Positions 1-64,000 of a DNA stretch of 64,000 bases are shown here, piece by piece (within the stretch, counting starts at the first letter, position 1; every line of letters begins with the position of its first letter). Location: contig NC_007503.1 of the NCBI RefSeq assembly GCF_000012865.1, positions 62,001 to 126,000 of the forward strand, read 5' to 3'. The position numbers and the translations under genes are program-made. The DNA is from Carboxydothermus hydrogenoformans Z-2901 (GTDB lineage: Bacteria > Bacillota > Z-2901 > Carboxydothermales > Carboxydothermaceae). The notes under the pieces were generated by a model, which did no database searches, had not been told where the DNA came from, and saw only the letters and a list, made by a program, of their open reading frames with translations.

Positions 1-1
1 G

Positions 2-1536
<1,535 letters not shown>

Positions 1537-1551
1537 AAAATAAGATAATGG

Positions 1552-1593
1552 GCAGCTCCTGCGGGTGAAGGTAGGAAGCAGGAGCTGCTTTTT
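1552..1593 (+). terminator. Rho-independent terminator of glnK-amtB
   Basis: A perfect 11-bp stem, GCAGCTCCTGC (1552-1562) with GCAGGAGCTGC (1578-1588), is followed by five T residues. It lies 15 bp after the amtB stop. Confidence 0.93.
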
Positions 1594-1683
1594 AATACAA
1601 AAATAAGTTTTTAAAATGAAACTTAACAGGGGTTAAAAATATTTGGGGATAGTTTGAATTAGAAAGGATGTGAACCTCAAAAG

Positions 1684-2853
1684 GTGTCTCCTACCGAAAA
1701 AATCGTACCTTTTTTTCAACCGGTGTTCTCGGTGAATACATTCAGCGTATTGGGTTACGAAGTTTTGGCTAGAAAGATAACGCCCCAGGGTATTGAGAGC
1801 CTTGGTGCGTTTTTTCATGACCCCCAGGTGCCACCAGAGAATAAGATCAAAGTTGACCGTTTTGTTCGCCGCAGGGCATTGGAACTTTTTAAGCAAAGTA
1901 ACAAAAATTTGCGGCTATTTTTAAACATCCAGCCCCAGTGGCTTTATCCTTTCATAAGTAAAGAAACAAATTTTCCTACCCTGGAGTACCTTGATGAATA
2001 CGGAATTAGCGCTGACCGGGTGATAATTGAAATAAGTGAAACCGAGTTTAGTGCGGACTACGAAAATCTTTCAAGGCTTATTGATAGGTACCGTAAAGCT
2101 GGGTGTCAGATAGCCGTTGATGATGTTGGTCGTGGTTTCAACAACCTGGAGAGAATTATTGCCATACGTCCGGATTTTTTGAAAGTTGATACCCAGTTGG
2201 TTAGAAGGAGTATCAAGGAAAATATGGCTCGCAATTTACTGGAAACACTGGGAAGTTTTGCAGAAAAGTCGGGACTGGGCTTAATACTTGAAGGAATTGA
2301 AAGTGCTGAGTTATTTCGCTTGGGGTTAGAAATCGGAGCCTGTTACTACCAGGGTTTCTTTATTGCCTGTCCGGCACCTCATTTGACAGAAGCTAAAGAT
2401 TCCGTTAATTTCATTAAACAAGAAGTCGAAGATTATATCCGCAACGAAATCCATAAACGGAATAGCCAATACCAGAGGAACGAAGAATTAAATAAACTTA
2501 TGAAAAATTTTAACTTTTCTAACATTAAACAAAGCCTCGAAGAAAAAATTAGCAATTTAATCCAATTCCTACCCGACTATTGTTTTCGGGTGTATGCATG
2601 CGACTGTTATGGCTATCAAAGGACACCAAACTTTACACGCAATTTAGGAGGTGGGTGGACAGTTTCGGGTGAATACCTTAATCGCAACTGGAGCTGGCGT
2701 CCGTACTTCTTTCGTGGAGTTACTACTGCAAGCCAGCTTGGTAGGGGGATAAGTTCTGAGCCCTACATTGACCTTGAAACTAAGCTAAAAGTATGGACAT
2801 TTTGTTATGACCTGGGGGATAATCTTTACTTGTTTATTGACTGTTTAACATGA
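1684..2853 (+). CDS. EAL-domain cyclic-di-GMP phosphodiesterase with a YkuI-like C-terminal domain
   Basis: EAL domains hydrolyse c-di-GMP to pGpG. The N-terminal 240 residues carry the catalytic set: EVLAR (26-30, standing for EALLR), FLNIQP, IEISE, the metal-binding VDDVG, FLKVD, ILEGIE and YYQGF. An active phosphodiesterase is therefore plausible. A linker helix leads to a C-terminal region of about 130 residues that resembles the PAS-like EAL-associated domain of Bacillus YkuI; that match is from memory. There is no membrane segment. The GTG start at 1684 is the only good in-frame choice, although its ribosome site is weak; the nearby ATG at 1668 stops at once. The gene appears to be a single transcription unit. 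Confidence 0.88.
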   Translation: MSPTEKIVPFFQPVFSVNTFSVLGYEVLARKITPQGIESLGAFFHDPQVPPENKIKVDRFVRRRALELFKQSNKNLRLFLNIQPQWLYPFISKETNFPTLEYLDEYGISADRVIIEISETEFSADYENLSRLIDRYRKAGCQIAVDDVGRGFNNLERIIAIRPDFLKVDTQLVRRSIKENMARNLLETLGSFAEKSGLGLILEGIESAELFRLGLEIGACYYQGFFIACPAPHLTEAKDSVNFIKQEVEDYIRNEIHKRNSQYQRNEELNKLMKNFNFSNIKQSLEEKISNLIQFLPDYCFRVYACDCYGYQRTPNFTRNLGGGWTVSGEYLNRNWSWRPYFFRGVTTASQLGRGISSEPYIDLETKLKVWTFCYDLGDNLYLFIDCLT

Positions 2854-2871
2854 CAGGTTTAATAAAAAATT

Positions 2872-2902
2872 AAAAGCGGGGGGAATAAACCCCCGCTTTT
2901 TT
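2872..2902. terminator. Bidirectional terminator between convergent EAL and AGCS genes
   Basis: An 11-bp stem AAAAGCGGGGG / CCCCCGCTTTT around a 7-nt loop has T tracts in both directions. It sits exactly between two converging stop codons. Confidence 0.92.
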
Positions 2903-4355
2903 ACTCACCGGCTACTTGCTTTTTACCAAATTTTTGCACCCATAAATCGGCGTTTTTAATGCCAAGTTTTATGGGATCAAATACCGGGTCAATACCTTTA
3001 GCTCTTTGCTCTTTCCAGTCTTCAAAAGCTTTTAAGGCAGGCTTCTGGAGGAGTAAAATAGCTATAAGATTTAACCAGGCCATGATGCCTACTCCGAGGT
3101 CGCCCAGCCCCCAGGCAAAAGTCGCGGTGCGGATGGTGCCGTAGAAGGTGGAGGCTAAGAGGGCAACCCTTAAAACATTAATGAATAAGCGGCTGCTGCC
3201 TTTCCGGGTAAGATAAGCGATGTTGGATTCGGCGTAGTAGTAGTATGCCATTAAAGTAGTAAAGGCAAAGAAGAACAGGGCGATAGCTACAAAGGCTGCT
3301 CCAAAGGAGGGAAAGAGCGTTTCTACAGCCCGCTGGGTGTAGCCGGGACCGATATCCATTCCCGGCAGGTTTTCGACGATAAAGCCGCCTTTTGGGTTGT
3401 AAACATTGTATTTACCGGTAATTAAAATCATAAAAGCTGTAGCGGAACAGACAAACAAAGTATCTACGTAAACCGAGAAAGCCTGTACTAAACCTTGTTT
3501 TGCCGGGTGACTTACTTCAGCAGCTGCTGCAGCGTGAGGAGCGGTACCTTGACCGGCTTCGTTGGAATAGACGCTTCGTTTTACACCCCAGAAAATAGCA
3601 TAACCCAAGATTCCGGCAAAAGCCTGTTTAAGACCAAAAGCGCTTTCGAAGATGAGAGCAAGGACTCCCGGAAGTTTTTCAATATTAACGGCAATTATAA
3701 TTATAGCAACCAAAATATAACCAAGAGCCATGAAAGGAACAATAAATTCTGCAGCTCTGGCAATTCTTTTGACACCGCCAAAGATAATAAGGCCTAAAAG
3801 TAAAACAAGACCAACGCCGGTGATTGCTGGAGCAACACCAAAAGCGTTGTTTATGCTGGCGGCAATACTGTTAGCCTGAACTCCGGGTAGCAGTAAGCCT
3901 GTGGCTACGATGGTAGCTACCGAGAAAATAACAGCGTACCATTTAAGTCCAAGACCTTTTTCAATATAGTAGGAAGGGCCACCGCGGTACTCGCCTTCGT
4001 GTTCTTCTTTGTAAATCTGGGCAAGAACTGCTTCGACAAAGGCAGAACCAGCACCCAAGAATGCTGTGACCCACATCCAGAAAACTGCACCGGGACCGCC
4101 CATGGCGATAGCGGTAGCTACTCCGGCGATATTACCGGTACCTACCCGTCCGGCTACGGCCATGGCGAATGCCTGGAACGATGATACACCTTTTTCCGAA
4201 CTTTGGCCGCCAAAGAGAAGTTTCCACATGTCTTTGATGTACCTTACCTGGAAAAAGCGCATCCGAATTGAAAAATAAATACCTGCTAAAAGACAGAAAT
4301 AGACCAGAGCTTTGCTCCAGACCAGACTGTTTAAGAAGTCCACAAGCTGCGCCAT
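2901..4355 (-). CDS. Sodium:alanine (AGCS family) amino-acid symporter
   Basis: AGCS carriers take up alanine or glycine, and in some members glutamine, with Na+. The 484-residue protein has about ten hydrophobic segments and the family's early features, including the N-terminal IRMRFFQVRY stretch and the motif AGRVGTGNIAGVATA around residues 65-80. Family length is 450-540. The start is preceded by AGGAGGT at good spacing. The gene stands alone, converging with the EAL gene and divergent from psuK across an AT-rich spacer. Substrate is inferred from family only. Confidence 0.93.
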   Translation of the reverse strand: MAQLVDFLNSLVWSKALVYFCLLAGIYFSIRMRFFQVRYIKDMWKLLFGGQSSEKGVSSFQAFAMAVAGRVGTGNIAGVATAIAMGGPGAVFWMWVTAFLGAGSAFVEAVLAQIYKEEHEGEYRGGPSYYIEKGLGLKWYAVIFSVATIVATGLLLPGVQANSIAASINNAFGVAPAITGVGLVLLLGLIIFGGVKRIARAAEFIVPFMALGYILVAIIIIAVNIEKLPGVLALIFESAFGLKQAFAGILGYAIFWGVKRSVYSNEAGQGTAPHAAAAAEVSHPAKQGLVQAFSVYVDTLFVCSATAFMILITGKYNVYNPKGGFIVENLPGMDIGPGYTQRAVETLFPSFGAAFVAIALFFFAFTTLMAYYYYAESNIAYLTRKGSSRLFINVLRVALLASTFYGTIRTATFAWGLGDLGVGIMAWLNLIAILLLQKPALKAFEDWKEQRAKGIDPVFDPIKLGIKNADLWVQKFGKKQVAGE

Positions 4356-4634
4356 AGCTTACCTCCTTTGTTTGTGGTTTGTAAATAGTATTTGTAGGCA
4401 GCACCTAAATTATCATAACACATATTTTAATAATTTTAAATATTCAATCTTATATTAAAATTTTAATAACAATACCCGAATATGTCTTACAAGGAAAAAG
4501 ATGTCAAAATATTTATTATCAAAAAATTATAAAAATTTTACAAAAAACAAGAAATATAAAAATCCAAGAACTGTATAATGTATACAACCTTTTAAAATTG
4601 TAAAAACTGGATTAAGGAACAATTAAAAAACTAT

Positions 4635-4664
4635 TTCACATTAGAATTTTTTTTTGGTTATAAT
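4635..4664 (+). promoter_or_regulatory. SigA-type promoter for psuK-psuG, within the 4356-4710 spacer
   Basis: TTCACA (4635-4640), 18 bp, then TATAAT (4659-4664). The implied transcript begins near 4671, 40 nt before the psuK ATG. The rest of this 355-bp spacer is very AT-rich and shows no open gene. It contains a second TATAAT (4574-4579) running into the 8-bp palindrome TGTATACA (4579-4586), a possible operator. Confidence 0.65.
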
Positions 4665-4710
4665 TATAAATAGATGCTTAGATATAATAAGCAAAAGCTT
4701 AGGAGGAGTT

Positions 4711-5805
4711 ATGACCCGGCGGGAGGAAGAAATCTTAAAATTAATTCGGGAAAATCCTTTTATCAATCAAGAAGAAATAGCCCGGATCCTCGGGATTACC
4801 CGGTCCAGCGTGGGAGTGCATATCGTTAATTTGATGAAAAAAGGTAAAATTAAAGGACGGGGTTACATTCTTTCTGCCGATGAGCCGGAAGTTACCGTTG
4901 TCGGTGGGGCCAATATTGATATTTATGGCTTTCCTTATGAAAAGCTTCGCCTGCAGGATTCAAATCCGGGGAAAGTAAAAATGAACGTGGGCGGGGTTGC
5001 CAGGAATATAGCGGAAAATCTGGCTCGGCTGGGGGTAGCTACAAGACTTATTACCGCTATAGGAGATGATTTTTACGGGAAATACATTATCGAGCGCTGC
5101 CGGGACGCAGGTGTGAACATGGAAGAAATTTTAACCGTAAGTGGTGAAAGCTCTTCGGTTTATCTTGCCGTAATGGATGAAGCCGGGGATATGGCGGTGG
5201 CTGTAGCGGGGATGGATATTTTAAACCATTTAAGTTTAGATTTTCTAAAAAAGAAACTTTCAATAATAAATTCATCTCCCGTTTGCGTGGTAGATACCAA
5301 TCTTCCGGTAAAAAGTTTAGAGTTTCTCTTAGATAATGCGCGAAAAACAGTATTTTTCTTGGATGGGGTATCGGTGACCAAAGCTCTTAAATTAAAAGAA
5401 CTTCGAGGAACATTTTATGCGGTAAAATTAAATAAATTGGAAGCGGAAGGGGTAACCGGAGAAAACTTAAATACCGAGGCGGGGCTTTTAAAAGCGGCAA
5501 ACTTTTTCCTGGATAAAGGAATCAAACAGGTTTATTTTACCCTTGGGGCCCAAGGGGTTTTTTACGCTAACACCAAGAGCCGGGGAAAAATAACATTACC
5601 ACCGGTACAGCCGGTTAATACTACCGGAGCTGGCGATGCCTTTACGGCAGCGATTGTTTACAGTTATTTAAAGGGATATGATATAGATAGGGCTGCCCGC
5701 TTTGGGGCGGCTGCGGCAATTTTAACTCTTCTGGTGGAAGAAACGGTTAATCCTGAAATATCCGAAGAAAAAATTAAAAAGGAAATGGAGGTGTTGGGAC
5801 TATGA
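4711..5805 (+). CDS. psuK: Winged-helix/PfkB fusion, probable pseudouridine kinase
   Basis: Pseudouridine kinase phosphorylates pseudouridine to pseudouridine 5'-phosphate, the substrate of PsuG next door. Residues 1-50 form a MarR/AsnC-like winged helix (recognition part ITRSSVGVHIVNLMKKG). Residues about 60-355 are a ribokinase-fold PfkB kinase with an N-terminal GGANIDIYG and the active-site motif NTTGAGDAF near residue 303, whose Asp is the catalytic base. The ATG at 4711 is chosen over an in-frame upstream codon at 4654 because AGGAGG precedes it and the -10 box covers the upstream one. The DNA-binding domain suggests the kinase also regulates its own operon. Sugar kinase of another specificity is possible, but the partner makes pseudouridine likely. 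Confidence 0.87.
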   Translation: MTRREEEILKLIRENPFINQEEIARILGITRSSVGVHIVNLMKKGKIKGRGYILSADEPEVTVVGGANIDIYGFPYEKLRLQDSNPGKVKMNVGGVARNIAENLARLGVATRLITAIGDDFYGKYIIERCRDAGVNMEEILTVSGESSSVYLAVMDEAGDMAVAVAGMDILNHLSLDFLKKKLSIINSSPVCVVDTNLPVKSLEFLLDNARKTVFFLDGVSVTKALKLKELRGTFYAVKLNKLEAEGVTGENLNTEAGLLKAANFFLDKGIKQVYFTLGAQGVFYANTKSRGKITLPPVQPVNTTGAGDAFTAAIVYSYLKGYDIDRAARFGAAAAILTLLVEETVNPEISEEKIKKEMEVLGL

Positions 5806-6716
5806 ATGAATATTTGGTTTTAAGTAAGGAAGTAAAAGAGGCTTTGGCTGAAGGTGTGCCGGTAGTAGCCTTGGAATCAACCATTATTGCTCATGGTATG
5901 CCGCATCCGCAAAATGTAGAGACTGCTTTAGCGGTAGAAAAGGTTGTTCGGGAAAATGAGGCCGTTCCGGCCACTATTGCGGTTATTGGCGGGAAAATAA
6001 AGGTAGGGTTGACTTGCGAGGAAATAGAGTATCTTGGAGAAAAGGGGCCGGAGGTTATAAAGGTAAGCCGCCGGGACCTGCCGTATGTGGTAGCCAAAGG
6101 GTTGGATGGGGCGACAACGGTAGCTGCAACCATGTTTATTGCTGCGATGAGCGGTATAAAAGTTTTTGCTACCGGTGGCATAGGTGGAGTTCACCGGGGA
6201 GGCGAAAAAAGCTTTGATATTTCCGCCGATTTACAGGAGCTTGCCCGGACCAATGTGGCGGTGGTGTCGGCAGGAGTAAAGTCAATTTTAGATATTGGAC
6301 TTACCTTAGAATATCTTGAAACCTATGGAGTTCCGGTGATAGGTTTTGGTACCGATGAATTTCCCGCTTTTTATACGCGGAAAAGCGGCTATAAGGTGCA
6401 TATTACTGCTGATACTCCAGCGGAGCTTGCGCGCATTATTAAAGTTAAGTGGGATTTAGGTTTAAAGGGAGGCGTTGTAGTGGCCAATCCGATACCTGAA
6501 GAATACTCTTTGGATTATGAAGAAATTACGCGGGCGATAGATAGTGCGGTTTTGGAAGCTGCAGAAAAAGGGGTAAGGGGAAAAGAAGTAACTCCATATT
6601 TGTTGGCGAAAGTAAAAGATATAACCGGCGGTAAAAGTTTGGAGGCTAATATTCAATTGGTTCTTAATAATGCCCGGCTTGCCGCCAAACTTGCACAAGA
6701 ACTAAGTAAACTATAA
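5802..6716 (+). CDS. psuG: Pseudouridine-5'-phosphate glycosidase
   Basis: PsuG reversibly cleaves the C-C glycosidic bond of pseudouridine 5'-phosphate to uracil and ribose 5-phosphate. The 304-residue protein has the family's N-terminal block ALESTIIAHGMPHPQN and the conserved central FATGGIGGVHRG. Length matches the family (about 300). It overlaps the kinase by 4 bp (ATGA), so the two enzymes are made together and complete a salvage or breakdown route for modified RNA nucleosides. A terminator follows at once. Confidence 0.95.
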   Translation: MNEYLVLSKEVKEALAEGVPVVALESTIIAHGMPHPQNVETALAVEKVVRENEAVPATIAVIGGKIKVGLTCEEIEYLGEKGPEVIKVSRRDLPYVVAKGLDGATTVAATMFIAAMSGIKVFATGGIGGVHRGGEKSFDISADLQELARTNVAVVSAGVKSILDIGLTLEYLETYGVPVIGFGTDEFPAFYTRKSGYKVHITADTPAELARIIKVKWDLGLKGGVVVANPIPEEYSLDYEEITRAIDSAVLEAAEKGVRGKEVTPYLLAKVKDITGGKSLEANIQLVLNNARLAAKLAQELSKL

Positions 6717-6720
6717 AATG

Positions 6721-6760
6721 AACTCCATGTCCGTAACTCTATTTCGGGCATGGAGTTTTT
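6721..6760 (+). terminator. Terminator of psuK-psuG
   Basis: AACTCCATGTCCG (6721-6733) pairs with CGGGCATGGAGTT, allowing one G-T pair, and is followed by T residues. A TATAAT at 6765-6770 just after it probably starts the next transcript. Confidence 0.85.
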
Positions 6761-6795
6761 GGTTTATAATTAGGTTAAAAGATTGGGGGAATTGG

Positions 6796-7260
6796 ATGAA
6801 ACCGGAGATAATTTTCAAACCGGGATTTTTTTTAGTGGGAATGAAATATGAAGGACGGAATGAAAAGGGAGAAATTTCAGAATTGTGGAAAAAGTTTAGC
6901 GAAAGAATTTTTGAAATTAAAAATCGGGTAAATGAGAAAGAGTGCTATGGGCTTAGTATTTATAGCGAGAAGTTTTTTGCTACCGGCGAGTTTCTTTATT
7001 TGGCGGCGGTGGAAGTAGTAAAGATAGAGGAAGTACCTGAAGAAATGGTTGCGGTAGAAGTAGATCCTGCCAAGTATGCGGTTTTTACTTTACCGGGAGA
7101 GCCGGATAAACTTCCAAAGTTAATCCACGAAATTTATTGTCGCTACTTAAAAGAAGAGGGCTTAAAGCCGGTTGGTAATTATGATTTTGAACTTTATAAT
7201 GAACGGTACCCCCCGAATCAAAAAGATTCTAAAATATACTTTTTTGTGCCGGTAGAATAA
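6796..7260 (+). CDS. GyrI-like / AraC effector-binding domain protein
   Basis: A 154-residue stand-alone protein of the GyrI-like, bacterial effector-binding fold. Such proteins bind small hydrophobic or drug-like ligands, or act as small-molecule-binding modules; the target here is unknown. The pattern fits the fold: a repeated alpha/beta half, a central YLAAVEVVKIEEVPEEMVAVEVDPAKYAVF-type strand pair (about 75-105), and the terminal YFFVPVE strand. The start at 6796 has GGGGGA at suitable spacing; longer readings would begin inside the preceding terminator. There is no DNA-binding domain. The amidohydrolase follows closely. Confidence 0.72.
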   Translation: MKPEIIFKPGFFLVGMKYEGRNEKGEISELWKKFSERIFEIKNRVNEKECYGLSIYSEKFFATGEFLYLAAVEVVKIEEVPEEMVAVEVDPAKYAVFTLPGEPDKLPKLIHEIYCRYLKEEGLKPVGNYDFELYNERYPPNQKDSKIYFFVPVE

Positions 7261-7278
7261 GGTAAAGGTTGGGGGGCT

Positions 7279-8094
7279 ATGATGAAAAGAAAAATTATTG
7301 ACGGTCATGTTCACTTACTGCCGGATAAACTCATGCGGGCAATTTACCGGTGGTTTGAGGAAAATTTAAGCTGGGATATGCCGTTTAAGTATGATTTAGA
7401 GGGCTATCTTAATTATTTGGAGTCTCTGGGGATTTCTGAAATGATGGTTTTGGGGTATGTTCATAAACCGGAGATGAGCTGGGGATTGAACGAATGGTTA
7501 AATAATGTTAAAGAAAAGTACCCGCAGGTGAAGCCTTACTTAGCGGTACATCAAGACGATCGGGATAAGGGGAAAATGGTGCGGGAATTTTTGGGAAAGG
7601 GTTTTTTGGGAGCAAAAATTCACTGTTTTGTGCAAAAAGTTGGAGCCGATGACCTGAGATTCTTTGAAGTTTATAGGATTTTAGTTGAAGAAGGAAAAGG
7701 TTTGGTTCTTCATGGAAGCGGTATGCCGGTAAAAGCGGAGTTTATATTTCCGGAGCAGGTAGAGAAACTCCTGGAAACTTTTCCGGGAATGAAAATTATG
7801 GTTGCTCATCTTGGATTACCGGATTATTTAAATGAGTACTTGAGATTGGTAGATAAGTATCAAAACCTCTGGCTCGATACGGCCTATGTTCTGGGAAATC
7901 CTAAATTTAATAATAAGTACTTACGAAGTGTTCTTTTAAATTATACGGAAAGGATAATTTTTGGAAGCGACTTTCCGATAATGGATTATTCACCTGAATT
8001 GGCTTTGGAAGAGCTTTTTTCTTTTAACCTGGGGCGGGAGAAGGAAGATTTAATCTTGTTTAGAAATGCCGAGGAGTTTATGGGCAGGGGTTAA
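7279..8094 (+). CDS. Amidohydrolase-2 family metal-dependent hydrolase
   Basis: A 271-residue TIM-barrel protein of the amidohydrolase-2 family, which includes metal-dependent decarboxylases and hydrolases. Visible metal-site motifs are the N-terminal DGHVH, KIHCF, VLHGSG, MVAHLG and the late FGSDFP, whose Asp usually binds the metal. The start has GGGGGG upstream; ATG at 7279 or 7282 is possible. It lies 18 bp after the GyrI-like gene and probably shares its transcript. The natural substrate cannot be read from sequence. Confidence 0.78.
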   Translation: MMKRKIIDGHVHLLPDKLMRAIYRWFEENLSWDMPFKYDLEGYLNYLESLGISEMMVLGYVHKPEMSWGLNEWLNNVKEKYPQVKPYLAVHQDDRDKGKMVREFLGKGFLGAKIHCFVQKVGADDLRFFEVYRILVEEGKGLVLHGSGMPVKAEFIFPEQVEKLLETFPGMKIMVAHLGLPDYLNEYLRLVDKYQNLWLDTAYVLGNPKFNNKYLRSVLLNYTERIIFGSDFPIMDYSPELALEELFSFNLGREKEDLILFRNAEEFMGRG

Positions 8095-8159
8095 AAGTCT
8101 GGATTTAAGTATCTTTTCCTGGCAAATTAAGGTATAATAAAGAAAAACGAGGTGTTACG

Positions 8160-8588
8160 ATGATACCTTTTCGGGATGAAATAGAAAAAGCGGTGAAAAA
8201 AATAGTTTTATTGTGTTCTCCTGAAGAGGTCTACCTTTTTGGTTCCTGTGCTCGAGGAGTAGCGACTTTAAGAAGTGATATTGATTTATGCGTAATAGTG
8301 AATACAAATGATAAAAGGAAACTCTTGCAAGAAATTTATTTTAATATGGACGTGGAGCGAGAGGTGGATATTGTAATTTACACTCCGGAGGAATGGTTAA
8401 GATTTAAAGACAATCCTGCTACATTACCCTATATAATTGCCCATAAGGGGGTTAAAATTTATGGTAGACACCAAGAATTATCAGGAATGGTTTTAAAAAG
8501 GCAGAAAGTGATTTTAAAGGAGCAAGGATTTTATTTGAACATGATGCTGATTTTGGGCTTGTATGTTTTCACTGTCAGCAAGCTGTAG
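8160..8588 (+). CDS. MNT-type nucleotidyltransferase, reading frame extended by a frameshift
   Basis: Minimal nucleotidyltransferases pair with HEPN proteins, either as toxin-antitoxin modules or as substrate-modifying pairs. The core motif GSCARG (28-33), followed by SDIDLCVIV with the catalytic aspartates D40 and D42, is intact. The family usually has about 100-115 residues; this frame gives 142. Removing one T from the run 8491-8494 would end the protein after 111 residues, which fits, and would simultaneously restore the overlapping HEPN frame. The last 30 residues are thus probably an artefact or a mutation product. A TATAAT (8133-8138) precedes the gene. Confidence 0.82.
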   Translation: MIPFRDEIEKAVKKIVLLCSPEEVYLFGSCARGVATLRSDIDLCVIVNTNDKRKLLQEIYFNMDVEREVDIVIYTPEEWLRFKDNPATLPYIIAHKGVKIYGRHQELSGMVLKRQKVILKEQGFYLNMMLILGLYVFTVSKL

Positions 8589-8819
8589 AAAAATACCTAA
8601 AGGGGTTTTTAATTTATAAAACTGGAATATTGTATGAAGGTCATAATCTCGTAAAGCTTTGCCAAAAAGCAGCGAACTTATTATGTTGAAACACGATATC
8701 CGGCAGAAGATCCATTGATTATTACTTTAGAAGAAGTTGAAGAATGTTTGAATATCGTTGAAAGAATAAAAGGTTTTATTTTAGAAATTCTTAACCAAGA
8801 GGGTGAAAAAGGTGTTTAA
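8461..8819 (+). pseudogene. HEPN-domain protein, broken by a frameshift and an internal deletion
   Basis: Read from ATG 8461 the protein begins MVDTKNYQEWF and stops at once. One T fewer in 8491-8494 joins it to KKAESDFKGARILFEHD and HCQQAVEKYLKGFL, the hallmark of HEPN proteins that partner MNT enzymes. That frame ends at a TGA near 8690. A third frame then gives YYVETRYPAEDP and a final helix ending at 8819. Between LCQKA and YYVETRYP most family members have roughly 20 more residues, so an internal deletion is likely as well. The gene overlaps the MNT 3' end and the uspA start. It is probably inactive unless the sequence is wrong at two sites. Confidence 0.8.
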
Positions 8820-9261
8820 AAAAATTTTAGTTGGGATTGACGGTTCAGCTAAAGGGGATAAGGCTTTGGAGATGGCAATTGGGCTTGCCAAAGAAAGTGG
8901 GGCTGAAATTCATCTTGTCCATGTAACCCCCTGGCCGATTTTGCCCAATGTTTTTCCGCCTGGGGCGATTGCCTACGTGCCGGAATCGGTGATCCAGGAG
9001 CTTACCGATGAGCTTAAAGCTAAAGCAGAAAAAACCCTTAGAGAAAGGCTTTTAAGAGTCGAAGAGGCTGGAGTTAGCGGAAAAATTAAGGTGTTAGAGG
9101 GAGAACCGGCCAGCGCTATTGTAAATTATGCCCAGGAAGAAGGGGTGGAGTTAATTGTAGTGGGCAATCGGGGGATTTCTGGGGTAAAGGAATTGCTCTT
9201 AGGAAGTGTCAGCCACAAAGTATCGCAGCTTGCCCGTTGCCCGGTGTTAATTGTAAAGTAA
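8812..9261 (+). CDS. Universal stress protein, UspA family
   Basis: A 149-residue cytoplasmic USP-fold protein. ATP-binding members carry Gx2Gx9GS, and this one has it in GNRGISGVKELLLGSVS near the C terminus, plus the N-terminal ILVGIDGS whose Asp contacts nucleotide. The GTG at 8812 gives the usual beginning MFKKILVGIDGS and has GAGGG upstream; an earlier GTG at 8803 would add three residues. Its start overlaps the HEPN remnant. It lies tail-to-tail with the cooA-like gene, only 44 bp away. Its stress signal is unknown. Confidence 0.9.
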   Translation: MFKKILVGIDGSAKGDKALEMAIGLAKESGAEIHLVHVTPWPILPNVFPPGAIAYVPESVIQELTDELKAKAEKTLRERLLRVEEAGVSGKIKVLEGEPASAIVNYAQEEGVELIVVGNRGISGVKELLLGSVSHKVSQLARCPVLIVK

Positions 9262-9305
9262 GATAAGGCGTTGAATAATGGAGTTGGATTAATGGCTGAA
9301 GACTG

Positions 9306-9978
9306 TTACAAACTTAACTGAAATATTACTTTTTTAAGGGCATCGATGTCTCGCACTAAAATGCTTCTTTTGTACACTGTAATGATTTGCTGGGCTTCAA
9401 ATTCTTTCAATAAAGTAGTCAGCGTTTGTCTGGTAGCTCCAATTAGATAGGCAAGTTCTTCCCTGGTCAAACCGGTATGCACCAGAATGCCATCATGCTG
9501 ATGAATGCCTCGGCTAAACGTCCACTGATATAAAAGGTTTGCCAGGCGGATTTTGGCTTCCATGAATACCAGTTGTTCGATTACGTCTAAAGAATGCTTT
9601 AACGCATCTCCCAGCACCCGAATCAAACCATACATTAAATTAGGATACCTTGCCAGCATTTTCCGAAAGGCATCTAACGGCATCAGCAACATAACCGAAT
9701 CTTCAAGAGCCTGACCAAAGGCACGGGTATGTCCGCTAAAAATATCTCCTGGATCCAGTATTGTTAGGATAAACTCCTTACCGTCGGGATAAGTGAGAAA
9801 GACCTTGATTCGGCCTTTGGTAACGAGAAAAATATCGTTGGGATAGATTCCCGGGGAAAAGGCTATTTCTTTTTTTCTTTAGGTAAATCTCTTTAAAACT
9901 GGGGATAAACTCCTTAAGCTGGTCTAAAGATAACTCACCGAGCAGTTTATTATTGGTTATTAAACCAAAACTGCGCAT
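9306..9978 (-). pseudogene. cooA: CooA-like CRP/FNR-family CO sensor, single-base frameshift
   Basis: CooA is a haem dimer that binds DNA when CO occupies the haem and switches on CO-oxidation genes. From ATG 9978 (GGGGG upstream) the frame reads an N-terminal helix and FKEIYLKKK, then shifts at a run of seven T on the + strand (9870-9876). Dropping one base restores 223 residues, the length of CooA (222). The repaired protein has GDIFSGHTRAFG, whose His aligns with the haem ligand His77 of Rhodospirillum CooA, while the Cys75 position is Ser. The C-helix and the HTH LTREELAYLIGATRQTLTTL also match. As sequenced, only a 66-residue fragment and a separate C-terminal piece could be made. Confidence 0.85.
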
Positions 9979-9998
9979 TAAAATCGCCCCCTGCAGCC

Positions 9999-10007
9999 AT
10001 TATACCA
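9999..10007 (-). promoter_or_regulatory. Extended -10 promoter for the cooA-like gene
   Basis: On the minus strand TGGTATAAT (TG at 10007-10006, TATAAT at 10004-9999) lies about 20 nt before the GGGGG ribosome site. No convincing -35 is seen. The cooS terminator lies just upstream, so cooA has its own start. Confidence 0.6.
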
Positions 10008-10046
10008 CTGAGTTTGACTTCCGAAGAATTCCCTGTTTGGCTGGGC

Positions 10047-10073
10047 AAAAAAATCCCTCCTTCGCGGAGGGAT
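10047..10073 (-). terminator. Terminator after cooS
   Basis: Minus strand: ATCCCTCC and GGAGGGAT around a GCGAA loop, followed by seven T residues. It separates cooFS from cooA. Confidence 0.9.
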
Positions 10074-10110
10074 ATAACAATGTTATGGACCAAAGCCATT
10101 TTTAAAATTT

Positions 10111-12021
10111 CTACCATGGTAATCCCAGGCCGGCCCGGCGTTCGTTGATTGCTGCAAGGAGCTTATCGGCCGCTGTTTCGGGATCAAGTTCGACAATAAA
10201 GTAGCCTCCGGTTATATCTTTGACGCTGCTCGTAAGGATTTGGGTCACCGGTAAACTGCCTGTAATGGGCGGTAAAACACCGATATGAGTTGGTAAGCCA
10301 ATGGTTACGGCCCAGGTGCCGATGGCAACAGCCTTTTCATGCATGGCTTCGGCAGCAGAAGCTACAACCGGAAGTCGGTCCAGATCTACCCCCAGCCGAT
10401 TGGCTAAAGCTGCTACTAAAGCTACTGCCCGGGAGTTGTCCACACAGGAACCCATATGGAGGACCGGTGGCAGAGGGCCACCTAAACCGTTAGCTTCCCC
10501 AATGGCAGTCAGCACTGCTTTAAGACCGTCGCCACACAGCTCGTCTACATTGGCTGGGTCCATAAAGCCGTGACGCATCAGGGCACCGGCACCGCAGCCG
10601 GTGGCTACTACGAGAACATTTTGCTTTAGTAGTTTGCGGGCAATTGTGGTGAAATTTTGATCCTGGGGAACTTTGACGTTGTTACAACCGGCAAAGAGAC
10701 AAACTCCCCGGATATTACCGTTAACTACATTATCAATTAACGGTTTCAACGGATCATTGGCGTTTAGTTTGCTGAGAGCATTGATGATGGCTTCCGTAGA
10801 AAACCCTGCAACTACCTTAGTTTTTATATTGGGGATTTCGACCGGTTTACCTTTGCGCCGTTTGAAAGTATCGATGGCCAGGCGAAGGATTTGCTTGGCA
10901 TTTTCAACGGCCGCTTCTTCGGCAAAATTCACGTGTGTCGCCCCGGTAATTTTTGACATTTCCATAGTGGTGATAACGGTAGTTCCGGTACATTCGGCTA
11001 TGGTAGCTACGGAAGGTTGAATACATTGATAGTCAAGAATCATGGCATCCAGGGCGCCGGTGATCATGGCCATTTCCTGGCTTACCGAGTGAGTACAGGC
11101 GGGGATGCCATGACGCATCAAAACCTCGTTGCCCGTACAACAAATACCTACCACGTTAATACCGGTAGCGCCGGCTGCGCGCGCTTCGTTTTCCATTTCT
11201 TTGCTTACCGAAACGATGATGTCGGACAGGACCGGGTTATGCCCATGAACGGCCACATTGACCGCATCGGCTTTGAGCACTCCAAGATTGCTCTCGGTAA
11301 CTACCGGCGCGGGGGTACCAAAGAGAATGTCGGCTAAATCGGTACCCATATAACAACCGGCTAAATCGGCCAGGGAACAGCGTAGACCACCCAGTAATAA
11401 ATTTTGAGCATCGGCATCACAACCCATGGAAGTACGATGCATAATTTCAGCTATTTCGTGGTCGATACCGGCGGGAATCAGACCGTGGGCCGACAAAACC
11501 TTGACGCGGCTGGGAGGCAATACCGTAGTTACCCACAGGACCGGGGTATCTTTTTCGTGAAAATCAGCCAGAGCGGCTTTTGCTACCTCTAAAGCGATAT
11601 CTTCATCCTTTTGTCCCTCGGTGGGAATACCAAGGCGTTTGGCAATGGAGTGCAACTTGGTCCGGTCTTTAATCATATAACTTGCTGCTTTGCCTTGAAC
11701 AGCTTTTTTCAAAGTATGAGCCAGGTGTTTCGCGTGCCCGGAATGTCCTGCTGCTCCGGCAGCAATGGACCGATCTAATCCCCGGGCTACTATCACCTCG
11801 GCGGTTGCCCCGCAAATACCAACTTTGGGTTCATCACCAAAGGGATTGATGCGACAGGGGCCCTGCAGGCAGTGGCGGCAGCATAAACCAGTTTCACCAA
11901 AGCCACACTGAGGTTTCATAGCCTCATACCGATCCCATACCGTTTGGATACCTTCGCGTTTTGCCTTATCCAGCATTTGCTGGACGGCACGGTCGGTAGA
12001 CTTTAAATTTTGCTTAGCCAT
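10111..12021 (-). CDS. cooS: Ni-Fe carbon monoxide dehydrogenase catalytic subunit (CODH-II type)
   Basis: CooS is a cytoplasmic homodimer that oxidises CO with water to CO2, two protons and two electrons. The 636 residues have C39 and C47 (shared D cluster) and C48, C51, C56 and C70 (B cluster), placed exactly as in the CODH-II structure from Carboxydothermus. C-cluster ligands fall in the expected blocks GHNP (His261), CCTG (Cys295), CIQPS, FAGCNN, TGCGAG and GSCVDN. The start has GGGG upstream. It lies 18 bp behind cooF in one operon and has its own terminator. No hydrogenase genes or ACS subunits are adjacent, so electrons probably leave through CooF. Confidence 0.98.
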   Translation of the reverse strand: MAKQNLKSTDRAVQQMLDKAKREGIQTVWDRYEAMKPQCGFGETGLCCRHCLQGPCRINPFGDEPKVGICGATAEVIVARGLDRSIAAGAAGHSGHAKHLAHTLKKAVQGKAASYMIKDRTKLHSIAKRLGIPTEGQKDEDIALEVAKAALADFHEKDTPVLWVTTVLPPSRVKVLSAHGLIPAGIDHEIAEIMHRTSMGCDADAQNLLLGGLRCSLADLAGCYMGTDLADILFGTPAPVVTESNLGVLKADAVNVAVHGHNPVLSDIIVSVSKEMENEARAAGATGINVVGICCTGNEVLMRHGIPACTHSVSQEMAMITGALDAMILDYQCIQPSVATIAECTGTTVITTMEMSKITGATHVNFAEEAAVENAKQILRLAIDTFKRRKGKPVEIPNIKTKVVAGFSTEAIINALSKLNANDPLKPLIDNVVNGNIRGVCLFAGCNNVKVPQDQNFTTIARKLLKQNVLVVATGCGAGALMRHGFMDPANVDELCGDGLKAVLTAIGEANGLGGPLPPVLHMGSCVDNSRAVALVAALANRLGVDLDRLPVVASAAEAMHEKAVAIGTWAVTIGLPTHIGVLPPITGSLPVTQILTSSVKDITGGYFIVELDPETAADKLLAAINERRAGLGLPW

Positions 12022-12039
12022 TAAATCTTCACCCCTTTT

Positions 12040-12474
12040 TTATTGGACTTCCTTTACCGTTAGAGCACCAACTGGACAGGAGGTAACGCAGACCGGAAAG
12101 TCGGAAACATCTTTGCATAAATCGCATTTTACACAGCGGTCAATCACCCTGATAGCATGAAACGGGCAGGCTTTTTCACAAAGCCCACAGCCGGTGCATT
12201 TTTCTTCCGAACAAACAACTCTCCCTTCTTCATCATAAAAAAGCGCTCCTTGAGGATATGCTTCAATGCATTTCGCTCTTTTGCAATGCTTGCATTGTTC
12301 TATGGTAATTCCTCCGGTTTTGTCGCCGGTGGTATAAACAATTTGTAGTCTTGGTCTAATACCCTCTAATATTGCGGAAATTAGTGATTTTTCCGAAGAA
12401 TGGATGATTGAACAGCTAACTTCACAGCTATGACAGGCTACACAAAGGTTTTTATTAAAAATTACTTTGTTCAT
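12040..12474 (-). CDS. cooF: CooF-type polyferredoxin electron carrier
   Basis: CooF carries electrons from CooS to acceptors such as hydrogenase or NAD(P)-linked oxidoreductases. The 144-residue protein has the four Cys blocks of the family: CVACHSCEVSC, CKHCKRAKC, CTGCGLCEKACP and CVKCDLC...CVTSCP, enough for about four [4Fe-4S] clusters. The ATG at 12474 is preferred to a codon 27 bp upstream because GGGAGGAAGGG precedes it. It is the first gene of the cooFS operon. One block has EAYPQG where a fourth Cys is usual, so that cluster may be modified. Confidence 0.94.
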   Translation of the reverse strand: MNKVIFNKNLCVACHSCEVSCSIIHSSEKSLISAILEGIRPRLQIVYTTGDKTGGITIEQCKHCKRAKCIEAYPQGALFYDEEGRVVCSEEKCTGCGLCEKACPFHAIRVIDRCVKCDLCKDVSDFPVCVTSCPVGALTVKEVQ

Positions 12475-12860
12475 TTTCCCTTCCTCCCTGAGTGGGCTCA
12501 CCGGCCTCTGTAATTCGATTAAATTGACAATATTGCGGGATAAATTTTACTTTTCTGAATAATTCGCGAATGCCAATATTCCCATGCCACACTCATAATA
12601 CCTACCCCTTGTCCTTACGATTTTGATTACTTTTAGTATACTTGAGAAAAATTCTTAATTCCGTAAAGTACTTTACATTTTTTATTTAATTTACACTGGT
12701 CCTTAAACTTTTGCGGTTTTCGAAACCGTTTTTTTTTGTAAAAAAGCATGTTAAGTTTTTAGTTCTTTGGTTAATTTAGAAAATTTTAAGAAATGATTAA
12801 GACGTAATTTAGAAAAAGAAGTTAGAATAAAACTAAAATATTTGAAATGGAGGGTGAATT
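12475..12860. promoter_or_regulatory. Divergent control region between cooF and the MacAB-type operon
   Basis: This 386-bp spacer has no gene. It holds a TTGTCA half-site on the minus strand (12524-12529) in front of cooF, the 10-bp palindrome ATTCGCGAAT (12562-12571), and the perfect 14-bp palindrome GTAAAGTACTTTAC (12663-12676). A hairpin CGGTTT/AAACCG followed by nine T residues is at 12713-12737. I found no unmistakable full CooA box. The hairpin could end a short leader or small RNA read toward macA. Confidence 0.5.
12713..12737 (+). terminator. Orphan terminator-like hairpin upstream of the macA-like gene
   Basis: CGGTTT-TCG-AAACCG then a nine-T tract. No gene on the plus strand precedes it, so it would end only a transcript starting inside the spacer, such as one from TATACT (12637-12642). 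Confidence 0.5.
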
Positions 12861-14042
12861 ATGAAAAAGGGTGTAAAGATTGCGTTAGTGCTGGTGGTTT
12901 TAGCGGTGGCTGTTGTAGGATATTTTTCTTATCGAGCAGCGATCGGTAGAAAAAACCTTCAGCTTGATGTTAAAACCGCCAAAGTTACAGTGGGGGATGT
13001 GGAAGCGTATCTTTCGGTTTCAGCAACAATCGAATCCCAAAAGAAAAAAGATTACTATGCTCCTCAAGCTAAGGTAAAAAGGGTTTATGTTAAAGTTGGA
13101 GATAGGGTTAAAAAAGGTGATGTTTTAGTTACCTTTGAAACCCAGGATTACAGTTCTCAAATCGAACAGGCCCAAATTCAGTATGAAAATGCAGTGCTAC
13201 AGCGGGATGAGCTTTATGCTCAGAAAAAGGATATTGAAGATAAAATAAAAGAACTTGATGCTCAGATAAGTAGTTTAGAAAAAAGCAATAATCAAGATGC
13301 GGCAAAACTTGAAAGCTTAAAACAACAGCGGGATAATATCCAGCCGGTATCCATCGCTCGGATTAAGCAAGCGGAAAACTCGGTAAAGCTTGCAAAACTT
13401 ACCTTAGATAATGCCAAAAAAGCAGCAGCTCAGGCCCAGGACAAGATAACCGCCGACTTCTCCGGGGTGGTTACCGCGGTGAACGTGGTGGAAGGAGCTA
13501 TGGCTAACTCAATGCAGCCGGCGGTGACCGTTATGGATCTTTCTAATTTAAAGGCGGTAGCAAAGCTTGGCCGGTTTGATGCAGCTAAAGTTTCTTTAGG
13601 CCAAAAAGTAATTTTACGTAATGGCAAAAAGAGTTACAAAGGCGAGGTTAGCTTTATTGAGCCGGTAGCCAGCACCACAATGACTGCCTCAGGGCAGGAA
13701 AGCACTGTTGGGGTAGAAATTAAAATTTTAGATAAAAACCCTGATTTAAAGGTTGGTTTTGATGTGGATGCTGATATCTTAATAGGAAGCAAAACCGGGG
13801 TGGTAAAGGTGCCGGTGGAAGCAATACGCCAGGAAAAAGATAAAACATCGGTATTTGTAGTCGAACAGGGGAAAGCAAAGCAAAAGGAAGTACAAACGGG
13901 TCTCTGGTCGGATGATGAAGTTGAAATTACTTCCGGGTTAACAGCGGGGGAAACGGTGATTTTAAACCCGGGATTAAAAGTTACTGATGGTGCTCCGGTC
14001 AGGCTTCCTTTTGCCGGCGGACTAGGGAGGCGGATGCAGTGA
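12861..14042 (+). CDS. MacA/HlyD-type periplasmic adaptor (membrane fusion) protein
   Basis: Adaptor of an ABC exporter. Residues 7-26 form a single N-terminal membrane anchor, with a lipoyl-like half domain next. A coiled coil runs from about 95 to 185 (repeated heptads around KDIEDKIKELDAQISSLEK), followed by the second lipoyl part (KITADFSGVVTAVNV) and beta-barrel domains. Length 393 fits the family. In a Gram-positive-type cell the adaptor would work outside the membrane with the MacB-like permease rather than with TolC. The stop overlaps the next GTG start, so translation is coupled. The cargo is unknown. Confidence 0.88.
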   Translation: MKKGVKIALVLVVLAVAVVGYFSYRAAIGRKNLQLDVKTAKVTVGDVEAYLSVSATIESQKKKDYYAPQAKVKRVYVKVGDRVKKGDVLVTFETQDYSSQIEQAQIQYENAVLQRDELYAQKKDIEDKIKELDAQISSLEKSNNQDAAKLESLKQQRDNIQPVSIARIKQAENSVKLAKLTLDNAKKAAAQAQDKITADFSGVVTAVNVVEGAMANSMQPAVTVMDLSNLKAVAKLGRFDAAKVSLGQKVILRNGKKSYKGEVSFIEPVASTTMTASGQESTVGVEIKILDKNPDLKVGFDVDADILIGSKTGVVKVPVEAIRQEKDKTSVFVVEQGKAKQKEVQTGLWSDDEVEITSGLTAGETVILNPGLKVTDGAPVRLPFAGGLGRRMQ

Positions 14043-14731
14043 TTGAACTAATAGATGTGGTTAAAGAGTACGAGGTAGGGAAAGAGCGCTTTCGGGCTTT
14101 AAAAAATATTAGTTTAAAGATAAAAGCCGGAGAGTTTACTTCGATTATGGGCCCATCGGGGTCCGGTAAATCAACATTGATGAATATTTTAGGGCTTCTT
14201 GATAGGGCGACAATTGGTAGCTACTATTTAGACGGTCGTGATGTGTCTAAGCTTTCCGATAAAGAGCGGGCTTTTATCAGAAACCGGGAGATTGGCTTTG
14301 TTTTTCAGGCGTTTAATTTAATTCCCCGCATGACGGTTTTAGACAATGTTATGCTGCCGATGGTTTATGCCCGCATCCCCGGAAAAATGCGGCGGGAAAA
14401 AGCCTTGGAGGCTTTAGCCAAAGTAGGTCTTCTACATCGTATTAAACACTATCCCAATGAAATTTCCGGTGGGGAAAAGCAGCGGGTCGCAATTGCCCGG
14501 GCTATAGTTAATACCCCTAAAGTAATTTTAGCGGACGAGCCGACCGGGAACTTAGACTCCAAGTCTTCAGAGGAAATTATGAAAATTTTTCAGAAGTTAA
14601 ATGATGAAGGGGTAACGATAGTGGTAGTTACCCATGAGCCGGATATCGCCCAGCATACTAAGAGGATAATACGTTTTCGTGATGGCCAAATAATATCCGA
14701 CGAACCGGTGGTAAACCGGATTGTATTATAG
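14039..14731 (+). CDS. MacB/LolD-type ABC transporter ATP-binding protein
   Basis: A 230-residue cytoplasmic ATPase with Walker [11 protein letters not shown]-loop [12 protein letters not shown], signature [14 protein letters not shown], Walker [14 protein letters not shown] and the switch His in VVTHE. It is the motor for the neighbouring permease. It starts with GTG overlapping the adaptor stop and ends 10 bp before the permease start. The sub-family exports peptides, lipids or antibiotics. Confidence 0.95.
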
Positions 14732-14741
14732 GGGGGCTACT

Positions 14742-15944
14742 ATGATTTATGAAAGCCTGAAAATGGCGTTGGAAAGTATTTTAGCCAATAAACTTCGCAC
14801 TTTTCTTACTATGCTTGGGATTATTATTGGTATAAGCTCGGTTATTGCTATTGTTTCCCTGGGGCAGGGCGGGCAAAATGCTATTACCGGAGAGTTCGAA
14901 AAAATCGGGGTAGCAAGTGTTAACATTAAAGTTGATAGTTCTAAAGCCAGTGCCGGTGACTATTTTACTTTGGATGACGTGGAAAAAATCAAAGAAAAAG
15001 TAGAAACGGTTAAATATGCGGCTATTGAGGTTCAGAAACAAGGGGTGGCAATAACTGACCAGAAAAACAAGCGGGCTGTAATTTTTGGAGGAACGCTGGA
15101 TTCGTTTTATACTGATAACGTGGAAATCCTTTACGGAAGGTTTTTTAACGAACGGGAATTTAACGAAGGAATGGCAGTAGCAATAATTGACAGAAATGCC
15201 GCCAAGGCTCTTTTTGGCTATGAAGATGCGGTAGGCAACACTTTAAAAATTGGTCCCGCTACTAACCCTAAAAAGGTCACAATTATTGGAGTTTCCAAGG
15301 GCTTCACCGGGCCTTTTGGCGGCGGCGACAACATGCCGGTTTTTGTAACGGTGCCGGTAACCTTTTTTCAGGGGCTGTTTTCCGGCGAGGTAGTCTTTGA
15401 TAGTATGACTATTATGGCTACTTCCAAGGATGCTGTCGAGGATGCCGGAAATGCGGCTATTCGCCTTTTAGAGGCCCGGCACAACAATGGGGGTAACGAA
15501 ATTTATACGGCGCAAAATGTGATGCAGCAGTTAGAACAGATAAATAATGTTTTAGGCATCTTTACGGCATTTATCGGAGCGGTAGCGGCTATTTCCCTCT
15601 TGGTTGGCGGTATTGGGGTTATGAATATCATGCTGGTGTCGGTTACCGAAAGGACGCGAGAAATAGGGATAAGAAAAGCCATAGGTGCGACTACCACCGA
15701 TATTTTAATCCAGTTTTTAATGGAATCAATCATTATTTCGTTGATTGGTGGCTTAATTGGCATGTTTGTCGGCATTGTGGGGGCAAATATTGTGGGAAGT
15801 ATGATAGGAGTAGTACCGGCTTTGTCGCTAACGGCGGTTTTAGGAGCAATTGTTTTTTCTTCGGCGGTGGGAATCTTCTTTGGGATATATCCGGCAAGAA
15901 AAGCAGCTAAGTTAGATCCGATTGAATCCTTAAGGTATGAGTAA
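14742..15944 (+). CDS. MacB-type ABC transporter permease
   Basis: A 400-residue permease with the MacB layout: one N-terminal membrane segment (about 18-40, ending in GIIIGISSVIAIVSLGQG), a large extracellular domain (45-275), then three membrane segments at the C terminus with the FtsX motif VTERTREIGIRKAIGA. The ATG at 14742 is chosen for its GGGGGG ribosome site. It completes an adaptor-ATPase-permease exporter, with a sensor kinase and regulator following directly, as in bacitracin-type or envelope-stress exporters. Confidence 0.94.
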   Translation: MIYESLKMALESILANKLRTFLTMLGIIIGISSVIAIVSLGQGGQNAITGEFEKIGVASVNIKVDSSKASAGDYFTLDDVEKIKEKVETVKYAAIEVQKQGVAITDQKNKRAVIFGGTLDSFYTDNVEILYGRFFNEREFNEGMAVAIIDRNAAKALFGYEDAVGNTLKIGPATNPKKVTIIGVSKGFTGPFGGGDNMPVFVTVPVTFFQGLFSGEVVFDSMTIMATSKDAVEDAGNAAIRLLEARHNNGGNEIYTAQNVMQQLEQINNVLGIFTAFIGAVAAISLLVGGIGVMNIMLVSVTERTREIGIRKAIGATTTDILIQFLMESIIISLIGGLIGMFVGIVGANIVGSMIGVVPALSLTAVLGAIVFSSAVGIFFGIYPARKAAKLDPIESLRYE

Positions 15945-15958
15945 AGGAGGTGCGGCCG

Positions 15959-17416
15959 GTGTCTTTAAAGTTTCGGCTTATTCTGTCTTACTTGGCAATG
16001 TTAGTGATACCTATTTTATTATCGGCGGTAGCCAGCTTTTTAGTGGGTTTAATTTATATTGGAGACGCCGGCCAGGCTTTTAATCTTCCCCATGGGCCTA
16101 AAGCCTTTCGGGAAGTTTTTCGCGAGCGCCAGGAGACAATTAATGAAGTTAAAATAAATATCTTAAAACAGCCGGAAAAGGCTTTAAGTAAAAGTTTCTG
16201 GGCCGCTGAGGAGAAAAAACTGGTAAATCACCAAACTTATCTTGTGGTTAAAAAAGGAAAGGATTTAATTTATGCGTCAGAGCTTATGCGGGAACAAAAG
16301 CTTTTAGAGAAATTACCTGCCTTTGGGAATCCTGAAGAAGAAGGGGCAATAAAGGCGCCGGATGGGAAACGTTATTTATTAAAACAGGTTGATTTTTACT
16401 TTAGTGATAAGACTCCGGGAAGTATTTATTTTATTACCGATGTCGAAAATGTCCGTAAAATCTTGACTCGCTTTAGCATTACCATGCTGGTAGTTTTTCT
16501 TTTAATTCTGGTAGCTACAAACGGTACTTTAACTTTTCTTGTTTCCCGCAGTATTTTAAAACCTCTTTCCCAGCTTAAACAGGCTTCGGAGCAGATAAAA
16601 AATGGCAATCTTGATTTTACGGTTAAAAACAGTGCCAAAGATGAGATTGGAGAGCTTTTTGTTGCTTTTGAGGAGATGCGAAAAAGGCTTAAGGAGTCCG
16701 AAGAATTAAAAAAACAATACGAAGAAAATCGCAAGGAACTAATAGCCAACATTTCCCACGATTTAAAAACACCGATTACTGCGATAAAAGGTTATGTAGA
16801 AGGGATCCGGGATGGGGTGGCGGACAGTCCGGAAAAGTTATCCCGGTATGTTGATACCATTTACCGTAAAATTTTAGAAGTGGATGGACTTATCGATGAG
16901 CTGTTTCTTTTTTCCAAGCTGGATTTAAAAAAGCTACCTTTTAATTTTGAAAAAGTTAATTTAAACCGTTACTTAAGCGATGTGGCCGAGGAGTTGGAGT
17001 TTGATTTAAGAAAGAAGGGGATTGAGCTTAAACTTCATCTGCCTTGCCAGCAAGTTTTTGTTTGGGCTGACCGCGAAAAACTAAAGCGAGTTATCAACAA
17101 CATTGTGGATAATTCCGTTAAATTTATGGATAAAGAAAATTCGCAAGTGGTTATTAATGTTAAAGATGAGGAAAAGAGGGTTATTATAGAAATAGCTGAT
17201 AATGGCCGGGGAATACCGCTTGACGCAATACCGAAAATTTTTGAGCGTTTTTACCGGGTAGATTCAGCCCGTACAGGAACTTCCGGCTCGGGGCTGGGAC
17301 TCTCAATTGCTGCTAAGATTATTGAAGAGCACGGTGGGGAAATTTGGGCCAATAGTGTTTTAAATGAGGGAACCACGATAAGTTTTACCTTGAAAAAACT
17401 GGGGGAAGGCGCATGA
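15959..17416 (+). CDS. Membrane sensor histidine kinase
   Basis: A 485-residue two-component sensor. A first membrane segment (about 5-30) and a second (about 175-200) flank an extracytoplasmic sensor of about 145 residues. HAMP follows, then HisKA with the phospho-acceptor H267 in ISHDLKTP and an HATPase with N box NNIVDNSVKF, DNGRGIP and GSGLGLS. The GTG at 15959 has AAAGGAGG at 8 bp; the earlier GTG overlaps that ribosome site. It overlaps the response regulator by ATGA. It probably senses the substrate or damage handled by the adjacent exporter. Confidence 0.93.
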   Translation: MSLKFRLILSYLAMLVIPILLSAVASFLVGLIYIGDAGQAFNLPHGPKAFREVFRERQETINEVKINILKQPEKALSKSFWAAEEKKLVNHQTYLVVKKGKDLIYASELMREQKLLEKLPAFGNPEEEGAIKAPDGKRYLLKQVDFYFSDKTPGSIYFITDVENVRKILTRFSITMLVVFLLILVATNGTLTFLVSRSILKPLSQLKQASEQIKNGNLDFTVKNSAKDEIGELFVAFEEMRKRLKESEELKKQYEENRKELIANISHDLKTPITAIKGYVEGIRDGVADSPEKLSRYVDTIYRKILEVDGLIDELFLFSKLDLKKLPFNFEKVNLNRYLSDVAEELEFDLRKKGIELKLHLPCQQVFVWADREKLKRVINNIVDNSVKFMDKENSQVVINVKDEEKRVIIEIADNGRGIPLDAIPKIFERFYRVDSARTGTSGSGLGLSIAAKIIEEHGGEIWANSVLNEGTTISFTLKKLGEGA

Positions 17417-18117
17417 AAAAGGTGCTTATTATCGAAGATGACCGGAGTATTGCGGAACTTGAGCGAGATTATTTGGAAGTGGCGGGGTTTTTGGTGGAGA
17501 TTGCAGTTAATGGTGATCAGGGCTTAAAAAAAGCTTTAGAAGAAGAGTATGATTTAATCTTACTGGATTTAATGCTTCCGGGAATTGATGGCTTTGAGGT
17601 GCTGCGCAAAGTGCGGGCAGAAAAAGATACACCGGTGCTTTTAGTGTCAGCCCGGCGGGAAGATATCGATAAGATCCGGGGGTTGGGACTGGGAGCGGAT
17701 GATTATATCACAAAGCCTTTTAGTCCCAGTGAACTGGTAGCCCGGGTAAAGGCTCATATAGGCCGTTACGAGCGGTTAACCGGCGGGCGAAAAAATCAAG
17801 ACCTTTTGGAATTTCCGGGTTTAGTGATTGATACCGCTGCCCGCCGGGTTTTTGCAGGAGATAAAGAAGTAAATTTAACCGGGAAAGAATTTGATTTACT
17901 TTTATTTTTAGCTAAAAACCCCAACAGGGTATTTACCAAAGAAGAACTTTTTGAGCGGATTTGGGGTATGGACTCCCTGGGCGATTTATCTACAGTTACT
18001 GTGCATATTCGAAAACTTCGGGAAAAAATCGAAAAAGATCCCTCTAACCCCCAGTATATTGAAACCATCTGGGGTGTAGGCTACCGGTTTAGTGGTCTGT
18101 GGCCAATTAGAGATTAG
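17413..18117 (+). CDS. OmpR/PhoB-family response regulator
   Basis: A 234-residue regulator. The receiver has acidic pocket EDD (residues 8-10), phospho-acceptor D52 in LLDLMLPG and K in YITKPFSP. A C-terminal winged helix of OmpR type follows (VTVHIRKLREKIEKDP, GVGYRF). It is partner of the overlapping kinase. Likely targets include its own five-gene operon, but no clear direct-repeat site was identified upstream. Confidence 0.95.
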   Translation: MKKVLIIEDDRSIAELERDYLEVAGFLVEIAVNGDQGLKKALEEEYDLILLDLMLPGIDGFEVLRKVRAEKDTPVLLVSARREDIDKIRGLGLGADDYITKPFSPSELVARVKAHIGRYERLTGGRKNQDLLEFPGLVIDTAARRVFAGDKEVNLTGKEFDLLLFLAKNPNRVFTKEELFERIWGMDSLGDLSTVTVHIRKLREKIEKDPSNPQYIETIWGVGYRFSGLWPIRD

Positions 18118-18139
18118 AGGTTGGAAAATGGAGGTTAGA
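18109..18139. repeat. GGTTGGA/GGTTAGA short repeat, copy 1
   Basis: A purine-rich stretch built from GAGATTAGAGGTTGGAAAA-like units straddles the end of the response-regulator gene. A very similar stretch lies at 62135-62172. It adjoins the gap before the small RHH gene. Confidence 0.5.
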
Positions 18140-18148
18140 GGGAAATTT

Positions 18149-18325
18149 TCATGTTGACTGGTTACTTCGATTGTTGTCTTTTAACCGGCCGGCCTTTTTG
18201 GCGGCTTCTCGAAGTAAATATTCTATATGGGAGTTTACCGAGCGAAACTCGTCCGCTGCCCATTTTTCTAAGATTTCATATAAAGCTGGGTCTATTCTTA
18301 AGGGAAAATTTTTCTTTCTGGCCAT
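18149..18325 (-). CDS. Small ribbon-helix-helix (Arc-like) protein
   Basis: A 58-residue protein beginning [20 protein letters not shown] and containing [17 protein letters not shown]. This is the Arc/MetJ-type ribbon-helix-helix pattern: a short beta strand (KNFPLRID), then two helices, with N and S at the usual turn. Such proteins bind DNA as dimers. It begins 6 bp after the SPFH stop, with no strong ribosome site, so it is probably translated by coupling. I recall similar short RHH genes next to SPFH genes in other bacteria. Its target is unknown; the SPFH operon itself is the obvious candidate. Confidence 0.82.
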
Positions 18326-18331
18326 ACCGTA

Positions 18332-19240
18332 TTAGTAAATCGTTCCGGTGTTGATTACGGGCTGGGCAGAGCGGTCCGAGACGATCGCAACCATTAAATT
18401 ATTAATCATTTGCGCCTTTCTTTCTTCGTCTAAGGAGATATTGGCGTCTTTTTCTAACCGTTCAATTGCCATCTGCACCATGCTTACCGCTCCTTCAACG
18501 ATTTTCTGCCGGGCGGCCAAGATAGCTGAAACTTGCTGGCGTTGAAGCATCGCCTGGGCAATTTCGGTGGCATAGGCAAGATGGGTAAGCCTTGCTTCTA
18601 ATACTTCGACCCCGGCAACTTGAAGCCTTTCCTGAAGTTCGCTGGCCAGCTCTTTAGCGACCACATCGGAATTCCCCCGCAACGAAGTTCCTTCTTCTAC
18701 AAAATTGTCATAGGGGTATTTAGAAGCCACGTGTCTTAATGCCGTTTCACTTTGGATTTCCACAAATTTTTCGTAGTCTTCCACGTCAAAAACTGCTTTG
18801 GCGGTGTCAATTACTTTAAATACTACGACTGCTGCGATTTCCACCGGGTTTCCATCAACATCATTTACCTTCAGTTTGGCGCTGTTAAAGTTTCGCACCC
18901 GAAGGGAGACTTTTTTGCGGCTGGAAAAAGGGAGAGTTAAGAAGAAACCGCTTTCTCGGATAGTACCTTTGTAATCGCCAAAGAAAACAACAACGGCTCC
19001 CATATTGGGCTGAACGATGGTAAGACCGGAGGCTAAAGTGATGCCTAAAAGTAAGGACACTGCTGCTAAATACCAACCCCAGGGTAAAAAACTAAAATTA
19101 ATACTAAAGCTTAAAAAGGGGCGAATATAGGAAGCTTCCATAACGGTATTAACAAAAACAATAACTGCCAGGAGGAAAAAAACTAAGGTTAATAAGAGCC
19201 CCAGATAGCCGTTTGTCTTCCAAACTCTTTTTTCCTGCAT
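18332..19240 (-). CDS. SPFH/band-7 (stomatin-like) membrane protein
   Basis: A 302-residue protein with two N-terminal hydrophobic segments (about 12-34 and 48-72). A band-7 domain follows ([20 protein letters not shown], then [20 protein letters not shown]), and a C-terminal helical tail with the stomatin-like [19 protein letters not shown]. Such proteins organise membrane microdomains or act as chaperones of membrane proteases. The start has AGGAGGAA. The nearest such protease, HtpX at 31.4 kb, is not linked. The RHH gene follows directly. Confidence 0.9.
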
Positions 19241-19354
19241 GCTATTCCTCCTTCGATATAATATTTATATCAAAATTATATCACTTTTGGGTAAAAATGT
19301 AAAGAACGAAAGCGTCATCTTTCGCCCCTGCATAGGTCTTGGATGCAAGGCAAC

Positions 19355-19445
19355 GGGAGTTGCCTTAATGGTGGTAAGTGGTAAGTCGTAGGTGGTAGGT
19401 AAAAGAATTAATACAGGCCACTCACCACCTACTACTGACCACTGT
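19355..19445. repeat. G/T-rich long-hairpin repeat, copy 1
   Basis: A left arm of GGTGGTAAGTGGTAAGTCG type (about 19369-19400), a short AT-rich loop, and a right arm of CCACTCACCACCTACTACTG type (about 19417-19444) form a long imperfect hairpin. It is preceded by GGAGTTGCCTTAATGGTGG, which recurs in copy 2. No coding frame is evident. The flanking part of the 19241-19615 spacer also has a small hairpin AAGGCAAC-GGGA-GTTGCCTT (about 19348-19367). Confidence 0.8.
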
Positions 19446-19525
19446 TTTCCTAGATAAGGGTTGACTCCGGTCGACAAAAATTATTTCGCGCACAGGAGTG
19501 TGCCCTACATTTTTTTAAGGTAGCA

Positions 19526-19615
19526 GGAGTTGCCTTAATGGTGGTGAGTGGTAAGTCGTAAATGGTAGGGAAAATATTTAATACAGACCACCTACCACCC
19601 ACCACCTACCACTAT
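19526..19615. repeat. G/T-rich long-hairpin repeat, copy 2
   Basis: Nearly the same element as copy 1, about 170 bp further on: left arm GGTGGTGAGTGGTAAGTCG, loop with AAAATATTTAATACAG, right arm ACCACCTACCACCCACCACC. The right arm ends at the stop codon of the Fe-S gene, so it may serve as that gene's terminator on the minus strand. Confidence 0.8.
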
Positions 19616-20743
19616 TTACAGCCGCCCTTTTTCCAGAGCGATGCAGTACATTTGCTCTTTTTTGTTGAGAGGAACGCTGGGGGTGGAGTCTCGCTTGATT
19701 AAAGTTAATGCCTCTTTTTTGCAGAAGGTAACGCAAACACCGCAGCCAATGCAGCGGTTTTTGTTTACGTGGGCTTTTTTGCTTTTTGGATTGCCCGGTT
19801 CGGTTTCTATTAGCGAGAGAGCGTTAATTTGACATTTTTTAACGCAGTTGCCGCAACCACTGCATTTTTCTGGGAAAATTTTTAAAATAAAGCTGGAAGG
19901 TTCAATGGAGGGAACGTTGTGTTCGTTAATTGCCCGTATGACTCCGCAGCAACAACCACAGCAATTGCAAATATAGGCCGGTTTGTTCTGGACGTTGTCA
20001 ACCGAATGGACAAGGCCGAATTTTTTGGCTTTTTCAAGCACCTGCAGGAGCTCTTCTTCGCTGGCTTTACGGGCAAACCCCCTTCGAATTAACCATTCGG
20101 CAGCACTGCCTAAAGAAATGCAGACATCTGCAACAGGAGCACCAACTTTGCATTTTTTACCGAGATGCTCCTGCTGGTGGCGGCAGTAGCAGTAGGTTAG
20201 AGCTCCACCGCCGGAAGATTTGACAATTTCTACTGCTCGCTCATAGGGGACGATTTCGGTTTTAACTTCCGGAGAGATAGCTTCCTCGTAGGGAAGAGCT
20301 CGAAACATTTTTGTGGGGCTTCCAAAAAATTCTTCCGGCACGCCGGGCTCGTGGTGGTAAGCTTCAAAAAGCTCGGCCAGGTCTTTTAAGGGAAGATTGG
20401 AGTCTACCCGCATAAAGGTGTATTCAAAAAAGCCTACAACCGTCGGGGTGAGCATGTAGTAGGTTTCACCGTTACGCAGGACGTCAATAACAAGACCTTT
20501 ACTGGCCATGTTTTCTAAATGAGCTGCTAACTCCTCGCTACTCAGGCCGGTGGCGGCTAAAAGCTGGTCAAAAGTTACAAAACCGCCGGGAAAACGGCTG
20601 CCGACAGCTGCTTCTTCTTCGGTATAGAGGATTTTTAAAATTTTCATTAAAGTTTCGGAATACGGTGCTCCTACCGGATTTTTATGAAGCCTTTCGGCTA
20701 AAGCCTTAAACACTTCTTCTTTGGAAAAACCAAGATGTCCCAC
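19616..20743 (-). CDS. Iron-sulfur protein with N-terminal winged-helix-like region and two C-terminal 4Fe-4S motifs
   Basis: A 375-residue cytoplasmic protein. Residues about 35-110 resemble a winged helix (VTFDQLLAATGLSSEELAAHL). The middle has CYCRHQQEHLGKKC and the dense cysteine run ICNCCGCCCG. The C terminus holds two ferredoxin motifs, CSGCGNCVKKCQ and CIGCGVCVTFCKK. It may be a redox-linked regulator or an electron-transfer adaptor; the family is found in anaerobes but I know no proven function. The GTG start at 20743 has AAAGGAGG at 7 bp. It is transcribed alone and divergently from the radical SAM gene. Confidence 0.75.
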   Translation of the reverse strand: MGHLGFSKEEVFKALAERLHKNPVGAPYSETLMKILKILYTEEEAAVGSRFPGGFVTFDQLLAATGLSSEELAAHLENMASKGLVIDVLRNGETYYMLTPTVVGFFEYTFMRVDSNLPLKDLAELFEAYHHEPGVPEEFFGSPTKMFRALPYEEAISPEVKTEIVPYERAVEIVKSSGGGALTYCYCRHQQEHLGKKCKVGAPVADVCISLGSAAEWLIRRGFARKASEEELLQVLEKAKKFGLVHSVDNVQNKPAYICNCCGCCCGVIRAINEHNVPSIEPSSFILKIFPEKCSGCGNCVKKCQINALSLIETEPGNPKSKKAHVNKNRCIGCGVCVTFCKKEALTLIKRDSTPSVPLNKKEQMYCIALEKGRL

Positions 20744-20972
20744 CTTTCTGCCTCCTTTAGATTACGCAAAATTATGAATATTTACACTATTATATTCGCT
20801 TTAAAATAATGAATACCTTTTTAATTTAAAATTTTTGGGGACCAGCAACTAAAAGTTGTGCTAAATAAAAAACTTCCACAAAAAAGAAAATTGAAACCAG
20901 TAAAGAAGGGTTTAACATAATAATAGAAACTGCTTTGGCTTTTTTGGCAAAATATTACGGGGGTAGAAGATA

Positions 20973-21872
20973 ATGAAACCTCAATACCTCTTACTTTTAA
21001 AGACCGGTGAACTTAGGGAGAGAGTTGTAAAGTTAGAGGATGTATTAAAAAAATGCACTCTTTGTCCTCATAACTGTCAAGTAAATCGAAGCCGTGGGGA
21101 AAGGGGATTTTGCGGTGGAGGTTATTTGCCGGTGGTGGCAAGCTATGGACCGCATTTTGGGGAGGAAAGGGTTTTAGTGGGGGAACATGGTTCCGGCACA
21201 ATCTTTTTTAGCCACTGTACTTTAAAATGTGTTTTTTGCCAGAACTGTGAGATAAGTCAGTACGGCGAAGGGGAGGAAGTTACGCCCCAAGATTTAGCCA
21301 AGATAATGCTTATCTTACAAAGGAGAGGATGCCACAATATCAATTTAGTTTCCCCTACCCATTATGTACCGGCAATTGTAAAAGCCGTCCTTATAGCAGC
21401 AGAAGAAGGGTTAAAAATTCCTCTTGTTTATAACACCAGTGGTTATGAAAATGTTGAGACTTTACGGTTGTTAGAAGGTATAGTTGATATTTACATGCCG
21501 GATATTAAATTTGGAGATGATGAAATCGGAAAAAAATATGCCAAGGCTCCGGGCTATTTTGCAATTACCAAAAAGGCGGTTTTAGAAATGGACCGTCAGG
21601 TAGGAGGACTCAAATTTGATGAAAAAGGAGTAGCCTGTAGAGGAGTTTTAATTCGCCATCTAATTTTACCGGAAAATTTAGCTAAAACCGATAAAGTTCT
21701 GGAATTTATTTCTAAGGAGTTATCTTCGGACGTGGCGGTAAACCTTATGGACCAGTACTGGCCGGCTCATAAGGCTTACAGTTTTAGTGAACTTTCCCGG
21801 AGAATTACCAGGGAAGAATATAATATCTGGCTTAAGTATGCCAAAAAGCTAAAAATTAACCTGATAGTTTAA
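20973..21872 (+). CDS. Radical SAM protein, PflA/PflX-like
   Basis: A 299-residue radical SAM enzyme resembling putative pyruvate-formate-lyase activases of the PflX type. The cluster-binding motif is CTLKCVFC (CxxxCxxC), preceded by additional cysteines CTLCPHNC near residue 27 and followed by NLVSPTHYVPAI. Members generate a 5'-deoxyadenosyl radical, but no glycyl-radical enzyme lies nearby, so the target is unknown. ATG 20973 has GGGGG upstream. The 229-bp spacer before it is AT-rich and shows no clear gene. Confidence 0.85.
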   Translation: MKPQYLLLLKTGELRERVVKLEDVLKKCTLCPHNCQVNRSRGERGFCGGGYLPVVASYGPHFGEERVLVGEHGSGTIFFSHCTLKCVFCQNCEISQYGEGEEVTPQDLAKIMLILQRRGCHNINLVSPTHYVPAIVKAVLIAAEEGLKIPLVYNTSGYENVETLRLLEGIVDIYMPDIKFGDDEIGKKYAKAPGYFAITKKAVLEMDRQVGGLKFDEKGVACRGVLIRHLILPENLAKTDKVLEFISKELSSDVAVNLMDQYWPAHKAYSFSELSRRITREEYNIWLKYAKKLKINLIV

Positions 21873-21977
21873 AATTTAGGGGCTTTTAGCGGGGCTGGTT
21901 TACTGGTTCGTATATTTGTATAAACGAAGCAAATGTAATATAATTAACTGGTAGTTTTCTTGAGGGGAGAGGGGATT

Positions 21978-23198
21978 TTGCAGGTAGCGACATCTTTAAA
22001 AAAAAGCTTTAAAGTTTATAGCGGCCTTCCCAAGAGCATATATGTTTTGTTTGTTGCAAATATTGTTAATAATATGGGTAATTTTGTCTGGCCTTTTTTA
22101 ACGATCCTTTTTACCAGGAAACTCGGGCTGGGAGCGGAAAAGGCAGGATTAATTGTAACCATAGCAATTTTATTCCAGCTCCCCGGGGCTTTTGTTGCCG
22201 GAAAGGTTGCCGATAAGGTGGGGCGCAAAAAAGTCCTGGTATTTTATCAAAGCGCTGCGGGTTTTTTATTTATTCCGGCGGCTTTTATGCTCGATCCCTA
22301 CGCGATAGCTACAATTGTTGTTATTTCCGGGTTTTTCTGGGGTGGGGTGCAGCCGGTAAGTAGAGCTTTAATTACCGACCTTACCCAGGGAGAACAGAGG
22401 ATTCGGGCTTTCTCTTTGACATACCTTGGAGTTAACATTGGTTTTGCTTTGGGCCCCCTTTTGGCGGGGTTTCTTTATGCCTACGGGATAAAGGTTATCT
22501 TTCTGGGAAATGCCTTCTCTTGCCTGGCTTCTTCGATGTTATCGGCATTTTTTGTGAAGGAACCGGCCACTCCTTCTGAGGGTAAAAATAGTTTTGAAGC
22601 GCCAGTAGAGGGTGGACTAATCGATGTATTAAAGCTTAGACCTTCTCTGTTTTTCTTTTCACTAATCTGGTTTATTTATTCTTTTGTTTATGTTCAATCT
22701 ACTTTTGGGATGTCTTTAACGGTGACGGATTTATTTGGAGAGTTAACCGGGGCTAAGGTGTTAGGAAGTTTAATGACGGCAAATGGGCTGGGAGTAGTGC
22801 TTTTAACCGGACCTTTAACGAAAATCTTTGAGCACCGGGAGCCTTTAACGGCAATTTATATTTCCGGAATTCTTTATGCTGTCGGTTTTGGCATGCTTGC
22901 CTTTGTCAAAAGCTATCTTTTCCTATTAATTTCGGCTTTTATCTGGACGGCCGGGGAAGTGGCGGGAGCGGTTACGGTAAATGTTTATATTTCCGACCGT
23001 ACTCCGGTTACCCATCGGGGAAGGGTAAATGCTTTTTTACATATCATGTCCCGGGCGGGTTTTTCAGCGGGGCCTGTAGTAATGGGAGCGGTAGCTTCGT
23101 TATATGGTTTAAAACTTTTATGGCTTCTTTCCGGAGTACTGGCTTTAGCAGGGGCGATAGCGGTCTTATACTTACGGCAACTGGAGGGGGCTTTGTGA
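21978..23198 (+). CDS. Major facilitator superfamily transporter
   Basis: A 406-residue, twelve-segment MFS carrier. The loop 2-3 signature GKVADKVGRKKVL is clear, and a second half-signature follows after a central loop. The family includes drug exporters and sugar or peptide carriers; substrate unknown. The TTG at 21978 follows GGGGAGAGGGG and is preferred to a TTG 18 bp earlier. It overlaps the RNA methyltransferase by 4 bp (GTGA), so the two are co-transcribed, though no functional link is evident. Confidence 0.88.
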   Translation: MQVATSLKKSFKVYSGLPKSIYVLFVANIVNNMGNFVWPFLTILFTRKLGLGAEKAGLIVTIAILFQLPGAFVAGKVADKVGRKKVLVFYQSAAGFLFIPAAFMLDPYAIATIVVISGFFWGGVQPVSRALITDLTQGEQRIRAFSLTYLGVNIGFALGPLLAGFLYAYGIKVIFLGNAFSCLASSMLSAFFVKEPATPSEGKNSFEAPVEGGLIDVLKLRPSLFFFSLIWFIYSFVYVQSTFGMSLTVTDLFGELTGAKVLGSLMTANGLGVVLLTGPLTKIFEHREPLTAIYISGILYAVGFGMLAFVKSYLFLLISAFIWTAGEVAGAVTVNVYISDRTPVTHRGRVNAFLHIMSRAGFSAGPVVMGAVASLYGLKLLWLLSGVLALAGAIAVLYLRQLEGAL

Positions 23199-24331
23199 AA
23201 CTAAGCTTAATTGCTACTGCAGCTTTTGGTTTGGAGTCGGTGGTAGCGTTAGAATTAAAAAATCTTGGGATTAACGATGTCATGGTGGAAAATGGGAAGG
23301 TGCAGTTTTTCGGGGATTATTCTACTATTGCCCGGACCAATCTCTGGCTTAGAACTGCTGACAGGGTTTTAATAAAAGTAGGGGAGTTTTATGCTGAAAG
23401 CTTTGAGGAGCTTTTTGAAAAAACCAAAGCATTACCCTGGGAGGAGTTTTTACCGAAAAACGCTAATTTTCCGGTAACCGGTAAAGCTGTCAGGTCTAAG
23501 CTTATGAGCGTTTCCGACTGTCAGGCAATTGTAAAAAAAGCCATTGTGGAGAGATTAAAGGGTAAGTACCGTCTTAACTGGTTTCCGGAGGATGGGCCGG
23601 AGTTTAAGATCGAAGTTTCGCTTTTAAAAGACCTGGCTACCCTGACCATTGACACCAGCGGTGCTGGTTTACATAAACGGGGTTACCGAAAATTAACCGG
23701 CCGGGCACCTTTGCGGGAAACTCTGGCGGCAGCTCTGGTAATTCTTTCCCGCTGGCGGGAAGACAGAGCTTTTTCTGACCCTTTTTGCGGCTCCGGCACC
23801 ATACCGGTGGAAGCGGCTTTAATTGGGCTAAATATTGCACCGGGAATAAACCGGGAGTTTGCTTTTATGAAATGGCCCTGGTTTCCTAAAAAAGAATTAG
23901 AGCGTGCCCGGGAGGAGGCAAGGAGCAAACGGCGTAATCTAAAGCTTTTAATTTACGGCAGCGATATATCCGAAGATGAATTAAGTTATGCCCGCTATCA
24001 CGCTAAAGCGGCAGGGGTAGAAAAAAGTATCCGGTTTTTTAAAAAAGATTTCCGGGAAGTTAAATTCACGGAAGAGTACGGCTGGTTAATTTCTAATTTA
24101 CCCTACGGGGAGAGAATTGGGGATGTGCGGGAAGTGGAGAAACTGTACCGGGAATTAAAAATCTTAAGGGAGAAACTTCCCACCTGGTCTTTTTATTTTT
24201 TAACCAGTCATCCGGCTTTTGAAAAACTTTATGGCAGAAAAGCGGATAAACGGCGTAAGCTTTATAACGGGAAGATTGAAACCCAGTTTTATCAGTTCTT
24301 TGGGCCCAAACCACCAAAAATTATACTTTAA
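23195..24331 (+). CDS. THUMP-domain rRNA (guanine-N2) methyltransferase, RlmL/YpsC-like
   Basis: A 378-residue AdoMet-dependent enzyme. Residues 1-150 form the THUMP RNA-binding region (FGLESVVALELKNLGI at the start). The C-terminal Rossmann domain has SDPFCGSGTIPVEAAL, IYGSDIS and the catalytic SNLPYGER, of N2-guanine type. It probably modifies 23S rRNA. The GTG at 23195 overlaps the MFS stop; longer reading frames would run deep inside the MFS gene. Confidence 0.92.
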   Translation: MKLSLIATAAFGLESVVALELKNLGINDVMVENGKVQFFGDYSTIARTNLWLRTADRVLIKVGEFYAESFEELFEKTKALPWEEFLPKNANFPVTGKAVRSKLMSVSDCQAIVKKAIVERLKGKYRLNWFPEDGPEFKIEVSLLKDLATLTIDTSGAGLHKRGYRKLTGRAPLRETLAAALVILSRWREDRAFSDPFCGSGTIPVEAALIGLNIAPGINREFAFMKWPWFPKKELERAREEARSKRRNLKLLIYGSDISEDELSYARYHAKAAGVEKSIRFFKKDFREVKFTEEYGWLISNLPYGERIGDVREVEKLYRELKILREKLPTWSFYFLTSHPAFEKLYGRKADKRRKLYNGKIETQFYQFFGPKPPKIIL

Positions 24332-24348
24332 ATTATAATAATTTAGGG

Positions 24349-24354
24349 TATAAT
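24349..24354 (+). promoter_or_regulatory. -10 box for the AAA ATPase gene
   Basis: TATAAT 18 bp before the ATG at 24372, in a 40-bp AT-rich spacer. The leader would be about 11 nt with the ribosome site GAGGTGG. The -35 is weak. Confidence 0.5.
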
Positions 24355-24371
24355 TATTATGAGGTGGTTTT

Positions 24372-25769
24372 ATGAAATTTGTTAACCGGGACGAAGAGCT
24401 TTCCTTTTTAAAAAAAGAATATTACCGTCAGGGTTCTTCCCTGGTGGTGATTTACGGGCGCCGCAGAGTGGGGAAGACAACTCTTATAAAAGAATTTATA
24501 AAAGATAAACCTGCTCTTTATTTTTTAGCAACCGAGGAATCAGAAGATGAAAACAGGAAAGCTTTAATTAAATTACTTGGTCAATTTTTAAATAATGAGC
24601 TTATTTTAAAAAGTGATTTGAGCTGGGAAGAGATATTTAAATTTTTTGTAAAAGATGATGAAAAAAGAGTTTTGGTCATTGATGAGTTTCAATATTTAGG
24701 CGTGGCCAATAGGGCTTTTCCATCGATTTTGCAAAAGATCTGGGATAATTTTTTAAAAGAAAAAAATATTATGCTTATTTTATGTGGTTCTTTAATTAGT
24801 TTAATGGAATCCCAAACCCTTTCTTATAGTAGTCCTCTTTATGGTAGAAGAACGGGACAAATTAAATTACAATCAATTGACTTTTTACACATGTCCGAAT
24901 TTTTTCCCGGGAAAAACTGGGAAGAAGTTTTAGAAATATATGCAGTTACCGGCGGCACTCCTAAATATATTGAAGTTTTTCAGGAAGAAAAAGATATTTA
25001 TCAGGCTATTGCTAAAAATATTTTAAGTAAAAATAGTTTTTTATATGAAGAACCAGTATTCTTACTGGAAAAGGAATTAAGAGATATTGGTAGCTACTTT
25101 TCTATAGCAAAAAGCATTGCTGCCGGAAATCACAAGTTAGGGGCGTTAGCTACTGCGTTAGGAATTTCGCAGACCGGTCTTACGAAATACTTAAAAACTT
25201 TAATTGAATTAGATATTTTAGAAAGAATTACTCCTATTACCGAAGATAATCCCGAAAAGAGTAAAAAAGGGTTATATTTTTTAAAAGATAATTTTTTGGA
25301 CTTTTGGTTTAAATTTGTTTATCCTTATAAAAGTTTTCTTGAGATTAACGAAAAAGAATTTGTTTTAAGGAAAATCCGGGAAAGTTTTATTGAAAAGCAT
25401 CTAAGCTTTGTATTTGAAAAAGTTTGCCAGGAACTCCTCAGGTATTTAGTGAAAAGGGGAGACTTAAACACAGAATATACAAAAATAGGGAAATGGTGGG
25501 ATAGACAAACCGAAATTGATGTAGTTGGGCTTAATAAGGATTCGGGAGAAATTATCTTTGGTGAATGCAAATACCAGAACCGTAAAGTTGGTTATGAAGT
25601 TTATAGCAATTTAATTGCAAAAGCGCAAAAAGTACAGTGGAATAAAGGAAAGCGAAAAGAGAGTTTTATAATTTTCAGTAAAGAAGGGTTTTCTTCTGAA
25701 CTTATTGAAGCGGCTAAAAAAAATAAGAATTTATATTTATTTGATTTTAAAAATTTTTCGTTAGTTTAA
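24372..25769 (+). CDS. Archaeal-type AAA ATPase with C-terminal DUF234/PD-(D/E)XK-like domain
   Basis: A 465-residue protein. The N-terminal ATPase has YGRRRVGKTTLIKEF (Walker A, about 25-39) and VLVIDEFQYL (Walker B). A winged-helix region follows (LATALGISQTGLTKYLKTL, about 265). The C-terminal part has EIDVVGLNKDSGEIIFGECKY, a PD-(D/E)XK-like layout. The family is common in archaea and thermophiles and its role is unproven. The gene is visibly richer in A and T than its neighbours, has its own promoter and terminator, and may have been acquired by transfer. Confidence 0.85.
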   Translation: MKFVNRDEELSFLKKEYYRQGSSLVVIYGRRRVGKTTLIKEFIKDKPALYFLATEESEDENRKALIKLLGQFLNNELILKSDLSWEEIFKFFVKDDEKRVLVIDEFQYLGVANRAFPSILQKIWDNFLKEKNIMLILCGSLISLMESQTLSYSSPLYGRRTGQIKLQSIDFLHMSEFFPGKNWEEVLEIYAVTGGTPKYIEVFQEEKDIYQAIAKNILSKNSFLYEEPVFLLEKELRDIGSYFSIAKSIAAGNHKLGALATALGISQTGLTKYLKTLIELDILERITPITEDNPEKSKKGLYFLKDNFLDFWFKFVYPYKSFLEINEKEFVLRKIRESFIEKHLSFVFEKVCQELLRYLVKRGDLNTEYTKIGKWWDRQTEIDVVGLNKDSGEIIFGECKYQNRKVGYEVYSNLIAKAQKVQWNKGKRKESFIIFSKEGFSSELIEAAKKNKNLYLFDFKNFSLV

Positions 25770-25799
25770 AAAGGGCTACCGAAAAAAGTAGCCTTTTTT
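25770..25799 (+). terminator. Terminator of the AAA ATPase gene
   Basis: AAGGGCTAC pairs with GTAGCCTTTTTT around a CGAAAAAA loop, directly after the stop. Confidence 0.88.
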
Positions 25800-25871
25800 C
25801 TAAAGAGGTTCGCTGTTTTCAATATCCTTCATATATGTTATTATTGATAAAAAATCTTGGGGGAGCGGGGA

Positions 25872-26735
25872 ATGAGTCAGTACTACCGGGGGGTTTTACT
25901 TACTTTTTTATCGGCGGCGGGTTTTGGTTTACTTCCGATTTTTGCGGTGTTTGCGTATAAGGAGGGAGCTTCGCCCTATACGCTGCTTTTTTGGCGGTTT
26001 TTCTTGGCGGGGCTTATTTTTCAGGTTTATAACTATTATGTTCATAAGGGTTTTGGCATTACCAAAAAAGAGATTTTATATGTTTTGGCGATGGGGATTT
26101 TATATACAATACAGTCTTCCTGCTTTTTTCTTTCGGTTAAATACATTTCAGCATCGCTGACATCGTTAATCTTTTATACTTACCCGGCGCTGGTGGCGAT
26201 TTTATCAAGCATAGTCTATAAAGACCGGCTGGGGTTTAAAGGATTTGTTGCGGTAGCCTTAGCCTTTGCCGGTCTAATTTTGGTTTTGGGGAATATAAGC
26301 GGCAAATTAAATCCAACTGGGGTACTTTTTGCTCTGGCTACGGCGTTAGTTTATTCGGTTTATATAACGCTGGGGAAAAAGGTTTTAACACAAATTCCCT
26401 CTCTAACCGCCAGCAGTTTTATTGCAGTTTTTGCGGCGATGTGTTTTCTGGTGGTCGGTTTATTAAGCGGCACTCTTGATTTTCTGCCCCCGGAAAAAGT
26501 GTGGTTTTCTATTTCCGGAATTGTGGTATTTTCTACCCTTCTTGCAATGTTTACCTTTTTTCGGGGAATTGAGCTTTTGGGACCGGCCCGTGCTTCGATT
26601 ATTAGCATGTTTGAACCGGTGGTAACGGTTATTTTTGCGGCCCTGTTATTTGCGGAAAAATTGACCCCCGGGCAAATTGCCGGAGGCGCGCTGGTGCTTC
26701 TCGGAGCATACTTGGTAGCCAAAGTAGAAAATTAG
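25872..26735 (+). CDS. EamA/DMT-family transporter
   Basis: A 287-residue membrane protein with ten hydrophobic segments in two EamA repeats (first repeat ends near 140; the second includes LGPARASIISMFEPVVTVIFA). Such carriers export amino acids, nucleosides or drugs; the substrate cannot be read. The ATG at 25872 has GGGGAGCGGGG upstream and is preferred to a TTG 15 bp earlier. It is a single gene ending in a large inverted repeat shared with convergent ferritin. Confidence 0.9.
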   Translation: MSQYYRGVLLTFLSAAGFGLLPIFAVFAYKEGASPYTLLFWRFFLAGLIFQVYNYYVHKGFGITKKEILYVLAMGILYTIQSSCFFLSVKYISASLTSLIFYTYPALVAILSSIVYKDRLGFKGFVAVALAFAGLILVLGNISGKLNPTGVLFALATALVYSVYITLGKKVLTQIPSLTASSFIAVFAAMCFLVVGLLSGTLDFLPPEKVWFSISGIVVFSTLLAMFTFFRGIELLGPARASIISMFEPVVTVIFAALLFAEKLTPGQIAGGALVLLGAYLVAKVEN

Positions 26736-26786
26736 GGACAGTCCCCTTTTTTATACTTAAAGTATAGTTTTAGGGACTGTCCCTAA
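26732..26786. terminator. Nested inverted repeat between EamA and ferritin genes
   Basis: Outer arms TTAGGGACAGTCCC (26732-26745) and GGGACTGTCCCTAA (26773-26786) enclose an inner palindrome TATACTTAAAGTATA (26752-26766). T residues follow the left arm. It lies between two convergent stop codons and could act as a bidirectional terminator. The GGGACAGTCCC motif is also familiar from intergenic repeats of other Firmicutes. Confidence 0.75.
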
Positions 26787-26791
26787 AATTA

Positions 26792-27304
26792 TTACTTCCC
26801 GGAGGGGGGAGGGGTAAAGACCCGTTGAGCCAGTTCGGCATCTAAAGTGTAAATGGCATGCTGGTCATTTTGAATCCGGGAGAGTTTCTTTACGAGATTA
26901 CCAAATGTTTCTTCTTCCTCCATTTGCTCATCGATAAACCATTTTAAAAAGCTTATCGTGGCGTGCTCTTTTTCTTCCAGGGCGATATCGCTTAAAGCAT
27001 AAATGCGTTTGGTGACAAGTTGCTCGTGTTCATAAGCTTTGGTGAACACGTCCAAGATAGAAGCGTACTCGTTTTGGGGTTGATCGATACCGGAAATAAA
27101 TATCCTTCCTCCCCGTTGATTTATGTAGTCAAAAAATTTCATGGCGTGGAAGGTTTCTTCCTGGACCTGGACCCGAAAGAAATTGGCAAAGCCGTCTAAC
27201 CCCTGGTCGTGGCAGTAAGCGGCCATGGCAAGATAAAGATGAGCTGAATAAAACTCCCATTTAAGCTGTTCGTTTAAAGCGGCTAAAAGCTTTTGGCTAA
27301 GCAT
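26792..27304 (-). CDS. Ferritin (non-haem iron storage)
   Basis: A 170-residue FtnA-type ferritin that oxidises Fe(II) and stores Fe(III) in a 24-mer shell. The ferroxidase ligands are visible: E in LKWEFYSAHLYLAMA, EETFHAMKFFDYI with its E and H, and later the E of the fourth helix. Of two ATG codons (27310 and 27304), the second is favoured because AGGGAGGT abuts the first. The upstream region holds an extended -10 inside a perfect inverted repeat. Confidence 0.95.
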   Translation of the reverse strand: MLSQKLLAALNEQLKWEFYSAHLYLAMAAYCHDQGLDGFANFFRVQVQEETFHAMKFFDYINQRGGRIFISGIDQPQNEYASILDVFTKAYEHEQLVTKRIYALSDIALEEKEHATISFLKWFIDEQMEEEETFGNLVKKLSRIQNDQHAIYTLDAELAQRVFTPPPSGK

Positions 27305-27329
27305 AGACATACCTCCCTGGTGGAAATTA

Positions 27330-27355
27330 CTTAATTAAGTATAACATTAATTAAG
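27330..27355 (-). promoter_or_regulatory. Ferritin promoter overlapped by an inverted-repeat operator
   Basis: CTTAATTAA (27330-27338) and TTAATTAAG (27347-27355) form a perfect 9-bp inverted repeat with an 8-bp spacer. On the minus strand the spacer reads the extended -10 TGTTATACT. A repressor binding here would block polymerase. It does not match the classical Fur or PerR box exactly. Confidence 0.6.
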
Positions 27356-27375
27356 GGTAGATATGAAGCCGTTTA

Positions 27376-28299
27376 TTAAGGGCTAAGAGTAAATTTTTTT
27401 TTCCTAAAAAGATATAAACAGGCGGCTACTGTTTCCTGATCATATAATTTGCCGGCACCGGCTTCAATTTCTTTTAGCGCGGCTTTAATGCCTAAAGATG
27501 GGCGGTAGGGACGATGAGCGCTCATAGCTTCGACAACATCGGCAACAGCTATAATTTTGGCCTCAAGGTAAATTTCATCCCCTTTAAGGCCGTTGGGATA
27601 ACCGCTACCATCAATACGTTCGTGATGTTGTAGTACAAATTCGCTAATGGGGTAGTCGAAATCAACATCATTTAATAGGTTGTAACCGGTAAGGGGGTGA
27701 GTTTTAATTAGTTCAAATTCGGGTTTTAAAAGTTTACCCGGTTTATTTAAAATTTCAATTGGTATTCCAATTTTTCCGACATCATGGAGAAGGCTTGCTA
27801 TGTAGATACTTTTTAATACCGGTGGAGGGCATCCAAGCTCCTGGGCAATGGCTACCGCAATTCGTGCTACGTTTTCCTGATGGCCGGAAGTATAAGGATC
27901 TCGTATCTCGAGAATTTTTGAAACAAGTTTTACACTTTGAAGATTTTTAGCTTCATTGATTAAATTAGTAAGCTTAAATGTTTTGACTTCTGACTGCAGG
28001 AGTTTAAAATAAAAAAGGCGGAAATCAAAACTTTGATTGCAATCAATATCTACTTTGACAATTAAGTTTTTCGAAGTCTGTAAAATTACTCCTTTTTTTG
28101 GAGTTAGAGAATGCTTGGTGGCTTTAAGTGTTGGAAACATGCGAAAAATATTAAAATTTGCAAAATCTATTTTTTCTTGTTGAAACAATTGGTAAAACTG
28201 CTGGTTTGCTGCAATTAAATTTCCTTCCCAGTCGGTTAATAATAAGGCGCGACTTGATGCATGAAAACTTTTTTCAAAGATATTGGCTTTTCGGGCCAA
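27376..28299 (-). CDS. PAS-HD-GYP protein, probable c-di-GMP phosphodiesterase
   Basis: A 307-residue cytoplasmic protein. Residues about 10-60 form a PAS-like sensor (LLLTDWEGNLIAANQQFYQLF). The HD-GYP domain (about 125-300) has SGHQENVARIA, LLHDVGKIGIP, KTHPLTGYNLL, the GYP-type motif HHERIDGSGYP and AVADVVEAM, so all metal ligands and the signature are intact. The TTG at 28299 is preferred because AGGAGGG lies at about 8 bp. Its leader carries a cyclic-di-GMP riboswitch, so the enzyme's own substrate controls its synthesis. Confidence 0.9.
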   Translation of the reverse strand: MARKANIFEKSFHASSRALLLTDWEGNLIAANQQFYQLFQQEKIDFANFNIFRMFPTLKATKHSLTPKKGVILQTSKNLIVKVDIDCNQSFDFRLFYFKLLQSEVKTFKLTNLINEAKNLQSVKLVSKILEIRDPYTSGHQENVARIAVAIAQELGCPPPVLKSIYIASLLHDVGKIGIPIEILNKPGKLLKPEFELIKTHPLTGYNLLNDVDFDYPISEFVLQHHERIDGSGYPNGLKGDEIYLEAKIIAVADVVEAMSAHRPYRPSLGIKAALKEIEAGAGKLYDQETVAACLYLFRKKKFTLSP

Positions 28300-28321
28300 G
28301 CAATTCTCCCTCCTCAAAAAC

Positions 28322-28350
28322 AAAAAACCTCCTGCCCAAGGAGGTTTTTA
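28322..28350 (-). terminator. Riboswitch expression-platform terminator
   Basis: Minus strand: AAAAACCTCC and GGAGGTTTTTT around TTGGGCA, immediately after the aptamer and 23 nt before the HD-GYP start. It is the natural switch element for transcription control by the aptamer. Confidence 0.85.
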
Positions 28351-28353
28351 GTT

Positions 28354-28444
28354 CATCCTTCGGCAGCTGGCTGGCATGGCGAAAATTCGCTTTAGCCCCT
28401 GTAGCTTTGCGTCACCGGCTTTCGCCGGTTTTGCCTTTATCGAC
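28354..28444 (-). ncRNA. Cyclic-di-GMP-I (GEMM) riboswitch aptamer
   Basis: Read on the minus strand, the segment has the conserved GEMM-I features in order: GATAAAGGCAAAACC, a GC stem capped by a GAAA tetraloop (CCGGCGAAAGCCGG), the highly conserved TGACGCAAAGCTA, then GGGGCTAAAG. A second stem (GCGAATTTTCGC) follows, and a closing CAGCTGCCGAAGG with the receptor-like part. A terminator follows at once and an HD-GYP phosphodiesterase gene lies downstream. A likely promoter is TTGTAA-17-AAATAT just upstream (about 28450-28480). Confidence 0.95.
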
Positions 28445-28537
28445 AAAAATATTTAATTTTCAACAAAAATATTACAAAAAAATGACAATTTTGTAAAGAT
28501 AGAAGTTGAAAAAATGTTAAATATTTGTCTACTCAAA

Positions 28538-30376
28538 TTAAAAAGAAATATGGTATTTTTTAAACCAGTAATTTAGTTGAATTAAATACGCCATAATCTG
28601 GGTATCGCCCATTAACTGGCCAAACCAGGGGCGGGCGTTTGGGGGAGAGGGATTGGTGATTAGTTTTCGGACCTCGTTTTCATCTATCAGGAAGTTAATC
28701 GGGGAAGAGTTTTCGGCCAAGATTTGCGTTAGTGCTTCTCTTACCAGTTTGGTATAAAGCGGATGATGAGTTTTGGGATAAGGAGATTTTTTACGCTTGA
28801 GGATGTAGTCCGGAATAAGATCCGCTACTGCCTGCCGTAGTAAACCTTTTTCCTGGCCTCCAGCGGTTTTAAAGTGCCAGGGAACATTCCACAAATATTC
28901 CACCAGCCGGTGGTCGCAATACGGCACCCGTACTTCCAGACCCCAGGCCATGGTCATCCGGTCTTTGCGGTCCAGTAATATAGGCATCCAGCGGGTGAGG
29001 GTAAGGTAAGTTATTTCCCGAAGCCTTTTTTCTTCCGGGGATAATCCCGAAATTTCAGGAATTTCTTCTAAAGCTTCGTGATAGCGTTTCTGGACATATT
29101 CATCGGGCTTTAATTCGGCAATTAAATCTTGTCTAAAAAGGGTTTTTCGGCGGTCCAAGCTTAGAGCCCAGGGGAAAGTCTTGGCTTCAAGGGCTTCTTT
29201 TCTAAAAAACCAGGGATAGCCGCCGAAAATTTCGTCGGCACATTCTCCCGATAAGCCCACGGTGGCTTCTTTTTTTATTTCCCGGCTAAAAAGCCACAGG
29301 GATGAATCAATATCGACCATACCGGGAAGGTCGCGAGCGATTAAAGCCGGAAATAGCGCTTCAAAAAGTTCTTCTTGAGTTAACACGATATTACGATGAA
29401 GGGTGTTAAACTCTTTGGCAACCAAAGGGATAAACATAGCATCGCAATTGGGCTGAAAGGCGCTTTCGGTAAAATACAGTTCGTTTTCCGCATAATCCAC
29501 CGAAAAGGTGTTTAGAGTTTCGCCCCGGCTATGAAGGTGGCTGGCGGCAAAAGCAGTAATTACCGTCGAGTCAAGACCCCCGGATAAAAGGGTGCAAATG
29601 GGTACATCGGAAACCAACTGGCGAATAACCGCGTCTTCTAAAAGTTCCCGGGTTTTTTTCACCGTAGTGGGGAAATCATCGGGATGGGGATTAGAAGTAA
29701 GTCGCCAGTAGGGTTTTATAAATAAACCTTCCGGGTTAAATACGGCATAATCGCCGGGAAGTAGTTCGGAAATATGCGCAAAAACTCCCATTCCCGGGGT
29801 GCGGGCGGGACCCAAAAACAATACTTCTTTTAAGCCATCGGTGGAAAGCCTGGAAGGGATGTCCGGATGAAGAAGAAGGGTTTTAATTTCAGAAGCAAAA
29901 ATCAAGGTATCATTTACCAGAGCATAAAAAAGGGGCTTTACTCCGAGCCGGTCCCGGGCTAAAAAAAGCTGGTTTTCTTTTTCATCGAAAATGGCAAAGG
30001 CAAAGATACCGTTTAATTTAGAAAGACATTCTTTGCCCCATTCAATGTAGGAAACCAGTAAAACTTCGGTATCACAGGTGGTGTAAAAATGGTGTCCCCG
30101 AGCTTCTAACTCATCCCGAAGCTCTTTGGTATTATAGAGCTCACCGTTGTAAACGATAACGTACTGCCAATCCCCGAAGGTGCGAATCATCGGTTGCCGC
30201 CCCCGCTCCGGATCGATGACCGCCAGTCGCCGGTGTCCAAGAATGATATTTTCCGAATGCCAAATACCTAAAGCGTCTGGACCGCGGTGGGTAAGGGATT
30301 GGGTCATTTTTTCTAATAGAGGAACAAAAGGTGATAAATCCTTAGAAAAACTTATCATACCTGCAATTCCACACAT
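28538..30376 (-). CDS. asnB: Asparagine synthase, glutamine-hydrolysing
   Basis: AsnB converts aspartate, glutamine and ATP to asparagine. The 612-residue protein begins MCGIAG, leaving Cys2 as the N-terminal nucleophile of the glutaminase domain. Other motifs are LIFASEIKTL in the first half and the pyrophosphatase P-loop LLSGGLDST and SGECADEIFGGYPWF in the synthetase half. Start codon follows AGGAGAGG. It is a single gene; the riboswitch for the next gene begins 94 bp beyond its stop. Confidence 0.96.
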   Translation of the reverse strand: MCGIAGMISFSKDLSPFVPLLEKMTQSLTHRGPDALGIWHSENIILGHRRLAVIDPERGRQPMIRTFGDWQYVIVYNGELYNTKELRDELEARGHHFYTTCDTEVLLVSYIEWGKECLSKLNGIFAFAIFDEKENQLFLARDRLGVKPLFYALVNDTLIFASEIKTLLLHPDIPSRLSTDGLKEVLFLGPARTPGMGVFAHISELLPGDYAVFNPEGLFIKPYWRLTSNPHPDDFPTTVKKTRELLEDAVIRQLVSDVPICTLLSGGLDSTVITAFAASHLHSRGETLNTFSVDYAENELYFTESAFQPNCDAMFIPLVAKEFNTLHRNIVLTQEELFEALFPALIARDLPGMVDIDSSLWLFSREIKKEATVGLSGECADEIFGGYPWFFRKEALEAKTFPWALSLDRRKTLFRQDLIAELKPDEYVQKRYHEALEEIPEISGLSPEEKRLREITYLTLTRWMPILLDRKDRMTMAWGLEVRVPYCDHRLVEYLWNVPWHFKTAGGQEKGLLRQAVADLIPDYILKRKKSPYPKTHHPLYTKLVREALTQILAENSSPINFLIDENEVRKLITNPSPPNARPWFGQLMGDTQIMAYLIQLNYWFKKYHISF

Positions 30377-30547
30377 GTTAATCCTCTCCTATGGCCCTAC
30401 TTTTTAGCAGTCTCTTTTATGATATGCCGCAGAAGAGGAAAGGGTTCGCTGGAAATTTAACTTAAACAAATTTGTAACATTTTCTCCGAGATTTTGCAAA
30501 CATTTTGGGTTAAACTAAAATCGAAAACAAAAAAAGGGGTGATTTTA

Positions 30548-30934
30548 ATGAAGAGAAAACTGATAATTGGGCTTGTAGTACTGCTGTTGGTAGCTTTTAC
30601 AGTACCGGCCATGGCCGCCTTAACCGTTGACCAGAAAAATGAGTTGATCGACCTCTACAAACAACAGGCGGAAATTATGAAGAAAATAATTGACGTACGG
30701 GTAAAAGCCGGGCTTATTACCAAAGAACAGGGAGATTTTATGAAGCAACGAATTGATGCAATGCTCCAGTACAGAATACAAAATCCTGATGCTTTTGGTC
30801 CCGGTTGCGGCGGTTTTGGCAGAGGAGGTTTTTGGGGCAGATGGAATCAGCAAGTACCGAACAGTAACAATGCTGTACCCCAGGGTTTTTATGGACCCCG
30901 GGGTGGGATGATGGGCGGATATTCTAACTTATAA
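30548..30934 (+). CDS. Secreted DUF2680 (YckD-like) protein
   Basis: A 128-residue exported protein of unknown function. A signal peptide (1-25, cleaved near AMA-ALT) is followed by a DUF2680 domain (LTVDQKNELIDLYKQQAEIM to MKQRIDAMLQY) and a low-complexity Gly/Phe/Arg/Asn-rich tail. ATG 30548 follows AAAAAAGGGGTG; an upstream in-frame codon has no ribosome site. The helical domain resembles small periplasmic or cell-surface sensor proteins. It stands alone, opposite to asnB. Confidence 0.82.
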   Translation: MKRKLIIGLVVLLLVAFTVPAMAALTVDQKNELIDLYKQQAEIMKKIIDVRVKAGLITKEQGDFMKQRIDAMLQYRIQNPDAFGPGCGGFGRGGFWGRWNQQVPNSNNAVPQGFYGPRGGMMGGYSNL

Positions 30935-30973
30935 GTACCTTCCTCAATGCACCTTCCTCCTTTTATATAGATT

Positions 30974-31008
30974 TTAGCCGGCGTTTTGCCGGCTATTACT
31001 CTTTTTTG
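30974..31008 (+). terminator. Terminator after the DUF2680 gene
   Basis: TAGCCGGC-GTTTT-GCCGGCTA stem followed by TTACTCTTTTTT. Confidence 0.85.
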
Positions 31009-31073
31009 GGGAAAATGTTTTAGGTGATTTATTTTTGACCTTTTTTGATGTATAATTAATACTGGTGGTGTCG

Positions 31074-31367
31074 ATGTTAAAGGCCCTGCGCTTTTTACTG
31101 ATATTTTTGGCAATAATATTAGCAGCTTTTGTCGGGAGCGGCGATGTAGAAGAGCTTATTTTAAGAGATGTGTCTTTGTTTTTGGGGACAAAGATAATAA
31201 TTAAAATTAACCATAAGTCAAAAAGGATAGAGAACAAAAAAGAAGAGAATAAAACAAAACTTATTATTGATAACCTGCAGGATTTTTTAAATATAAATAA
31301 ACTCCAGCATTTTACTACTTCCCGTTGGTATCAAACGTCTTATTTTGATGGATTTGGCGTAGCTTAA
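31074..31367 (+). CDS. Small hypothetical protein with N-terminal membrane segment
   Basis: A 97-residue protein that I do not recognise. Residues 4-24 are hydrophobic ([18 protein letters not shown]), followed by a Lys/Glu-rich cytoplasmic or external tail. The ATG at 31074 follows GGTGGTG, a poor ribosome site, and TATAAT lies at 31051-31056. It precedes htpX by 32 bp, so they may be co-transcribed. It is also possible that it is not a real gene. Confidence 0.5.
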
Positions 31368-31399
31368 AAGGATTAACAAATTTAAGGGGGAAGAGAAGA

Positions 31400-32245
31400 A
31401 TGACCAATACGATAAAAACCTGGCTTTTAATGGGTGTGTTAACAGTTTTGCTGGTTTTACTTGGCAGAGTTATTGGTGGGACGACCGGAGCATTTACGTT
31501 TTTCCTGATAGCTCTGGCCATGAACTTTATTAGCTATTACTTCAGCGATACCCTGGTAATAAAAATGACCGGTTCTTATCCGGTAAGTGAGGCGGAGGCG
31601 CCGGAGTTGTACTCAATTGTGAGAAATCTATCCTTAAAAGCCGGCATTCCCATGCCCAAAATTTATATTACCCCGTCGCCCCAGCCCAATGCTTTTGCCA
31701 CCGGGCGTAATCCTGAACACGCAGCGGTAGCGGTAACCGAAGGACTTTTAAATCTTCTAAACCGGCAGGAGATTGAAGGGGTGCTGGCCCACGAGATAGC
31801 TCATATTAAAAACCGGGATATTCTGATAGGAACCATTGCGGCGGCTATGGCCGGAGCTATTTCCATGCTGGCGGATGTTTTTCGCTGGGGGTTGTTTTTT
31901 GGCGGTGGTCGCGATGATGATAATAATCCCGGAGGGCTTATAGCCGATCTTATCCTGCTGATTTTAGCTCCGATTGCGGCTTTACTGGTGCAGCTTGCGA
32001 TTTCCCGTTCCCGGGAGTATTTGGCCGATGAAACGGGGGCAAAGCTTGCGGGGTCACCGGTGGGCCTTGCGGAGGCTTTAAAGAAGCTCCATGCTTACAG
32101 CTTGCGGATACCGATGGAAGTGTCTCCAGCCGCATCGCATATGTTTATCATAAACCCCTTGAACGGACGGGCCTTAATGGCGCTTTTCTCTACCCATCCA
32201 CCCATTGAAGACCGGATTGAAAGGCTTTATGCTATGAGGTGGTAG
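31400..32245 (+). CDS. htpX: HtpX membrane zinc metalloprotease
   Basis: HtpX degrades misfolded membrane proteins. The 281 residues have two N-terminal hydrophobic segments, the zinc motif [10 protein letters not shown], two more membrane segments, and the third-ligand region [15 protein letters not shown] with its Glu. The [13 protein letters not shown] terminus is typical. The start has GGGGGAAGAG upstream. A strong terminator follows. Stress control is expected but no CtsR or CIRCE site was seen. Confidence 0.95.
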
Positions 32246-32253
32246 TTTAAAAT

Positions 32254-32288
32254 TGCAGGTACGGTTTCCAACCGTACCTGCATTTAAT
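32254..32288 (+). terminator. Terminator of htpX
   Basis: A perfect 13-bp stem (TGCAGGTACGGTT, 32254-32266, with its complement at 32270-32282) on a 3-nt TCC loop. The T tract after it is weak (TTTAATTTTATT). Confidence 0.85.
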
Positions 32289-32387
32289 TTTATTCCTGAC
32301 TGTGAAAGAAGGAGAATTTTCAAACAACAAGGGGAAAACAGGATTAAATCCAAAATGGCGTGGATAAAATAAGTAAAGGTGATTTAA

Positions 32388-32840
32388 ATGATTGAAAGGA
32401 TATCTTTTCTTGTAAAAAAGGCTCCGAAGTATGCTAAACTTGCTTGGCGCTTAGCGCGCCACCCGGAGCTTACCCTTAAGGAGAAGTCGATTTTGGCGGG
32501 GGGGCTATTATACTGGGCATCGCCTATTGATTTTATTCCGGGGGTTATTCCAGCTTTAGGGCAGCTTGATGACTTAATTGTTGCTTTATCTTCCCTAAAC
32601 TATGCCTTAAAAAAGCTGCCGCCGGATATCCGAAGACAGGAACTTTTGGCTGTGGGTTTGGAAGAAGAAGAAATTGAAGACGATATCCGCTATTTAAAAG
32701 CAGTGGCCCGGGAGATTGCCGAACAAACTCTGAATTTTTCCGCAAAAACCCTGGGCTTTGCCGGAAGGCAGGCAACAAAGTTAATGATTAAAGGAACGGG
32801 TTTTCTGTTGCGAAAGCTAATAAAATGGAGCCAAGGCTGA
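32388..32840 (+). CDS. DUF1232 (YkvA-like) membrane protein
   Basis: A 150-residue protein of the DUF1232 family. The domain core GGLLYWASPIDFIPGVIPALGQLDDL lies at about 45-70 and is predicted to lie in or at the membrane; a basic helical tail follows. The function of the family is not established. ATG 32388 has AAAGGTG upstream. It is monocistronic and ends at a hairpin shared with the convergent ferredoxin gene. Confidence 0.85.
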   Translation: MIERISFLVKKAPKYAKLAWRLARHPELTLKEKSILAGGLLYWASPIDFIPGVIPALGQLDDLIVALSSLNYALKKLPPDIRRQELLAVGLEEEEIEDDIRYLKAVAREIAEQTLNFSAKTLGFAGRQATKLMIKGTGFLLRKLIKWSQG

Positions 32841-32865
32841 CCTTTTTGGGCCAGCCTTATTCTTT
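32833..32865. terminator. Convergent terminator between DUF1232 and ferredoxin genes
   Basis: AAGGCTG and CAGCCTT form the stem with a loop containing TTTTT, followed by TATTCTTTTT. It overlaps both coding ends. Confidence 0.65.
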
Positions 32866-33081
32866 TTCCACAAGGCTAATAGCTCCTGTAGAACAAAAAG
32901 GCAGACATTTACCACAGCCGGTACATAAGTCCTGATTAACCGTAACCGGTTTGCCAAAGCCGGGGAAATCGTATTCTGCCGGCTCCTGTTCAATAGCCCC
33001 AAAGGGGCAGACCACAACTAAAATACAAGCCGGGGCTTGATCGCAGAGAGTCGGGTCAACTACAGCAACTTTTTTCGCCAT
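32857..33081 (-). CDS. Small 4Fe-4S ferredoxin-like protein
   Basis: A 74-residue, two-cluster ferredoxin. The second motif CTGCGKCLPFCSTGAI is complete in the three-plus-one style. The first is spread as CDQAPACILVVVCPFGAI, with longer gaps than normal, so one cluster may be modified or absent. ATG is preceded by AAGGAGG. The partner is unknown; the nearest redox proteins are CooF and the Fe-S protein at 19.6 kb, both far away. Confidence 0.85.
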   Translation of the reverse strand: MAKKVAVVDPTLCDQAPACILVVVCPFGAIEQEPAEYDFPGFGKPVTVNQDLCTGCGKCLPFCSTGAISLVEKE

Positions 33082-33178
33082 GATAACCTCCTTGGCTTAT
33101 GCTTATAATAGTATTTACGAAAGAGATTTGGAAATATCTTAAAAAAGTTTTAGCTTTTAGTCAAGAAAAATTTATTTG

Positions 33179-33187
33179 TGGTATAAT
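33179..33187 (+). promoter_or_regulatory. Extended -10 promoter for hflX
   Basis: TGGTATAAT, with TG at 33179-33180 and TATAAT at 33182-33187, followed by a 20-nt leader containing the GGGGGGG ribosome site. A TAGTCA at about 33158 is a poor -35. Confidence 0.65.
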
Positions 33188-33211
33188 GGTCAAAAAACCG
33201 GGGGGGTTATT

Positions 33212-34456
33212 GTGGAAAAAGCTTTAGTGGCTTTTTTAGTTGAAAACCTGAAAAAATTTCCCTACCAAAAGGAAGAGTTTTTAGCCCTCCTGAAAACCCG
33301 CGGGATTGAGGCTGTTGATATTATAAGCCAAAGGCTTGAGCATCCGGTTCCTGCCACTTATTTTGGCTACGGGAAGGTGCAGGAAATAGGAGAACTCTTA
33401 AAAAAACACAATTTAAATTTGCTGGCGGTGGGGGGAGATTTAACACCTACCCAGGCCAAAAACCTGGAAGAAATTCTGGAAGTTACGGTGGTGGATCGCA
33501 CCCAGATTATCCTGGAAATTTTTGCCGAGCATGCCCACACCCATGAGGGGAAAATTCAGGTGGAGTTGGCCCGGCTTATGTATAACCTTCCCCGGATTAC
33601 CGGGCTCGGACGGGTTTTGTCCCGCCTTGGGGGCGGTATTGGTACCCGGGGTCCCGGAGAGACCAAACTGGAGGTCCTGCGGCGGACTATTCGGAAAAGG
33701 ATTGCCGAGTTGCGCCGGGAGTTAAAAGAAATTGAACAAAACCGGAAAGTCAAAAGGTCCCGGCGGTTGGAGGCGGGAGTGCCAATCGTAGCCCTGGTGG
33801 GGTATACCAATGCGGGTAAATCTACTTTACTTAATGCCCTTACCGGGGCGGGAGTGCTGGCGGAAGACAAACTCTTTGCCACTTTAGATCCTACGGTTAG
33901 AAAGCTAACTTTGCCCGGAGGGCAGAAGCTTCTTTTAATTGATACGGTGGGTTTTATTGAAAATATGCCACCCCTGATTAAAGAAGCGTTTAAATCGACT
34001 CTGGAGGTAGTGCATGAAGCAGAGTTAATTTTGCATGTGGTGGATGGGGCAAACCCATACCGGGAAGAGCAGGAAGCGGTGGTTGAAAAAATTCTAACGG
34101 AAATGAAAGTAAGAGTGCCGGTAATTACCGTTTATAATAAAGTGGATCTTTTGCCGGAACCGGTTTTGTTTTTGGGTAAAAGGGCGGTTGCGATTTCTGC
34201 CCGTACCGGCTATAACATGGAGCTACTTTTAAAATTAATAGAGGAAAACTTATTCTGGCAGGAAGTTACGGTGAAAGCCGTTTTGCCCTTTGCCCAGGCT
34301 TTTAAAATTGGGGATTTAAAAGAAAACTTAAAGCTTATAAATTTAGAGTATTTACCGGAAGGAATTGAGGTTACCGTTGCCGGTCCCCGGGAAAGAATAG
34401 CGAGGTACTTAGGAAGGGAAAAGCTGGAGGAGAGCAATGGCGAAAAGCCGGTATGA
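33212..34456 (+). CDS. hflX: Ribosome-associated GTPase HflX
   Basis: HflX binds the 50S subunit and rescues or splits stalled ribosomes. The 414-residue protein has the HflX N-terminal domain, the glycine-rich [17 protein letters not shown] linker, and a G domain with [10 protein letters not shown] (G1), DTVGF (G3) and NKVD (G4). The GTG at 33212 follows GGGGGGG; the earlier frame start would precede the -10. It overlaps the PAP2 gene by 20 bp. Confidence 0.95.
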
Positions 34457-34973
34457 CGTTAACGAAAGAGTATTTTGGCTGATTTACGGCATGGCGCGAA
34501 AGAATATTTATTTAGACAAGGTTATGGTCTTTTTTTCCCGCGGGGGAATTTATTTTTACTGGCTAATTATGCTGTACTTGTTTTTTACGGGAGATTTAAA
34601 GGTTAAGTTTTATCTTTTTAAAACCGGTGTGGTGGGGTTAATTGCGGTATATTTGGCAAAATATTTGGGCAGGCGCTACTATTTTCCCAGGCCTTTTGTC
34701 GAAAAAGGGATTAAACCGTTATACCCCCATGCCGCTGACAGTTCCTTTCCTTCCGACCATATAACCGGAGCGGTGGCCCTAACGATGGGGATTTGGGAAG
34801 TGGCGAAGGTGGCGGGAATTATAGCCTTGGCATATGTAGTGTTTTTGATGATTTCAAGGGTCTACGTTGGCCACCATTATCTTCGGGATGTGCTGGCCGG
34901 GGCCTTTTTGGGAGGAATTGTTTATTACCTTTTGCATTTTGTTTTTCGTTTGCTTATTGACATTTTCGTATAA
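34437..34973 (+). CDS. PAP2-family membrane phosphatase, probable undecaprenyl-diphosphatase type
   Basis: A 178-residue membrane protein with about five hydrophobic segments. The three catalytic blocks of the PAP2 family are present: [12 protein letters not shown] (Kx6RP), SSFPSDH, and [13 protein letters not shown] with its catalytic His. Such enzymes hydrolyse lipid pyrophosphates, often undecaprenyl-PP for cell-wall lipid recycling. The start has GGAGGAG and lies inside the hflX end, so the two are coupled. A promoter for the next unit begins inside its last codons. Confidence 0.9.
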
Positions 34974-34986
34974 TTTTGCATAAAAT
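34957..34986 (+). promoter_or_regulatory. Promoter of the T-box operon
   Basis: TTGACA (34957-34962), 18 bp, TAAAAT (34981-34986). The -35 lies inside the end of the PAP2 gene. A TATAAT at 34969 is only 6 bp from the -35 and is not in register. Confidence 0.6.
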
Positions 34987-35019
34987 ATTCTCCAAATACA
35001 TGGCAAATAGGGAAAAGGC

Positions 35020-35245
35020 GATGCGAAGAAAAACCGGTACTTTTTCCTGTTAAAGAGAGCCGGGGCAGGTGAAAGCCGGTACAGGGAAGGCCGGGGGCCG
35101 TCTTCAAGCCGGAAAGCTGAAGTAGCAGTAAGCTTTCCCGGGAGACCGTTATCCGAACGAAGGGGGCAGGAGTTTTCCTGCCAAGTTGGGTGGTACCGCG
35201 AGGATAGACCCTCGTCCCAATTGGGGACGGGGGTCTTAATATTTT
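35020..35245 (+). ncRNA. T-box riboswitch leader, probably alanine-specific
   Basis: A T-box leader senses uncharged tRNA and permits transcription past a terminator. Stem I runs from GAAGA (about 35030) to TCTTC (about 35104), with an AGAGAG motif and distal hairpin in between. A stem follows with GGCAGG/CCTGCC (35165-35182). The T-box core TGGGTGGTACCGCG lies at 35187-35200. The terminator GACCCTCGTCCC / GGGACGGGGGTC spans 35207-35235. Aligned to the glyQS leader, the specifier loop gives GCC (Ala) followed by G. The UGGN bulge reads UGGU, which suits A73 of tRNA-Ala and argues against glycine. The specificity is inference. Confidence 0.9.
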
Positions 35246-35266
35246 AGGGACAAGGAGGAAGAAAGG

Positions 35267-35749
35267 ATGGAGCGTGAAATTTTACAATTACTCCACGAAA
35301 ATGCTAAACTTACTCCCAAGCAAATTGCCACGATGCTGGGGGTGACGGAAAAGGAAGTCAGGGCCAAAATTAAAGAGCTGGAAGAAAGAAAGGCCATTAT
35401 TAAATACCATACCCTGATAAACTGGGAGAAAACCGAGTACGAGCCGGTAATGGCTTTAATTGAGGTGAAGGTAACTCCTCAGCGGGAAGTGGGATTTGAC
35501 GGAATTGCCAGAAGGATATATCAGTTTGCTGAAGTTAAAGATGTTTACCTGATGTCCGGGGATTATGATTTGGCGGTGATGGTGGAAGGGAGTTCGATGA
35601 AAGAAGTGGCTTTATTTGTTGCTTTAAAGCTTTCTACCATTGAAGGAGTGCAAAGCTGTGCTACCCACTTTATCTTAAAAACCTACAAGCATGAAGGAGT
35701 TATTTTGGACGATGAAGAGGAAGATAGAAGGCTGGTGATAACGCCGTGA
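35267..35749 (+). CDS. Lrp/AsnC-family transcription regulator
   Basis: A 160-residue regulator: N-terminal HTH (LTPKQIATMLGVTEKEVRAKIKELEE, about 16-41) and a C-terminal RAM/effector domain (YEPVMALIEVKVTPQREV, VYLMSGDYDLAVMVEG). Members sense amino acids. It is first in the T-box operon, after AAGGAGGAAGAAAGG. It overlaps the aminotransferase by GTGA, and probably adjusts that enzyme to amino-acid supply. Confidence 0.93.
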   Translation: MEREILQLLHENAKLTPKQIATMLGVTEKEVRAKIKELEERKAIIKYHTLINWEKTEYEPVMALIEVKVTPQREVGFDGIARRIYQFAEVKDVYLMSGDYDLAVMVEGSSMKEVALFVALKLSTIEGVQSCATHFILKTYKHEGVILDDEEEDRRLVITP

Positions 35750-36924
35750 ACCTTGAAGAAAAAATAAACCCGGTTTTACGGCAGATACCCCCTTCGGGGA
35801 TCAGAAAATTTTTTGACCTGGTAGCCAATACCAAAGGCGTTATCTCCCTCGGGGTAGGGGAACCGGATTTTGTTACACCCTGGTATATCCGGGAAGAGGG
35901 GATTTATTCCCTGGAAAAGGGCTACACCATGTACACATCCAATCAGGGGCTTTTGGAACTTAGGGAAGAAATTAGCCGCTACCTCTTACGGCTTACGGGG
36001 GTAGCTTATGACCCGGTCCAGGAAGTTTTGGTGACCGTTGGGGTCAGCGAAGGGGTCGATTTAGCCCTGAGGGCTCTTGTCTCTCCCGGGGATGAGGTGC
36101 TTATTCCCGAGCCCTCCTATGTTTCTTACGGGCCAACGACGATGCTGGCGGGAGGGAAGCCGGTTTACATCCGGACGCGGCCGGAAAACGGCTTTAAATT
36201 AACGCCGGAGCTTTTAGAAGAAGCAATAACTCCGAAGTCGAAAATCTTGCTTCTCTGTTATCCCAATAACCCGACCGGAGCGGTGATGACCGCCGATGAC
36301 CTGGCCAAACTCCTGCCGGTTATTGCCGAACACGACCTTCTCGTAATTTCCGATGAGATTTATGCGGAACTTACTTATGAAGGGAAGCACGTTTCCGTTG
36401 CTTCTTTTCCGGGAATGAAAGAGCGTACGGTGATTTTAAATGGCTTTTCCAAAGCTTTCGCCATGACCGGCTGGCGGCTTGGTTATGCGGCCGGTCCTAA
36501 AGAAATCATAGCGGCGATGACCAAAATACACCAGTACACCATGCTTTGCGCTCCGATTACGGCGCAAAAAGCAGCGATAGAAGCTTTGAAAAATCAAAAC
36601 GATGCGGTAAAAAAGATGGTGGAAGAGTATAATTACCGGAGAAGAATTTTAGTGGAAGCTTTTAGCGAAATGGGGCTCTGGCTTTTTGAACCCAAAGGAG
36701 CCTTTTATGCTTTCCCGGATATTTCGGCAACCGGCTTATCCAGTGAAGAGTTTGCCGAAAGGCTTTTATTTGAAGAAAAGGTAGCGGTGGTACCCGGGTC
36801 GGCTTTTGGACCTTCTGGAGAGGGCTTTATCCGGATTTCCTATGCTACCGCCCGGAAAGATTTAATTGAAGCTTTAAAGAGAATAAAAAGATTTGTGCGG
36901 AAAAAATCTTTAAAAAAGCAGTAA
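35746..36924 (+). CDS. Class I PLP-dependent aminotransferase
   Basis: A 392-residue cytoplasmic aminotransferase of fold type I. The PLP lysine is in GFSKAFAMTGWRLGY (about 230-245). NNPTGAVM and SDEIYAELTYEG are the other PLP-contact blocks, and an Arg for the carboxylate is in FIRISYA. Family members act on alanine, aspartate or aromatic amino acids; sequence alone does not decide. The leader's probable alanine specificity suggests an alanine-related reaction. It is coupled to the Lrp-like regulator. Confidence 0.92.
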   Translation: MNLEEKINPVLRQIPPSGIRKFFDLVANTKGVISLGVGEPDFVTPWYIREEGIYSLEKGYTMYTSNQGLLELREEISRYLLRLTGVAYDPVQEVLVTVGVSEGVDLALRALVSPGDEVLIPEPSYVSYGPTTMLAGGKPVYIRTRPENGFKLTPELLEEAITPKSKILLLCYPNNPTGAVMTADDLAKLLPVIAEHDLLVISDEIYAELTYEGKHVSVASFPGMKERTVILNGFSKAFAMTGWRLGYAAGPKEIIAAMTKIHQYTMLCAPITAQKAAIEALKNQNDAVKKMVEEYNYRRRILVEAFSEMGLWLFEPKGAFYAFPDISATGLSSEEFAERLLFEEKVAVVPGSAFGPSGEGFIRISYATARKDLIEALKRIKRFVRKKSLKKQ

Positions 36925-36946
36925 AAACCCCTTTGACGGGTTTTTT
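36923..36946 (+). terminator. Terminator of the T-box operon
   Basis: AAAAACCC (36923-36930) and GGG (36938-36940) followed by TTTTTT, closing the Lrp-aminotransferase operon. Confidence 0.75.
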
Positions 36947-37001
36947 CTTTTTTTACCCTAAAATTACCTTGCAAATTAGAGCTTTTGGCATTAAAATATT
37001 A

Positions 37002-37023
37002 TTCGAGATACGTATTATACGAA
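37002..37023 (+). promoter_or_regulatory. Palindromic operator over the promoter of the MarR-Fet operon
   Basis: TTCG (37002-37005) and CGAA (37020-37023) flank the 8-bp palindrome ATACGTAT (37008-37015). TTAAAA (36991-36996), 16 bp, TATTAT (37013-37018) is the likely promoter. The operator covers its -10, as expected for MarR autorepression. The spacing of the arms is uneven by two bases. Confidence 0.55.
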
Positions 37024-37035
37024 AGGTGAATAATT

Positions 37036-37467
37036 ATGGAGGAGCTTTTACATCGGCTGGCAGCGGTTTTTAAATTTAAAGAAGAATGGCAATTAGAAAA
37101 AACCGGCCTTAGCAGTCAGGAACTGTTTGTGCTGGAACATTTGCAGGAAGGGGAAAAATTTCGTTTTGGCCAGTTTGCCCGGAAATTTGGTTTAAAACCT
37201 TCTACTTTAACCGGAATTATCGACCGTTTGGAGCAAAAGGGTCTGGTGATGCGGAAAAGGGATGAGAAGGACCGGAAGGCCGTTTATTTGGTATTGACCG
37301 ATAAGGGCCGAGAACTGGTAGCCGAACATTTCCAGGAAGACCGGGAATTTTATCAAGCGTTGCTAAAAAATTTAACATACCGGGAAAAACAGCAGTTTCT
37401 CGATTTGTTAACCAAAATCTTGCCCGCTGATTTAGGTGAACTGCTGCCGGGAGGTGAGGAAAAATGA
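37036..37467 (+). CDS. MarR-family transcription regulator
   Basis: A 143-residue MarR-type dimer. The winged helix (about 47-100) includes FGQFARKFGLKPSTLTGIIDRL and the wing GLVMRKRDEKDRKAVYLVLTDKGREL. Ligand unknown. It overlaps the ABC ATPase by 4 bp and so is made with the exporter, probably repressing the operon through the palindrome just upstream. Confidence 0.93.
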   Translation: MEELLHRLAAVFKFKEEWQLEKTGLSSQELFVLEHLQEGEKFRFGQFARKFGLKPSTLTGIIDRLEQKGLVMRKRDEKDRKAVYLVLTDKGRELVAEHFQEDREFYQALLKNLTYREKQQFLDLLTKILPADLGELLPGGEEK

Positions 37468-38123
37468 GTATTATTGTCGTGGATAACGTAAAACTAAACG
37501 GTAGTGATGGGCAAGTGATCTTGGATGGTATTACTTTTACTGTGGAGGAAGGGGATTTTCTCGGGGTATTAGGACCTTCCGGGGCGGGGAAAAGTAGCCT
37601 TTTTAGGTTATTAAACCGCCTTTTATCGCCCACCTCCGGAGAGATTTACTACCGGGGAAAGAATATCAAAGAGTACGATCCGATCAAACTTCGCCGGGAA
37701 ATTGGATATGTTTTGCAAAGACCTTATCTTTTTGGTCAAAAAGTTTTGGAGGATTTAACCTATCCCTTTCGCATAAGGCAGGAAAAGCCGGACATGGAAT
37801 TAATTTACAAATATTTAGCTCAAGCCAATTTAAAAGAAGAAATCCTTGCCAAAAAACCCACCGAATTATCCGGAGGAGAAGCCCAAAGGATTTCCTTAAT
37901 TAGAACGCTTTTAGTACAGCCCAGAGTTTTACTTTTAGACGAAGTTACGTCGGCTCTGGACCTTGATACCACCCGGGCAATTTTAGACCTCATTTTAAAG
38001 GAAAAAGAGGAAAAAAACCTTACAGTGTTAGCGATTACCCATAATCTTGAGGCGTTTAACTTTACAAAGGTGCTGTACCTTGATGCTGGAAAGGTAAAAT
38101 ATTTTGGGGAGGGAAAAATTTGA
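37464..38123 (+). CDS. fetA: FetA-like ABC ATP-binding protein
   Basis: A 219-residue ATPase with Walker A GPSGAGKSS, signature LSGGEAQRISLIRTLL, Walker B VLLLDEVTSALD and AITH. FetA works with FetB as an iron (or related metal) exporter in E. coli. It lies between the MarR-like regulator and the permease, overlapping both. The exported solute here is not known; iron export is an inference from the FetB partner. Symbol by similarity. Confidence 0.82.
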   Translation: MSIIVVDNVKLNGSDGQVILDGITFTVEEGDFLGVLGPSGAGKSSLFRLLNRLLSPTSGEIYYRGKNIKEYDPIKLRREIGYVLQRPYLFGQKVLEDLTYPFRIRQEKPDMELIYKYLAQANLKEEILAKKPTELSGGEAQRISLIRTLLVQPRVLLLDEVTSALDLDTTRAILDLILKEKEEKNLTVLAITHNLEAFNFTKVLYLDAGKVKYFGEGKI

Positions 38124-38866
38124 GCAACTGGTCGCTTCTTTTAAGCTTTAGTTTGGTTATTCTGGCAATGCTTGTTTCCAAAAAAGAGAAACTTTTGTTA
38201 GAAAAAGATCTTTTAGTGGGAAGTATCCGGGCAGTGGTGCAGTTGGTAGCGGTAGGATATATCTTAAAATTTATCTTTGCCCGGAATAATTTCTGGTTTA
38301 CTACGGCCCTTTTACTGGTAATGGTTTTAAATGCGGCTTATATAGCCGGTAAAAGGGGTGAAGGGATTAAAAATAGCCATCTTATCTCCTTTGGGGCAAT
38401 CGTGATGGGACTCATCATTACCCTGGGGGCTCTGATTGCTTTTCGGGCTATTTCCTATAAGCCCAGCCAGGCCATTCCGGTAAGCGGAATGATTGTGGGA
38501 AATGCGATGGTGGCGGTGGGACTGGTGTTTCGAAGCTTAAAACAAACTTTTCGCGACCGGCGGGAAGAGGTAGAGGTAAAATTAAGCCTGGGTGCTCCTC
38601 CCCGGGAAGCGGCTTTTTCCCTTATCCGCGAAAGTATTAAAACGGCAATGCTTCCCACCGTAGACCAGATGAAAACTCTGGGAATCGTTCAGCTGCCGGG
38701 AATGATGACCGGTTTAATCTTAGCCGGGGCGAATCCGCTTATGGCGATTAAATACCAGATTATGGTGGCGTTTATGCTGGCAGGGGCGGTAACGGTGGCG
38801 GCTTATGTGGCAAGCTATTTTGCTTACCGGGGATTTTTTAATGAAGATTTCCAGATCGTAAGTTAA
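38120..38866 (+). CDS. fetB: FetB-like (UPF0014) ABC permease
   Basis: A 248-residue membrane protein with about seven hydrophobic segments. Typical FetB/YbbM features are SIRAVVQLVAVGYIL near residue 37, GMIVGNAMVAVGL in the centre, and EVEVKLSLGAPPREA, the coupling helix region. TTG at 38120 overlaps the ATPase stop. With FetA it would form a metal exporter controlled by the MarR gene. Confidence 0.9.
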   Translation: MSNWSLLLSFSLVILAMLVSKKEKLLLEKDLLVGSIRAVVQLVAVGYILKFIFARNNFWFTTALLLVMVLNAAYIAGKRGEGIKNSHLISFGAIVMGLIITLGALIAFRAISYKPSQAIPVSGMIVGNAMVAVGLVFRSLKQTFRDRREEVEVKLSLGAPPREAAFSLIRESIKTAMLPTVDQMKTLGIVQLPGMMTGLILAGANPLMAIKYQIMVAFMLAGAVTVAAYVASYFAYRGFFNEDFQIVS

Positions 38867-38877
38867 AGCCCTAAAAT

Positions 38878-38927
38878 TTCGACAAAAAATTATCAATTTT
38901 GACAGAAAAGTTTATAGAAAATAATTT
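38878..38927 (+). promoter_or_regulatory. Promoter of the sodium:solute symporter gene, with an upstream 0A-like box
   Basis: TTGACA (38899-38904), 17 bp, TAATTT (38922-38927). TTCGACA at 38878-38884 is the exact complement of the Spo0A box TGTCGAA, lying 15 bp before the -35. Chance occurrence cannot be ruled out. Confidence 0.45.
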
Positions 38928-38989
38928 TAAAATAGTTTAAAATAGTAAGAAATTTAACTAAATCTTTTAAGGACGGGAGGATGGACAGG

Positions 38990-40459
38990 ATGGTTAAGTT
39001 CTGGTTTTTGGGAATTTTTGTGTTTATTATGCTTGTTTCAGGATTTTTTGGGTTCAAGAAAACGAAAACGGTGGATGATTTCATCTTAGGAGGCCGCAAG
39101 GTGGGTCCGTGGCTGTCGGCGTTTGCTTATGGCACGACCTACTTTTCTGCGGTTCTTTTTATTGGTTACGCCGGCAAAGTGGGCTTTAGCTTTGGGCTTC
39201 CGGCCCTCTGGATTGCTTTTGGTAATGCGGTAATAGGAAGTTTTCTTGCCTGGAAGATATTAGCAAAACCTACCCGGTACATGACCCAGCAGTTAAATGC
39301 CCGGACAATGCCGGAGTTTTTAGCAAAAAGGTATGATTTTCCCCTTTATAAGCCTCTGGCTGCTTTAATCATTTTCATTTTTCTCGTACCCTACTCGGCG
39401 TCGGTATATATGGGCCTTAGTTACCTGTTTGAAGCGGTGTTTGGCTTGTCCTATCTTTTTGCCCTTCTATTAATGGCCGGACTGACCGCAATCTATCTTT
39501 TACTGGGAGGTTATTTTGCCGTAGCTCTTACCGACTTTATCCAGGGAACAATTATGCTGTTAGGTGTTTTTCTCATGGTGGGGTACCTGGTAAATACGCC
39601 GGAAGTGGGGGGAATCAGCAGCATTGCTTTTAAGCTTTCCCAGATTAATCCGGACTTTACTTCCCTCTGGGGTGGGCAGGGCTTCAGCTCTCTCATGTTT
39701 TTAATGCTTTTAACCAGCTTCGGGAGCTGGGGTTTACCGCAAATGGTACAAAAATTTTACGCGATAAGGGATGAAAAGGCAATAACACCGGCTACCTGGG
39801 TATCGACCCTCTTTGCTTTAGTTATTGCCGGGGGAGCGTATTTTACCGGAGCTTTAACGCCTTTATTTTTTAAATCCCTGCCGGTAGATCCGGCAACAGG
39901 CAAACCTACCCCCGACCTTTTAGTTCCCCAGTTAATTGCCCAGCACCTGCCGGAATGGGTGGCGGCGTTGATCTTACTCCTGGTTTTATCGGCATCGATG
40001 TCTACTTTGTCTTCCCTGGTGCTGGTTTCAAGCTCGGCGGTAGCGGTAGACCTTTTGGGAGATACGGGCTTACTCAAAGATAAAAGTGGTCGCCAGATTT
40101 TAGTGTTACGTATCTTAACGATAGTGTTTATTGCGTTTTCAGTGGTTATTGCCCTTTTAAAACCGGCTATTATTTTATCGTTAATGGCCATATCCTGGGG
40201 AGCCGTGGCGGGAAGCTTTTTAGCTCCGTATTTCTGTGGCTTATTTTTCCGGCGGGTAAATGCGGTGGGCGCCCTGGCGGGAACCTTTACCGGCTTATTA
40301 ACGGTGGTAACTTTAGCGGTAAAGCACGGCTTTGATGCCAAAGTTCTGCCGGTAGCCGGGGTTTACGGCATTTTCTTACCCTTTGTGGTTGTACCTCTGG
40401 TAAGTTTATTAGTGCCGCTAAAAGAAAGCAAGACGGTGAAACTTTTATTTGAAGAATAG
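38990..40459 (+). CDS. Sodium:solute symporter (SSS family)
   Basis: A 489-residue carrier with about thirteen hydrophobic segments. The family features are [19 protein letters not shown] after the first helix, the [25 protein letters not shown] stretch, and the Na+ site region [16 protein letters not shown] (about 340). SSS carriers take up proline, pantothenate, acetate or similar. The ATG at 38990 has GGGAGG at 9 bp; ATG at 38981 directly abuts it. Transported solute unknown; the next gene, an acyl-CoA ligase, hints at an organic acid. Confidence 0.92.
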
Positions 40460-40482
40460 CGGGATGGAAGGGGAGGAGAACT

Positions 40483-41799
40483 TTGGGGTTTATCTGGAAC
40501 AGAGAAAGAGAATGCATGTCCAGGAAGGACCTGGAAGAACTCCAGCTTGCGCGATTGAAGGCCCAGGTGAAAAGAGCTTATGAAAAAGTCCCCTTTTATC
40601 GCGAGAAATTAGAAAAGGCCGGGATTTACCCCGAAAAAATAAAGACGTTAAAGGATGTGCGGTATCTACCGGTAACGACCAAGGATGATCTCAGGGATAA
40701 TTATCCCTTTGGTTTGTTTGCCGAGCCCAAGAAAAATTTGGTGCGGCTTCACGCTTCCAGCGGCACCACCGGTCGGCCCACGGTGGTGGGCTATACCCGG
40801 GGGGATCTGGAAGTCTGGGCTGAGGTGGTGGCCCGGATTGTAACCATGGCCGGTGTTACCGACGAAGATACCGCCCAGATTGCCTTTGGCTACGGCCTTT
40901 TTACGGGAGCTTTTGGGCTTCACTATGGGTTAGAAAAAGTGGGGGCGCTGGTGGTGCCCATTTCGGTGGGGAATTCCCGCCGGCAGATTCAGCTAATGCG
41001 TGATTTCGGTACCACCGCTTTAATTTGCACTCCCTCTTATTCTTTGCATCTGGCGGAAACAGCCCGGGAACTGGGGATAGAGCCCAGGAGCTTGGGGCTC
41101 AAGTGGGGACTTTTTGGTTCGGAGCCCTGGACGGAAGAAATGCGGGCGGAAATTGAAAAGCAGTGGGGAATTGTGGCAACGGACAATTATGGCTTGTCGG
41201 AAATTATCGGACCCGGAGTTTCGGGGGAGTGTTTGGAGCGGGAAGGACTTCACATTAACGAAGATCATTTTTTAGTAGAAGTGGTGGACCCCGAAACCCT
41301 GGAGCCCAAAGAACCGGGAGAAGAAGGGGAGTTAATCATTACCCCTTTAACCAAAGAAGCTCTGCCCCTTTTGCGCTACCGTACCCGGGACATCAGTAAA
41401 ATTAATCCCGAGCCCTGCCGCTGTGGCCGGACTACCACCCGGATGCAGCGGGTAAAAGGGAGAACCGATGATATGTTAATTATCCGGGGGGTCAATGTTT
41501 TTCCCTCGCAAATTGAAAGCGTCCTAATGGAAATTGAAGGCACAGCTCCCCATTATCAGCTCATAGTTTCCAAACGGGGATATCTGGACGAGTTAGAAGT
41601 TCAGGTGGAAATCGAAGAAAAGTTCTTTACCGGAAAGTTTAAAGACTTGGAACAACTAACCCGCACTATAGAAGAACGTCTTGCTTCAACTCTGCAGATT
41701 TCCGCCAAGGTAAAGCTTTTGGAACCAAGGTCCCTGGAGCGCTCCGAAGGTAAAGCCAAACGAGTAATAGATTTAAGAAATAGCGGAGAAAGGGGATAG
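40483..41799 (+). CDS. Phenylacetate-CoA ligase-like AMP-forming enzyme
   Basis: A 438-residue adenylate-forming enzyme of the PaaK type. Motifs: P-loop SSGTTGRPT (about 89-97), [11 protein letters not shown] (about 240), and [26 protein letters not shown] in the C-terminal lid. It joins an aryl acid to CoA, or in arylacetate-producing anaerobes works backward to make ATP. TTG start after GGGGAGGAGAAC. It is 3 bp before iorA, so ligase and oxidoreductase form one unit. Confidence 0.93.
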
Positions 41800-41802
41800 A
41801 GA

Positions 41803-43548
41803 ATGGCCAGGTTAATGACCGGAAACGAAGCGATTGCCCGGGGTGCTTTTGAAGCGGGGGTAAAAATTGGGGTGGGCTATCCCGGTACTCCCAGTACGGA
41901 GATTTTGGAGAATTTTGCCAGGTACCCGGGGGTCTATGCCCAGTGGTCGCCCAATGAGAAAGTAGCTTTAGAGGTGGGGATTGGAGCTTCCCTTGCCGGA
42001 GCTCGAACCCTGGTGACCATGAAACATGTTGGGGTGAACGTGGCAGCGGATTCGCTTTTAACCTTGAGCTATACCGGTGTAAATGCGGGGCTGGTGCTGG
42101 TATCCGCCGATGATCCCGGACTGCACAGTTCCCAGAACGAACAGGATAACCGTTATTACGGTAAACTGGCTAAAATACCGGTATTGGAACCCTCGGACAG
42201 TGAAGAGGCCCGCAAGTTTGTGAAACTTGCCTATGAATTAAGTGAAGAGTTTGATACACCGGTTATTTTAAGGACAACCACCAGGATTGCCCATACCCAT
42301 ACGTTAGTGATTGAGGAGGAACCCCGGGAGGTAAGCTTAAAGCCGTACGTTAAAAACCCGCAAAAGTACGTGATGGTTCCGGGAAATGCCCGGTTGCGCC
42401 ATCAGGTGGTGGAGGAGCGACGGCAGAAGCTTTTGGAATATGCCGAAATTACTCCGTTAAACCGGATAGAAGAGGGAACGGGGGATGTGGGCTTTATTAC
42501 GTCGGGAATAAGCTACCAGTATGTTAAAGAAGCTTTTCCCGGCTCTCCGGTTTTAAAGCTCGGACTTACCTGGCCGCTTCCGGAAAAACTTATTTTAAAA
42601 TTTGCCGAAAAGGTTAAAACCATCATAGTGGTGGAAGAATTGGAGCCGTACATAGAAGAACACGTGCGTGCCCTGGGGTTAAAAGTCGTGGGCAAGGAAA
42701 TTATCCCCCGTACCGGTGAGTTAAACCACTATATTGTGCAAAAGGCGGTTTTAAAATACCTGGGAGAGGATATAGCCGATTTCCTTGAGAATTTGGATTT
42801 ACCCCAGAGGCCGCCGGTAATGTGTCCGGGCTGTCCGCACCGGCCGGTGTTTTATATTTTAAGTGAACTTAAACTTACGGTAACCGGTGATATCGGCTGC
42901 TACACCTTAGGGGTAATGCCACCTTTAGGGGCAATTGATACTACCGTTTGCATGGGAGCGGGCATCGGAATGGCTTTAGGAATGGAAAAAGCCAATCCGG
43001 ATTTTTCCGGGAAAACGGTAGCGGTTATTGGCGATTCAACTTTTTTACATTCGGGGATTACACCTTTAATCGATATGGTATATAATGGAGGCAAAGGGAC
43101 TATATTAATACTGGATAACCGCACCACGGCAATGACCGGCCACCAGCCCCACCCGGCAACGGGTAAAACCTTAATGGGAGAACCGGCACCTCAAGTGGAT
43201 TTTGAGGCGTTGGCCAGGGCGTTAGGGGTAAAGCGGGTTACGACCGTTGATCCCTTTGATCTGCAGCAACTGAGAGCGGTTATAACCGAGGAAGTAGCGG
43301 CCGGAGAGGTATCGGTAGTGGTGGTGCGGCGGGAATGTGCGCTGTTGCCCAATCAAACCCGGGAGCCCCTAACGGTAATTTCGGAAAAATGTACCGGTTG
43401 CCAGCGCTGCTTGAAGTTAGGCTGCCCGGCAATAGCCATTAAAGATAAGAAAGCTTCTATTGACCCGCTTTTATGTAACGGTTGCGGGGTATGTGCCCAG
43501 GTTTGTAAATTTTCGGCCATAATAAAGGGTGGTGATTCCCTTGGATAA
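41803..43548 (+). CDS. iorA: Indolepyruvate ferredoxin oxidoreductase alpha subunit
   Basis: IorA with IorB oxidatively decarboxylates aryl-pyruvates to aryl-acetyl-CoA while reducing ferredoxin. The 581-residue protein has GYPGTPSTEI at the N terminus and the TPP region with MCPGCPHRPV, GDIGCYTLG and IGDSTFLHSG (about 330-410). Two ferredoxin motifs follow at the end: CTGCQRCLKLGC and CNGCGVCAQVC. The length fits the family. Aryl-acetyl-CoA would be the substrate of the ligase next door. Confidence 0.95.
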   Translation: MARLMTGNEAIARGAFEAGVKIGVGYPGTPSTEILENFARYPGVYAQWSPNEKVALEVGIGASLAGARTLVTMKHVGVNVAADSLLTLSYTGVNAGLVLVSADDPGLHSSQNEQDNRYYGKLAKIPVLEPSDSEEARKFVKLAYELSEEFDTPVILRTTTRIAHTHTLVIEEEPREVSLKPYVKNPQKYVMVPGNARLRHQVVEERRQKLLEYAEITPLNRIEEGTGDVGFITSGISYQYVKEAFPGSPVLKLGLTWPLPEKLILKFAEKVKTIIVVEELEPYIEEHVRALGLKVVGKEIIPRTGELNHYIVQKAVLKYLGEDIADFLENLDLPQRPPVMCPGCPHRPVFYILSELKLTVTGDIGCYTLGVMPPLGAIDTTVCMGAGIGMALGMEKANPDFSGKTVAVIGDSTFLHSGITPLIDMVYNGGKGTILILDNRTTAMTGHQPHPATGKTLMGEPAPQVDFEALARALGVKRVTTVDPFDLQQLRAVITEEVAAGEVSVVVVRRECALLPNQTREPLTVISEKCTGCQRCLKLGCPAIAIKDKKASIDPLLCNGCGVCAQVCKFSAIIKGGDSLG

Positions 43549-44104
43549 AAATATTTTACTGGCCGGAGTTGGCGGGCAGGGGACTATTCTGGCAAGTAAA
43601 ATTATTGCCGGGGTAGCGGAAAAGGCTGGACTTGATGTTAAAGTAGCCGAAGTCCACGGGATGGCCCAGCGGGGAGGAGCGGTGGTCACGTATCTTCGCT
43701 TTGGCAAGAAGGTAAATTCCCCGTTAATTGCTCATAGAGAAGCGGACTTTCTTTTGGCGTTTGAAAAGTTAGAGGCACTAAGATGGCTTTCTTACTTAAA
43801 GCCGGAAGGCCTGGCGTTGGTCAACGACATGGAAATTTATCCTCTGCCGGTACTGACCGGTAAAGCTTCTTATCCGGATTTTCGGGAAAGGGCTCAAGGA
43901 GTAAATTTTAACTTGATTCCTGCCCGGGAAATTGCGAAGTCACGTAACAATCCCCGGGGAATTAACATGGTTCTTTTAGGATTTTTAGCAAAGAGGCTTA
44001 CTTTTCCTAAAGAAGCCTGGCTTCAGGAAATCCAAAAGCGCTCTGGAAAGTTTTCGGAAGCTAATATTGCCTGTTTTCAAGCAGGATTTACTTATGGAGC
44101 ATAG
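43541..44104 (+). CDS. iorB: Indolepyruvate ferredoxin oxidoreductase beta subunit
   Basis: A 187-residue gamma-domain-type subunit with the opening ILLAGVGGQGTILASK, then VHGMAQRGGAVVTYLRFG. It completes the IorAB pair. TTG at 43541 has GGTGGTG 7 bp upstream and gives the usual start; a GTG at 43529 would add four residues. It overlaps iorA by 8 bp. Confidence 0.93.
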   Translation: MDKNILLAGVGGQGTILASKIIAGVAEKAGLDVKVAEVHGMAQRGGAVVTYLRFGKKVNSPLIAHREADFLLAFEKLEALRWLSYLKPEGLALVNDMEIYPLPVLTGKASYPDFRERAQGVNFNLIPAREIAKSRNNPRGINMVLLGFLAKRLTFPKEAWLQEIQKRSGKFSEANIACFQAGFTYGA

Positions 44105-44145
44105 GAAAGAGGGTTTTTCTACCTTCTTTCCTTATTTATTTTTAA
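44102..44145 (+). terminator. Probable terminator after iorB
   Basis: AGGAAAGAGG and CCTTCTTTCCT form an imperfect stem around a TTTTTCTA loop, followed by TTATTTATTTTT. Confidence 0.5.
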
Positions 44146-44175
44146 AACTATTTTATTCCAAGGAGGAATGCCAAA

Positions 44176-44598
44176 GTGAAAAAGGAAGTTTTAATTACCA
44201 TTAGGGGAAGCCAGAGAAATGAGTGGGGGGAAGAAGACACCATTGAGCTTACGACCTTGGGGTATCTTTACAAAAAACCCGACTGCTACTATTTGGTGTA
44301 CCATGAGTCGGAGGTTTCCGGGATGGAAGGCACTACCACCACCATTAAAATAGAACCATCCCGGGTTACCTTAAACCGAATGGGGAAAAATGAACAGAAG
44401 TCGGTGTTTGAGCAGGGTGTTTTCCACGAGTGCATGTATATTACTCCCTTTGGCATGATGAGTTTGGCGGTCCATCCTTCGGAAGTATTTATAGACTTGA
44501 CAGAAATGGGTGGGACGATTAAGCTTTTATATGAATTAAATTTAGAGCGGCAAAAGGTTTCCGACAACTTTTTGTCCATCGAGGTCAAGGAGGCTTGA
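44176..44598 (+). CDS. DUF1934 (YwiB-like) beta-barrel protein
   Basis: A 140-residue protein of the DUF1934 family, thought to adopt a lipocalin-like barrel. The pattern ITIRGSQRNEWGEEDTIELTTLGYLYKK and the end LYELNLERQKVSDNFLSIEVKE are typical. B. subtilis ywiB also precedes argS, which supports the assignment. GTG start after AGGAGGAATGCCAAA; the ATG 8 bases earlier stops after three codons. Function unknown. Confidence 0.85.
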   Translation: MKKEVLITIRGSQRNEWGEEDTIELTTLGYLYKKPDCYYLVYHESEVSGMEGTTTTIKIEPSRVTLNRMGKNEQKSVFEQGVFHECMYITPFGMMSLAVHPSEVFIDLTEMGGTIKLLYELNLERQKVSDNFLSIEVKEA

Positions 44599-44600
44599 AA

Positions 44601-46274
44601 GTGGAGTATCTTTTACAGAGAATTACGGGGGAGATTGCCGGCAGCTTAAGAAGAGCAGCAGTAAAGGCGGGATATTTGGATGCCGAGGACGAGTTAGCCT
44701 TTGAACTGGAAAAACCCAAGGAAAAAGCCCACGGTGATTTAGCCACTAACTTAGCAATGCTTCTTACCAAAAAGGCGCGGAAAAATCCGCGGGAAATCGC
44801 AGCGACCTTGCTAGAATACTTAGAGATTCCTGCGGTAGTGGAACGGGTGGAGATTGCCGGTCCGGGATTTATAAACTTTTACTTTAAAAAAGATTGGGTC
44901 GTTGCCGTAATTCCGGAAATTTTAAGCTTTGGGGAGAAATACGGACGCTTGGCTATAGGAGCGGGGAAGAGAGTTCAGGTAGAGTTTGTTTCGGCTAATC
45001 CCACAGGCCTTCTTCATATGGGTAACGGCCGGGGAGCTGCTCTGGGGGATATCCTTGCCAATATTTTAACGGAAGCGGGTTATGAAGTATCGAGGGAGTA
45101 TTACATTAACGATGCGGGCAATCAAATTGAAAACTTTAACAAATCGGTGGAGGCCCGGTATTTAGAGCTATTAGGGTATAAGGTGGAATTTCCCGAAGAA
45201 GGATACCACGGAGAAGATATTATTGATACAGCGCGCAATATCGTTGCCCGGTTTGGGGACCGTTTTATTCATCTTCCCGAAAAAGAAAGGCAGGAAGCTT
45301 TGGGGAAGATTGCTCTGGAAGAAAAGTTACAGTCCATAAAGAAATCTTTGGAAAATTTCGGGGTAAAGTATGATGTCTGGTTTTCCGAAAGATCGCTCCA
45401 TGAATCCGGCGAAGTAGAAAAAACTGTAAAACTTTTACTGGAGCGGGGTTATTTGTACGAAAAGGATGGAGCTCTCTGGTTTGCTGCTTCGAAATTAGGC
45501 GAAGAAAAAGATGAAGTGCTGGTCAGAAAAAATGGTGTGCCGACGTATTATGCGGCGGATATTGCTTACCACAAAAATAAGTTTGACCGGGGCTTTGATC
45601 TGGTAATTAACATCTGGGGGGCTGACCATCACGGCCATGTAAGCCGGATGAAAACTGCCCTTAAAGCGTTAGGCTATGATCCGGAACGGCTTATTGTTAT
45701 CTTAATGCAGTTAGTCCGACTCTTCCAGGGCGGGGAACTGGTGCGGATGTCCAAAAGAACCGGGCAATACATTACGTTAGATGAGCTGGTGGAAGAAGTG
45801 GGGGTTGATGCTGCGCGCTACTTCTTTGTCATGCGCAGCCACGATGCCCACCTGGATTTTGACCTGGATTTGGCCAAAGAGAAATCCAACGAAAACCCGG
45901 TTTACTATATTCAATATGCCCATGCCCGGATAATGAGTCTTTACCGGCAGTGTAACGAGCAGGGAGTTACTTTACCTCCGGTGGAGGATGTGGATTTAGC
46001 AATTCTAAGTAGTGAGGCGGAATTAAACCTTTTACGCCATCTGGCCGAGTTTCCGGTGGAAATAGAAAAATGTGCTACTGCCTTAGCTCCTCATCACCTG
46101 GCAAGATACCTCCATGAATTAGCGGGGTATTTCCACACCTTTTACAATAGCTGCCGGGTTTTAGGGGTAGAGGAAAACTTAAGTAAAGCCCGGTTGCTGT
46201 TAGTTGAAGCAACCCGGATCGTGCTTAGAAAAGGATTAAAAATGCTGGGCGTTTCAGCTCCGGAGAAAATGTAA
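44601..46274 (+). CDS. argS: Arginyl-tRNA synthetase
   Basis: Class I synthetase that charges tRNA-Arg. The 557 residues have the HIGH-type signature NPTGLLHMGNGRGAALGD (about 130-147), the KMSKS-equivalent MSKRTGQ, and the C-terminal DALR-type anticodon domain with YIQYAHARI. GTG at 44601 is preferred to TTG 44595 because AGGAGG sits 7 bp before it. It follows the DUF1934 gene without a gap. Confidence 0.97.
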   Translation: MEYLLQRITGEIAGSLRRAAVKAGYLDAEDELAFELEKPKEKAHGDLATNLAMLLTKKARKNPREIAATLLEYLEIPAVVERVEIAGPGFINFYFKKDWVVAVIPEILSFGEKYGRLAIGAGKRVQVEFVSANPTGLLHMGNGRGAALGDILANILTEAGYEVSREYYINDAGNQIENFNKSVEARYLELLGYKVEFPEEGYHGEDIIDTARNIVARFGDRFIHLPEKERQEALGKIALEEKLQSIKKSLENFGVKYDVWFSERSLHESGEVEKTVKLLLERGYLYEKDGALWFAASKLGEEKDEVLVRKNGVPTYYAADIAYHKNKFDRGFDLVINIWGADHHGHVSRMKTALKALGYDPERLIVILMQLVRLFQGGELVRMSKRTGQYITLDELVEEVGVDAARYFFVMRSHDAHLDFDLDLAKEKSNENPVYYIQYAHARIMSLYRQCNEQGVTLPPVEDVDLAILSSEAELNLLRHLAEFPVEIEKCATALAPHHLARYLHELAGYFHTFYNSCRVLGVEENLSKARLLLVEATRIVLRKGLKMLGVSAPEKM

Positions 46275-46282
46275 CTTTTAGC

Positions 46283-46310
46283 TTGACTTTGGCTCTTTTG
46301 GCCGTATAGA
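46283..46310 (+). promoter_or_regulatory. Probable promoter of pyrG
   Basis: TTGACT (46283-46288), 16 bp, TATAGA (46305-46310). The start would lie near 46317, about 34 nt before pyrG. No CTP-controlled reiteration sequence is evident. Confidence 0.5.
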
Positions 46311-46323
46311 ATGGAAAAAGTGA

Positions 46324-47958
<1,635 letters not shown>

Positions 47959-47962
47959 GAGA

Positions 47963-47993
47963 TAACCGGCTAACAGTTAGCCGGTAATTTTTT
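47963..47993 (+). terminator. Terminator of pyrG
   Basis: AACCGGCTAAC and AGTTAGCCGGT form a stem followed by AATTTTTTT. Confidence 0.88.
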
Positions 47994-48013
47994 TAAAAAA
48001 AGTTAAGACAAAA

Positions 48014-48020
48014 TTCGACA
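48014..48020 (+). promoter_or_regulatory. Spo0A-box-like site before the spo0F-like gene
   Basis: TTCGACA is the exact complement of the 0A box TGTCGAA. It lies 65 bp before the TTG start, next to a TACAAT. In Bacillus, spo0F is under Spo0A control. Confidence 0.5.
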
Positions 48021-48078
48021 TACAATGAAGGAAAATAAAAGTTTATGGCGAAATTACAACCTTCAGGAGGCGGAAAAA

Positions 48079-48486
48079 TTGACAAAACCCTCTATTTTAA
48101 TCGTAGATGATCAGCCGGGTATCATAAAACTTTTAAAAGATGCGTTAGAGTTAAGAGGTTATGTGGTTTATACGGCAGGGAACACCGGTACTGCTAAAGC
48201 TTTGGTTTTGGAGAAAAAACCCCTGCTTTTAATTTTAGATGTAAATCTTGGTGGAGAGAATAGCTTTGTCCTGGCAAGACAGATAAAAGATATCCTGCCG
48301 GAAGGGAAAATTATCTTTATTACGGCTTACCAGGAAGAGGAGATTTTAAGGCAAATTCGGGAATTAGGAGGAGAAGTCTTAGTTAAACCTTTTTCTTTAG
48401 AAGAGTTATACCGAAAGGTGCAGGCGGTAGTTAGTAGTGATGGACGATGGGAGATATTGTCTAATTGTGACACAAGGAATTTTTAA
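48079..48486 (+). CDS. spo0F: Single-domain response regulator, Spo0F-like
   Basis: A 135-residue receiver without output domain, the Spo0F type that relays phosphate in the sporulation phosphorelay. The acidic pocket VDDQ (8-11), the phospho-acceptor Asp in LILDVNLGG (about 53) and K in VKPFS are intact. The TTG at 48079 has AGGAGG at 8 bp. Spo0F assignment rests on size and on its position between pyrG and fba, as in Bacillus. It is not proven which kinase feeds it. A hairpin follows. Confidence 0.8.
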   Translation: MTKPSILIVDDQPGIIKLLKDALELRGYVVYTAGNTGTAKALVLEKKPLLLILDVNLGGENSFVLARQIKDILPEGKIIFITAYQEEEILRQIRELGGEVLVKPFSLEELYRKVQAVVSSDGRWEILSNCDTRNF

Positions 48487-48498
48487 ATTTAAGGCGAA

Positions 48499-48525
48499 CT
48501 CTTCCCTTAAACGGGAGGGGTTTTT
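48499..48525 (+). terminator. Terminator-like hairpin that buries the next ribosome-binding site
   Basis: CTCTTCCC (48499-48506) pairs with GGGAGGGG (48513-48520), with G-T pairs, followed by TTTTT. The right arm is also the ribosome site of the gene at 48528. Confidence 0.65.
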
Positions 48526-48527
48526 CT

Positions 48528-49975
<1,448 letters not shown>

Positions 49976-49986
49976 GAGGTGTTGTT

Positions 49987-50631
49987 ATGGAAATTTTCTT
50001 AGACACCGCCAATATTGAGGAGATAAAAAAGGGAGCAAGTCTGGGAATTATCTCCGGAGTTACTACCAACCCTTCCTTAATTGCCAGGGAAGGCAGGGAC
50101 TTAAAAGAAGTAGTAATGGAAATCGTAAGCCTTATTGATGGACCGATTTCCGCCGAGGTTATTAGCCTTGATTATGAAGGGATGGTCAGGGAGGCGGAGG
50201 AGTTATCAAAACTTCATCCCAATATTACCATAAAAATTCCCATGACCTGGGATGGTATCCGGGCGGTAAAAACCCTTTCCTCAATGGGGATAAAAACTAA
50301 TGTAACTTTGGTTTTTTCGGCAAACCAGGCCCTGCTTGCGGCCTTAGCCGGAGCTACTTTTGTCAGCCCCTTTGTGGGAAGGCTTGATGATACCGGGCAT
50401 GACGGCGTTTATTTAATTGAAGAGATTAAAACTATTTATGAAAATTATAACTTTAAGACCAAAATCATAGCGGCAAGTATCCGGCATCCGTTGCACGTGA
50501 CCCAGGTGGCTAAAGCCGGGGCGGATATTGCAACGGTACCCTTTAAAGTTTTAACCCAAATGTTTGCCCACCCTCAAACCAAGGAAGGTATTGAAAAATT
50601 TTTAGCCGACTGGCAAGCTATGAAAAGATAA
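49987..50631 (+). CDS. Transaldolase/fructose-6-phosphate aldolase family protein
   Basis: A 214-residue small transaldolase (TalC/MipB/FSA type). Opening [16 protein letters not shown] and TTNPSL, then the Schiff-base Lys in IKIPMTWDG, and the ending [18 protein letters not shown]. Such proteins act as transaldolase or as fructose-6-phosphate aldolase; sequence alone does not separate them. Co-transcribed with fba, so linked to sugar-phosphate interconversion. Confidence 0.93.
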
Positions 50632-50635
50632 CAAA

Positions 50636-50675
50636 ACGGGCGGAATATTTTCCGCCCGCTCTTCCCTCGTTTTTT
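50636..50675 (+). terminator. Terminator of fba-tal
   Basis: CGGGCGGAA and TTCCGCCCG around TATT, then a pyrimidine stretch ending in TTTTTT. Confidence 0.88.
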
Positions 50676-50781
50676 CTCGCCTTTTTTGTTTCCCGGAAGA
50701 GTTTATTTGAAATTATTTATTAACAGTAACAAAAAATATAAGGGTTAGTATTGTCTACCTATAAAAGGAGGAAGGGTTCTT

Positions 50782-52059
50782 TTGCTTACCAAGGAACAGC
50801 TGGAACAAAAGACCATAAAGGAGCTTTATGCCCTTGCCCGGGAACTGGAATTGCCCGGTTATTACCGTTTGAAGAAGCAGGAGTTAGTGTTTGAATTAGC
50901 AAAAGTTTTTGCCCAAAAAGCCAAAGAGCAGGAACAAAAGGAAAGTTTATTGACGGCTTCCGGGGTACTGGAAGTTTTACCCGATGGCTACGGGTTTTTG
51001 CGCCCCTTCAAGTTTTTGCCCAGCCAGGACGATATTTACGTTTCACCATCGCAAATAAGAAAATTTGACTTAAGAACCGGCGACCAGGTGTTTGGGGTAA
51101 TAAGACCTCCCAAGGAAAACGAACGGTATTTTGCCCTGCTGCGGGTGGAGAAGGTAAACGGTAAGGAGCCCGAAACTTCCCCCGAAAGGCTCCACTTTGA
51201 TGCGTTAACTCCCCTGTATCCCCAGGATCGGCTGTATTTGGAGACAGCGCCCGATGAGGTATCGGCCCGGCTGATTGATTTGATTGCGCCGATAGGCAAA
51301 GGACAGAGGGGGTTAATCGTTGCTCCACCCAAAGCCGGAAAAACAGTTTTGTTAAAGCAGATTGCCAACAGTTTAATTAAAAATTATCCCGATCTTTACC
51401 TTATTGTCCTTCTAATTGATGAACGGCCGGAAGAGGTTACCGATATTGAACGGTCGGTCAAAGGGGAAGTGGTAAGTTCAACTTTTGATGAGCATCCGGA
51501 AAACCACGTTAAGGTAGCGGAAATGGTTCTGGAGCGGGCCAAGAGGCTTGTGGAACATAAATACGATGTGGTTATCTTATTGGACAGTATCACGCGGTTA
51601 GCCCGGGCCTATAACCTGGTTATTCCGCCCAGCGGCCGGACGCTATCCGGAGGGGTGGACCCGGCGGCCCTTTATAAACCCAAGTGGTTTTTTGGGGCTG
51701 CCCGGAATATTGAAGAAGGGGGAAGCCTGACCATACTGGCGACGGCCCTGGTGGAAACGGGTAGCCGGATGGATGATGTTATTTTTGAAGAGTTTAAAGG
51801 TACCGGTAATATGGAACTAATTTTAGATAGAAAATTAGCAGAAAGGCGAATTTTCCCGGCGGTGGACGTTCAGCGCTCCGGCACCAGAAAAGAAGAGCTT
51901 TTGTTTACTCCGGAAGAGTTGGAGTTTGCCTGGAAGCTTCGAAATGAACTTTCAAACCTTACTTCCCAGGATGCAGCGGAATACTTAATTAATCTTATTA
52001 AAAAGACCAAGAGCAATGAAGAACTAATCGAACGCTATTTAAGGAAGAGTAGGTCATGA
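50782..52059 (+). CDS. rho: Transcription termination factor Rho
   Basis: A 425-residue hexameric RNA helicase. Rho_N ([28 protein letters not shown]), the cold-shock-like RNA-binding domain ([14 protein letters not shown]), Walker [14 protein letters not shown] (about 180), [10 protein letters not shown] and Walker [15 protein letters not shown] are all present. TTG start after AGGAGGAAGGG. It overlaps the next gene by ATGA. Confidence 0.97.
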
Positions 52060-53297
52060 GAATAGTAGTTGCCCGGGAAAATGGCGAGTTTTTTGATTAT
52101 CCCCTGCAGCCTGCCGGGCGCACGGGGAATTTCTTTACCCCCATTGAAAAGTCGGAATTAATTAAGCTTCCCCGGGGGGCAACGTTAGTTTTAATACCGG
52201 GAAGTAAAGCCCTGGGATTTGACAAAAAGGGGGAACTCCGAAAAACCGAATACTTAGCGGTGGCTGCTCTCCTGCCCCAGGGGTATACCCGGCTATTTCT
52301 TCCGGCCTATATTAAAGAAAACGCTGAACGGTTGCCCCTTTTTGGTTATACCGCGGTGGTGGCGTATCGTGGAGAGCTTTATGCGGCAGCGGCAAAAACC
52401 GATGACGAATTCCGCTGGGCACCGGAAAATTATGATTTACCTGAGTTAAACGCTAAAATAAAAGAGGCAAAAGCCCTTTTTCCCGAAAACCGGTTAGTAC
52501 GTCATCTGGAAAACTGTGCTGTAAATTACCGCTGCTTTACCGCCCAGAACCTTTTTTACCGCCGCTGGGAAGGCGGGATTCCGGTATCGCCCGCCTGTAA
52601 TGCCCGCTGCCTGGGGTGTATTAGCCTGCAGCCAGCCGATTGCTGCCCCTCTCCTCAGGAGCGAATTAAATTTGTACCTTCAATAGATGAAGTAGCTTCC
52701 CTGATGACCTATCACCTCACGGGAGCCGGAAGGGAAGGCATTGTAAGTTTTGGGCAGGGATGTGAAGGGGAACCGTCGTTGCAGGCTGGCCTGATAGCCA
52801 GAGCAATTATGGAGACAAGGCGAGAAGTTAAAAGCGGAACCATTAATATCAATACTAACGGCGGGAATTTTCCGGGTTTAAAGGAAATTATCGATGCCGG
52901 CGTTGATAGCCTGCGGGTAAGTATCATTAGTGCCCGGGAAGAAATTTATGAAAGCTATTACCAGCCGGTAAACTATAACCTGGAGCAGGTGAAAAGAACC
53001 ATCAAATATGCTAAAGAAAAAGACAAGTTTGTAGCGTTGAACTACCTGGTGTTTCCGGGACTTTCTGATACTGAAGAAGAGTATGATGCTCTGAAATATC
53101 TACTCCGGGAGTGCCGACCGGATATGGTACAGTTTAGAAATTTAAACATCGACCCGGATTATTTGGGAACTGGTATAGTTTTTCCTTCTAAACCTTTTGG
53201 ACTGCAAAACCTGATTTTGCGGCTTAAAGCTGATTTTCCCGGGCTTATCCTGGGGAATTACTCCCGTCCCGTAAATAGGGAAGAAAACACTACCTAA
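52056..53297 (+). CDS. Radical SAM protein of unknown function
   Basis: A 413-residue protein with a radical SAM core. N-terminal 170 residues form a non-catalytic region; the cluster motif CNARCLGC lies at about 183-190. Further motifs are [18 protein letters not shown] and [12 protein letters not shown]. The substrate is unknown. It overlaps rho by 4 bp, and its activity may relate to RNA or to a peptide; I have no basis to choose. The terminator shared with azlD follows. Confidence 0.85.
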
Positions 53298-53307
53298 AAA
53301 AGTTTTG

Positions 53308-53345
53308 CCCCATTGCCAAAAATTTTACGGAATGGGGCTTTTTAA
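53308..53345. terminator. Terminator between radical SAM gene and azlD
   Basis: GCCCCATT and AATGGGGC around a 16-nt loop, followed by TTTTT; on the minus strand A-rich sequence makes it weakly bidirectional. Confidence 0.85.
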
Positions 53346-53347
53346 TT

Positions 53348-53668
53348 TTACAACAAATGTCTTAATATTACCAGCGAGGTGATACCAAGGACAATACTTA
53401 AAATTGCATTTTTACCTATCAATAAGGAAGCAACGGTAATTAAGCTGGCACCGATATAAGGATTGGTGAAACTTACATCCAATTTTCCCTGAGGGGCAAA
53501 GATACCCGGAAAAATTAAAGTTGCCAGAATGGCTACCGGGATATATTTTAAAGCCCGCTGGATAATCGTGGGGAGGTTTTTATTGGTAAAAAGTACGAGA
53601 AAACTTACTCTTGTTAAATAGGTTACCACTGCCATTAGTAAAATCAAAAGTATGTTCTCTATTTTCAT
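53348..53668 (-). CDS. azlD: AzlD-family branched-chain amino-acid exporter subunit
   Basis: A 106-residue membrane protein with about four hydrophobic segments and the AzlD features YLTRVSFLVL near the start and ALKYIPVAILATLIFPGI. It is the small partner of AzlC in branched-chain amino-acid (and azaleucine) export. ATG 53668 gives the right length; longer frames would run back inside azlC. The azlC stop overlaps it by ATGA. Confidence 0.9.
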   Translation of the reverse strand: MKIENILLILLMAVVTYLTRVSFLVLFTNKNLPTIIQRALKYIPVAILATLIFPGIFAPQGKLDVSFTNPYIGASLITVASLLIGKNAILSIVLGITSLVILRHLL

Positions 53669-54384
53669 GGGGCGGTACTCCTTTTTTCTGTTAATAATTC
53701 CAGGATAGTTCCCAATACCGTGGCAGTTCCTGTTGCTAAAATAATGTACCATTTGCCGGGGATTAAAAGGTATCCGGCTATTGCCAAGATTCCGGCAATT
53801 AAGAAAACTATTAAAATTTGCCACGACTTAATTTGTCCGATAACAATACTTAAAAAAGTAGCGGGCATAGCAAAATCCAGGCCCCAGGACAAAGGGTCTT
53901 TAATTAAAGTTCCCAGTAAGGCGCCGGCAAGAGAACTAATTAGCCAGGAAAAATAAATACCCGCTTCGGAACCTAACATAAAATAGGGGTTACCTTTATA
54001 ACTACCTTCCTGTTGGTAGTGACCGATGGTAGTTCCGTAAACTTCGTCGGTTAAACCGAAGGCAAGCAGGTAAAGCCATTTGGCATTCAATTTATTTAAA
54101 AAGGGCGCTAAAGACAGGCCCATGAGCAGATGTCTTAAATTAATCAGTAAAGTTGAAAGGACGATAAAACCAATTCCAACCCCCTCTTTAATCATACCAA
54201 CGGCCATAAATTGAGCGGAACCGGCAAAAACCAAAAGAGACATCAGGAGGGTTTCCCCCAGGGATAGTTTTGCTTGCGTAGCCATTATCCCGTAGGCTAA
54301 ACCAAAGGGTATGAGACCTAACATAAAAGGGGTGGTTTTTTTAAGACCGAGCAAGAAGGCTTTTAAGTCCACCGGGGATTTCAT
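53665..54384 (-). CDS. azlC: AzlC-family branched-chain amino-acid exporter subunit
   Basis: A 239-residue membrane protein with about seven hydrophobic segments and the AzlC block TPFMLGLIPFGLAYGIMA near the start. LINLRHLLMGLSLAPFL and FGLTDEVYGT are the family's central motifs. Preceded by AAGGAGTA. With AzlD it exports branched-chain amino acids. CodY, encoded 7 kb away, often controls such systems, but no CodY box was identified here. Confidence 0.93.
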   Translation of the reverse strand: MKSPVDLKAFLLGLKKTTPFMLGLIPFGLAYGIMATQAKLSLGETLLMSLLVFAGSAQFMAVGMIKEGVGIGFIVLSTLLINLRHLLMGLSLAPFLNKLNAKWLYLLAFGLTDEVYGTTIGHYQQEGSYKGNPYFMLGSEAGIYFSWLISSLAGALLGTLIKDPLSWGLDFAMPATFLSIVIGQIKSWQILIVFLIAGILAIAGYLLIPGKWYIILATGTATVLGTILELLTEKRSTAP

Positions 54385-54456
54385 TACTCCTTTCTAATTC
54401 AACTTAAAAAAATTTTGCCATAATTTTCGTAAATTGACAAGGAGAAAGTAACAAAT

Positions 54457-54545
54457 TGTCGAAATAGTAAGGAATAGCTTGACAGTAAAATAAACAATTC
54501 AGTAAAGTAATTAGCAAGATAATTTATTAGTATTAATAATAAATT
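54457..54545 (+). promoter_or_regulatory. Control region upstream of the globin-sensor gene
   Basis: The spacer 54385-54624 has no gene. It contains the 0A-like box TGTCGAA (54457-54463), TTGACA (54479-54484) with TAAAGT (54503-54508) at 18 bp, and the perfect inverted repeat AATTTATTA / TAATAAATT (54521-54529, 54537-54545). The leader is about 110 nt and could form another weak stem; no known riboswitch was recognised. Confidence 0.5.
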
Positions 54546-54624
54546 GCAGTAGGAAGGTAAAGATTTCGGTACGGGATGCAAGTAACCTTTTACTTCTGAA
54601 ATTTGGCAAATAGGGGGATGACCT

Positions 54625-55377
54625 ATGGAAGACAGCGTTCTTTTGAGCCGTTACCAGGAAACCTTAAGTTTTTTGAATTTAACGGCGGAAGACCTGCAAT
54701 TAATGGCCGAATTTAAAGAGTTATTTATCCAAAAAGCTCAGGAGTTTGTCAATAAATTTTATCAACATTTAACTAAATTTCCATATTTACAGGAATTAAT
54801 TAAAAAACACAGTACCGTTGAGAAGTTATCCAAAACCCAGGCGGAGTATTTTATTTCATTAACCTCGGAGAAGATTGATGCTGATTATATTAAAAACCGC
54901 CTGGCAGTCGGGAAAAAACATATGGAAATTGCCCTTTACCCCAACTGGTATATAGGGGCATACCGTTTATATTACGAAGTTGTCGGGGAATTGGTAGCCC
55001 GGAAATATTCTCCCGGCACGGAGTTGTATTTTAAGGCGGTAAATGCTTTTTACAAACGAATTAATTTTGATATCCAACTGGCGATCGAAAATTATATTGC
55101 CGAGCAATTAAAATACTTGGCAGCGATTCAAGAGCAGGTAGCGGATGCTGCCGGCTTTATTTCCTCGATTGCCACAAAAACAAATATTTTAGCCTTGAAT
55201 GCGTCAATTGAAGCGGGAAGAGCGGGGGAACACGGCCGGGCTTTCGGCGTAGTGGCCCAGGAAGTGCGCAAACTGGCTCAGGAGTCTTCCAAAGTTGCTA
55301 AAGAAATAACGGAAATGATTAAACATAATATGGAGGAAATAGAAAAAATTCGCCGGCAGAATAGCGGGATGATGTAA
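54625..55377 (+). CDS. Globin-coupled sensor with short chemoreceptor-type signalling tip
   Basis: A 250-residue soluble protein. Residues 1-165 form a sensor globin. The expected proximal His is H99 in [19 protein letters not shown], a globin-coupled-sensor signature, so it should bind haem and sense O2, CO or NO. Residues about 172-240 form only the hairpin tip of a methyl-accepting domain ([35 protein letters not shown]), too short for the usual methylation helices or a HAMP domain. It ends 1 bp before an HD-GYP gene. No other chemotaxis gene lies in this window, so it may signal to its neighbour rather than to CheA. Confidence 0.87.
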
Positions 55378-55378
55378 G

Positions 55379-56584
55379 ATGGTTACTTTCAATCGTTTTA
55401 ATTTTATAAAAAATATGTCCAAAGCGTTAGATTTAAGTATGGAGGGGTTGCAGGACCATCATCGGCGGGTGGCTTACATTGCTTACCGTTTGGGAGAAAG
55501 GTACAATTTAACGCCAACACAAAAGCGGGATTTGGTGTATTTGGGCTTAATTCATGATATAGGAATTTTAAGATGGGATGCCAATGATGAAAGAATCCGG
55601 CAAATAGCGGAAAATGAGTTTGAACATTGCCGGCGGGGGGCACTTATTTTAAAAAATTCTTATTTCGACCATTATGCCAGGTATATTTTCAGTCACCACG
55701 ACCATTATGTCGGAAAAAACCCGTCGGGTCTTACGGGAGAAGAAATACCCTTACTTTGCAGGGTGTTGTTTTTGGCCGATAGAATAGCGGTGAATTTTAA
55801 TCCTGAAAGCTGTATCCTGGAAAAGGTGAAATATTGGCGGGAATACTTTACTAAGCGAAAAATTTTTGATCCCCGTCTTTTAGAGGTGTTTTTTGAACTA
55901 GCGGAAGCGGAAGAATTTTGGCTAACCCTGGGCGATAGCGATATTTTAAATCAACGCTTGGAGGAAATTGGTTATGCAGAAGAACTAATAAATTTACCGG
56001 ATATGATTGGTTTAGCGGAATTATTTGCTAAGCTTGTAGACCATAAGTCCCGGTTTACTTTTTTCCATTCGCAGTTAGTAGGGGAAATTGCGGAATATTT
56101 AGGAAAAGTTTTAAATTTTGGCCAAGAGGATGTTAGCTTTCTTAAAATAGCCGGACTTTTACATGATATAGGTAAAATGTCCGTTCCCGAAAGTATTTTG
56201 GAAAAACCCGGGGACCTTACCGAAGAAGAGTTTTTGTGTATGAAGAAACATAGTTTTTACACTTACTATCTTTTAAACGGGGTGTTTCCGGAAAAAATAG
56301 TAAAAGTGGCCGCCTATCATCACGAAAAACTTGATGGCTCGGGATATCCCTTTAAGAAAAAAGGCGAGGAATTGGGCTTTGAGGAGCGTTTGCTGGCGGT
56401 TATCGATATTTTTGTTGCTCTTTTGGAAGAGCGGCCGTACCGCAAAGGGCTTGACTACCGGGAGATTAAAGGTATTATGGAAGAGATGGGACAAAAAAAT
56501 AAAATTGATAGGGAATTAGTGCGGGTTGTCCTGGATAATTACCCGGAGTTACAGGCGATAAAGAAAAAACTTAGTGAAGCCTGA
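55379..56584 (+). CDS. Dual HD-GYP-type protein, C-terminal domain probably active
   Basis: A 401-residue protein. An N-terminal degenerate HD-GYP-like half (HDIGILRWD, SHHDHYVGKNPSG, about 59-125) lacks the full motif set. The C-terminal half has LLHDIGKMSVPESILEKPGD, KKHSFYTYYLL and HHEKLDGSGYP (about 260-330), a canonical HD-GYP phosphodiesterase. It would break down c-di-GMP. It begins 1 bp after the globin sensor stop, so they form one operon and are probably functionally linked. Confidence 0.88.
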   Translation: MVTFNRFNFIKNMSKALDLSMEGLQDHHRRVAYIAYRLGERYNLTPTQKRDLVYLGLIHDIGILRWDANDERIRQIAENEFEHCRRGALILKNSYFDHYARYIFSHHDHYVGKNPSGLTGEEIPLLCRVLFLADRIAVNFNPESCILEKVKYWREYFTKRKIFDPRLLEVFFELAEAEEFWLTLGDSDILNQRLEEIGYAEELINLPDMIGLAELFAKLVDHKSRFTFFHSQLVGEIAEYLGKVLNFGQEDVSFLKIAGLLHDIGKMSVPESILEKPGDLTEEEFLCMKKHSFYTYYLLNGVFPEKIVKVAAYHHEKLDGSGYPFKKKGEELGFEERLLAVIDIFVALLEERPYRKGLDYREIKGIMEEMGQKNKIDRELVRVVLDNYPELQAIKKKLSEA

Positions 56585-56641
56585 AAAAAGTTTTTTTGGC
56601 AGCAATCTCCTTTTTTCCGGGGAAAGCTAAACACAAAAGAC

Positions 56642-56756
56642 TTGACGAAAGGGGTTATCCGTTTAAAATTAAAGGGGAAGGTCTGACATAATTGCCAAAG
56701 AGTGGGGCGGTAAACGAAAATTAAAAGAAAGGGGGAAGCGGTTTTAAAAACCGCTT
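56642..56756 (+). promoter_or_regulatory. Promoter and hairpin leader for the 56763-57913 operon
   Basis: TTGACG (56642-56647), 16 bp, TAAAAT (56664-56669). A perfect hairpin AAGCGGTTTT-A-AAAACCGCTT (56736-56756) lies between the ribosome site GGGGG (56731-56735) and the ATG at 56763. Formed, it would bring the site to about 6 nt from the start codon. Confidence 0.55.
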
Positions 56757-56762
56757 TGGGAA

Positions 56763-57101
56763 ATGAACGCCAGCCGTACTGCTGAATTAAATATAAGGTT
56801 GACCGAATTTGAAGTACCGCCTGTTCAGGATTTTCTGGTCATAGGAAAACGGGCTCCAATTGGTATTGAAGCTTTTGGCAAAATGGTTGAATTTATTTCC
56901 CCCAACCAGTATAAGGCTATTCGGCTGAATCACGAAAAATTTGAAGGGATAATTATTAGAAAAAATTTCCTCAATGTAATGGAGGAAGAGTTATTGATAT
57001 CGGCAATCTTAGTAGAAGTGGATGCCATTTCCGATGAAAGTTCCATTTTCAAGGGAAGTTTAAACATAATGCTTAATATCAAAAAGGAGATTGAAATATG
57101 A
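56763..57101 (+). CDS. Small hypothetical protein
   Basis: A 112-residue soluble protein I do not recognise. It is predicted as mixed strands and helices (FLVIGKRAPIGIEAFGKMVEF, then KFEGIIIRKNFLNVMEEELLI), with no signal peptide or membrane part. It overlaps the CBS-GGDEF gene by ATGA, so the two are co-made. A sensing or adaptor role for the diguanylate cyclase is only a guess. Confidence 0.6.
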   Translation: MNASRTAELNIRLTEFEVPPVQDFLVIGKRAPIGIEAFGKMVEFISPNQYKAIRLNHEKFEGIIIRKNFLNVMEEELLISAILVEVDAISDESSIFKGSLNIMLNIKKEIEI

Positions 57102-57913
57102 TTAAACAAGTACGGGAAGTAATGACCAGAAATCCGGTAACCATTGAGCCGTACAGGAGCTTATGGGATGCCAAGGAACTTATGCGTTCGCAAAGGATTG
57201 GCGGGCTACCGGTGGTAGAAAATGAAAAGCTAATAGGCATAATCACTTCAAAGGATTTAATATTTTATCCGGAAAATCGGCTGGTTATTGACGCCATGAC
57301 CGAAGAGCCGGTGGTCATTGAAGAAAAAGCATATTTATTTGACGCATATCAAAAAATGCTGGAAAATAACATCGAAAGGCTTCCGGTAATAGATGAGTCC
57401 GGTGCGCTTACGGGTATTATAACGAGGAAGGTAATTGAACGGTATATTGGGTCTTATATAGATTCGATGACCGGGTTACCCAAAAAAGAGTATGCTATCT
57501 ATAAATGTCTTAAATTATTGGAGCGGGGAAATTCTTGTACGGTGGCTTTTATCGATTTAAATAATTTTGGGGAATTAAATAAGCGTTACGGGCATGTAGT
57601 AGGTGACCAAATTTTATTAAAAGTTTCTGGAATATTAAAACAGTTAGGGGAAGATGTTACCGCTGCCCGCTACGGTGGAGATGAATTTATTTTAATCCTG
57701 CCCTATGACGAAGTAAAAACAATTAACCTTGTGGATAAACTGTTATTTCTTCTGGAAAATGATAAATGGCCCTATGATTTAAAGGTCCAGTGTGCGGTGG
57801 GAGTAAAGGAGATTAGACTTAAAGAAAAAGTCGATATTATCGAAGAAGTTTTTGCCAGTATCAACGAAGCAAGCTTAAAATGTATAGATAGGAAAAAGGA
57901 GATTAAAACATGA
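57098..57913 (+). CDS. CBS-pair/GGDEF protein, probable diguanylate cyclase
   Basis: A 271-residue cytoplasmic protein. Two CBS motifs (1-125; VMTRNPVTIEP, AMTEEPVVIEE) form a Bateman module that typically binds adenine nucleotides. The GGDEF domain (about 128-270) opens with DSMTGLPKKEYA and has the active site RYGGDEF (GGDEF at 193-197). No RxxD inhibitory site is present at the expected place, so product feedback may be lacking. Coupled to the hypothetical gene upstream. Nucleotide sensing by CBS is inference. Confidence 0.9.
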   Translation: MIKQVREVMTRNPVTIEPYRSLWDAKELMRSQRIGGLPVVENEKLIGIITSKDLIFYPENRLVIDAMTEEPVVIEEKAYLFDAYQKMLENNIERLPVIDESGALTGIITRKVIERYIGSYIDSMTGLPKKEYAIYKCLKLLERGNSCTVAFIDLNNFGELNKRYGHVVGDQILLKVSGILKQLGEDVTAARYGGDEFILILPYDEVKTINLVDKLLFLLENDKWPYDLKVQCAVGVKEIRLKEKVDIIEEVFASINEASLKCIDRKKEIKT

Positions 57914-57919
57914 TATTTG

Positions 57920-57948
57920 TTGACATGATTAACATCCTTTGCTAAAGT
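57920..57948 (+). promoter_or_regulatory. Promoter upstream of metK
   Basis: TTGACA (57920-57925), 17 bp, TAAAGT (57943-57948). Its transcript would read through the hairpin at 57973-58004 before metK. Confidence 0.55.
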
Positions 57949-57972
57949 AAGATAAAGAAATTTTAAAAAAGC

Positions 57973-58004
57973 ACCTCTTCCAGAACAGGGGAGGTTTTCT
58001 TTTT
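57973..58004 (+). terminator. Terminator-like hairpin between CBS-GGDEF and metK
   Basis: ACCTCTTCC and GGGGAGGT form a stem with G-T pairs around AGAACA, followed by TTTCTTTTT. It may end the preceding operon or attenuate metK. No SAM riboswitch motif was seen. Confidence 0.75.
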
Positions 58005-58032
58005 GAGAAAATAAGAATCAGGAGGAGATTTT

Positions 58033-59223
58033 ATGACAAGACGCCTTTTTACCTCAGAGTCGGTTACCGAAGGACACCCCGATAAAATTGCCGACCAGAT
58101 TTCCGATGCGGTGTTAGATGCTATCCTTGCCCAGGACCCTCAGGCCCGGGTGGCGTGTGAAACGGCAGTGACCACCGGCTTGGTCTTGGTTATTGGCGAG
58201 ATTACTACCAGCTGTTATGTGGATATTCCCAAAGTTGTGCGGGAGACAATCCGGGAGATTGGTTATACCCGGGCAAAATACGGATTTGACGGTGATACCT
58301 GTGCCGTTATCACTTCCATAGATGAGCAGTCTCCGGATATTGCTTTAGGGGTTAACCGGGCCTTAGAAGCCAAGACCGGAGAAATGACTGACGATGAAAT
58401 TGAAGCCATTGGTGCCGGCGATCAGGGTATGATGTTTGGTTATGCAACCAACGAAACCCCGGAACTTATGCCGATGCCCATTTCCTTAGCTCACCGGCTT
58501 GCCCGGAGACTGGCGGAAGTCAGGAAATCCAGGCTTTTACCGTATCTTCGTCCCGATGGGAAAACCCAGGTAACGGTAGAGTATGATGGTGATAAGCCTG
58601 TACGGGTTGATACCATTGTCGTTTCAACCCAGCATCATCCCGATGTATCCCAGGAGGAAATTCGTAAGGATATTATCGAACATGTGGTAAAACCGGTTAT
58701 TCCGGAGCATCTTTTAGATGAAAACACCCGGTATTTTGTGAATCCCACCGGCCGTTTTGTAATTGGTGGACCTCAAGGCGATGCCGGACTTACCGGGCGG
58801 AAAATCATTGTGGATACTTACGGTGGTATGGCCCGCCACGGTGGTGGAGCCTTTTCCGGTAAAGACCCCACCAAAGTGGACCGTTCTGCCGCTTATGCTG
58901 CCCGGTATGTGGCGAAAAACATTGTGGCCGCAGGTATCGCCGATAAGATAGAAATCCAGCTGGCTTACGCCATTGGGGTGGCCAAGCCCGTCTCTATCAT
59001 GGTGGATACCTTTGGCACCGGCAAAATTGCCGATGAAAAGATTGTAGAGCTCATTAAAAAGCACTTTGATTTACGTCCGGCAGGAATAATCCGGATGTTG
59101 GATTTACGGCGGCCGATTTACAAGCAAACTGCTGCCTACGGCCATTTTGGTCGTACCGATATCGATCTCCCCTGGGAAAGAATTGATAAAGCAGAAATTT
59201 TAAGAATGGAAGCTGGACTTTAA
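58033..59223 (+). CDS. metK: S-adenosylmethionine synthase
   Basis: MetK makes SAM from methionine and ATP. The 396 residues start [20 protein letters not shown] and have [12 protein letters not shown] (about 128-139) and the late [19 protein letters not shown] and FGTG blocks. The ATG has AGGAGGAGA upstream. A strong terminator follows. SAM supplies the radical SAM enzymes and methyltransferases in the window. Confidence 0.98.
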
Positions 59224-59228
59224 ACAGA

Positions 59229-59265
59229 ACCCTGGGCCAGATTAACTGGCCAGGGTTTTAACTTT
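59229..59265 (+). terminator. Terminator of metK
   Basis: ACCCTGGGCCAG and CTGGCCAGGGTT around ATTAA, followed by TTAACTTTTTT. Confidence 0.92.
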
Positions 59266-59308
59266 TTTAACCCCTTTAGCATACGGTATAAGGGGGGTGG
59301 CAGAGGTG

Positions 59309-59596
59309 ATGGAGGCAATCCTGGCTGGATTTTTTGTCTACGGGGTGATTTCAGCCCTTCTGGTAATTTGGGAAGCTTTAAACTTTCGCAAGAAACAAAA
59401 CTTATGGCTGGTGGTAAACGATTTAAAGGGGCTTTCGGAGGCGGAAAAACTTTTGGATTTTTTAAAAGAGCGAATTCCCGGGACAATAGAGACCAAAGTT
59501 GTAGATTTAACCGGTACGCTAATTTCTTCGCGTTTTCAGGTAATTAACGGGCTTCCGGAGGAAATTCAGAGGGAAAACTATATTATCTTTTTTTAA
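59309..59596 (+). CDS. Small single-pass membrane protein, unknown function
   Basis: A 95-residue protein. Residues about 3-22 form one hydrophobic helix (AILAGFFVYGVISALLVIWEAL), followed by a soluble domain with a LWLVVNDLKGLSEAEKLLDFL helix and a FQVINGLPEEI end. ATG 59309, GTG 59306 or GTG 59297 are possible starts; GGGGGG upstream suits the later two best. It ends 5 bp before the GGDEF gene, so it may be a partner of that membrane cyclase. I do not recognise the family. Confidence 0.6.
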   Translation: MEAILAGFFVYGVISALLVIWEALNFRKKQNLWLVVNDLKGLSEAEKLLDFLKERIPGTIETKVVDLTGTLISSRFQVINGLPEEIQRENYIIFF

Positions 59597-59601
59597 AATA
59601 T

Positions 59602-61233
59602 ATGGCAGGAAAAACCAAAAAATTGTCGAAAAATTACAGCATGCACAAGGTTAATTATTGGCAGATTTGGCGGGTAATAGTTTCATTAGCGGGATTTATT
59701 CTAACGGTATTTTACCTTTTAAAAGGCAGCATTCAGCCGCCGGGGGCTTTTTTTGCCCTTCTTACGGTTAGTTTTATTTTAGAACTTACCGCCATAGAGA
59801 TTTGTGGTTCCAAAATTAAGGGGTCTTATGTTTTTTACCTGGTTACCCTGCTACTAAAGGGAAAAGGTTTTGCTGTAGTATTAAGTTTTCTTGCAGGATT
59901 ATTAGCTTCCTTTTTAACTAAAGAGGAAAAAACTTTTCCGGGATATTTTTTTGAAGGAGCAAAAAACAGCCTGGGCATTTTACTGGGAAGTCATTTGGCC
60001 GGGTACCTACCCGGAGGAGAGTTTTTTCTTGCGCTAATCTATACCGCAGGTTTTATTCTGGTTGATGCAGTTTTTATGATTTTAAGAGCTTTCTTTGGAG
60101 AAAATGCGGGGTCCACTAAAGAAGAAATTTTTTATTACGGTTTAAACTGTTTTCTCACCTTTACCGCTGGAGTATTGCTTACCGAGGCAATTAAGAAAAA
60201 TTTCTATCAAGCACTTTTTCTTGGACTTTTACTTACCGAAGCTTTTTATCTGGTGATAAAAATAAACCAAAAGCTTTTAAACCAAAGCCTCGACTACGTA
60301 ACTTTGTGGAATATTTCCCGAACCTTTCACCGCCTGGAAACTCCCGATGATATGTTAAAAGCAATGTTACAGGAATTAAAAAATACTTTTTCCTACCATA
60401 CCGGGGTCATTTATACTTATTCCGAATCCCTGAGAAAATATATTCCCCGCTATTTAAACACCGATTTTCCCGAACTTCCGGGACCGGAGTTTCATAATAC
60501 CCTGCTTTCCGAGATGGGAAATAGAAAAACTGCTGCTTTAATAAAACACCCGCAATTAGGGAGTATTGCGGTGGTACCGTTGCAAAACCGCAGGGATGTC
60601 TTTGGTTACCTGGTAATAGTGGCCCCAAAAGGGCAGAACTATTCCCATAGTCAGCTCAGGCGTCTTGAAAATATTTCGGGACAGGTGGCCCTGGCGGTTT
60701 ATAACGGCTACTTGTATTTACGTTTAAAGGAGCTTGCCCAGAAAGATGAGTTAACCGGCTTATATAACCGGCGTTACTTCTTGGAAAGGCTTAATGAGGA
60801 GCATTTACGTTCCCGCAGGCATAAATTAAATTACACCATTGTTCTTTTAGATATAGATTATTTTAAAAAGATAAACGATACTTACGGTCACGACTGTGGA
60901 GATTTGGTTTTAAACGATTTTGGGCGGTTTTTAAAAGATACCCTCCGGCGGACCGATTTAAGTGCCCGCTACGGTGGGGAGGAGTTTGTTGTTTTGCTAC
61001 CCCAGACCGGGAAAAAGGAAGCCTATCTCTTAGCGGAACGCTTGCGGGAGAAAGTTAAAGAGCGGGTTTTAATTTTTCAAGGGCAAAAGGTCAAATATAC
61101 CGTTAGCATGGGACTGGCTGCTTATCCGGAGGATGCTGAAGAGTATCGGGAACTGTTAAGCTTAGCCGATAAAGCTTTGTATCAAGCGAAAAACCGGGGC
61201 AGGGATAAAGTGGTAATGGTAAATAATTTTTAG
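59602..61233 (+). CDS. Membrane GAF-GGDEF protein, probable diguanylate cyclase
   Basis: A 543-residue protein. Residues about 15-215 carry roughly seven hydrophobic segments (MASE-like sensor), then a GAF-like region (about 235-370) and the GGDEF domain (375-543). The active site is RYGGEEF (GGEEF at 458-462), with DELTGLYNRRYF at its start. The inhibitory-site motif RRTD lies just upstream, so feedback by c-di-GMP is likely. The start codon has no clear ribosome site; an ATG at 59641 is an alternative. Confidence 0.88.
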   Translation: MAGKTKKLSKNYSMHKVNYWQIWRVIVSLAGFILTVFYLLKGSIQPPGAFFALLTVSFILELTAIEICGSKIKGSYVFYLVTLLLKGKGFAVVLSFLAGLLASFLTKEEKTFPGYFFEGAKNSLGILLGSHLAGYLPGGEFFLALIYTAGFILVDAVFMILRAFFGENAGSTKEEIFYYGLNCFLTFTAGVLLTEAIKKNFYQALFLGLLLTEAFYLVIKINQKLLNQSLDYVTLWNISRTFHRLETPDDMLKAMLQELKNTFSYHTGVIYTYSESLRKYIPRYLNTDFPELPGPEFHNTLLSEMGNRKTAALIKHPQLGSIAVVPLQNRRDVFGYLVIVAPKGQNYSHSQLRRLENISGQVALAVYNGYLYLRLKELAQKDELTGLYNRRYFLERLNEEHLRSRRHKLNYTIVLLDIDYFKKINDTYGHDCGDLVLNDFGRFLKDTLRRTDLSARYGGEEFVVLLPQTGKKEAYLLAERLREKVKERVLIFQGQKVKYTVSMGLAAYPEDAEEYRELLSLADKALYQAKNRGRDKVVMVNNF

Positions 61234-61241
61234 GGATTAAG

Positions 61242-61247
61242 TATAAT
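61242..61247 (+). promoter_or_regulatory. Likely -10 box of codY
   Basis: TATAAT 56 bp before the codY ATG, in an AT-rich gap after the GGDEF stop. The -35 is poor. Confidence 0.4.
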
Positions 61248-61302
61248 TATTTAAAAATTTGGCAATATTACTACCGTAAAATAAAAAAATGGAGGTAGTA
61301 AT

Positions 61303-62046
61303 ATGCTGAGTTTACTGGAAAAAACAAGACTCTTAAACCGCTTTATCCAGCGGAGCCCCCAACGTCCGGAACCCTTTATGGAACTGGCGGAAATGCTTGG
61401 GGATATTTCAAACGCCAGTGTTTACATTATCGGCCGGAGAAAGATACTGGGGTATTATGAACGTCTGGATCTGGTAGGGCTGGTAATTTACGGACGGGAT
61501 TTAGAAGCGCGCCAGGTAGAGCAGGATTTTCAGGATTGGCTGTTTTCTTTCAATCAAACGGATCATAACATTAAAGGGGAAGATGGGCTTACTTATACCG
61601 TTGTACCGGTTTTTGGCGGTGGTGAACGGCAGGGAACGATTTTACTGGTCAAAAAGGGACAGGAAGAGTTTAACGCTCAGGACTTAATTTTGTACGAGTA
61701 CGCTGCAACCGTGGTGGGTTTGGAAATTCTAAGGCTAAACAGCGAAAAAATGGAAGAAGAAGCCAGGAAAAAAGCTGCGGTTCGCTTAGCGTTAGATGCC
61801 CTTTCTTATTCGGAGCTGGAAGCGGTGAAAAAGATTTTTAGCGAACTTGATGGAGTGGAAGGCTTTGTGGTGGCAAGTAAGCTTGCGGAACAATATCACC
61901 TTACCCGTTCGGTAATTGTGAATGCTTTAAGAAAATTAGAAAGCGCGGGTGTGATTGATTCCAGGTCTTTGGGAATGAAAGGAACTTACATTCGGATTTT
62001 AAACGATTATTTCCTGGATAAGTTGGAAATTGCCCAGCAAAACTAA
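61303..62046 (+). CDS. codY: CodY, GTP- and branched-chain-amino-acid-sensing repressor
   Basis: CodY represses nutrient-limitation genes when isoleucine/valine and GTP are high. The 247 residues have an N-terminal GAF domain (about 1-155, MLSLLEKTRLLNRFIQ) and a C-terminal winged helix with ASKLAEQYHLTRSVIVNALRKLESAG (about 200-225). Length and layout agree with the family. The start follows AATGGAGGTAGTA. Downstream is a G/T-rich repeat instead of the next sigma operon. Its targets are not visible; the azlCD and amino-acid genes here are candidates. Confidence 0.96.
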   Translation: MLSLLEKTRLLNRFIQRSPQRPEPFMELAEMLGDISNASVYIIGRRKILGYYERLDLVGLVIYGRDLEARQVEQDFQDWLFSFNQTDHNIKGEDGLTYTVVPVFGGGERQGTILLVKKGQEEFNAQDLILYEYAATVVGLEILRLNSEKMEEEARKKAAVRLALDALSYSELEAVKKIFSELDGVEGFVVASKLAEQYHLTRSVIVNALRKLESAGVIDSRSLGMKGTYIRILNDYFLDKLEIAQQN

Positions 62047-62172
62047 GAAGGGTGGTAAGTGGTAGGTGGTGGGTGGTCGGTCGTCGGTAAAAAAATTATA
62101 TCTTATCACCTACGACAAACCACATACCACTATTTTTGGAGGTTGGAAATTAGAAGTTGGAGATTAGAAAAC
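62047..62172. repeat. G/T-rich long-hairpin repeat, copy 3, with a GGTTGGA-type tail
   Basis: A left arm of GGTGGTAAGTGGTAGGTGGT type (from 62051), an AT-rich loop and a right arm CACCTACGACAAACCACATACCACT (about 62107-62131) resemble copies at 19.4 and 19.5 kb. A GGTTGGAAATTAGAAGTTGG-type stretch follows (62135-62172), like the one at 18.1 kb. It is non-coding and follows codY directly. Confidence 0.75.
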
Positions 62173-62215
62173 AAAAAATAATAATTTTAACGCAAAAATC
62201 AGTAGTTGTCAAAGG

Positions 62216-62245
62216 CCGCCTTGGCAAAAGGCGGTTTTTTTCTTT
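62216..62245 (+). terminator. Terminator between codY repeat region and the sigma gene
   Basis: CCGCCTT (62216-62222) and AAGGCGG (62228-62234) around GGCAA, then a seven-T tract. Confidence 0.85.
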
Positions 62246-62318
62246 TTAGAGGCTTTTTGCTATTCTTTTCCCGGCGCTAAAAACGAAAAGCCCGGGCTTT
62301 AACCAAAGGGGGCTTTTT

Positions 62319-62846
62319 ATGGATCGGTTTTTAGAAAAGTGGCAGAAAGCAAGAAAAAGCCGGGAAGGGATGGAAGAACTTCTTAATTACCTGCGTCCAC
62401 TCATTAAAAAGGCAGCTCAACGTTATCGCAATCCCTATCTAACCGAGGAAGACCTTATGCAGGAAGGGATGATTGCGGTAATCGAAAGTGTTTACCGCTT
62501 TGACCCCGAGCGGGGGGTTTATTTTTTAAAGTACGTCCGGGAGATGGTGTATGGTAGGATTTATTCCCTGTTGCGGGCGGAAAAGGCCAGAAGGGGTAAG
62601 GAAGTGCCGTTAGAGGAATACCATATTGAGGTGCAGCATTTTGCCGAGGAACTGCCGACGATTAACTTTCCTCCGGGGGTTTTAACGCCCCGCCAGGAAA
62701 GCTTGATAACTTTAAAATACGAACGGGGAATTTCCCTGAGTGAAGTGGCGAAGATTTTAAAAATTACCCCGGCCGGTGCCTATGATTTGGAAAAACGGGC
62801 TCTTAATAAATTAAAAAAATACTACCTCTCCTTAAAAACCAAATAA
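62319..62846 (+). CDS. Sigma-70 family RNA polymerase sigma factor
   Basis: A 175-residue sigma factor with regions 2 and 4. Region 2 (about 25-95) has YLTEEDLMQEGMIAVIESVYRFDPERG; region 4 (about 125-165) has TPRQESLITLKYERGISLSEVAKILKITPAGAYDLEKRAL. It resembles the small YvrI/sigma-O group rather than a primary factor. The ATG follows AAAGGGGG and a 12-bp palindrome AAGCCCGGGCTT. It heads a cluster with DUF1659, DUF2922 and YvrJ genes. No anti-sigma factor is adjacent. Confidence 0.85.
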   Translation: MDRFLEKWQKARKSREGMEELLNYLRPLIKKAAQRYRNPYLTEEDLMQEGMIAVIESVYRFDPERGVYFLKYVREMVYGRIYSLLRAEKARRGKEVPLEEYHIEVQHFAEELPTINFPPGVLTPRQESLITLKYERGISLSEVAKILKITPAGAYDLEKRALNKLKKYYLSLKTK

Positions 62847-62905
62847 ATGGACTGCACTTTTTTTGATGTCAGCCGGCTGAACGCTAATAGAAGGGAGGAA
62901 TTTTT

Positions 62906-63142
62906 ATGGCGGTGATTGCCAACAAGGTGGACACGGTATTGCGGCTTAAGTTAATTACGGGGGATGACGGAAGCGGGAATCCGGTTTATGCTTTTCGGAG
63001 TTACAATAACATAAAGCCTGCGGCCAACAATGAAGACCTGTACGCGGTGGCGGTGGCCTTAGCCGAACTTACCGGTTTACCGCTTAACGGGGTTTTCCGA
63101 AACGATACCGAACTTCTGTATAACGTTCAAACGGGGGGTTAA
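62906..63142 (+). CDS. DUF1659 protein
   Basis: A 78-residue protein of the DUF1659 family, of unknown function. It opens VLRLKLITGDDGSGNPVYAF and has the NNEDLYAVAVALAELTGLPL block typical of the family. GGGAGGAATTTTT precedes the ATG. It lies 3 bp from the DUF2922 gene and 59 bp from the sigma gene, forming one operon. Confidence 0.88.
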   Translation: MAVIANKVDTVLRLKLITGDDGSGNPVYAFRSYNNIKPAANNEDLYAVAVALAELTGLPLNGVFRNDTELLYNVQTGG

Positions 63143-63145
63143 AGC

Positions 63146-63352
63146 ATGAAAGTCCTTGAGATGATTTTTACCAATCAGCAGGGGAAAAACGTGACGATTC
63201 GGGTGCGAGAACCAAAGGAAGGACTTACCAAGGCGGAAGTTGATGCGGTGATGAACTTAATTGTTACGAAAAACATTTTTACTTCCAATGGTGGAGACCT
63301 GGTGGCAGTTAAAGGCTCGCGGATTGTGGACCGAATTGTAACCGAATTTTAA
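63146..63352 (+). CDS. DUF2922 protein
   Basis: A 68-residue protein with the DUF2922 pattern, EMIFTNQQGKNVTIRVREPKEGL and AVKGSRIVDRIVTEF. Function unknown. It is co-transcribed with DUF1659 and ends in a strong terminator. The two families usually occur together near a small sigma factor. Confidence 0.88.
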   Translation: MKVLEMIFTNQQGKNVTIRVREPKEGLTKAEVDAVMNLIVTKNIFTSNGGDLVAVKGSRIVDRIVTEF

Positions 63353-63357
63353 AGAAA

Positions 63358-63385
63358 AAGCCGTGGCTTAAGCCACGGCTTTTTT
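63358..63385 (+). terminator. Terminator of the sigma-DUF1659-DUF2922 operon
   Basis: AAAGCCGTGGC and GCCACGGCTTTTTT around a TTAA loop, immediately after the stop. Confidence 0.9.
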
Positions 63386-63402
63386 AAAAAGGGGGTTTTA
63401 AA

Positions 63403-63549
63403 ATGGATTTTTTTAGCCAACTTGCCAACTATAGCTTTCCCATGGCAGTAGCGGCTTTTTTACTGGTAAGGATTGAGGGAAAGTTAGATGAACTTAATAA
63501 ATCGTTAACCGAATTAACCCGGGTGATTGCCGGTAAGGAGCTGTCTTAA
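63403..63549 (+). CDS. YvrJ-family small membrane protein
   Basis: A 48-residue protein with one hydrophobic segment (PMAVAAFLLVRIEGKLD) and a helical tail (LNKSLTELTRVIAGKEL). It matches the YvrJ family, which also lies in the DUF1659/DUF2922/sigma neighbourhood in other Firmicutes. AAAAAGGGGG precedes the ATG at 8 bp. It is read after the terminator, so it may be an independent or read-through gene. Its 3' end overlaps the convergent LUD-protein gene by 36 bp. Confidence 0.8.
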   Translation: MDFFSQLANYSFPMAVAAFLLVRIEGKLDELNKSLTELTRVIAGKELS

Positions 63550-64000
63550 GGCTAAAGTCATGCGGGGAACATCAATTTTCATCGGGCAGCGCTCCTGACA
63601 GCGGCCGCATCTAAGGCAAACGTAGGCCAGGGGTGCTGCTTTTTCTATACCTCCCGCTACAAAGGCTGTCCAAATTGAGCCGATACCGCCTAAATACTTG
63701 TAGCCGTAATAGCCGGCGGTTAAAGAAAAGACCGGGCATTCATAAAGACAACCGCCACAGCGCAGACACAACAATGCTTCTTTAAAAGTTTCGTTTTGGG
63801 ATAGAGAAAGGCGGCCGTTATCGAGAAAGATTACGTGAAGTTCTTTCGGGCCATGGGCTCCGTAAGTGGTAACCTTTTCGATGTCACCGGTTTTACTGGG
63901 ACCGCTAATGATATTAACGTAGGACGGTACCGTATACTGGGCATAACGCCAGGTAACTTCTGCCGTCTTAAAAGCGTCGTCTAACGTCGGGACAAGTTTT
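63514..64000 (-). CDS. LUD-domain Fe-S protein (LutB/LldF-like), C-terminal part, continues beyond window
   Basis: The frame remains open to the window edge, giving about 160 residues of the C terminus. LUD features (ISGPSKTGDIE, GAHGPKELHVIFLDNG) precede two ferredoxin motifs, CLRCGGCLYECPVF and CLRCGRCQERCPM. Such proteins belong to lactate-utilisation LutABC-type complexes or related Fe-S redox enzymes. The start is outside the window. It converges with the YvrJ-like gene and overlaps its end. Confidence 0.88.
   Translation of the reverse strand, partial: KLVPTLDDAFKTAEVTWRYAQYTVPSYVNIISGPSKTGDIEKVTTYGAHGPKELHVIFLDNGRLSLSQNETFKEALLCLRCGGCLYECPVFSLTAGYYGYKYLGGIGSIWTAFVAGGIEKAAPLAYVCLRCGRCQERCPMKIDVPRMTLALRQLLTGNHPG

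Follow-up and report, generated by a model that had tools for sequence, protein, structure and literature searches.

A one-base frame break in the cooA-2 gene of Carboxydothermus hydrogenoformans and a candidate CooA-2 operator upstream of cooF-II

The cooA-2 and cooFS-II locus

The stretch of DNA analysed here (the window) comprises 64,000 nt, bases 62001-126000 of the Carboxydothermus hydrogenoformans genome, which is recorded as 2,401,520 bases in one contig. It carries a gene for a CO sensor next to the genes of a CO dehydrogenase (CODH). The original prediction had placed a CooA-like gene beside a cooFS operon, and this neighbourhood was borne out: cooA-2 lies downstream of both cooF and cooS on the same strand. 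The features of the locus are as follows, in window coordinates.

9306..9978, minus strand: cooA-2, CRP/FNR-family CO-sensor gene, broken in the C. hydrogenoformans record
9306..9878, minus strand: 3' reading frame of cooA-2, with the helix-turn-helix (HTH) and most of the cNMP/haem domain; first usual start at 9692
9720..9746, minus strand: GDIFSGHTR motif; the residue expected to bind haem is His83 (codon 9729-9731), and the CooA genes compared have a His aligned there
9778..9978, minus strand: 5' reading frame of cooA-2 as written, a 66-aa product without domain match
9870..9876, plus strand: T7 run (A7 on the coding strand), the site of the one-base frame break according to the sequence and the tract of the relatives; sole indel in the alignment of the coding sequences
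9999..10004, minus strand: TATAAT, possible -10 element of a putative promoter of cooA-2's own; TATAAT in C. pertinax, TAGAAT in C. islandicus
10053..10073, minus strand: terminator-like hairpin and T tail in the cooS-cooA-2 spacer; C. pertinax has it too
10111..12021, minus strand: cooS-II, CO dehydrogenase catalytic subunit (TIGR01702, 744 bits)
12040..12474, minus strand: cooF, ferredoxin-like electron carrier; ATG at 12474, with GTG at 12501 open too
12635..12640, minus strand: TATACT, a -10-like hexamer 21 nt after the proposed operator, kept in all three Carboxydothermus species
12662..12677, minus strand: palindrome TGTAAAGTACTTTACG upstream of cooF-II, proposed CooA-2 operator of the cooFS-II promoter

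The promoter scan did not flag the TATAAT at 9999..10004, and the scan for terminator-like hairpins returned a count no higher than in shuffles.

The plus strand reads TTTTTTT at 9870-9876, with C on either side. On the minus strand cooA-2 starts with ATG at 9978, and its zero frame (...KEIYLKKKRNSLFPG...) ends after 66 aa. The 3' frame is open from 9878 to 9306. Its first ATG, GTG or TTG is that at 9692, which gives 128 aa with the HTH part only, so that the haem domain cannot be made from this frame without a frame change. If one four-base word is read at the tract, the product is 223 aa long and includes GDIFSGHTR, in agreement with the earlier claim that one T fewer restores a CooA-type protein of this length.

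Elsewhere in the window (8160-8820, plus strand), a HEPN-like gene comes after a nucleotidyltransferase-like ORF and is split over two frames (…VCFHCQQAVEKYLKGFL… and then …YYVETRYPAEDPLI…), between which residues are apparently missing.

The CooA-2 protein

The read-through protein (P0001) matches PF00027 and PF13545 above their gathering scores, that is, a cNMP-binding-like sensor domain and a Crp-type HTH. Its four best solved relatives, 2fmy (E 7e-44), 2hkx, 6cpb and 1ft9, are all CooA proteins, and the predicted CooA-type identity is right. It has the two-domain CRP/FNR architecture in common with CooA-1 of C. hydrogenoformans (2fmy, 2hkx) and with CooA of Rhodospirillum rubrum (1ft9), and CooA-1 genes, like cooA-2, adjoin CODH/hydrogenase operons. 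Among the cooA loci compared, cooA-2 adjoins the CO dehydrogenase gene cooS-II, and a cooS is near 22 of the 28 others. CooA-2 and CooA-1 are about 40% identical. The haem-His region reads GDIFSGHTRAF in the former and GDIFCTHTRAF in the latter, with Ser in place of Cys two residues before the His, and the recognition helix has RQTL as against RQTV or RQTI.

In R. rubrum CooA, His77 binds the ferrous haem, and Cys75, two residues before it, is a ligand as well. At the position of this Cys, C. hydrogenoformans cooA-2 and most of the aligned CooA sequences have Ser; C. pertinax CooA-2 has Cys, as have the CooA-1 proteins of C. hydrogenoformans and C. islandicus. Because it varies within the family, the Cys ligand does not define CooA.

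In the tree, the CooA-2 clade (10 sequences) stands apart from CooA-1 with a local support of 0.988. The residue after RQT in the recognition helix is Leu in CooA-2 proteins and Val or Ile in the others; this correlation comes from one tree and is no proof of a difference in specificity. The name of the CooA-2 group comes from Techtmann et al. 2011, as cited in PMC6041983 and PMC6557876. C. hydrogenoformans cooA-2 is a member of this group, from which the copy in the genome record differs by the one-base break, and CooA-2 is the only CooA of C. pertinax. The corrigendum PMC6041983 states that wild-type CooA-2 was expressed in E. coli and turned red, and contains CO-dependent reporter and gel-shift figures for the protein; an intact gene was therefore at hand, or was made. 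Taken together, family membership and these papers suggest that intact CooA-2 would be a haem-based CO sensor of the CRP/FNR family.

Relatives, constraint and the age of the break

When the cooA-2 region (851 bases) was searched, 796 bases aligned to C. pertinax (84%) and 688 to C. islandicus (77%); the broken gene is thus no artefact of chance ORFs. The tract is A6 in both congeners, and the gene is intact in each, with orthologues of 223 and 229 aa. In Desulfofundulus the tract is AAAAAG, and cooA-2 of Desulfofundulus australicus runs uninterrupted with one base fewer at the tract position. In the 673-column alignment of the three Carboxydothermus coding sequences, the gap at the tract is the sole gap.

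Codons at which C. pertinax and C. islandicus agree and C. hydrogenoformans differs were counted as changes on the C. hydrogenoformans branch. There are 15 replacement and 36 silent changes after the break, and 0 and 2 before it, though the seemingly mosaic C. pertinax gene disturbs counting by branch. Since the substitutions after the break are mostly silent, the break is either recent or a base-call error. The accumulated damage and relaxed constraint of a pseudogene are absent from the gene, which has one indel and 15 replacement against 36 silent changes. On this evidence, cooA-2 would have been working until very recently, or would be working still. The mosaic look of C. pertinax cooA-2 consists in a 5' part 95% like that of C. 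hydrogenoformans and a 3' part up to 94% like that of C. islandicus.

CooA-family matches numbered 29, in 27 of 398 genomes, and an internal stop was present only in C. hydrogenoformans cooA-2. A further CooA-2 gene out of frame, near residue 150, was seen in a 72%-complete draft (L174, G440) from the six genomes added for the operator analysis described below; thus, a broken CooA-2 in a draft is not unique.

In a comparison with the two congeners that covered about 184 kb, no other internal frame break as clear as that in cooA-2 was found, the candidates having been judged by eye. The reverse comparison gave about one per congener: a single break in C. islandicus, and in C. pertinax one or two. 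Of the 8 and 5 candidates, all but cooA-2 were rejected as N-terminal overhangs, ORFs of <130 aa and one 159-aa ORF with distant pieces. A comparison of ORF coverage alone misses cooA-2, as its 3' part makes up 85% of the gene and is scored as covered.

Origin of the break

The break is best viewed as an accident by which an A6 tract in an otherwise intact gene gained one base; among close relatives it occurs only in the C. hydrogenoformans record. On this view, either the record contains a miscalled base or the sequenced stock had mutated recently, and the change is neither programmed nor phase-variable. The original prediction had offered a wrong assembly, a recent pseudogene and a homopolymer switch; the first two survive, and the third is not supported.

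That the record is in error, by base calling or assembly, and the organism has A6, we consider an even bet. The site is a homopolymer and the gene is otherwise under constraint; an active wild-type CooA-2 has been reported (PMC6041983), and two later papers, in their available parts, mention two C. hydrogenoformans CooA proteins with no word of a break. However, the genome is finished in a single contig, and 35 other runs of at least seven bases lie within window ORFs that are open.

Somewhat less probable, yet a serious candidate, is a real mutation fixed in the sequenced stock: long culture on pure CO would have cost it the high-affinity CO sensor, in parallel to CODH-III. C. hydrogenoformans has five CODH genes, one of them split, as reported for strain Z-2901, and C. 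pertinax has four. The gene of CODH-III is in two frames in C. hydrogenoformans and whole in both congeners, and the available parts of PMC6085454 and PMC7306483 treat its frameshift as real and put it down to cultivation at high CO. Frameshifts in the C. hydrogenoformans record therefore need not be errors. The small number of other internal frame breaks in the approximately 184 kb compared also favours a mutation of the stock. On the other hand, the wild-type, active CooA-2 of PMC6041983 means that an intact gene exists somewhere, and the occurrence of the cooA-2 and CODH-III breaks in one genome may be a coincidence. The split CODH-III gene itself (L041, G000 near 1084500-1086376) consists of two overlapping frames, and no long homopolymer was seen at their junction.

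It is very improbable that programmed recoding, through a +1 shift of the ribosome or slippage of the polymerase at A7, yields some full-length CooA-2. The constraint on cooA-2 is intact, as recoding would have it, and A7 can let the polymerase slip at a low rate. However, the relatives encode CooA-2 without any shift, and the phase of the tract differs from that of the known -1 frameshift signal, A AAA AAG; a -1 shift here meets TAG.

The least credible explanation is an on/off switch of CooA-2 by slipped-strand mispairing: the A7 run does lie early in cooA-2, ahead of the sensor domain, but seven bases are short for phase variation, the run is not kept in the relatives (A6, A6 and AAAAAG), runs as long or longer are common in this AT-rich genome and in intact genes of the window, and no second tract state was found in any strain compared (one C. 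hydrogenoformans genome, and relatives). The 64,000 nt hold 50 homopolymer runs of at least seven bases, with 12.5 A/T runs expected from mononucleotide shuffles, and 36 of the 50 fall within ORFs of at least 100 aa. The tract is thus neither unusually long nor conserved, as that of a contingency gene would be, and a phase switch is unlikely because A7 is commonplace in the window and no relative has a variable tract.

A candidate operator upstream of cooF-II

The palindrome upstream of cooF-II is present in all three Carboxydothermus species, with invariant arms (TGTAAA-N4-TTTACG) around different centres (GTAC, ATGC and ATAT), in a stretch that is otherwise 70-89% alike. The genomes of C. 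hydrogenoformans and C. pertinax each contain this form without mismatch a single time; C. islandicus has two copies, the other of which lies inside a 597-aa ORF. In D. australicus, where cooA-2 precedes cooS, CGTAAAATGTTTTACG lies between both genes. Similarly, GTAAA-N4-TTTAC was found between cooA and cooS in six of the seven CooA-2-clade loci with that gene order; the expectation by chance within 120 nt of the seven genes is about 0.002, from genome-wide counts. The pattern had been derived from three of the sites later counted, so the clean test is that in six further CooA-2 genomes, previously unused, where an exact site was present in five. Overall, 11 of 13 CooA-2-clade genomes with neighbouring cooA-2 and cooS have the site, as against 0 of 19 other cooA genes (Fisher p 6e-7, a guide only, because related genomes are not independent). 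The two exceptions (L107 and L169, Desulfofundulus-like) have a hybrid site, CGTCAA-N4-TTTACG, with one mismatch.

The classical type of site, GTCR-N6-YGAC, shows the opposite distribution: 16 of the 19 other cooA genes have it, and none of the seven CooA-2-clade loci. The three other cooA genes that lack it are L115, L116 and L122, the last with a relaxed form. A CooA site of Desulfovibrio is given as TGTCGGCNNGCCGACA in the available part of PMC545781. The two types share their layout (16 bp, 5-6-5) and differ in the half site, GTCR for CooA-1 and, as proposed here, GTAAA for CooA-2.

The exact site is separated from a -10-like hexamer by 21 nt in nine of nine cases and then in four of five of the further genomes (22 nt in the fifth), i.e., in 13 of 14, by a loose criterion of four matches in six; among classical sites the hexamer stands at 21 nt in 11 of 15. 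The sequence itself shows that the palindrome is conserved, goes with the CooA-2 clade and keeps a fixed distance from the hexamer. With the usual start 7 nt after the hexamer, the centre of the operator would lie at -41.5. This is the position of class II activators in the CRP/FNR family. CO-bound CooA-2 most likely binds the GTAAA-N4-TTTAC palindrome, whose centre would lie about 41.5 bp upstream of the point where the cooF-cooS-II transcript starts, and would activate this transcript in class II fashion; we infer both the binding and the start of transcription from the sequence.

The genome-wide scans set the limits of this proposal. With the classical CooA consensus, TGTCRNNNNNNYGACR, two mismatches gave 95 hits in the window against 111 expected, and a mismatch-free search of the whole genome gave a palindromic site next to cooA-1, plus one more. 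GTAAA-N4-TTTAC occurs 23 times in the C. hydrogenoformans genome as against 2 for the reversed control (about ten times commoner), and 17 of the 21 sites examined lie inside ORFs; most of these genome-wide sites are for this reason unlikely operators. The pattern is enriched in both congeners too and, where examined, is mostly inside ORFs. With one mismatch, the three genomes gave 22, 14 and 22 hits, fewer than the reversed-pattern controls (30, 26 and 31), so a wider regulon is not claimed.

Another CRP/FNR regulator might own the cooF-II palindrome instead of CooA-2, which we judge improbable. A second CRP-family gene in C. hydrogenoformans (L155, G000 near 1058340) and its counterpart in C. 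pertinax (L167) adjoin a palindrome of the same type, TGTAAA-N4-TTTACA, and in C. hydrogenoformans such sites stand 21-22 nt from -10-like hexamers. However, this regulator is broken in both species: L155 is truncated and fused out of register to unrelated sequence, and L167 has an in-frame TAG. Despite this TAG, C. pertinax cooS-II is reported as CO-induced in the available part of PMC6557876. Furthermore, in the other genomes examined the palindrome goes with cooA-2 and not with this gene.

The half site also resembles that of NtcA, a CRP-family regulator with sites of the form GTA-N8-TAC. The match of P0001 to the NtcA model is weak, at 46 bits against a cut-off of 245; CooA-2 differs from NtcA in falling far under this family cut-off and in having the haem motif and CODH neighbours.

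Two possible types of CooA site

Expression data for C. pertinax, which has only CooA-2, are given in PMC6557876. According to its available parts, cooS-II, cooA2 and cooF1 rise 20-640 fold when CO is present, and so do cooH and cooL. The sole CooA site found there is the one ahead of the ECH cluster, and the authors proposed either a cascade or a CO-responsive factor yet to be discovered. The available part of PMC7306483 likewise gives no recognised CooA motif at C. pertinax cooS-II. GTAAA-N4-TTTAC is probably this missing CO-response site, with binding by CooA-2 proposed from the sequence comparisons above. In the open-licence literature we found neither a description of GTAAA-N4-TTTAC as a CooA site nor a report of the frame break in cooA-2; the main CooA-2 paper may have either.

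CooA-2 does not seem to be restricted to the new type of site. In the gel shifts of PMC6041983 it is said to have bound the promoters pacs and pcooC-hyd, and the promoter in the reporter was that of R. rubrum cooF. The ECH cluster of C. pertinax keeps a classical site, and only CooA-2 is there to read it. CooA-2 may thus read both types.

Overall, we put the probability that an accidental change from A6 to A7 struck an intact cooA-2, and that a CooA-2 operator stands at cooF-II, at about 0.8. A broader proposal, which we favour with less assurance, is that two CooA clades use two operators at -41.5, GTCR-N6-YGAC for CooA-1 and GTAAA-N4-TTTAC for CooA-2, tracking the change from Val/Ile to Leu after RQT; that CooA-2 is the CO factor of C. 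pertinax cooS-II; and that the sequenced C. hydrogenoformans stock lost CooA-2.

The break in cooA-2 is ordinary on its own. C. hydrogenoformans is, however, a model organism, and users of the record would wrongly omit CooA-2 or call it dead. The nearby candidate operator is more worth following than the frame break. If true, it would explain the CO induction of CODH-II, which the available parts of PMC6557876 and PMC7306483 leave open, and it would provide a pair of CO-responsive promoter types that could be tested for orthogonality.

Follow-up and report, generated by a model that had tools for sequence, protein, structure and literature searches.

A minimal globin chemoreceptor gene paired with a predicted HD/HD-GYP phosphodiesterase gene in Carboxydothermus

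Introduction

The closest described relatives of the locus reported here differ in where they place the sensor and its output. HemAT of Bacillus subtilis (PDB ID: 1or4) is a soluble protoglobin with a Tyr/Thr/Leu/His pocket and a chemoreceptor (MCP) output in the same chain. YfmS of B. subtilis (modelled with CheW in 9a72) is a short soluble chemoreceptor; to our knowledge it has neither a globin domain nor an HD-GYP partner. V-cGAP3 of Vibrio cholerae (5z7c) is a 3'3'-cGAMP phosphodiesterase with two HD-like domains. In Vibrio fluvialis a globin sensor and an HD-GYP phosphodiesterase form a single chain (GCS-HD-GYP), for which O2 is an activator while CO and NO are not (PMC10882959), and Bhr-HD-GYP of Ferrovum is a single chain that links an O2/redox-linked hemerythrin sensor to HD-GYP (PMC8846402). 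Separate haem gas sensors with c-di-GMP enzymes encoded apart have also been published, namely H-NOX proteins with DGC/PDE partners and the HnoX-HnoK-HnoB system (PMC8846402). A two-protein gas-to-c-di-GMP switch, which a sequence-only reading of the present DNA had considered new, is therefore anticipated both by these systems and by the single-chain globin-HD-GYP protein (PMC10882959).

Here we describe a locus in which a 250-residue globin receptor (P0001) and a 401-residue HD/HD-GYP protein (P0002) are encoded side by side. P0001 shares the pocket, solubility and same-chain output of HemAT, but of the complete kinase-control module of HemAT, with its methylation helices, it has the tip hairpin only, and a phosphodiesterase gene follows; YfmS is also among its structural matches by Foldseek. 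As in V. fluvialis, a globin sensor is linked to an HD-GYP phosphodiesterase, but here through two genes, which add a chemoreceptor tip to the sensor and a further HD domain to the enzyme. The H-NOX systems differ in fold, in their NO ligand and in their biochemically shown direct or kinase-mediated contacts, whereas the present association is one of genes. Over the greater part of its length P0002 most closely resembles V-cGAP3, in sequence as in fold, but differs from it in keeping all metal ligands in the first domain. Like the Ferrovum protein, the P0002 family has a connection to hemerythrins, although these are encoded by stand-alone genes that adjoin it. No published description of this globin-tip/HD-GYP pair was found in the literature searched.

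Results

Organization of the gene pair

The window, by which we mean the whole 64,000-nucleotide stretch of DNA analysed, lies in a Carboxydothermus genome of 2,401,520 bases. The two genes are separated by one base (Table 1), as the sequence-only reading had stated, and this stop-G-ATG spacing is kept in both other Carboxydothermus genomes (C. islandicus and G002), so that the pair is intact in 3/3 genomes of the genus examined. No terminator-like site was found at the junction on the strand of the two genes, and between positions 50000 and 62000 of the window no RNA element reached the gathering threshold. Purifying selection acts on both genes (NG86 dN about 0.04-0.07 vs dS 0.27-0.35, measured against C. 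islandicus). That P0001 is a truncated pseudogene is ruled out by this selection together with 22 relatives of similar length.

Table 1. Features of the locus and of related loci; positions are those of the window unless preceded by a locus label.
Feature	Position	Strand	Basis
Promoter-like site TTGACA-18-TAAAGT, 5' of receptor gene	54479..54508	+	consensus match only
Minimal globin chemoreceptor P0001, 250 aa	54625..55377	+	protoglobin (residues 8-161) plus bare kinase-control tip hairpin (residues about 158-246)
Tyr46 codon (= HemAT Tyr70)	54760-54762	+	ungapped 1or4 alignment
Leu68 codon (= HemAT Leu92)	54826-54828	+	ungapped 1or4 alignment
Thr71 codon (= HemAT Thr95)	54835-54837	+	ungapped 1or4 alignment
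Proximal His99 codon (= HemAT His123)	54919..54921	+	ungapped 1or4 alignment
Receptor/enzyme junction, TAA-G-ATG	55375..55381	+	sequence: stop, single base, start
HD + HD-GYP protein P0002, 401 aa	55379..56584	+	Pfam HD_5, alignment, AF2, Foldseek
HD domain of P0002, residues 27-134	55457-55780	+	alignment
Decayed second HD-GYP gene, 48-bp remnant, reads LDERGYPFKIKGEGLT	56638..56685	+	92% identity over 48 bp to intact G002 gene, E 3.5e-15
112-aa protein, between pair and CBS-GGDEF gene	56763-57101		conserved after pair in C. islandicus
CBS-CBS-GGDEF protein, intact GGDEF motif; neighbour outside core pair	57098..57913	+	Pfam CBS, GGDEF
c-di-GMP-I riboswitch in G002, between pair and second HD-GYP gene	L088 3454-3541	-	87 bits
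Hemerythrin genes upstream of P0002-like genes	L113 978-1373; L119 1034-1447; L193 1653-2207

The globin sensor and its ligand

Residues 8-161 of P0001 match Protoglobin (PF11563, 1.7e-33), with no Pfam match to an HNOB (H-NOX) domain in the sensor, and when the AF2 model (mean pLDDT 82.8) is compared with known structures by Foldseek, the best match to the globin fold is HemAT (rmsd 1.3). The two sequences align with an offset of 24 and without gaps through the haem pocket, where His99 falls on HemAT His123, its known proximal ligand; the other pocket residues have their roles assigned from HemAT. His99, Tyr46 and Leu68 are invariant across 23 short globin-tip proteins. The model continues as a helix (133-199), a turn and a second helix (201-246), and P0001 thus has the proximal His, the distal Tyr and the same-chain output through a continuous H-helix that define a globin-coupled sensor, in agreement with the earlier assignment of His99.

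Members of the genus Carboxydothermus oxidise CO, and the sequence-only reading had listed CO, NO or O2 as candidate ligands with a hint towards CO. Because the pocket is HemAT-like (Tyr46, Thr71 and His99), O2 is the likelier ligand, so that part of the list is kept and the hint is not. We infer that P0001 binds haem and a diatomic gas, most likely O2. Some caution on ligand assignment is called for, as HemAT without its haem can also sense ethanol (PMC7542364).

A bare chemoreceptor tip

Residues 160-241 of P0001 match MCPsignal (1.5e-24), although over only 82 of 172 profile positions, and the tip superposes on the receptor in the Escherichia coli core signalling unit (6s1k_E) with an rmsd of 1.3 over 95 columns. 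In comparison with Tsr, the tip retains every residue used in CheA/CheW and trimer contacts but the one at the F373 position. The arms of the hairpin are about 42 and 46 residues long (~6 heptads each); the kinase-control tip is present, and the full coiled coil with methylation helices is absent. A receptor of this size, with such arms and no methylation helices, is at most a candidate for joining an array. The tip is accordingly as short as had been proposed, but the suggestion that the output might lie only on a separate protein finds no support, given its retained CheA/CheW-binding hairpin.

The short globin-tip proteins examined (<300 aa) come from 23 genomes in seven families, Carboxydothermus included. 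At the 20 other short-tip loci, the two ORFs on either side never include an HD-GYP gene, which speaks further against a sensor lacking its own output and also counts against a general link between tip and enzyme. CheW is present in 29/29 checked genomes with a globin receptor; we dropped this co-occurrence as proof of CheA coupling, since 337/398 genomes of the phylum (85%) have CheW, which makes it compatible and not decisive.

The HD/HD-GYP enzyme

P0002 carries two metal-binding sites, one in its HD domain (H27, H59-D60, H83, H106-H107 and D134) and one in its HD-GYP domain (H230, H262-D263, H291, H314-H315 and D343). The description of the gene as a dual HD-GYP gene holds for the second domain only, in which GYP is found at 322-324; the first has the metal ligands but reads NPSGL at the corresponding place. 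Across 62 relatives, neither domain varies at any of its seven metal-ligand positions. The first HD domain of P0002 and these relatives is thus one with a full invariant metal site and no GYP, for which a second active site or iron/redox sensing are candidate roles.

In domain 2 the position of the third-metal Glu of PmGH, a residue not required for membership of the HD-GYP family, is F226, which is nearly invariant in the family, and a dinuclear metal site would be expected from these residues. The AF2 model of P0002 (pLDDT 91.2) has V-cGAP3 as its best Foldseek match, and the sequence matches are 6.5e-43 (V-cGAP3) and 1.5e-32 (PmGH, 4mcw). P0002 is predicted as likely to hydrolyse c-di-GMP, and because its best structural relative is V-cGAP3 we keep 3'3'-cGAMP as a possible alternative substrate. 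A paralogue in the same genome (54% identity) adjoins a PAS-GGDEF-EAL gene.

Conservation of the pairing

Beyond C. islandicus, a pattern-based contig scan with P0001 returned just an MCP tip that is unrelated, and the census of pairing therefore rests on whole-genome searches in its place. Protoglobin lies above the cut-off in 48 of 398 genomes of the phylum. In one further family (f4) the gene for a 415-421-aa HemAT-like receptor is followed directly by an HD/HD-GYP gene in five genomes of three genera; a P0002-type enzyme occurs in 34 of the 46 f4 genomes searched (seven of nine genera), and a globin receptor gene lies upstream of it, on the same strand and within about 700 bp, in 26/30 loci read. 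Eighteen of these 26 gaps are within about 105 bp, some genes touching or overlapping (both spacing figures are by-eye counts from the locus table). The pairing spans genera whose enzymes are as little as 53% identical, and adjacency, the absence of which outside the genus had been named as grounds for refutation, is thus found there with a different globin lineage. At one f4 locus (L203) two HD/HD-GYP genes stand in tandem behind a single globin receptor gene.

The globin tree nests the Carboxydothermus sensor in the short-tip clade (96/93) and places the f4 receptors outside it. A single clade of Carboxydothermus and f4 globins is rejected (p 9.4e-6), and with it, on the globin side, the idea that all pairs descend from one ancient pairing; the enzyme tree is undecided, and the test did not reject one clade uniting the corresponding enzymes and the paralogue (p 0.72). 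Since the globins do not form one clade, the pairing arose at least twice on their side: at least two globin lineages came to adjoin this enzyme family, with independence shown for the globins only. By gene order, the sensor and enzyme genes form one conserved unit.

Hemerythrins and other neighbours of the enzyme family

HD1 (P0002-like) matches occur in 310 of 398 genomes beside many different neighbours. A same-strand upstream neighbour lies within 150 bp at 49 of 90 HD/HD-GYP loci; by Pfam these include six rubrerythrin-family, four FUR, four GGDEF and three hemerythrin proteins, and one further neighbour is an Fe/Mn superoxide dismutase. Oxidative-stress neighbours are thus seen as rubrerythrin (L108, L125, L140, L142, L144), FUR (L122, L141, L147, L148) and superoxide dismutase (L191), the FUR cases all coming from a single family and five of the six rubrerythrin cases from a single family of their own count.

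Stand-alone hemerythrin genes lie directly 5' of P0002-like genes in three families (f16, f107 and f49), and in each of the three genomes the adjoining gene is the sole hemerythrin match. With 107 hemerythrin matches in the 79 genomes searched, ~0.04 enzyme adjacencies are expected by chance vs three observed, assuming about 2,700 genes per genome as estimated from genome size. The adjacency was noticed before counting, and we treat it as a lead.

Flanking genes and riboswitches

The intact HD-GYP gene downstream of the pair in G002 (HD_5, 1.3e-36) is represented in the window by a remnant, and a second phosphodiesterase gene was probably present at the ancestral locus. The 112-aa protein matches no family in Pfam or NCBIfam. 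Directly 5' of the short globin receptor gene, both C. islandicus and family f111 encode a NIR_SIR-type protein and a 146-150-aa protein (L074 3936-5099, L068 5519-6697), an arrangement absent from the window.

The genome contains seven c-di-GMP-I riboswitches. They precede an HD-GYP-motA-motB-MCP-CheW-CheA operon, a flagellar rod operon and a CheR-MCP-CheW-CheB-CheA operon, and others precede a short MCP gene and an HD-GYP gene (CheB, MotB and CheY were identified by sequence reading, the other che and motility genes by Pfam or CheW search). From these positions, c-di-GMP is placed to control the same genes through which the chemoreceptor would act.

Discussion

With riboswitches lying ahead of che and flagellar operons, the simplest account of the locus is that P0001 and P0002 constitute one small O2/motility module with two outputs, a reading to which we assign a probability of roughly 0.5. 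The globin would bind a diatomic gas, most likely O2, between distal Tyr46/Thr71 and proximal His99; ligand binding would shift the G/H-helix bundle of the P0001 dimer, and the continuous H-helix would pass this shift into the bare tip, which would signal through cellular CheA/CheW clusters. Co-expressed P0002 would hydrolyse c-di-GMP or a related cyclic dinucleotide, the level of which would be read by the riboswitches ahead of flagellar, motor and che operons. The presence or absence of O2 could thereby steer swimming quickly and set the motile or sessile programme slowly. Since this kind of pairing also arose with a different globin receptor in another family, both genes probably act in a single oxygen/motility response. 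What survives of the sequence-only reading is the conserved unit of sensor gene and phosphodiesterase gene; the missing output, the novelty of the switch and the CO hint find no support.

The main rival is the direct two-protein switch proposed in the sequence-only reading, in which P0001 would dock onto P0002 and its ligand state would set the predicted phosphodiesterase activity; this is possible but doubtful. It draws on the junction kept in the genus, on f4 loci with 0 bp or an overlap between the genes (L220, L221, L224, L225), on pairing with two different globin lineages, on the Rosetta-stone hint of the V. fluvialis fusion (PMC10882959), on the hemerythrin genes beside the same enzymes in three families, and on the existence of a hemerythrin-HD-GYP fusion (PMC8846402). 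Yet each of the two receptor types already has its own chemoreceptor output, an HD-GYP neighbour is missing from most short globin-tip genes, and gaps of 240-670 bp part the genes at several f4 loci. Somewhat less likely still is the general form of this idea, in which the receptor tips (minimal in Carboxydothermus, HemAT-like in f4) bind the neighbouring enzyme and gas sets its activity, stand-alone hemerythrins doing the same with theirs; if true, it would give a chemotaxis receptor a CheA-independent second-messenger output.

That the genes are mere neighbours, adjacent or co-transcribed with no functional link, is improbable. P0002-like genes are indeed common and variously accompanied, and the genes upstream of the pair in C. 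islandicus are not those of the window, but the pairing persists in three Carboxydothermus genomes and in f4 genera with divergent enzymes, it involves two globin lineages, and both genes are under purifying selection. Least probable is a variant in which CO or NO is the gas that the globin signals to the phosphodiesterase or CheA. Besides the genus's metabolism it can claim the nitrite/sulphite-reductase-like genes preceding some receptor genes, against which stand the O2-binding HemAT residue set of the pocket and the activation of the fused globin-HD-GYP protein by O2 only (PMC10882959).

The interest of the locus stems from the need of strict anaerobes to escape or withstand O2, since little is known of how they couple O2 sensing to c-di-GMP. 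Globin chemoreceptors of two lineages and hemerythrins of three families beside one HD/HD-GYP family provide concrete, testable pairs, and globin-tip proteins of 250 residues are a very small natural class of chemoreceptor, useful for structural work. If the tip regulates the enzyme, this would be a chemoreceptor output not described in the literature we found; if it does not, a single operon would still supply chemotaxis as well as the riboswitches by which c-di-GMP controls the same motility genes.
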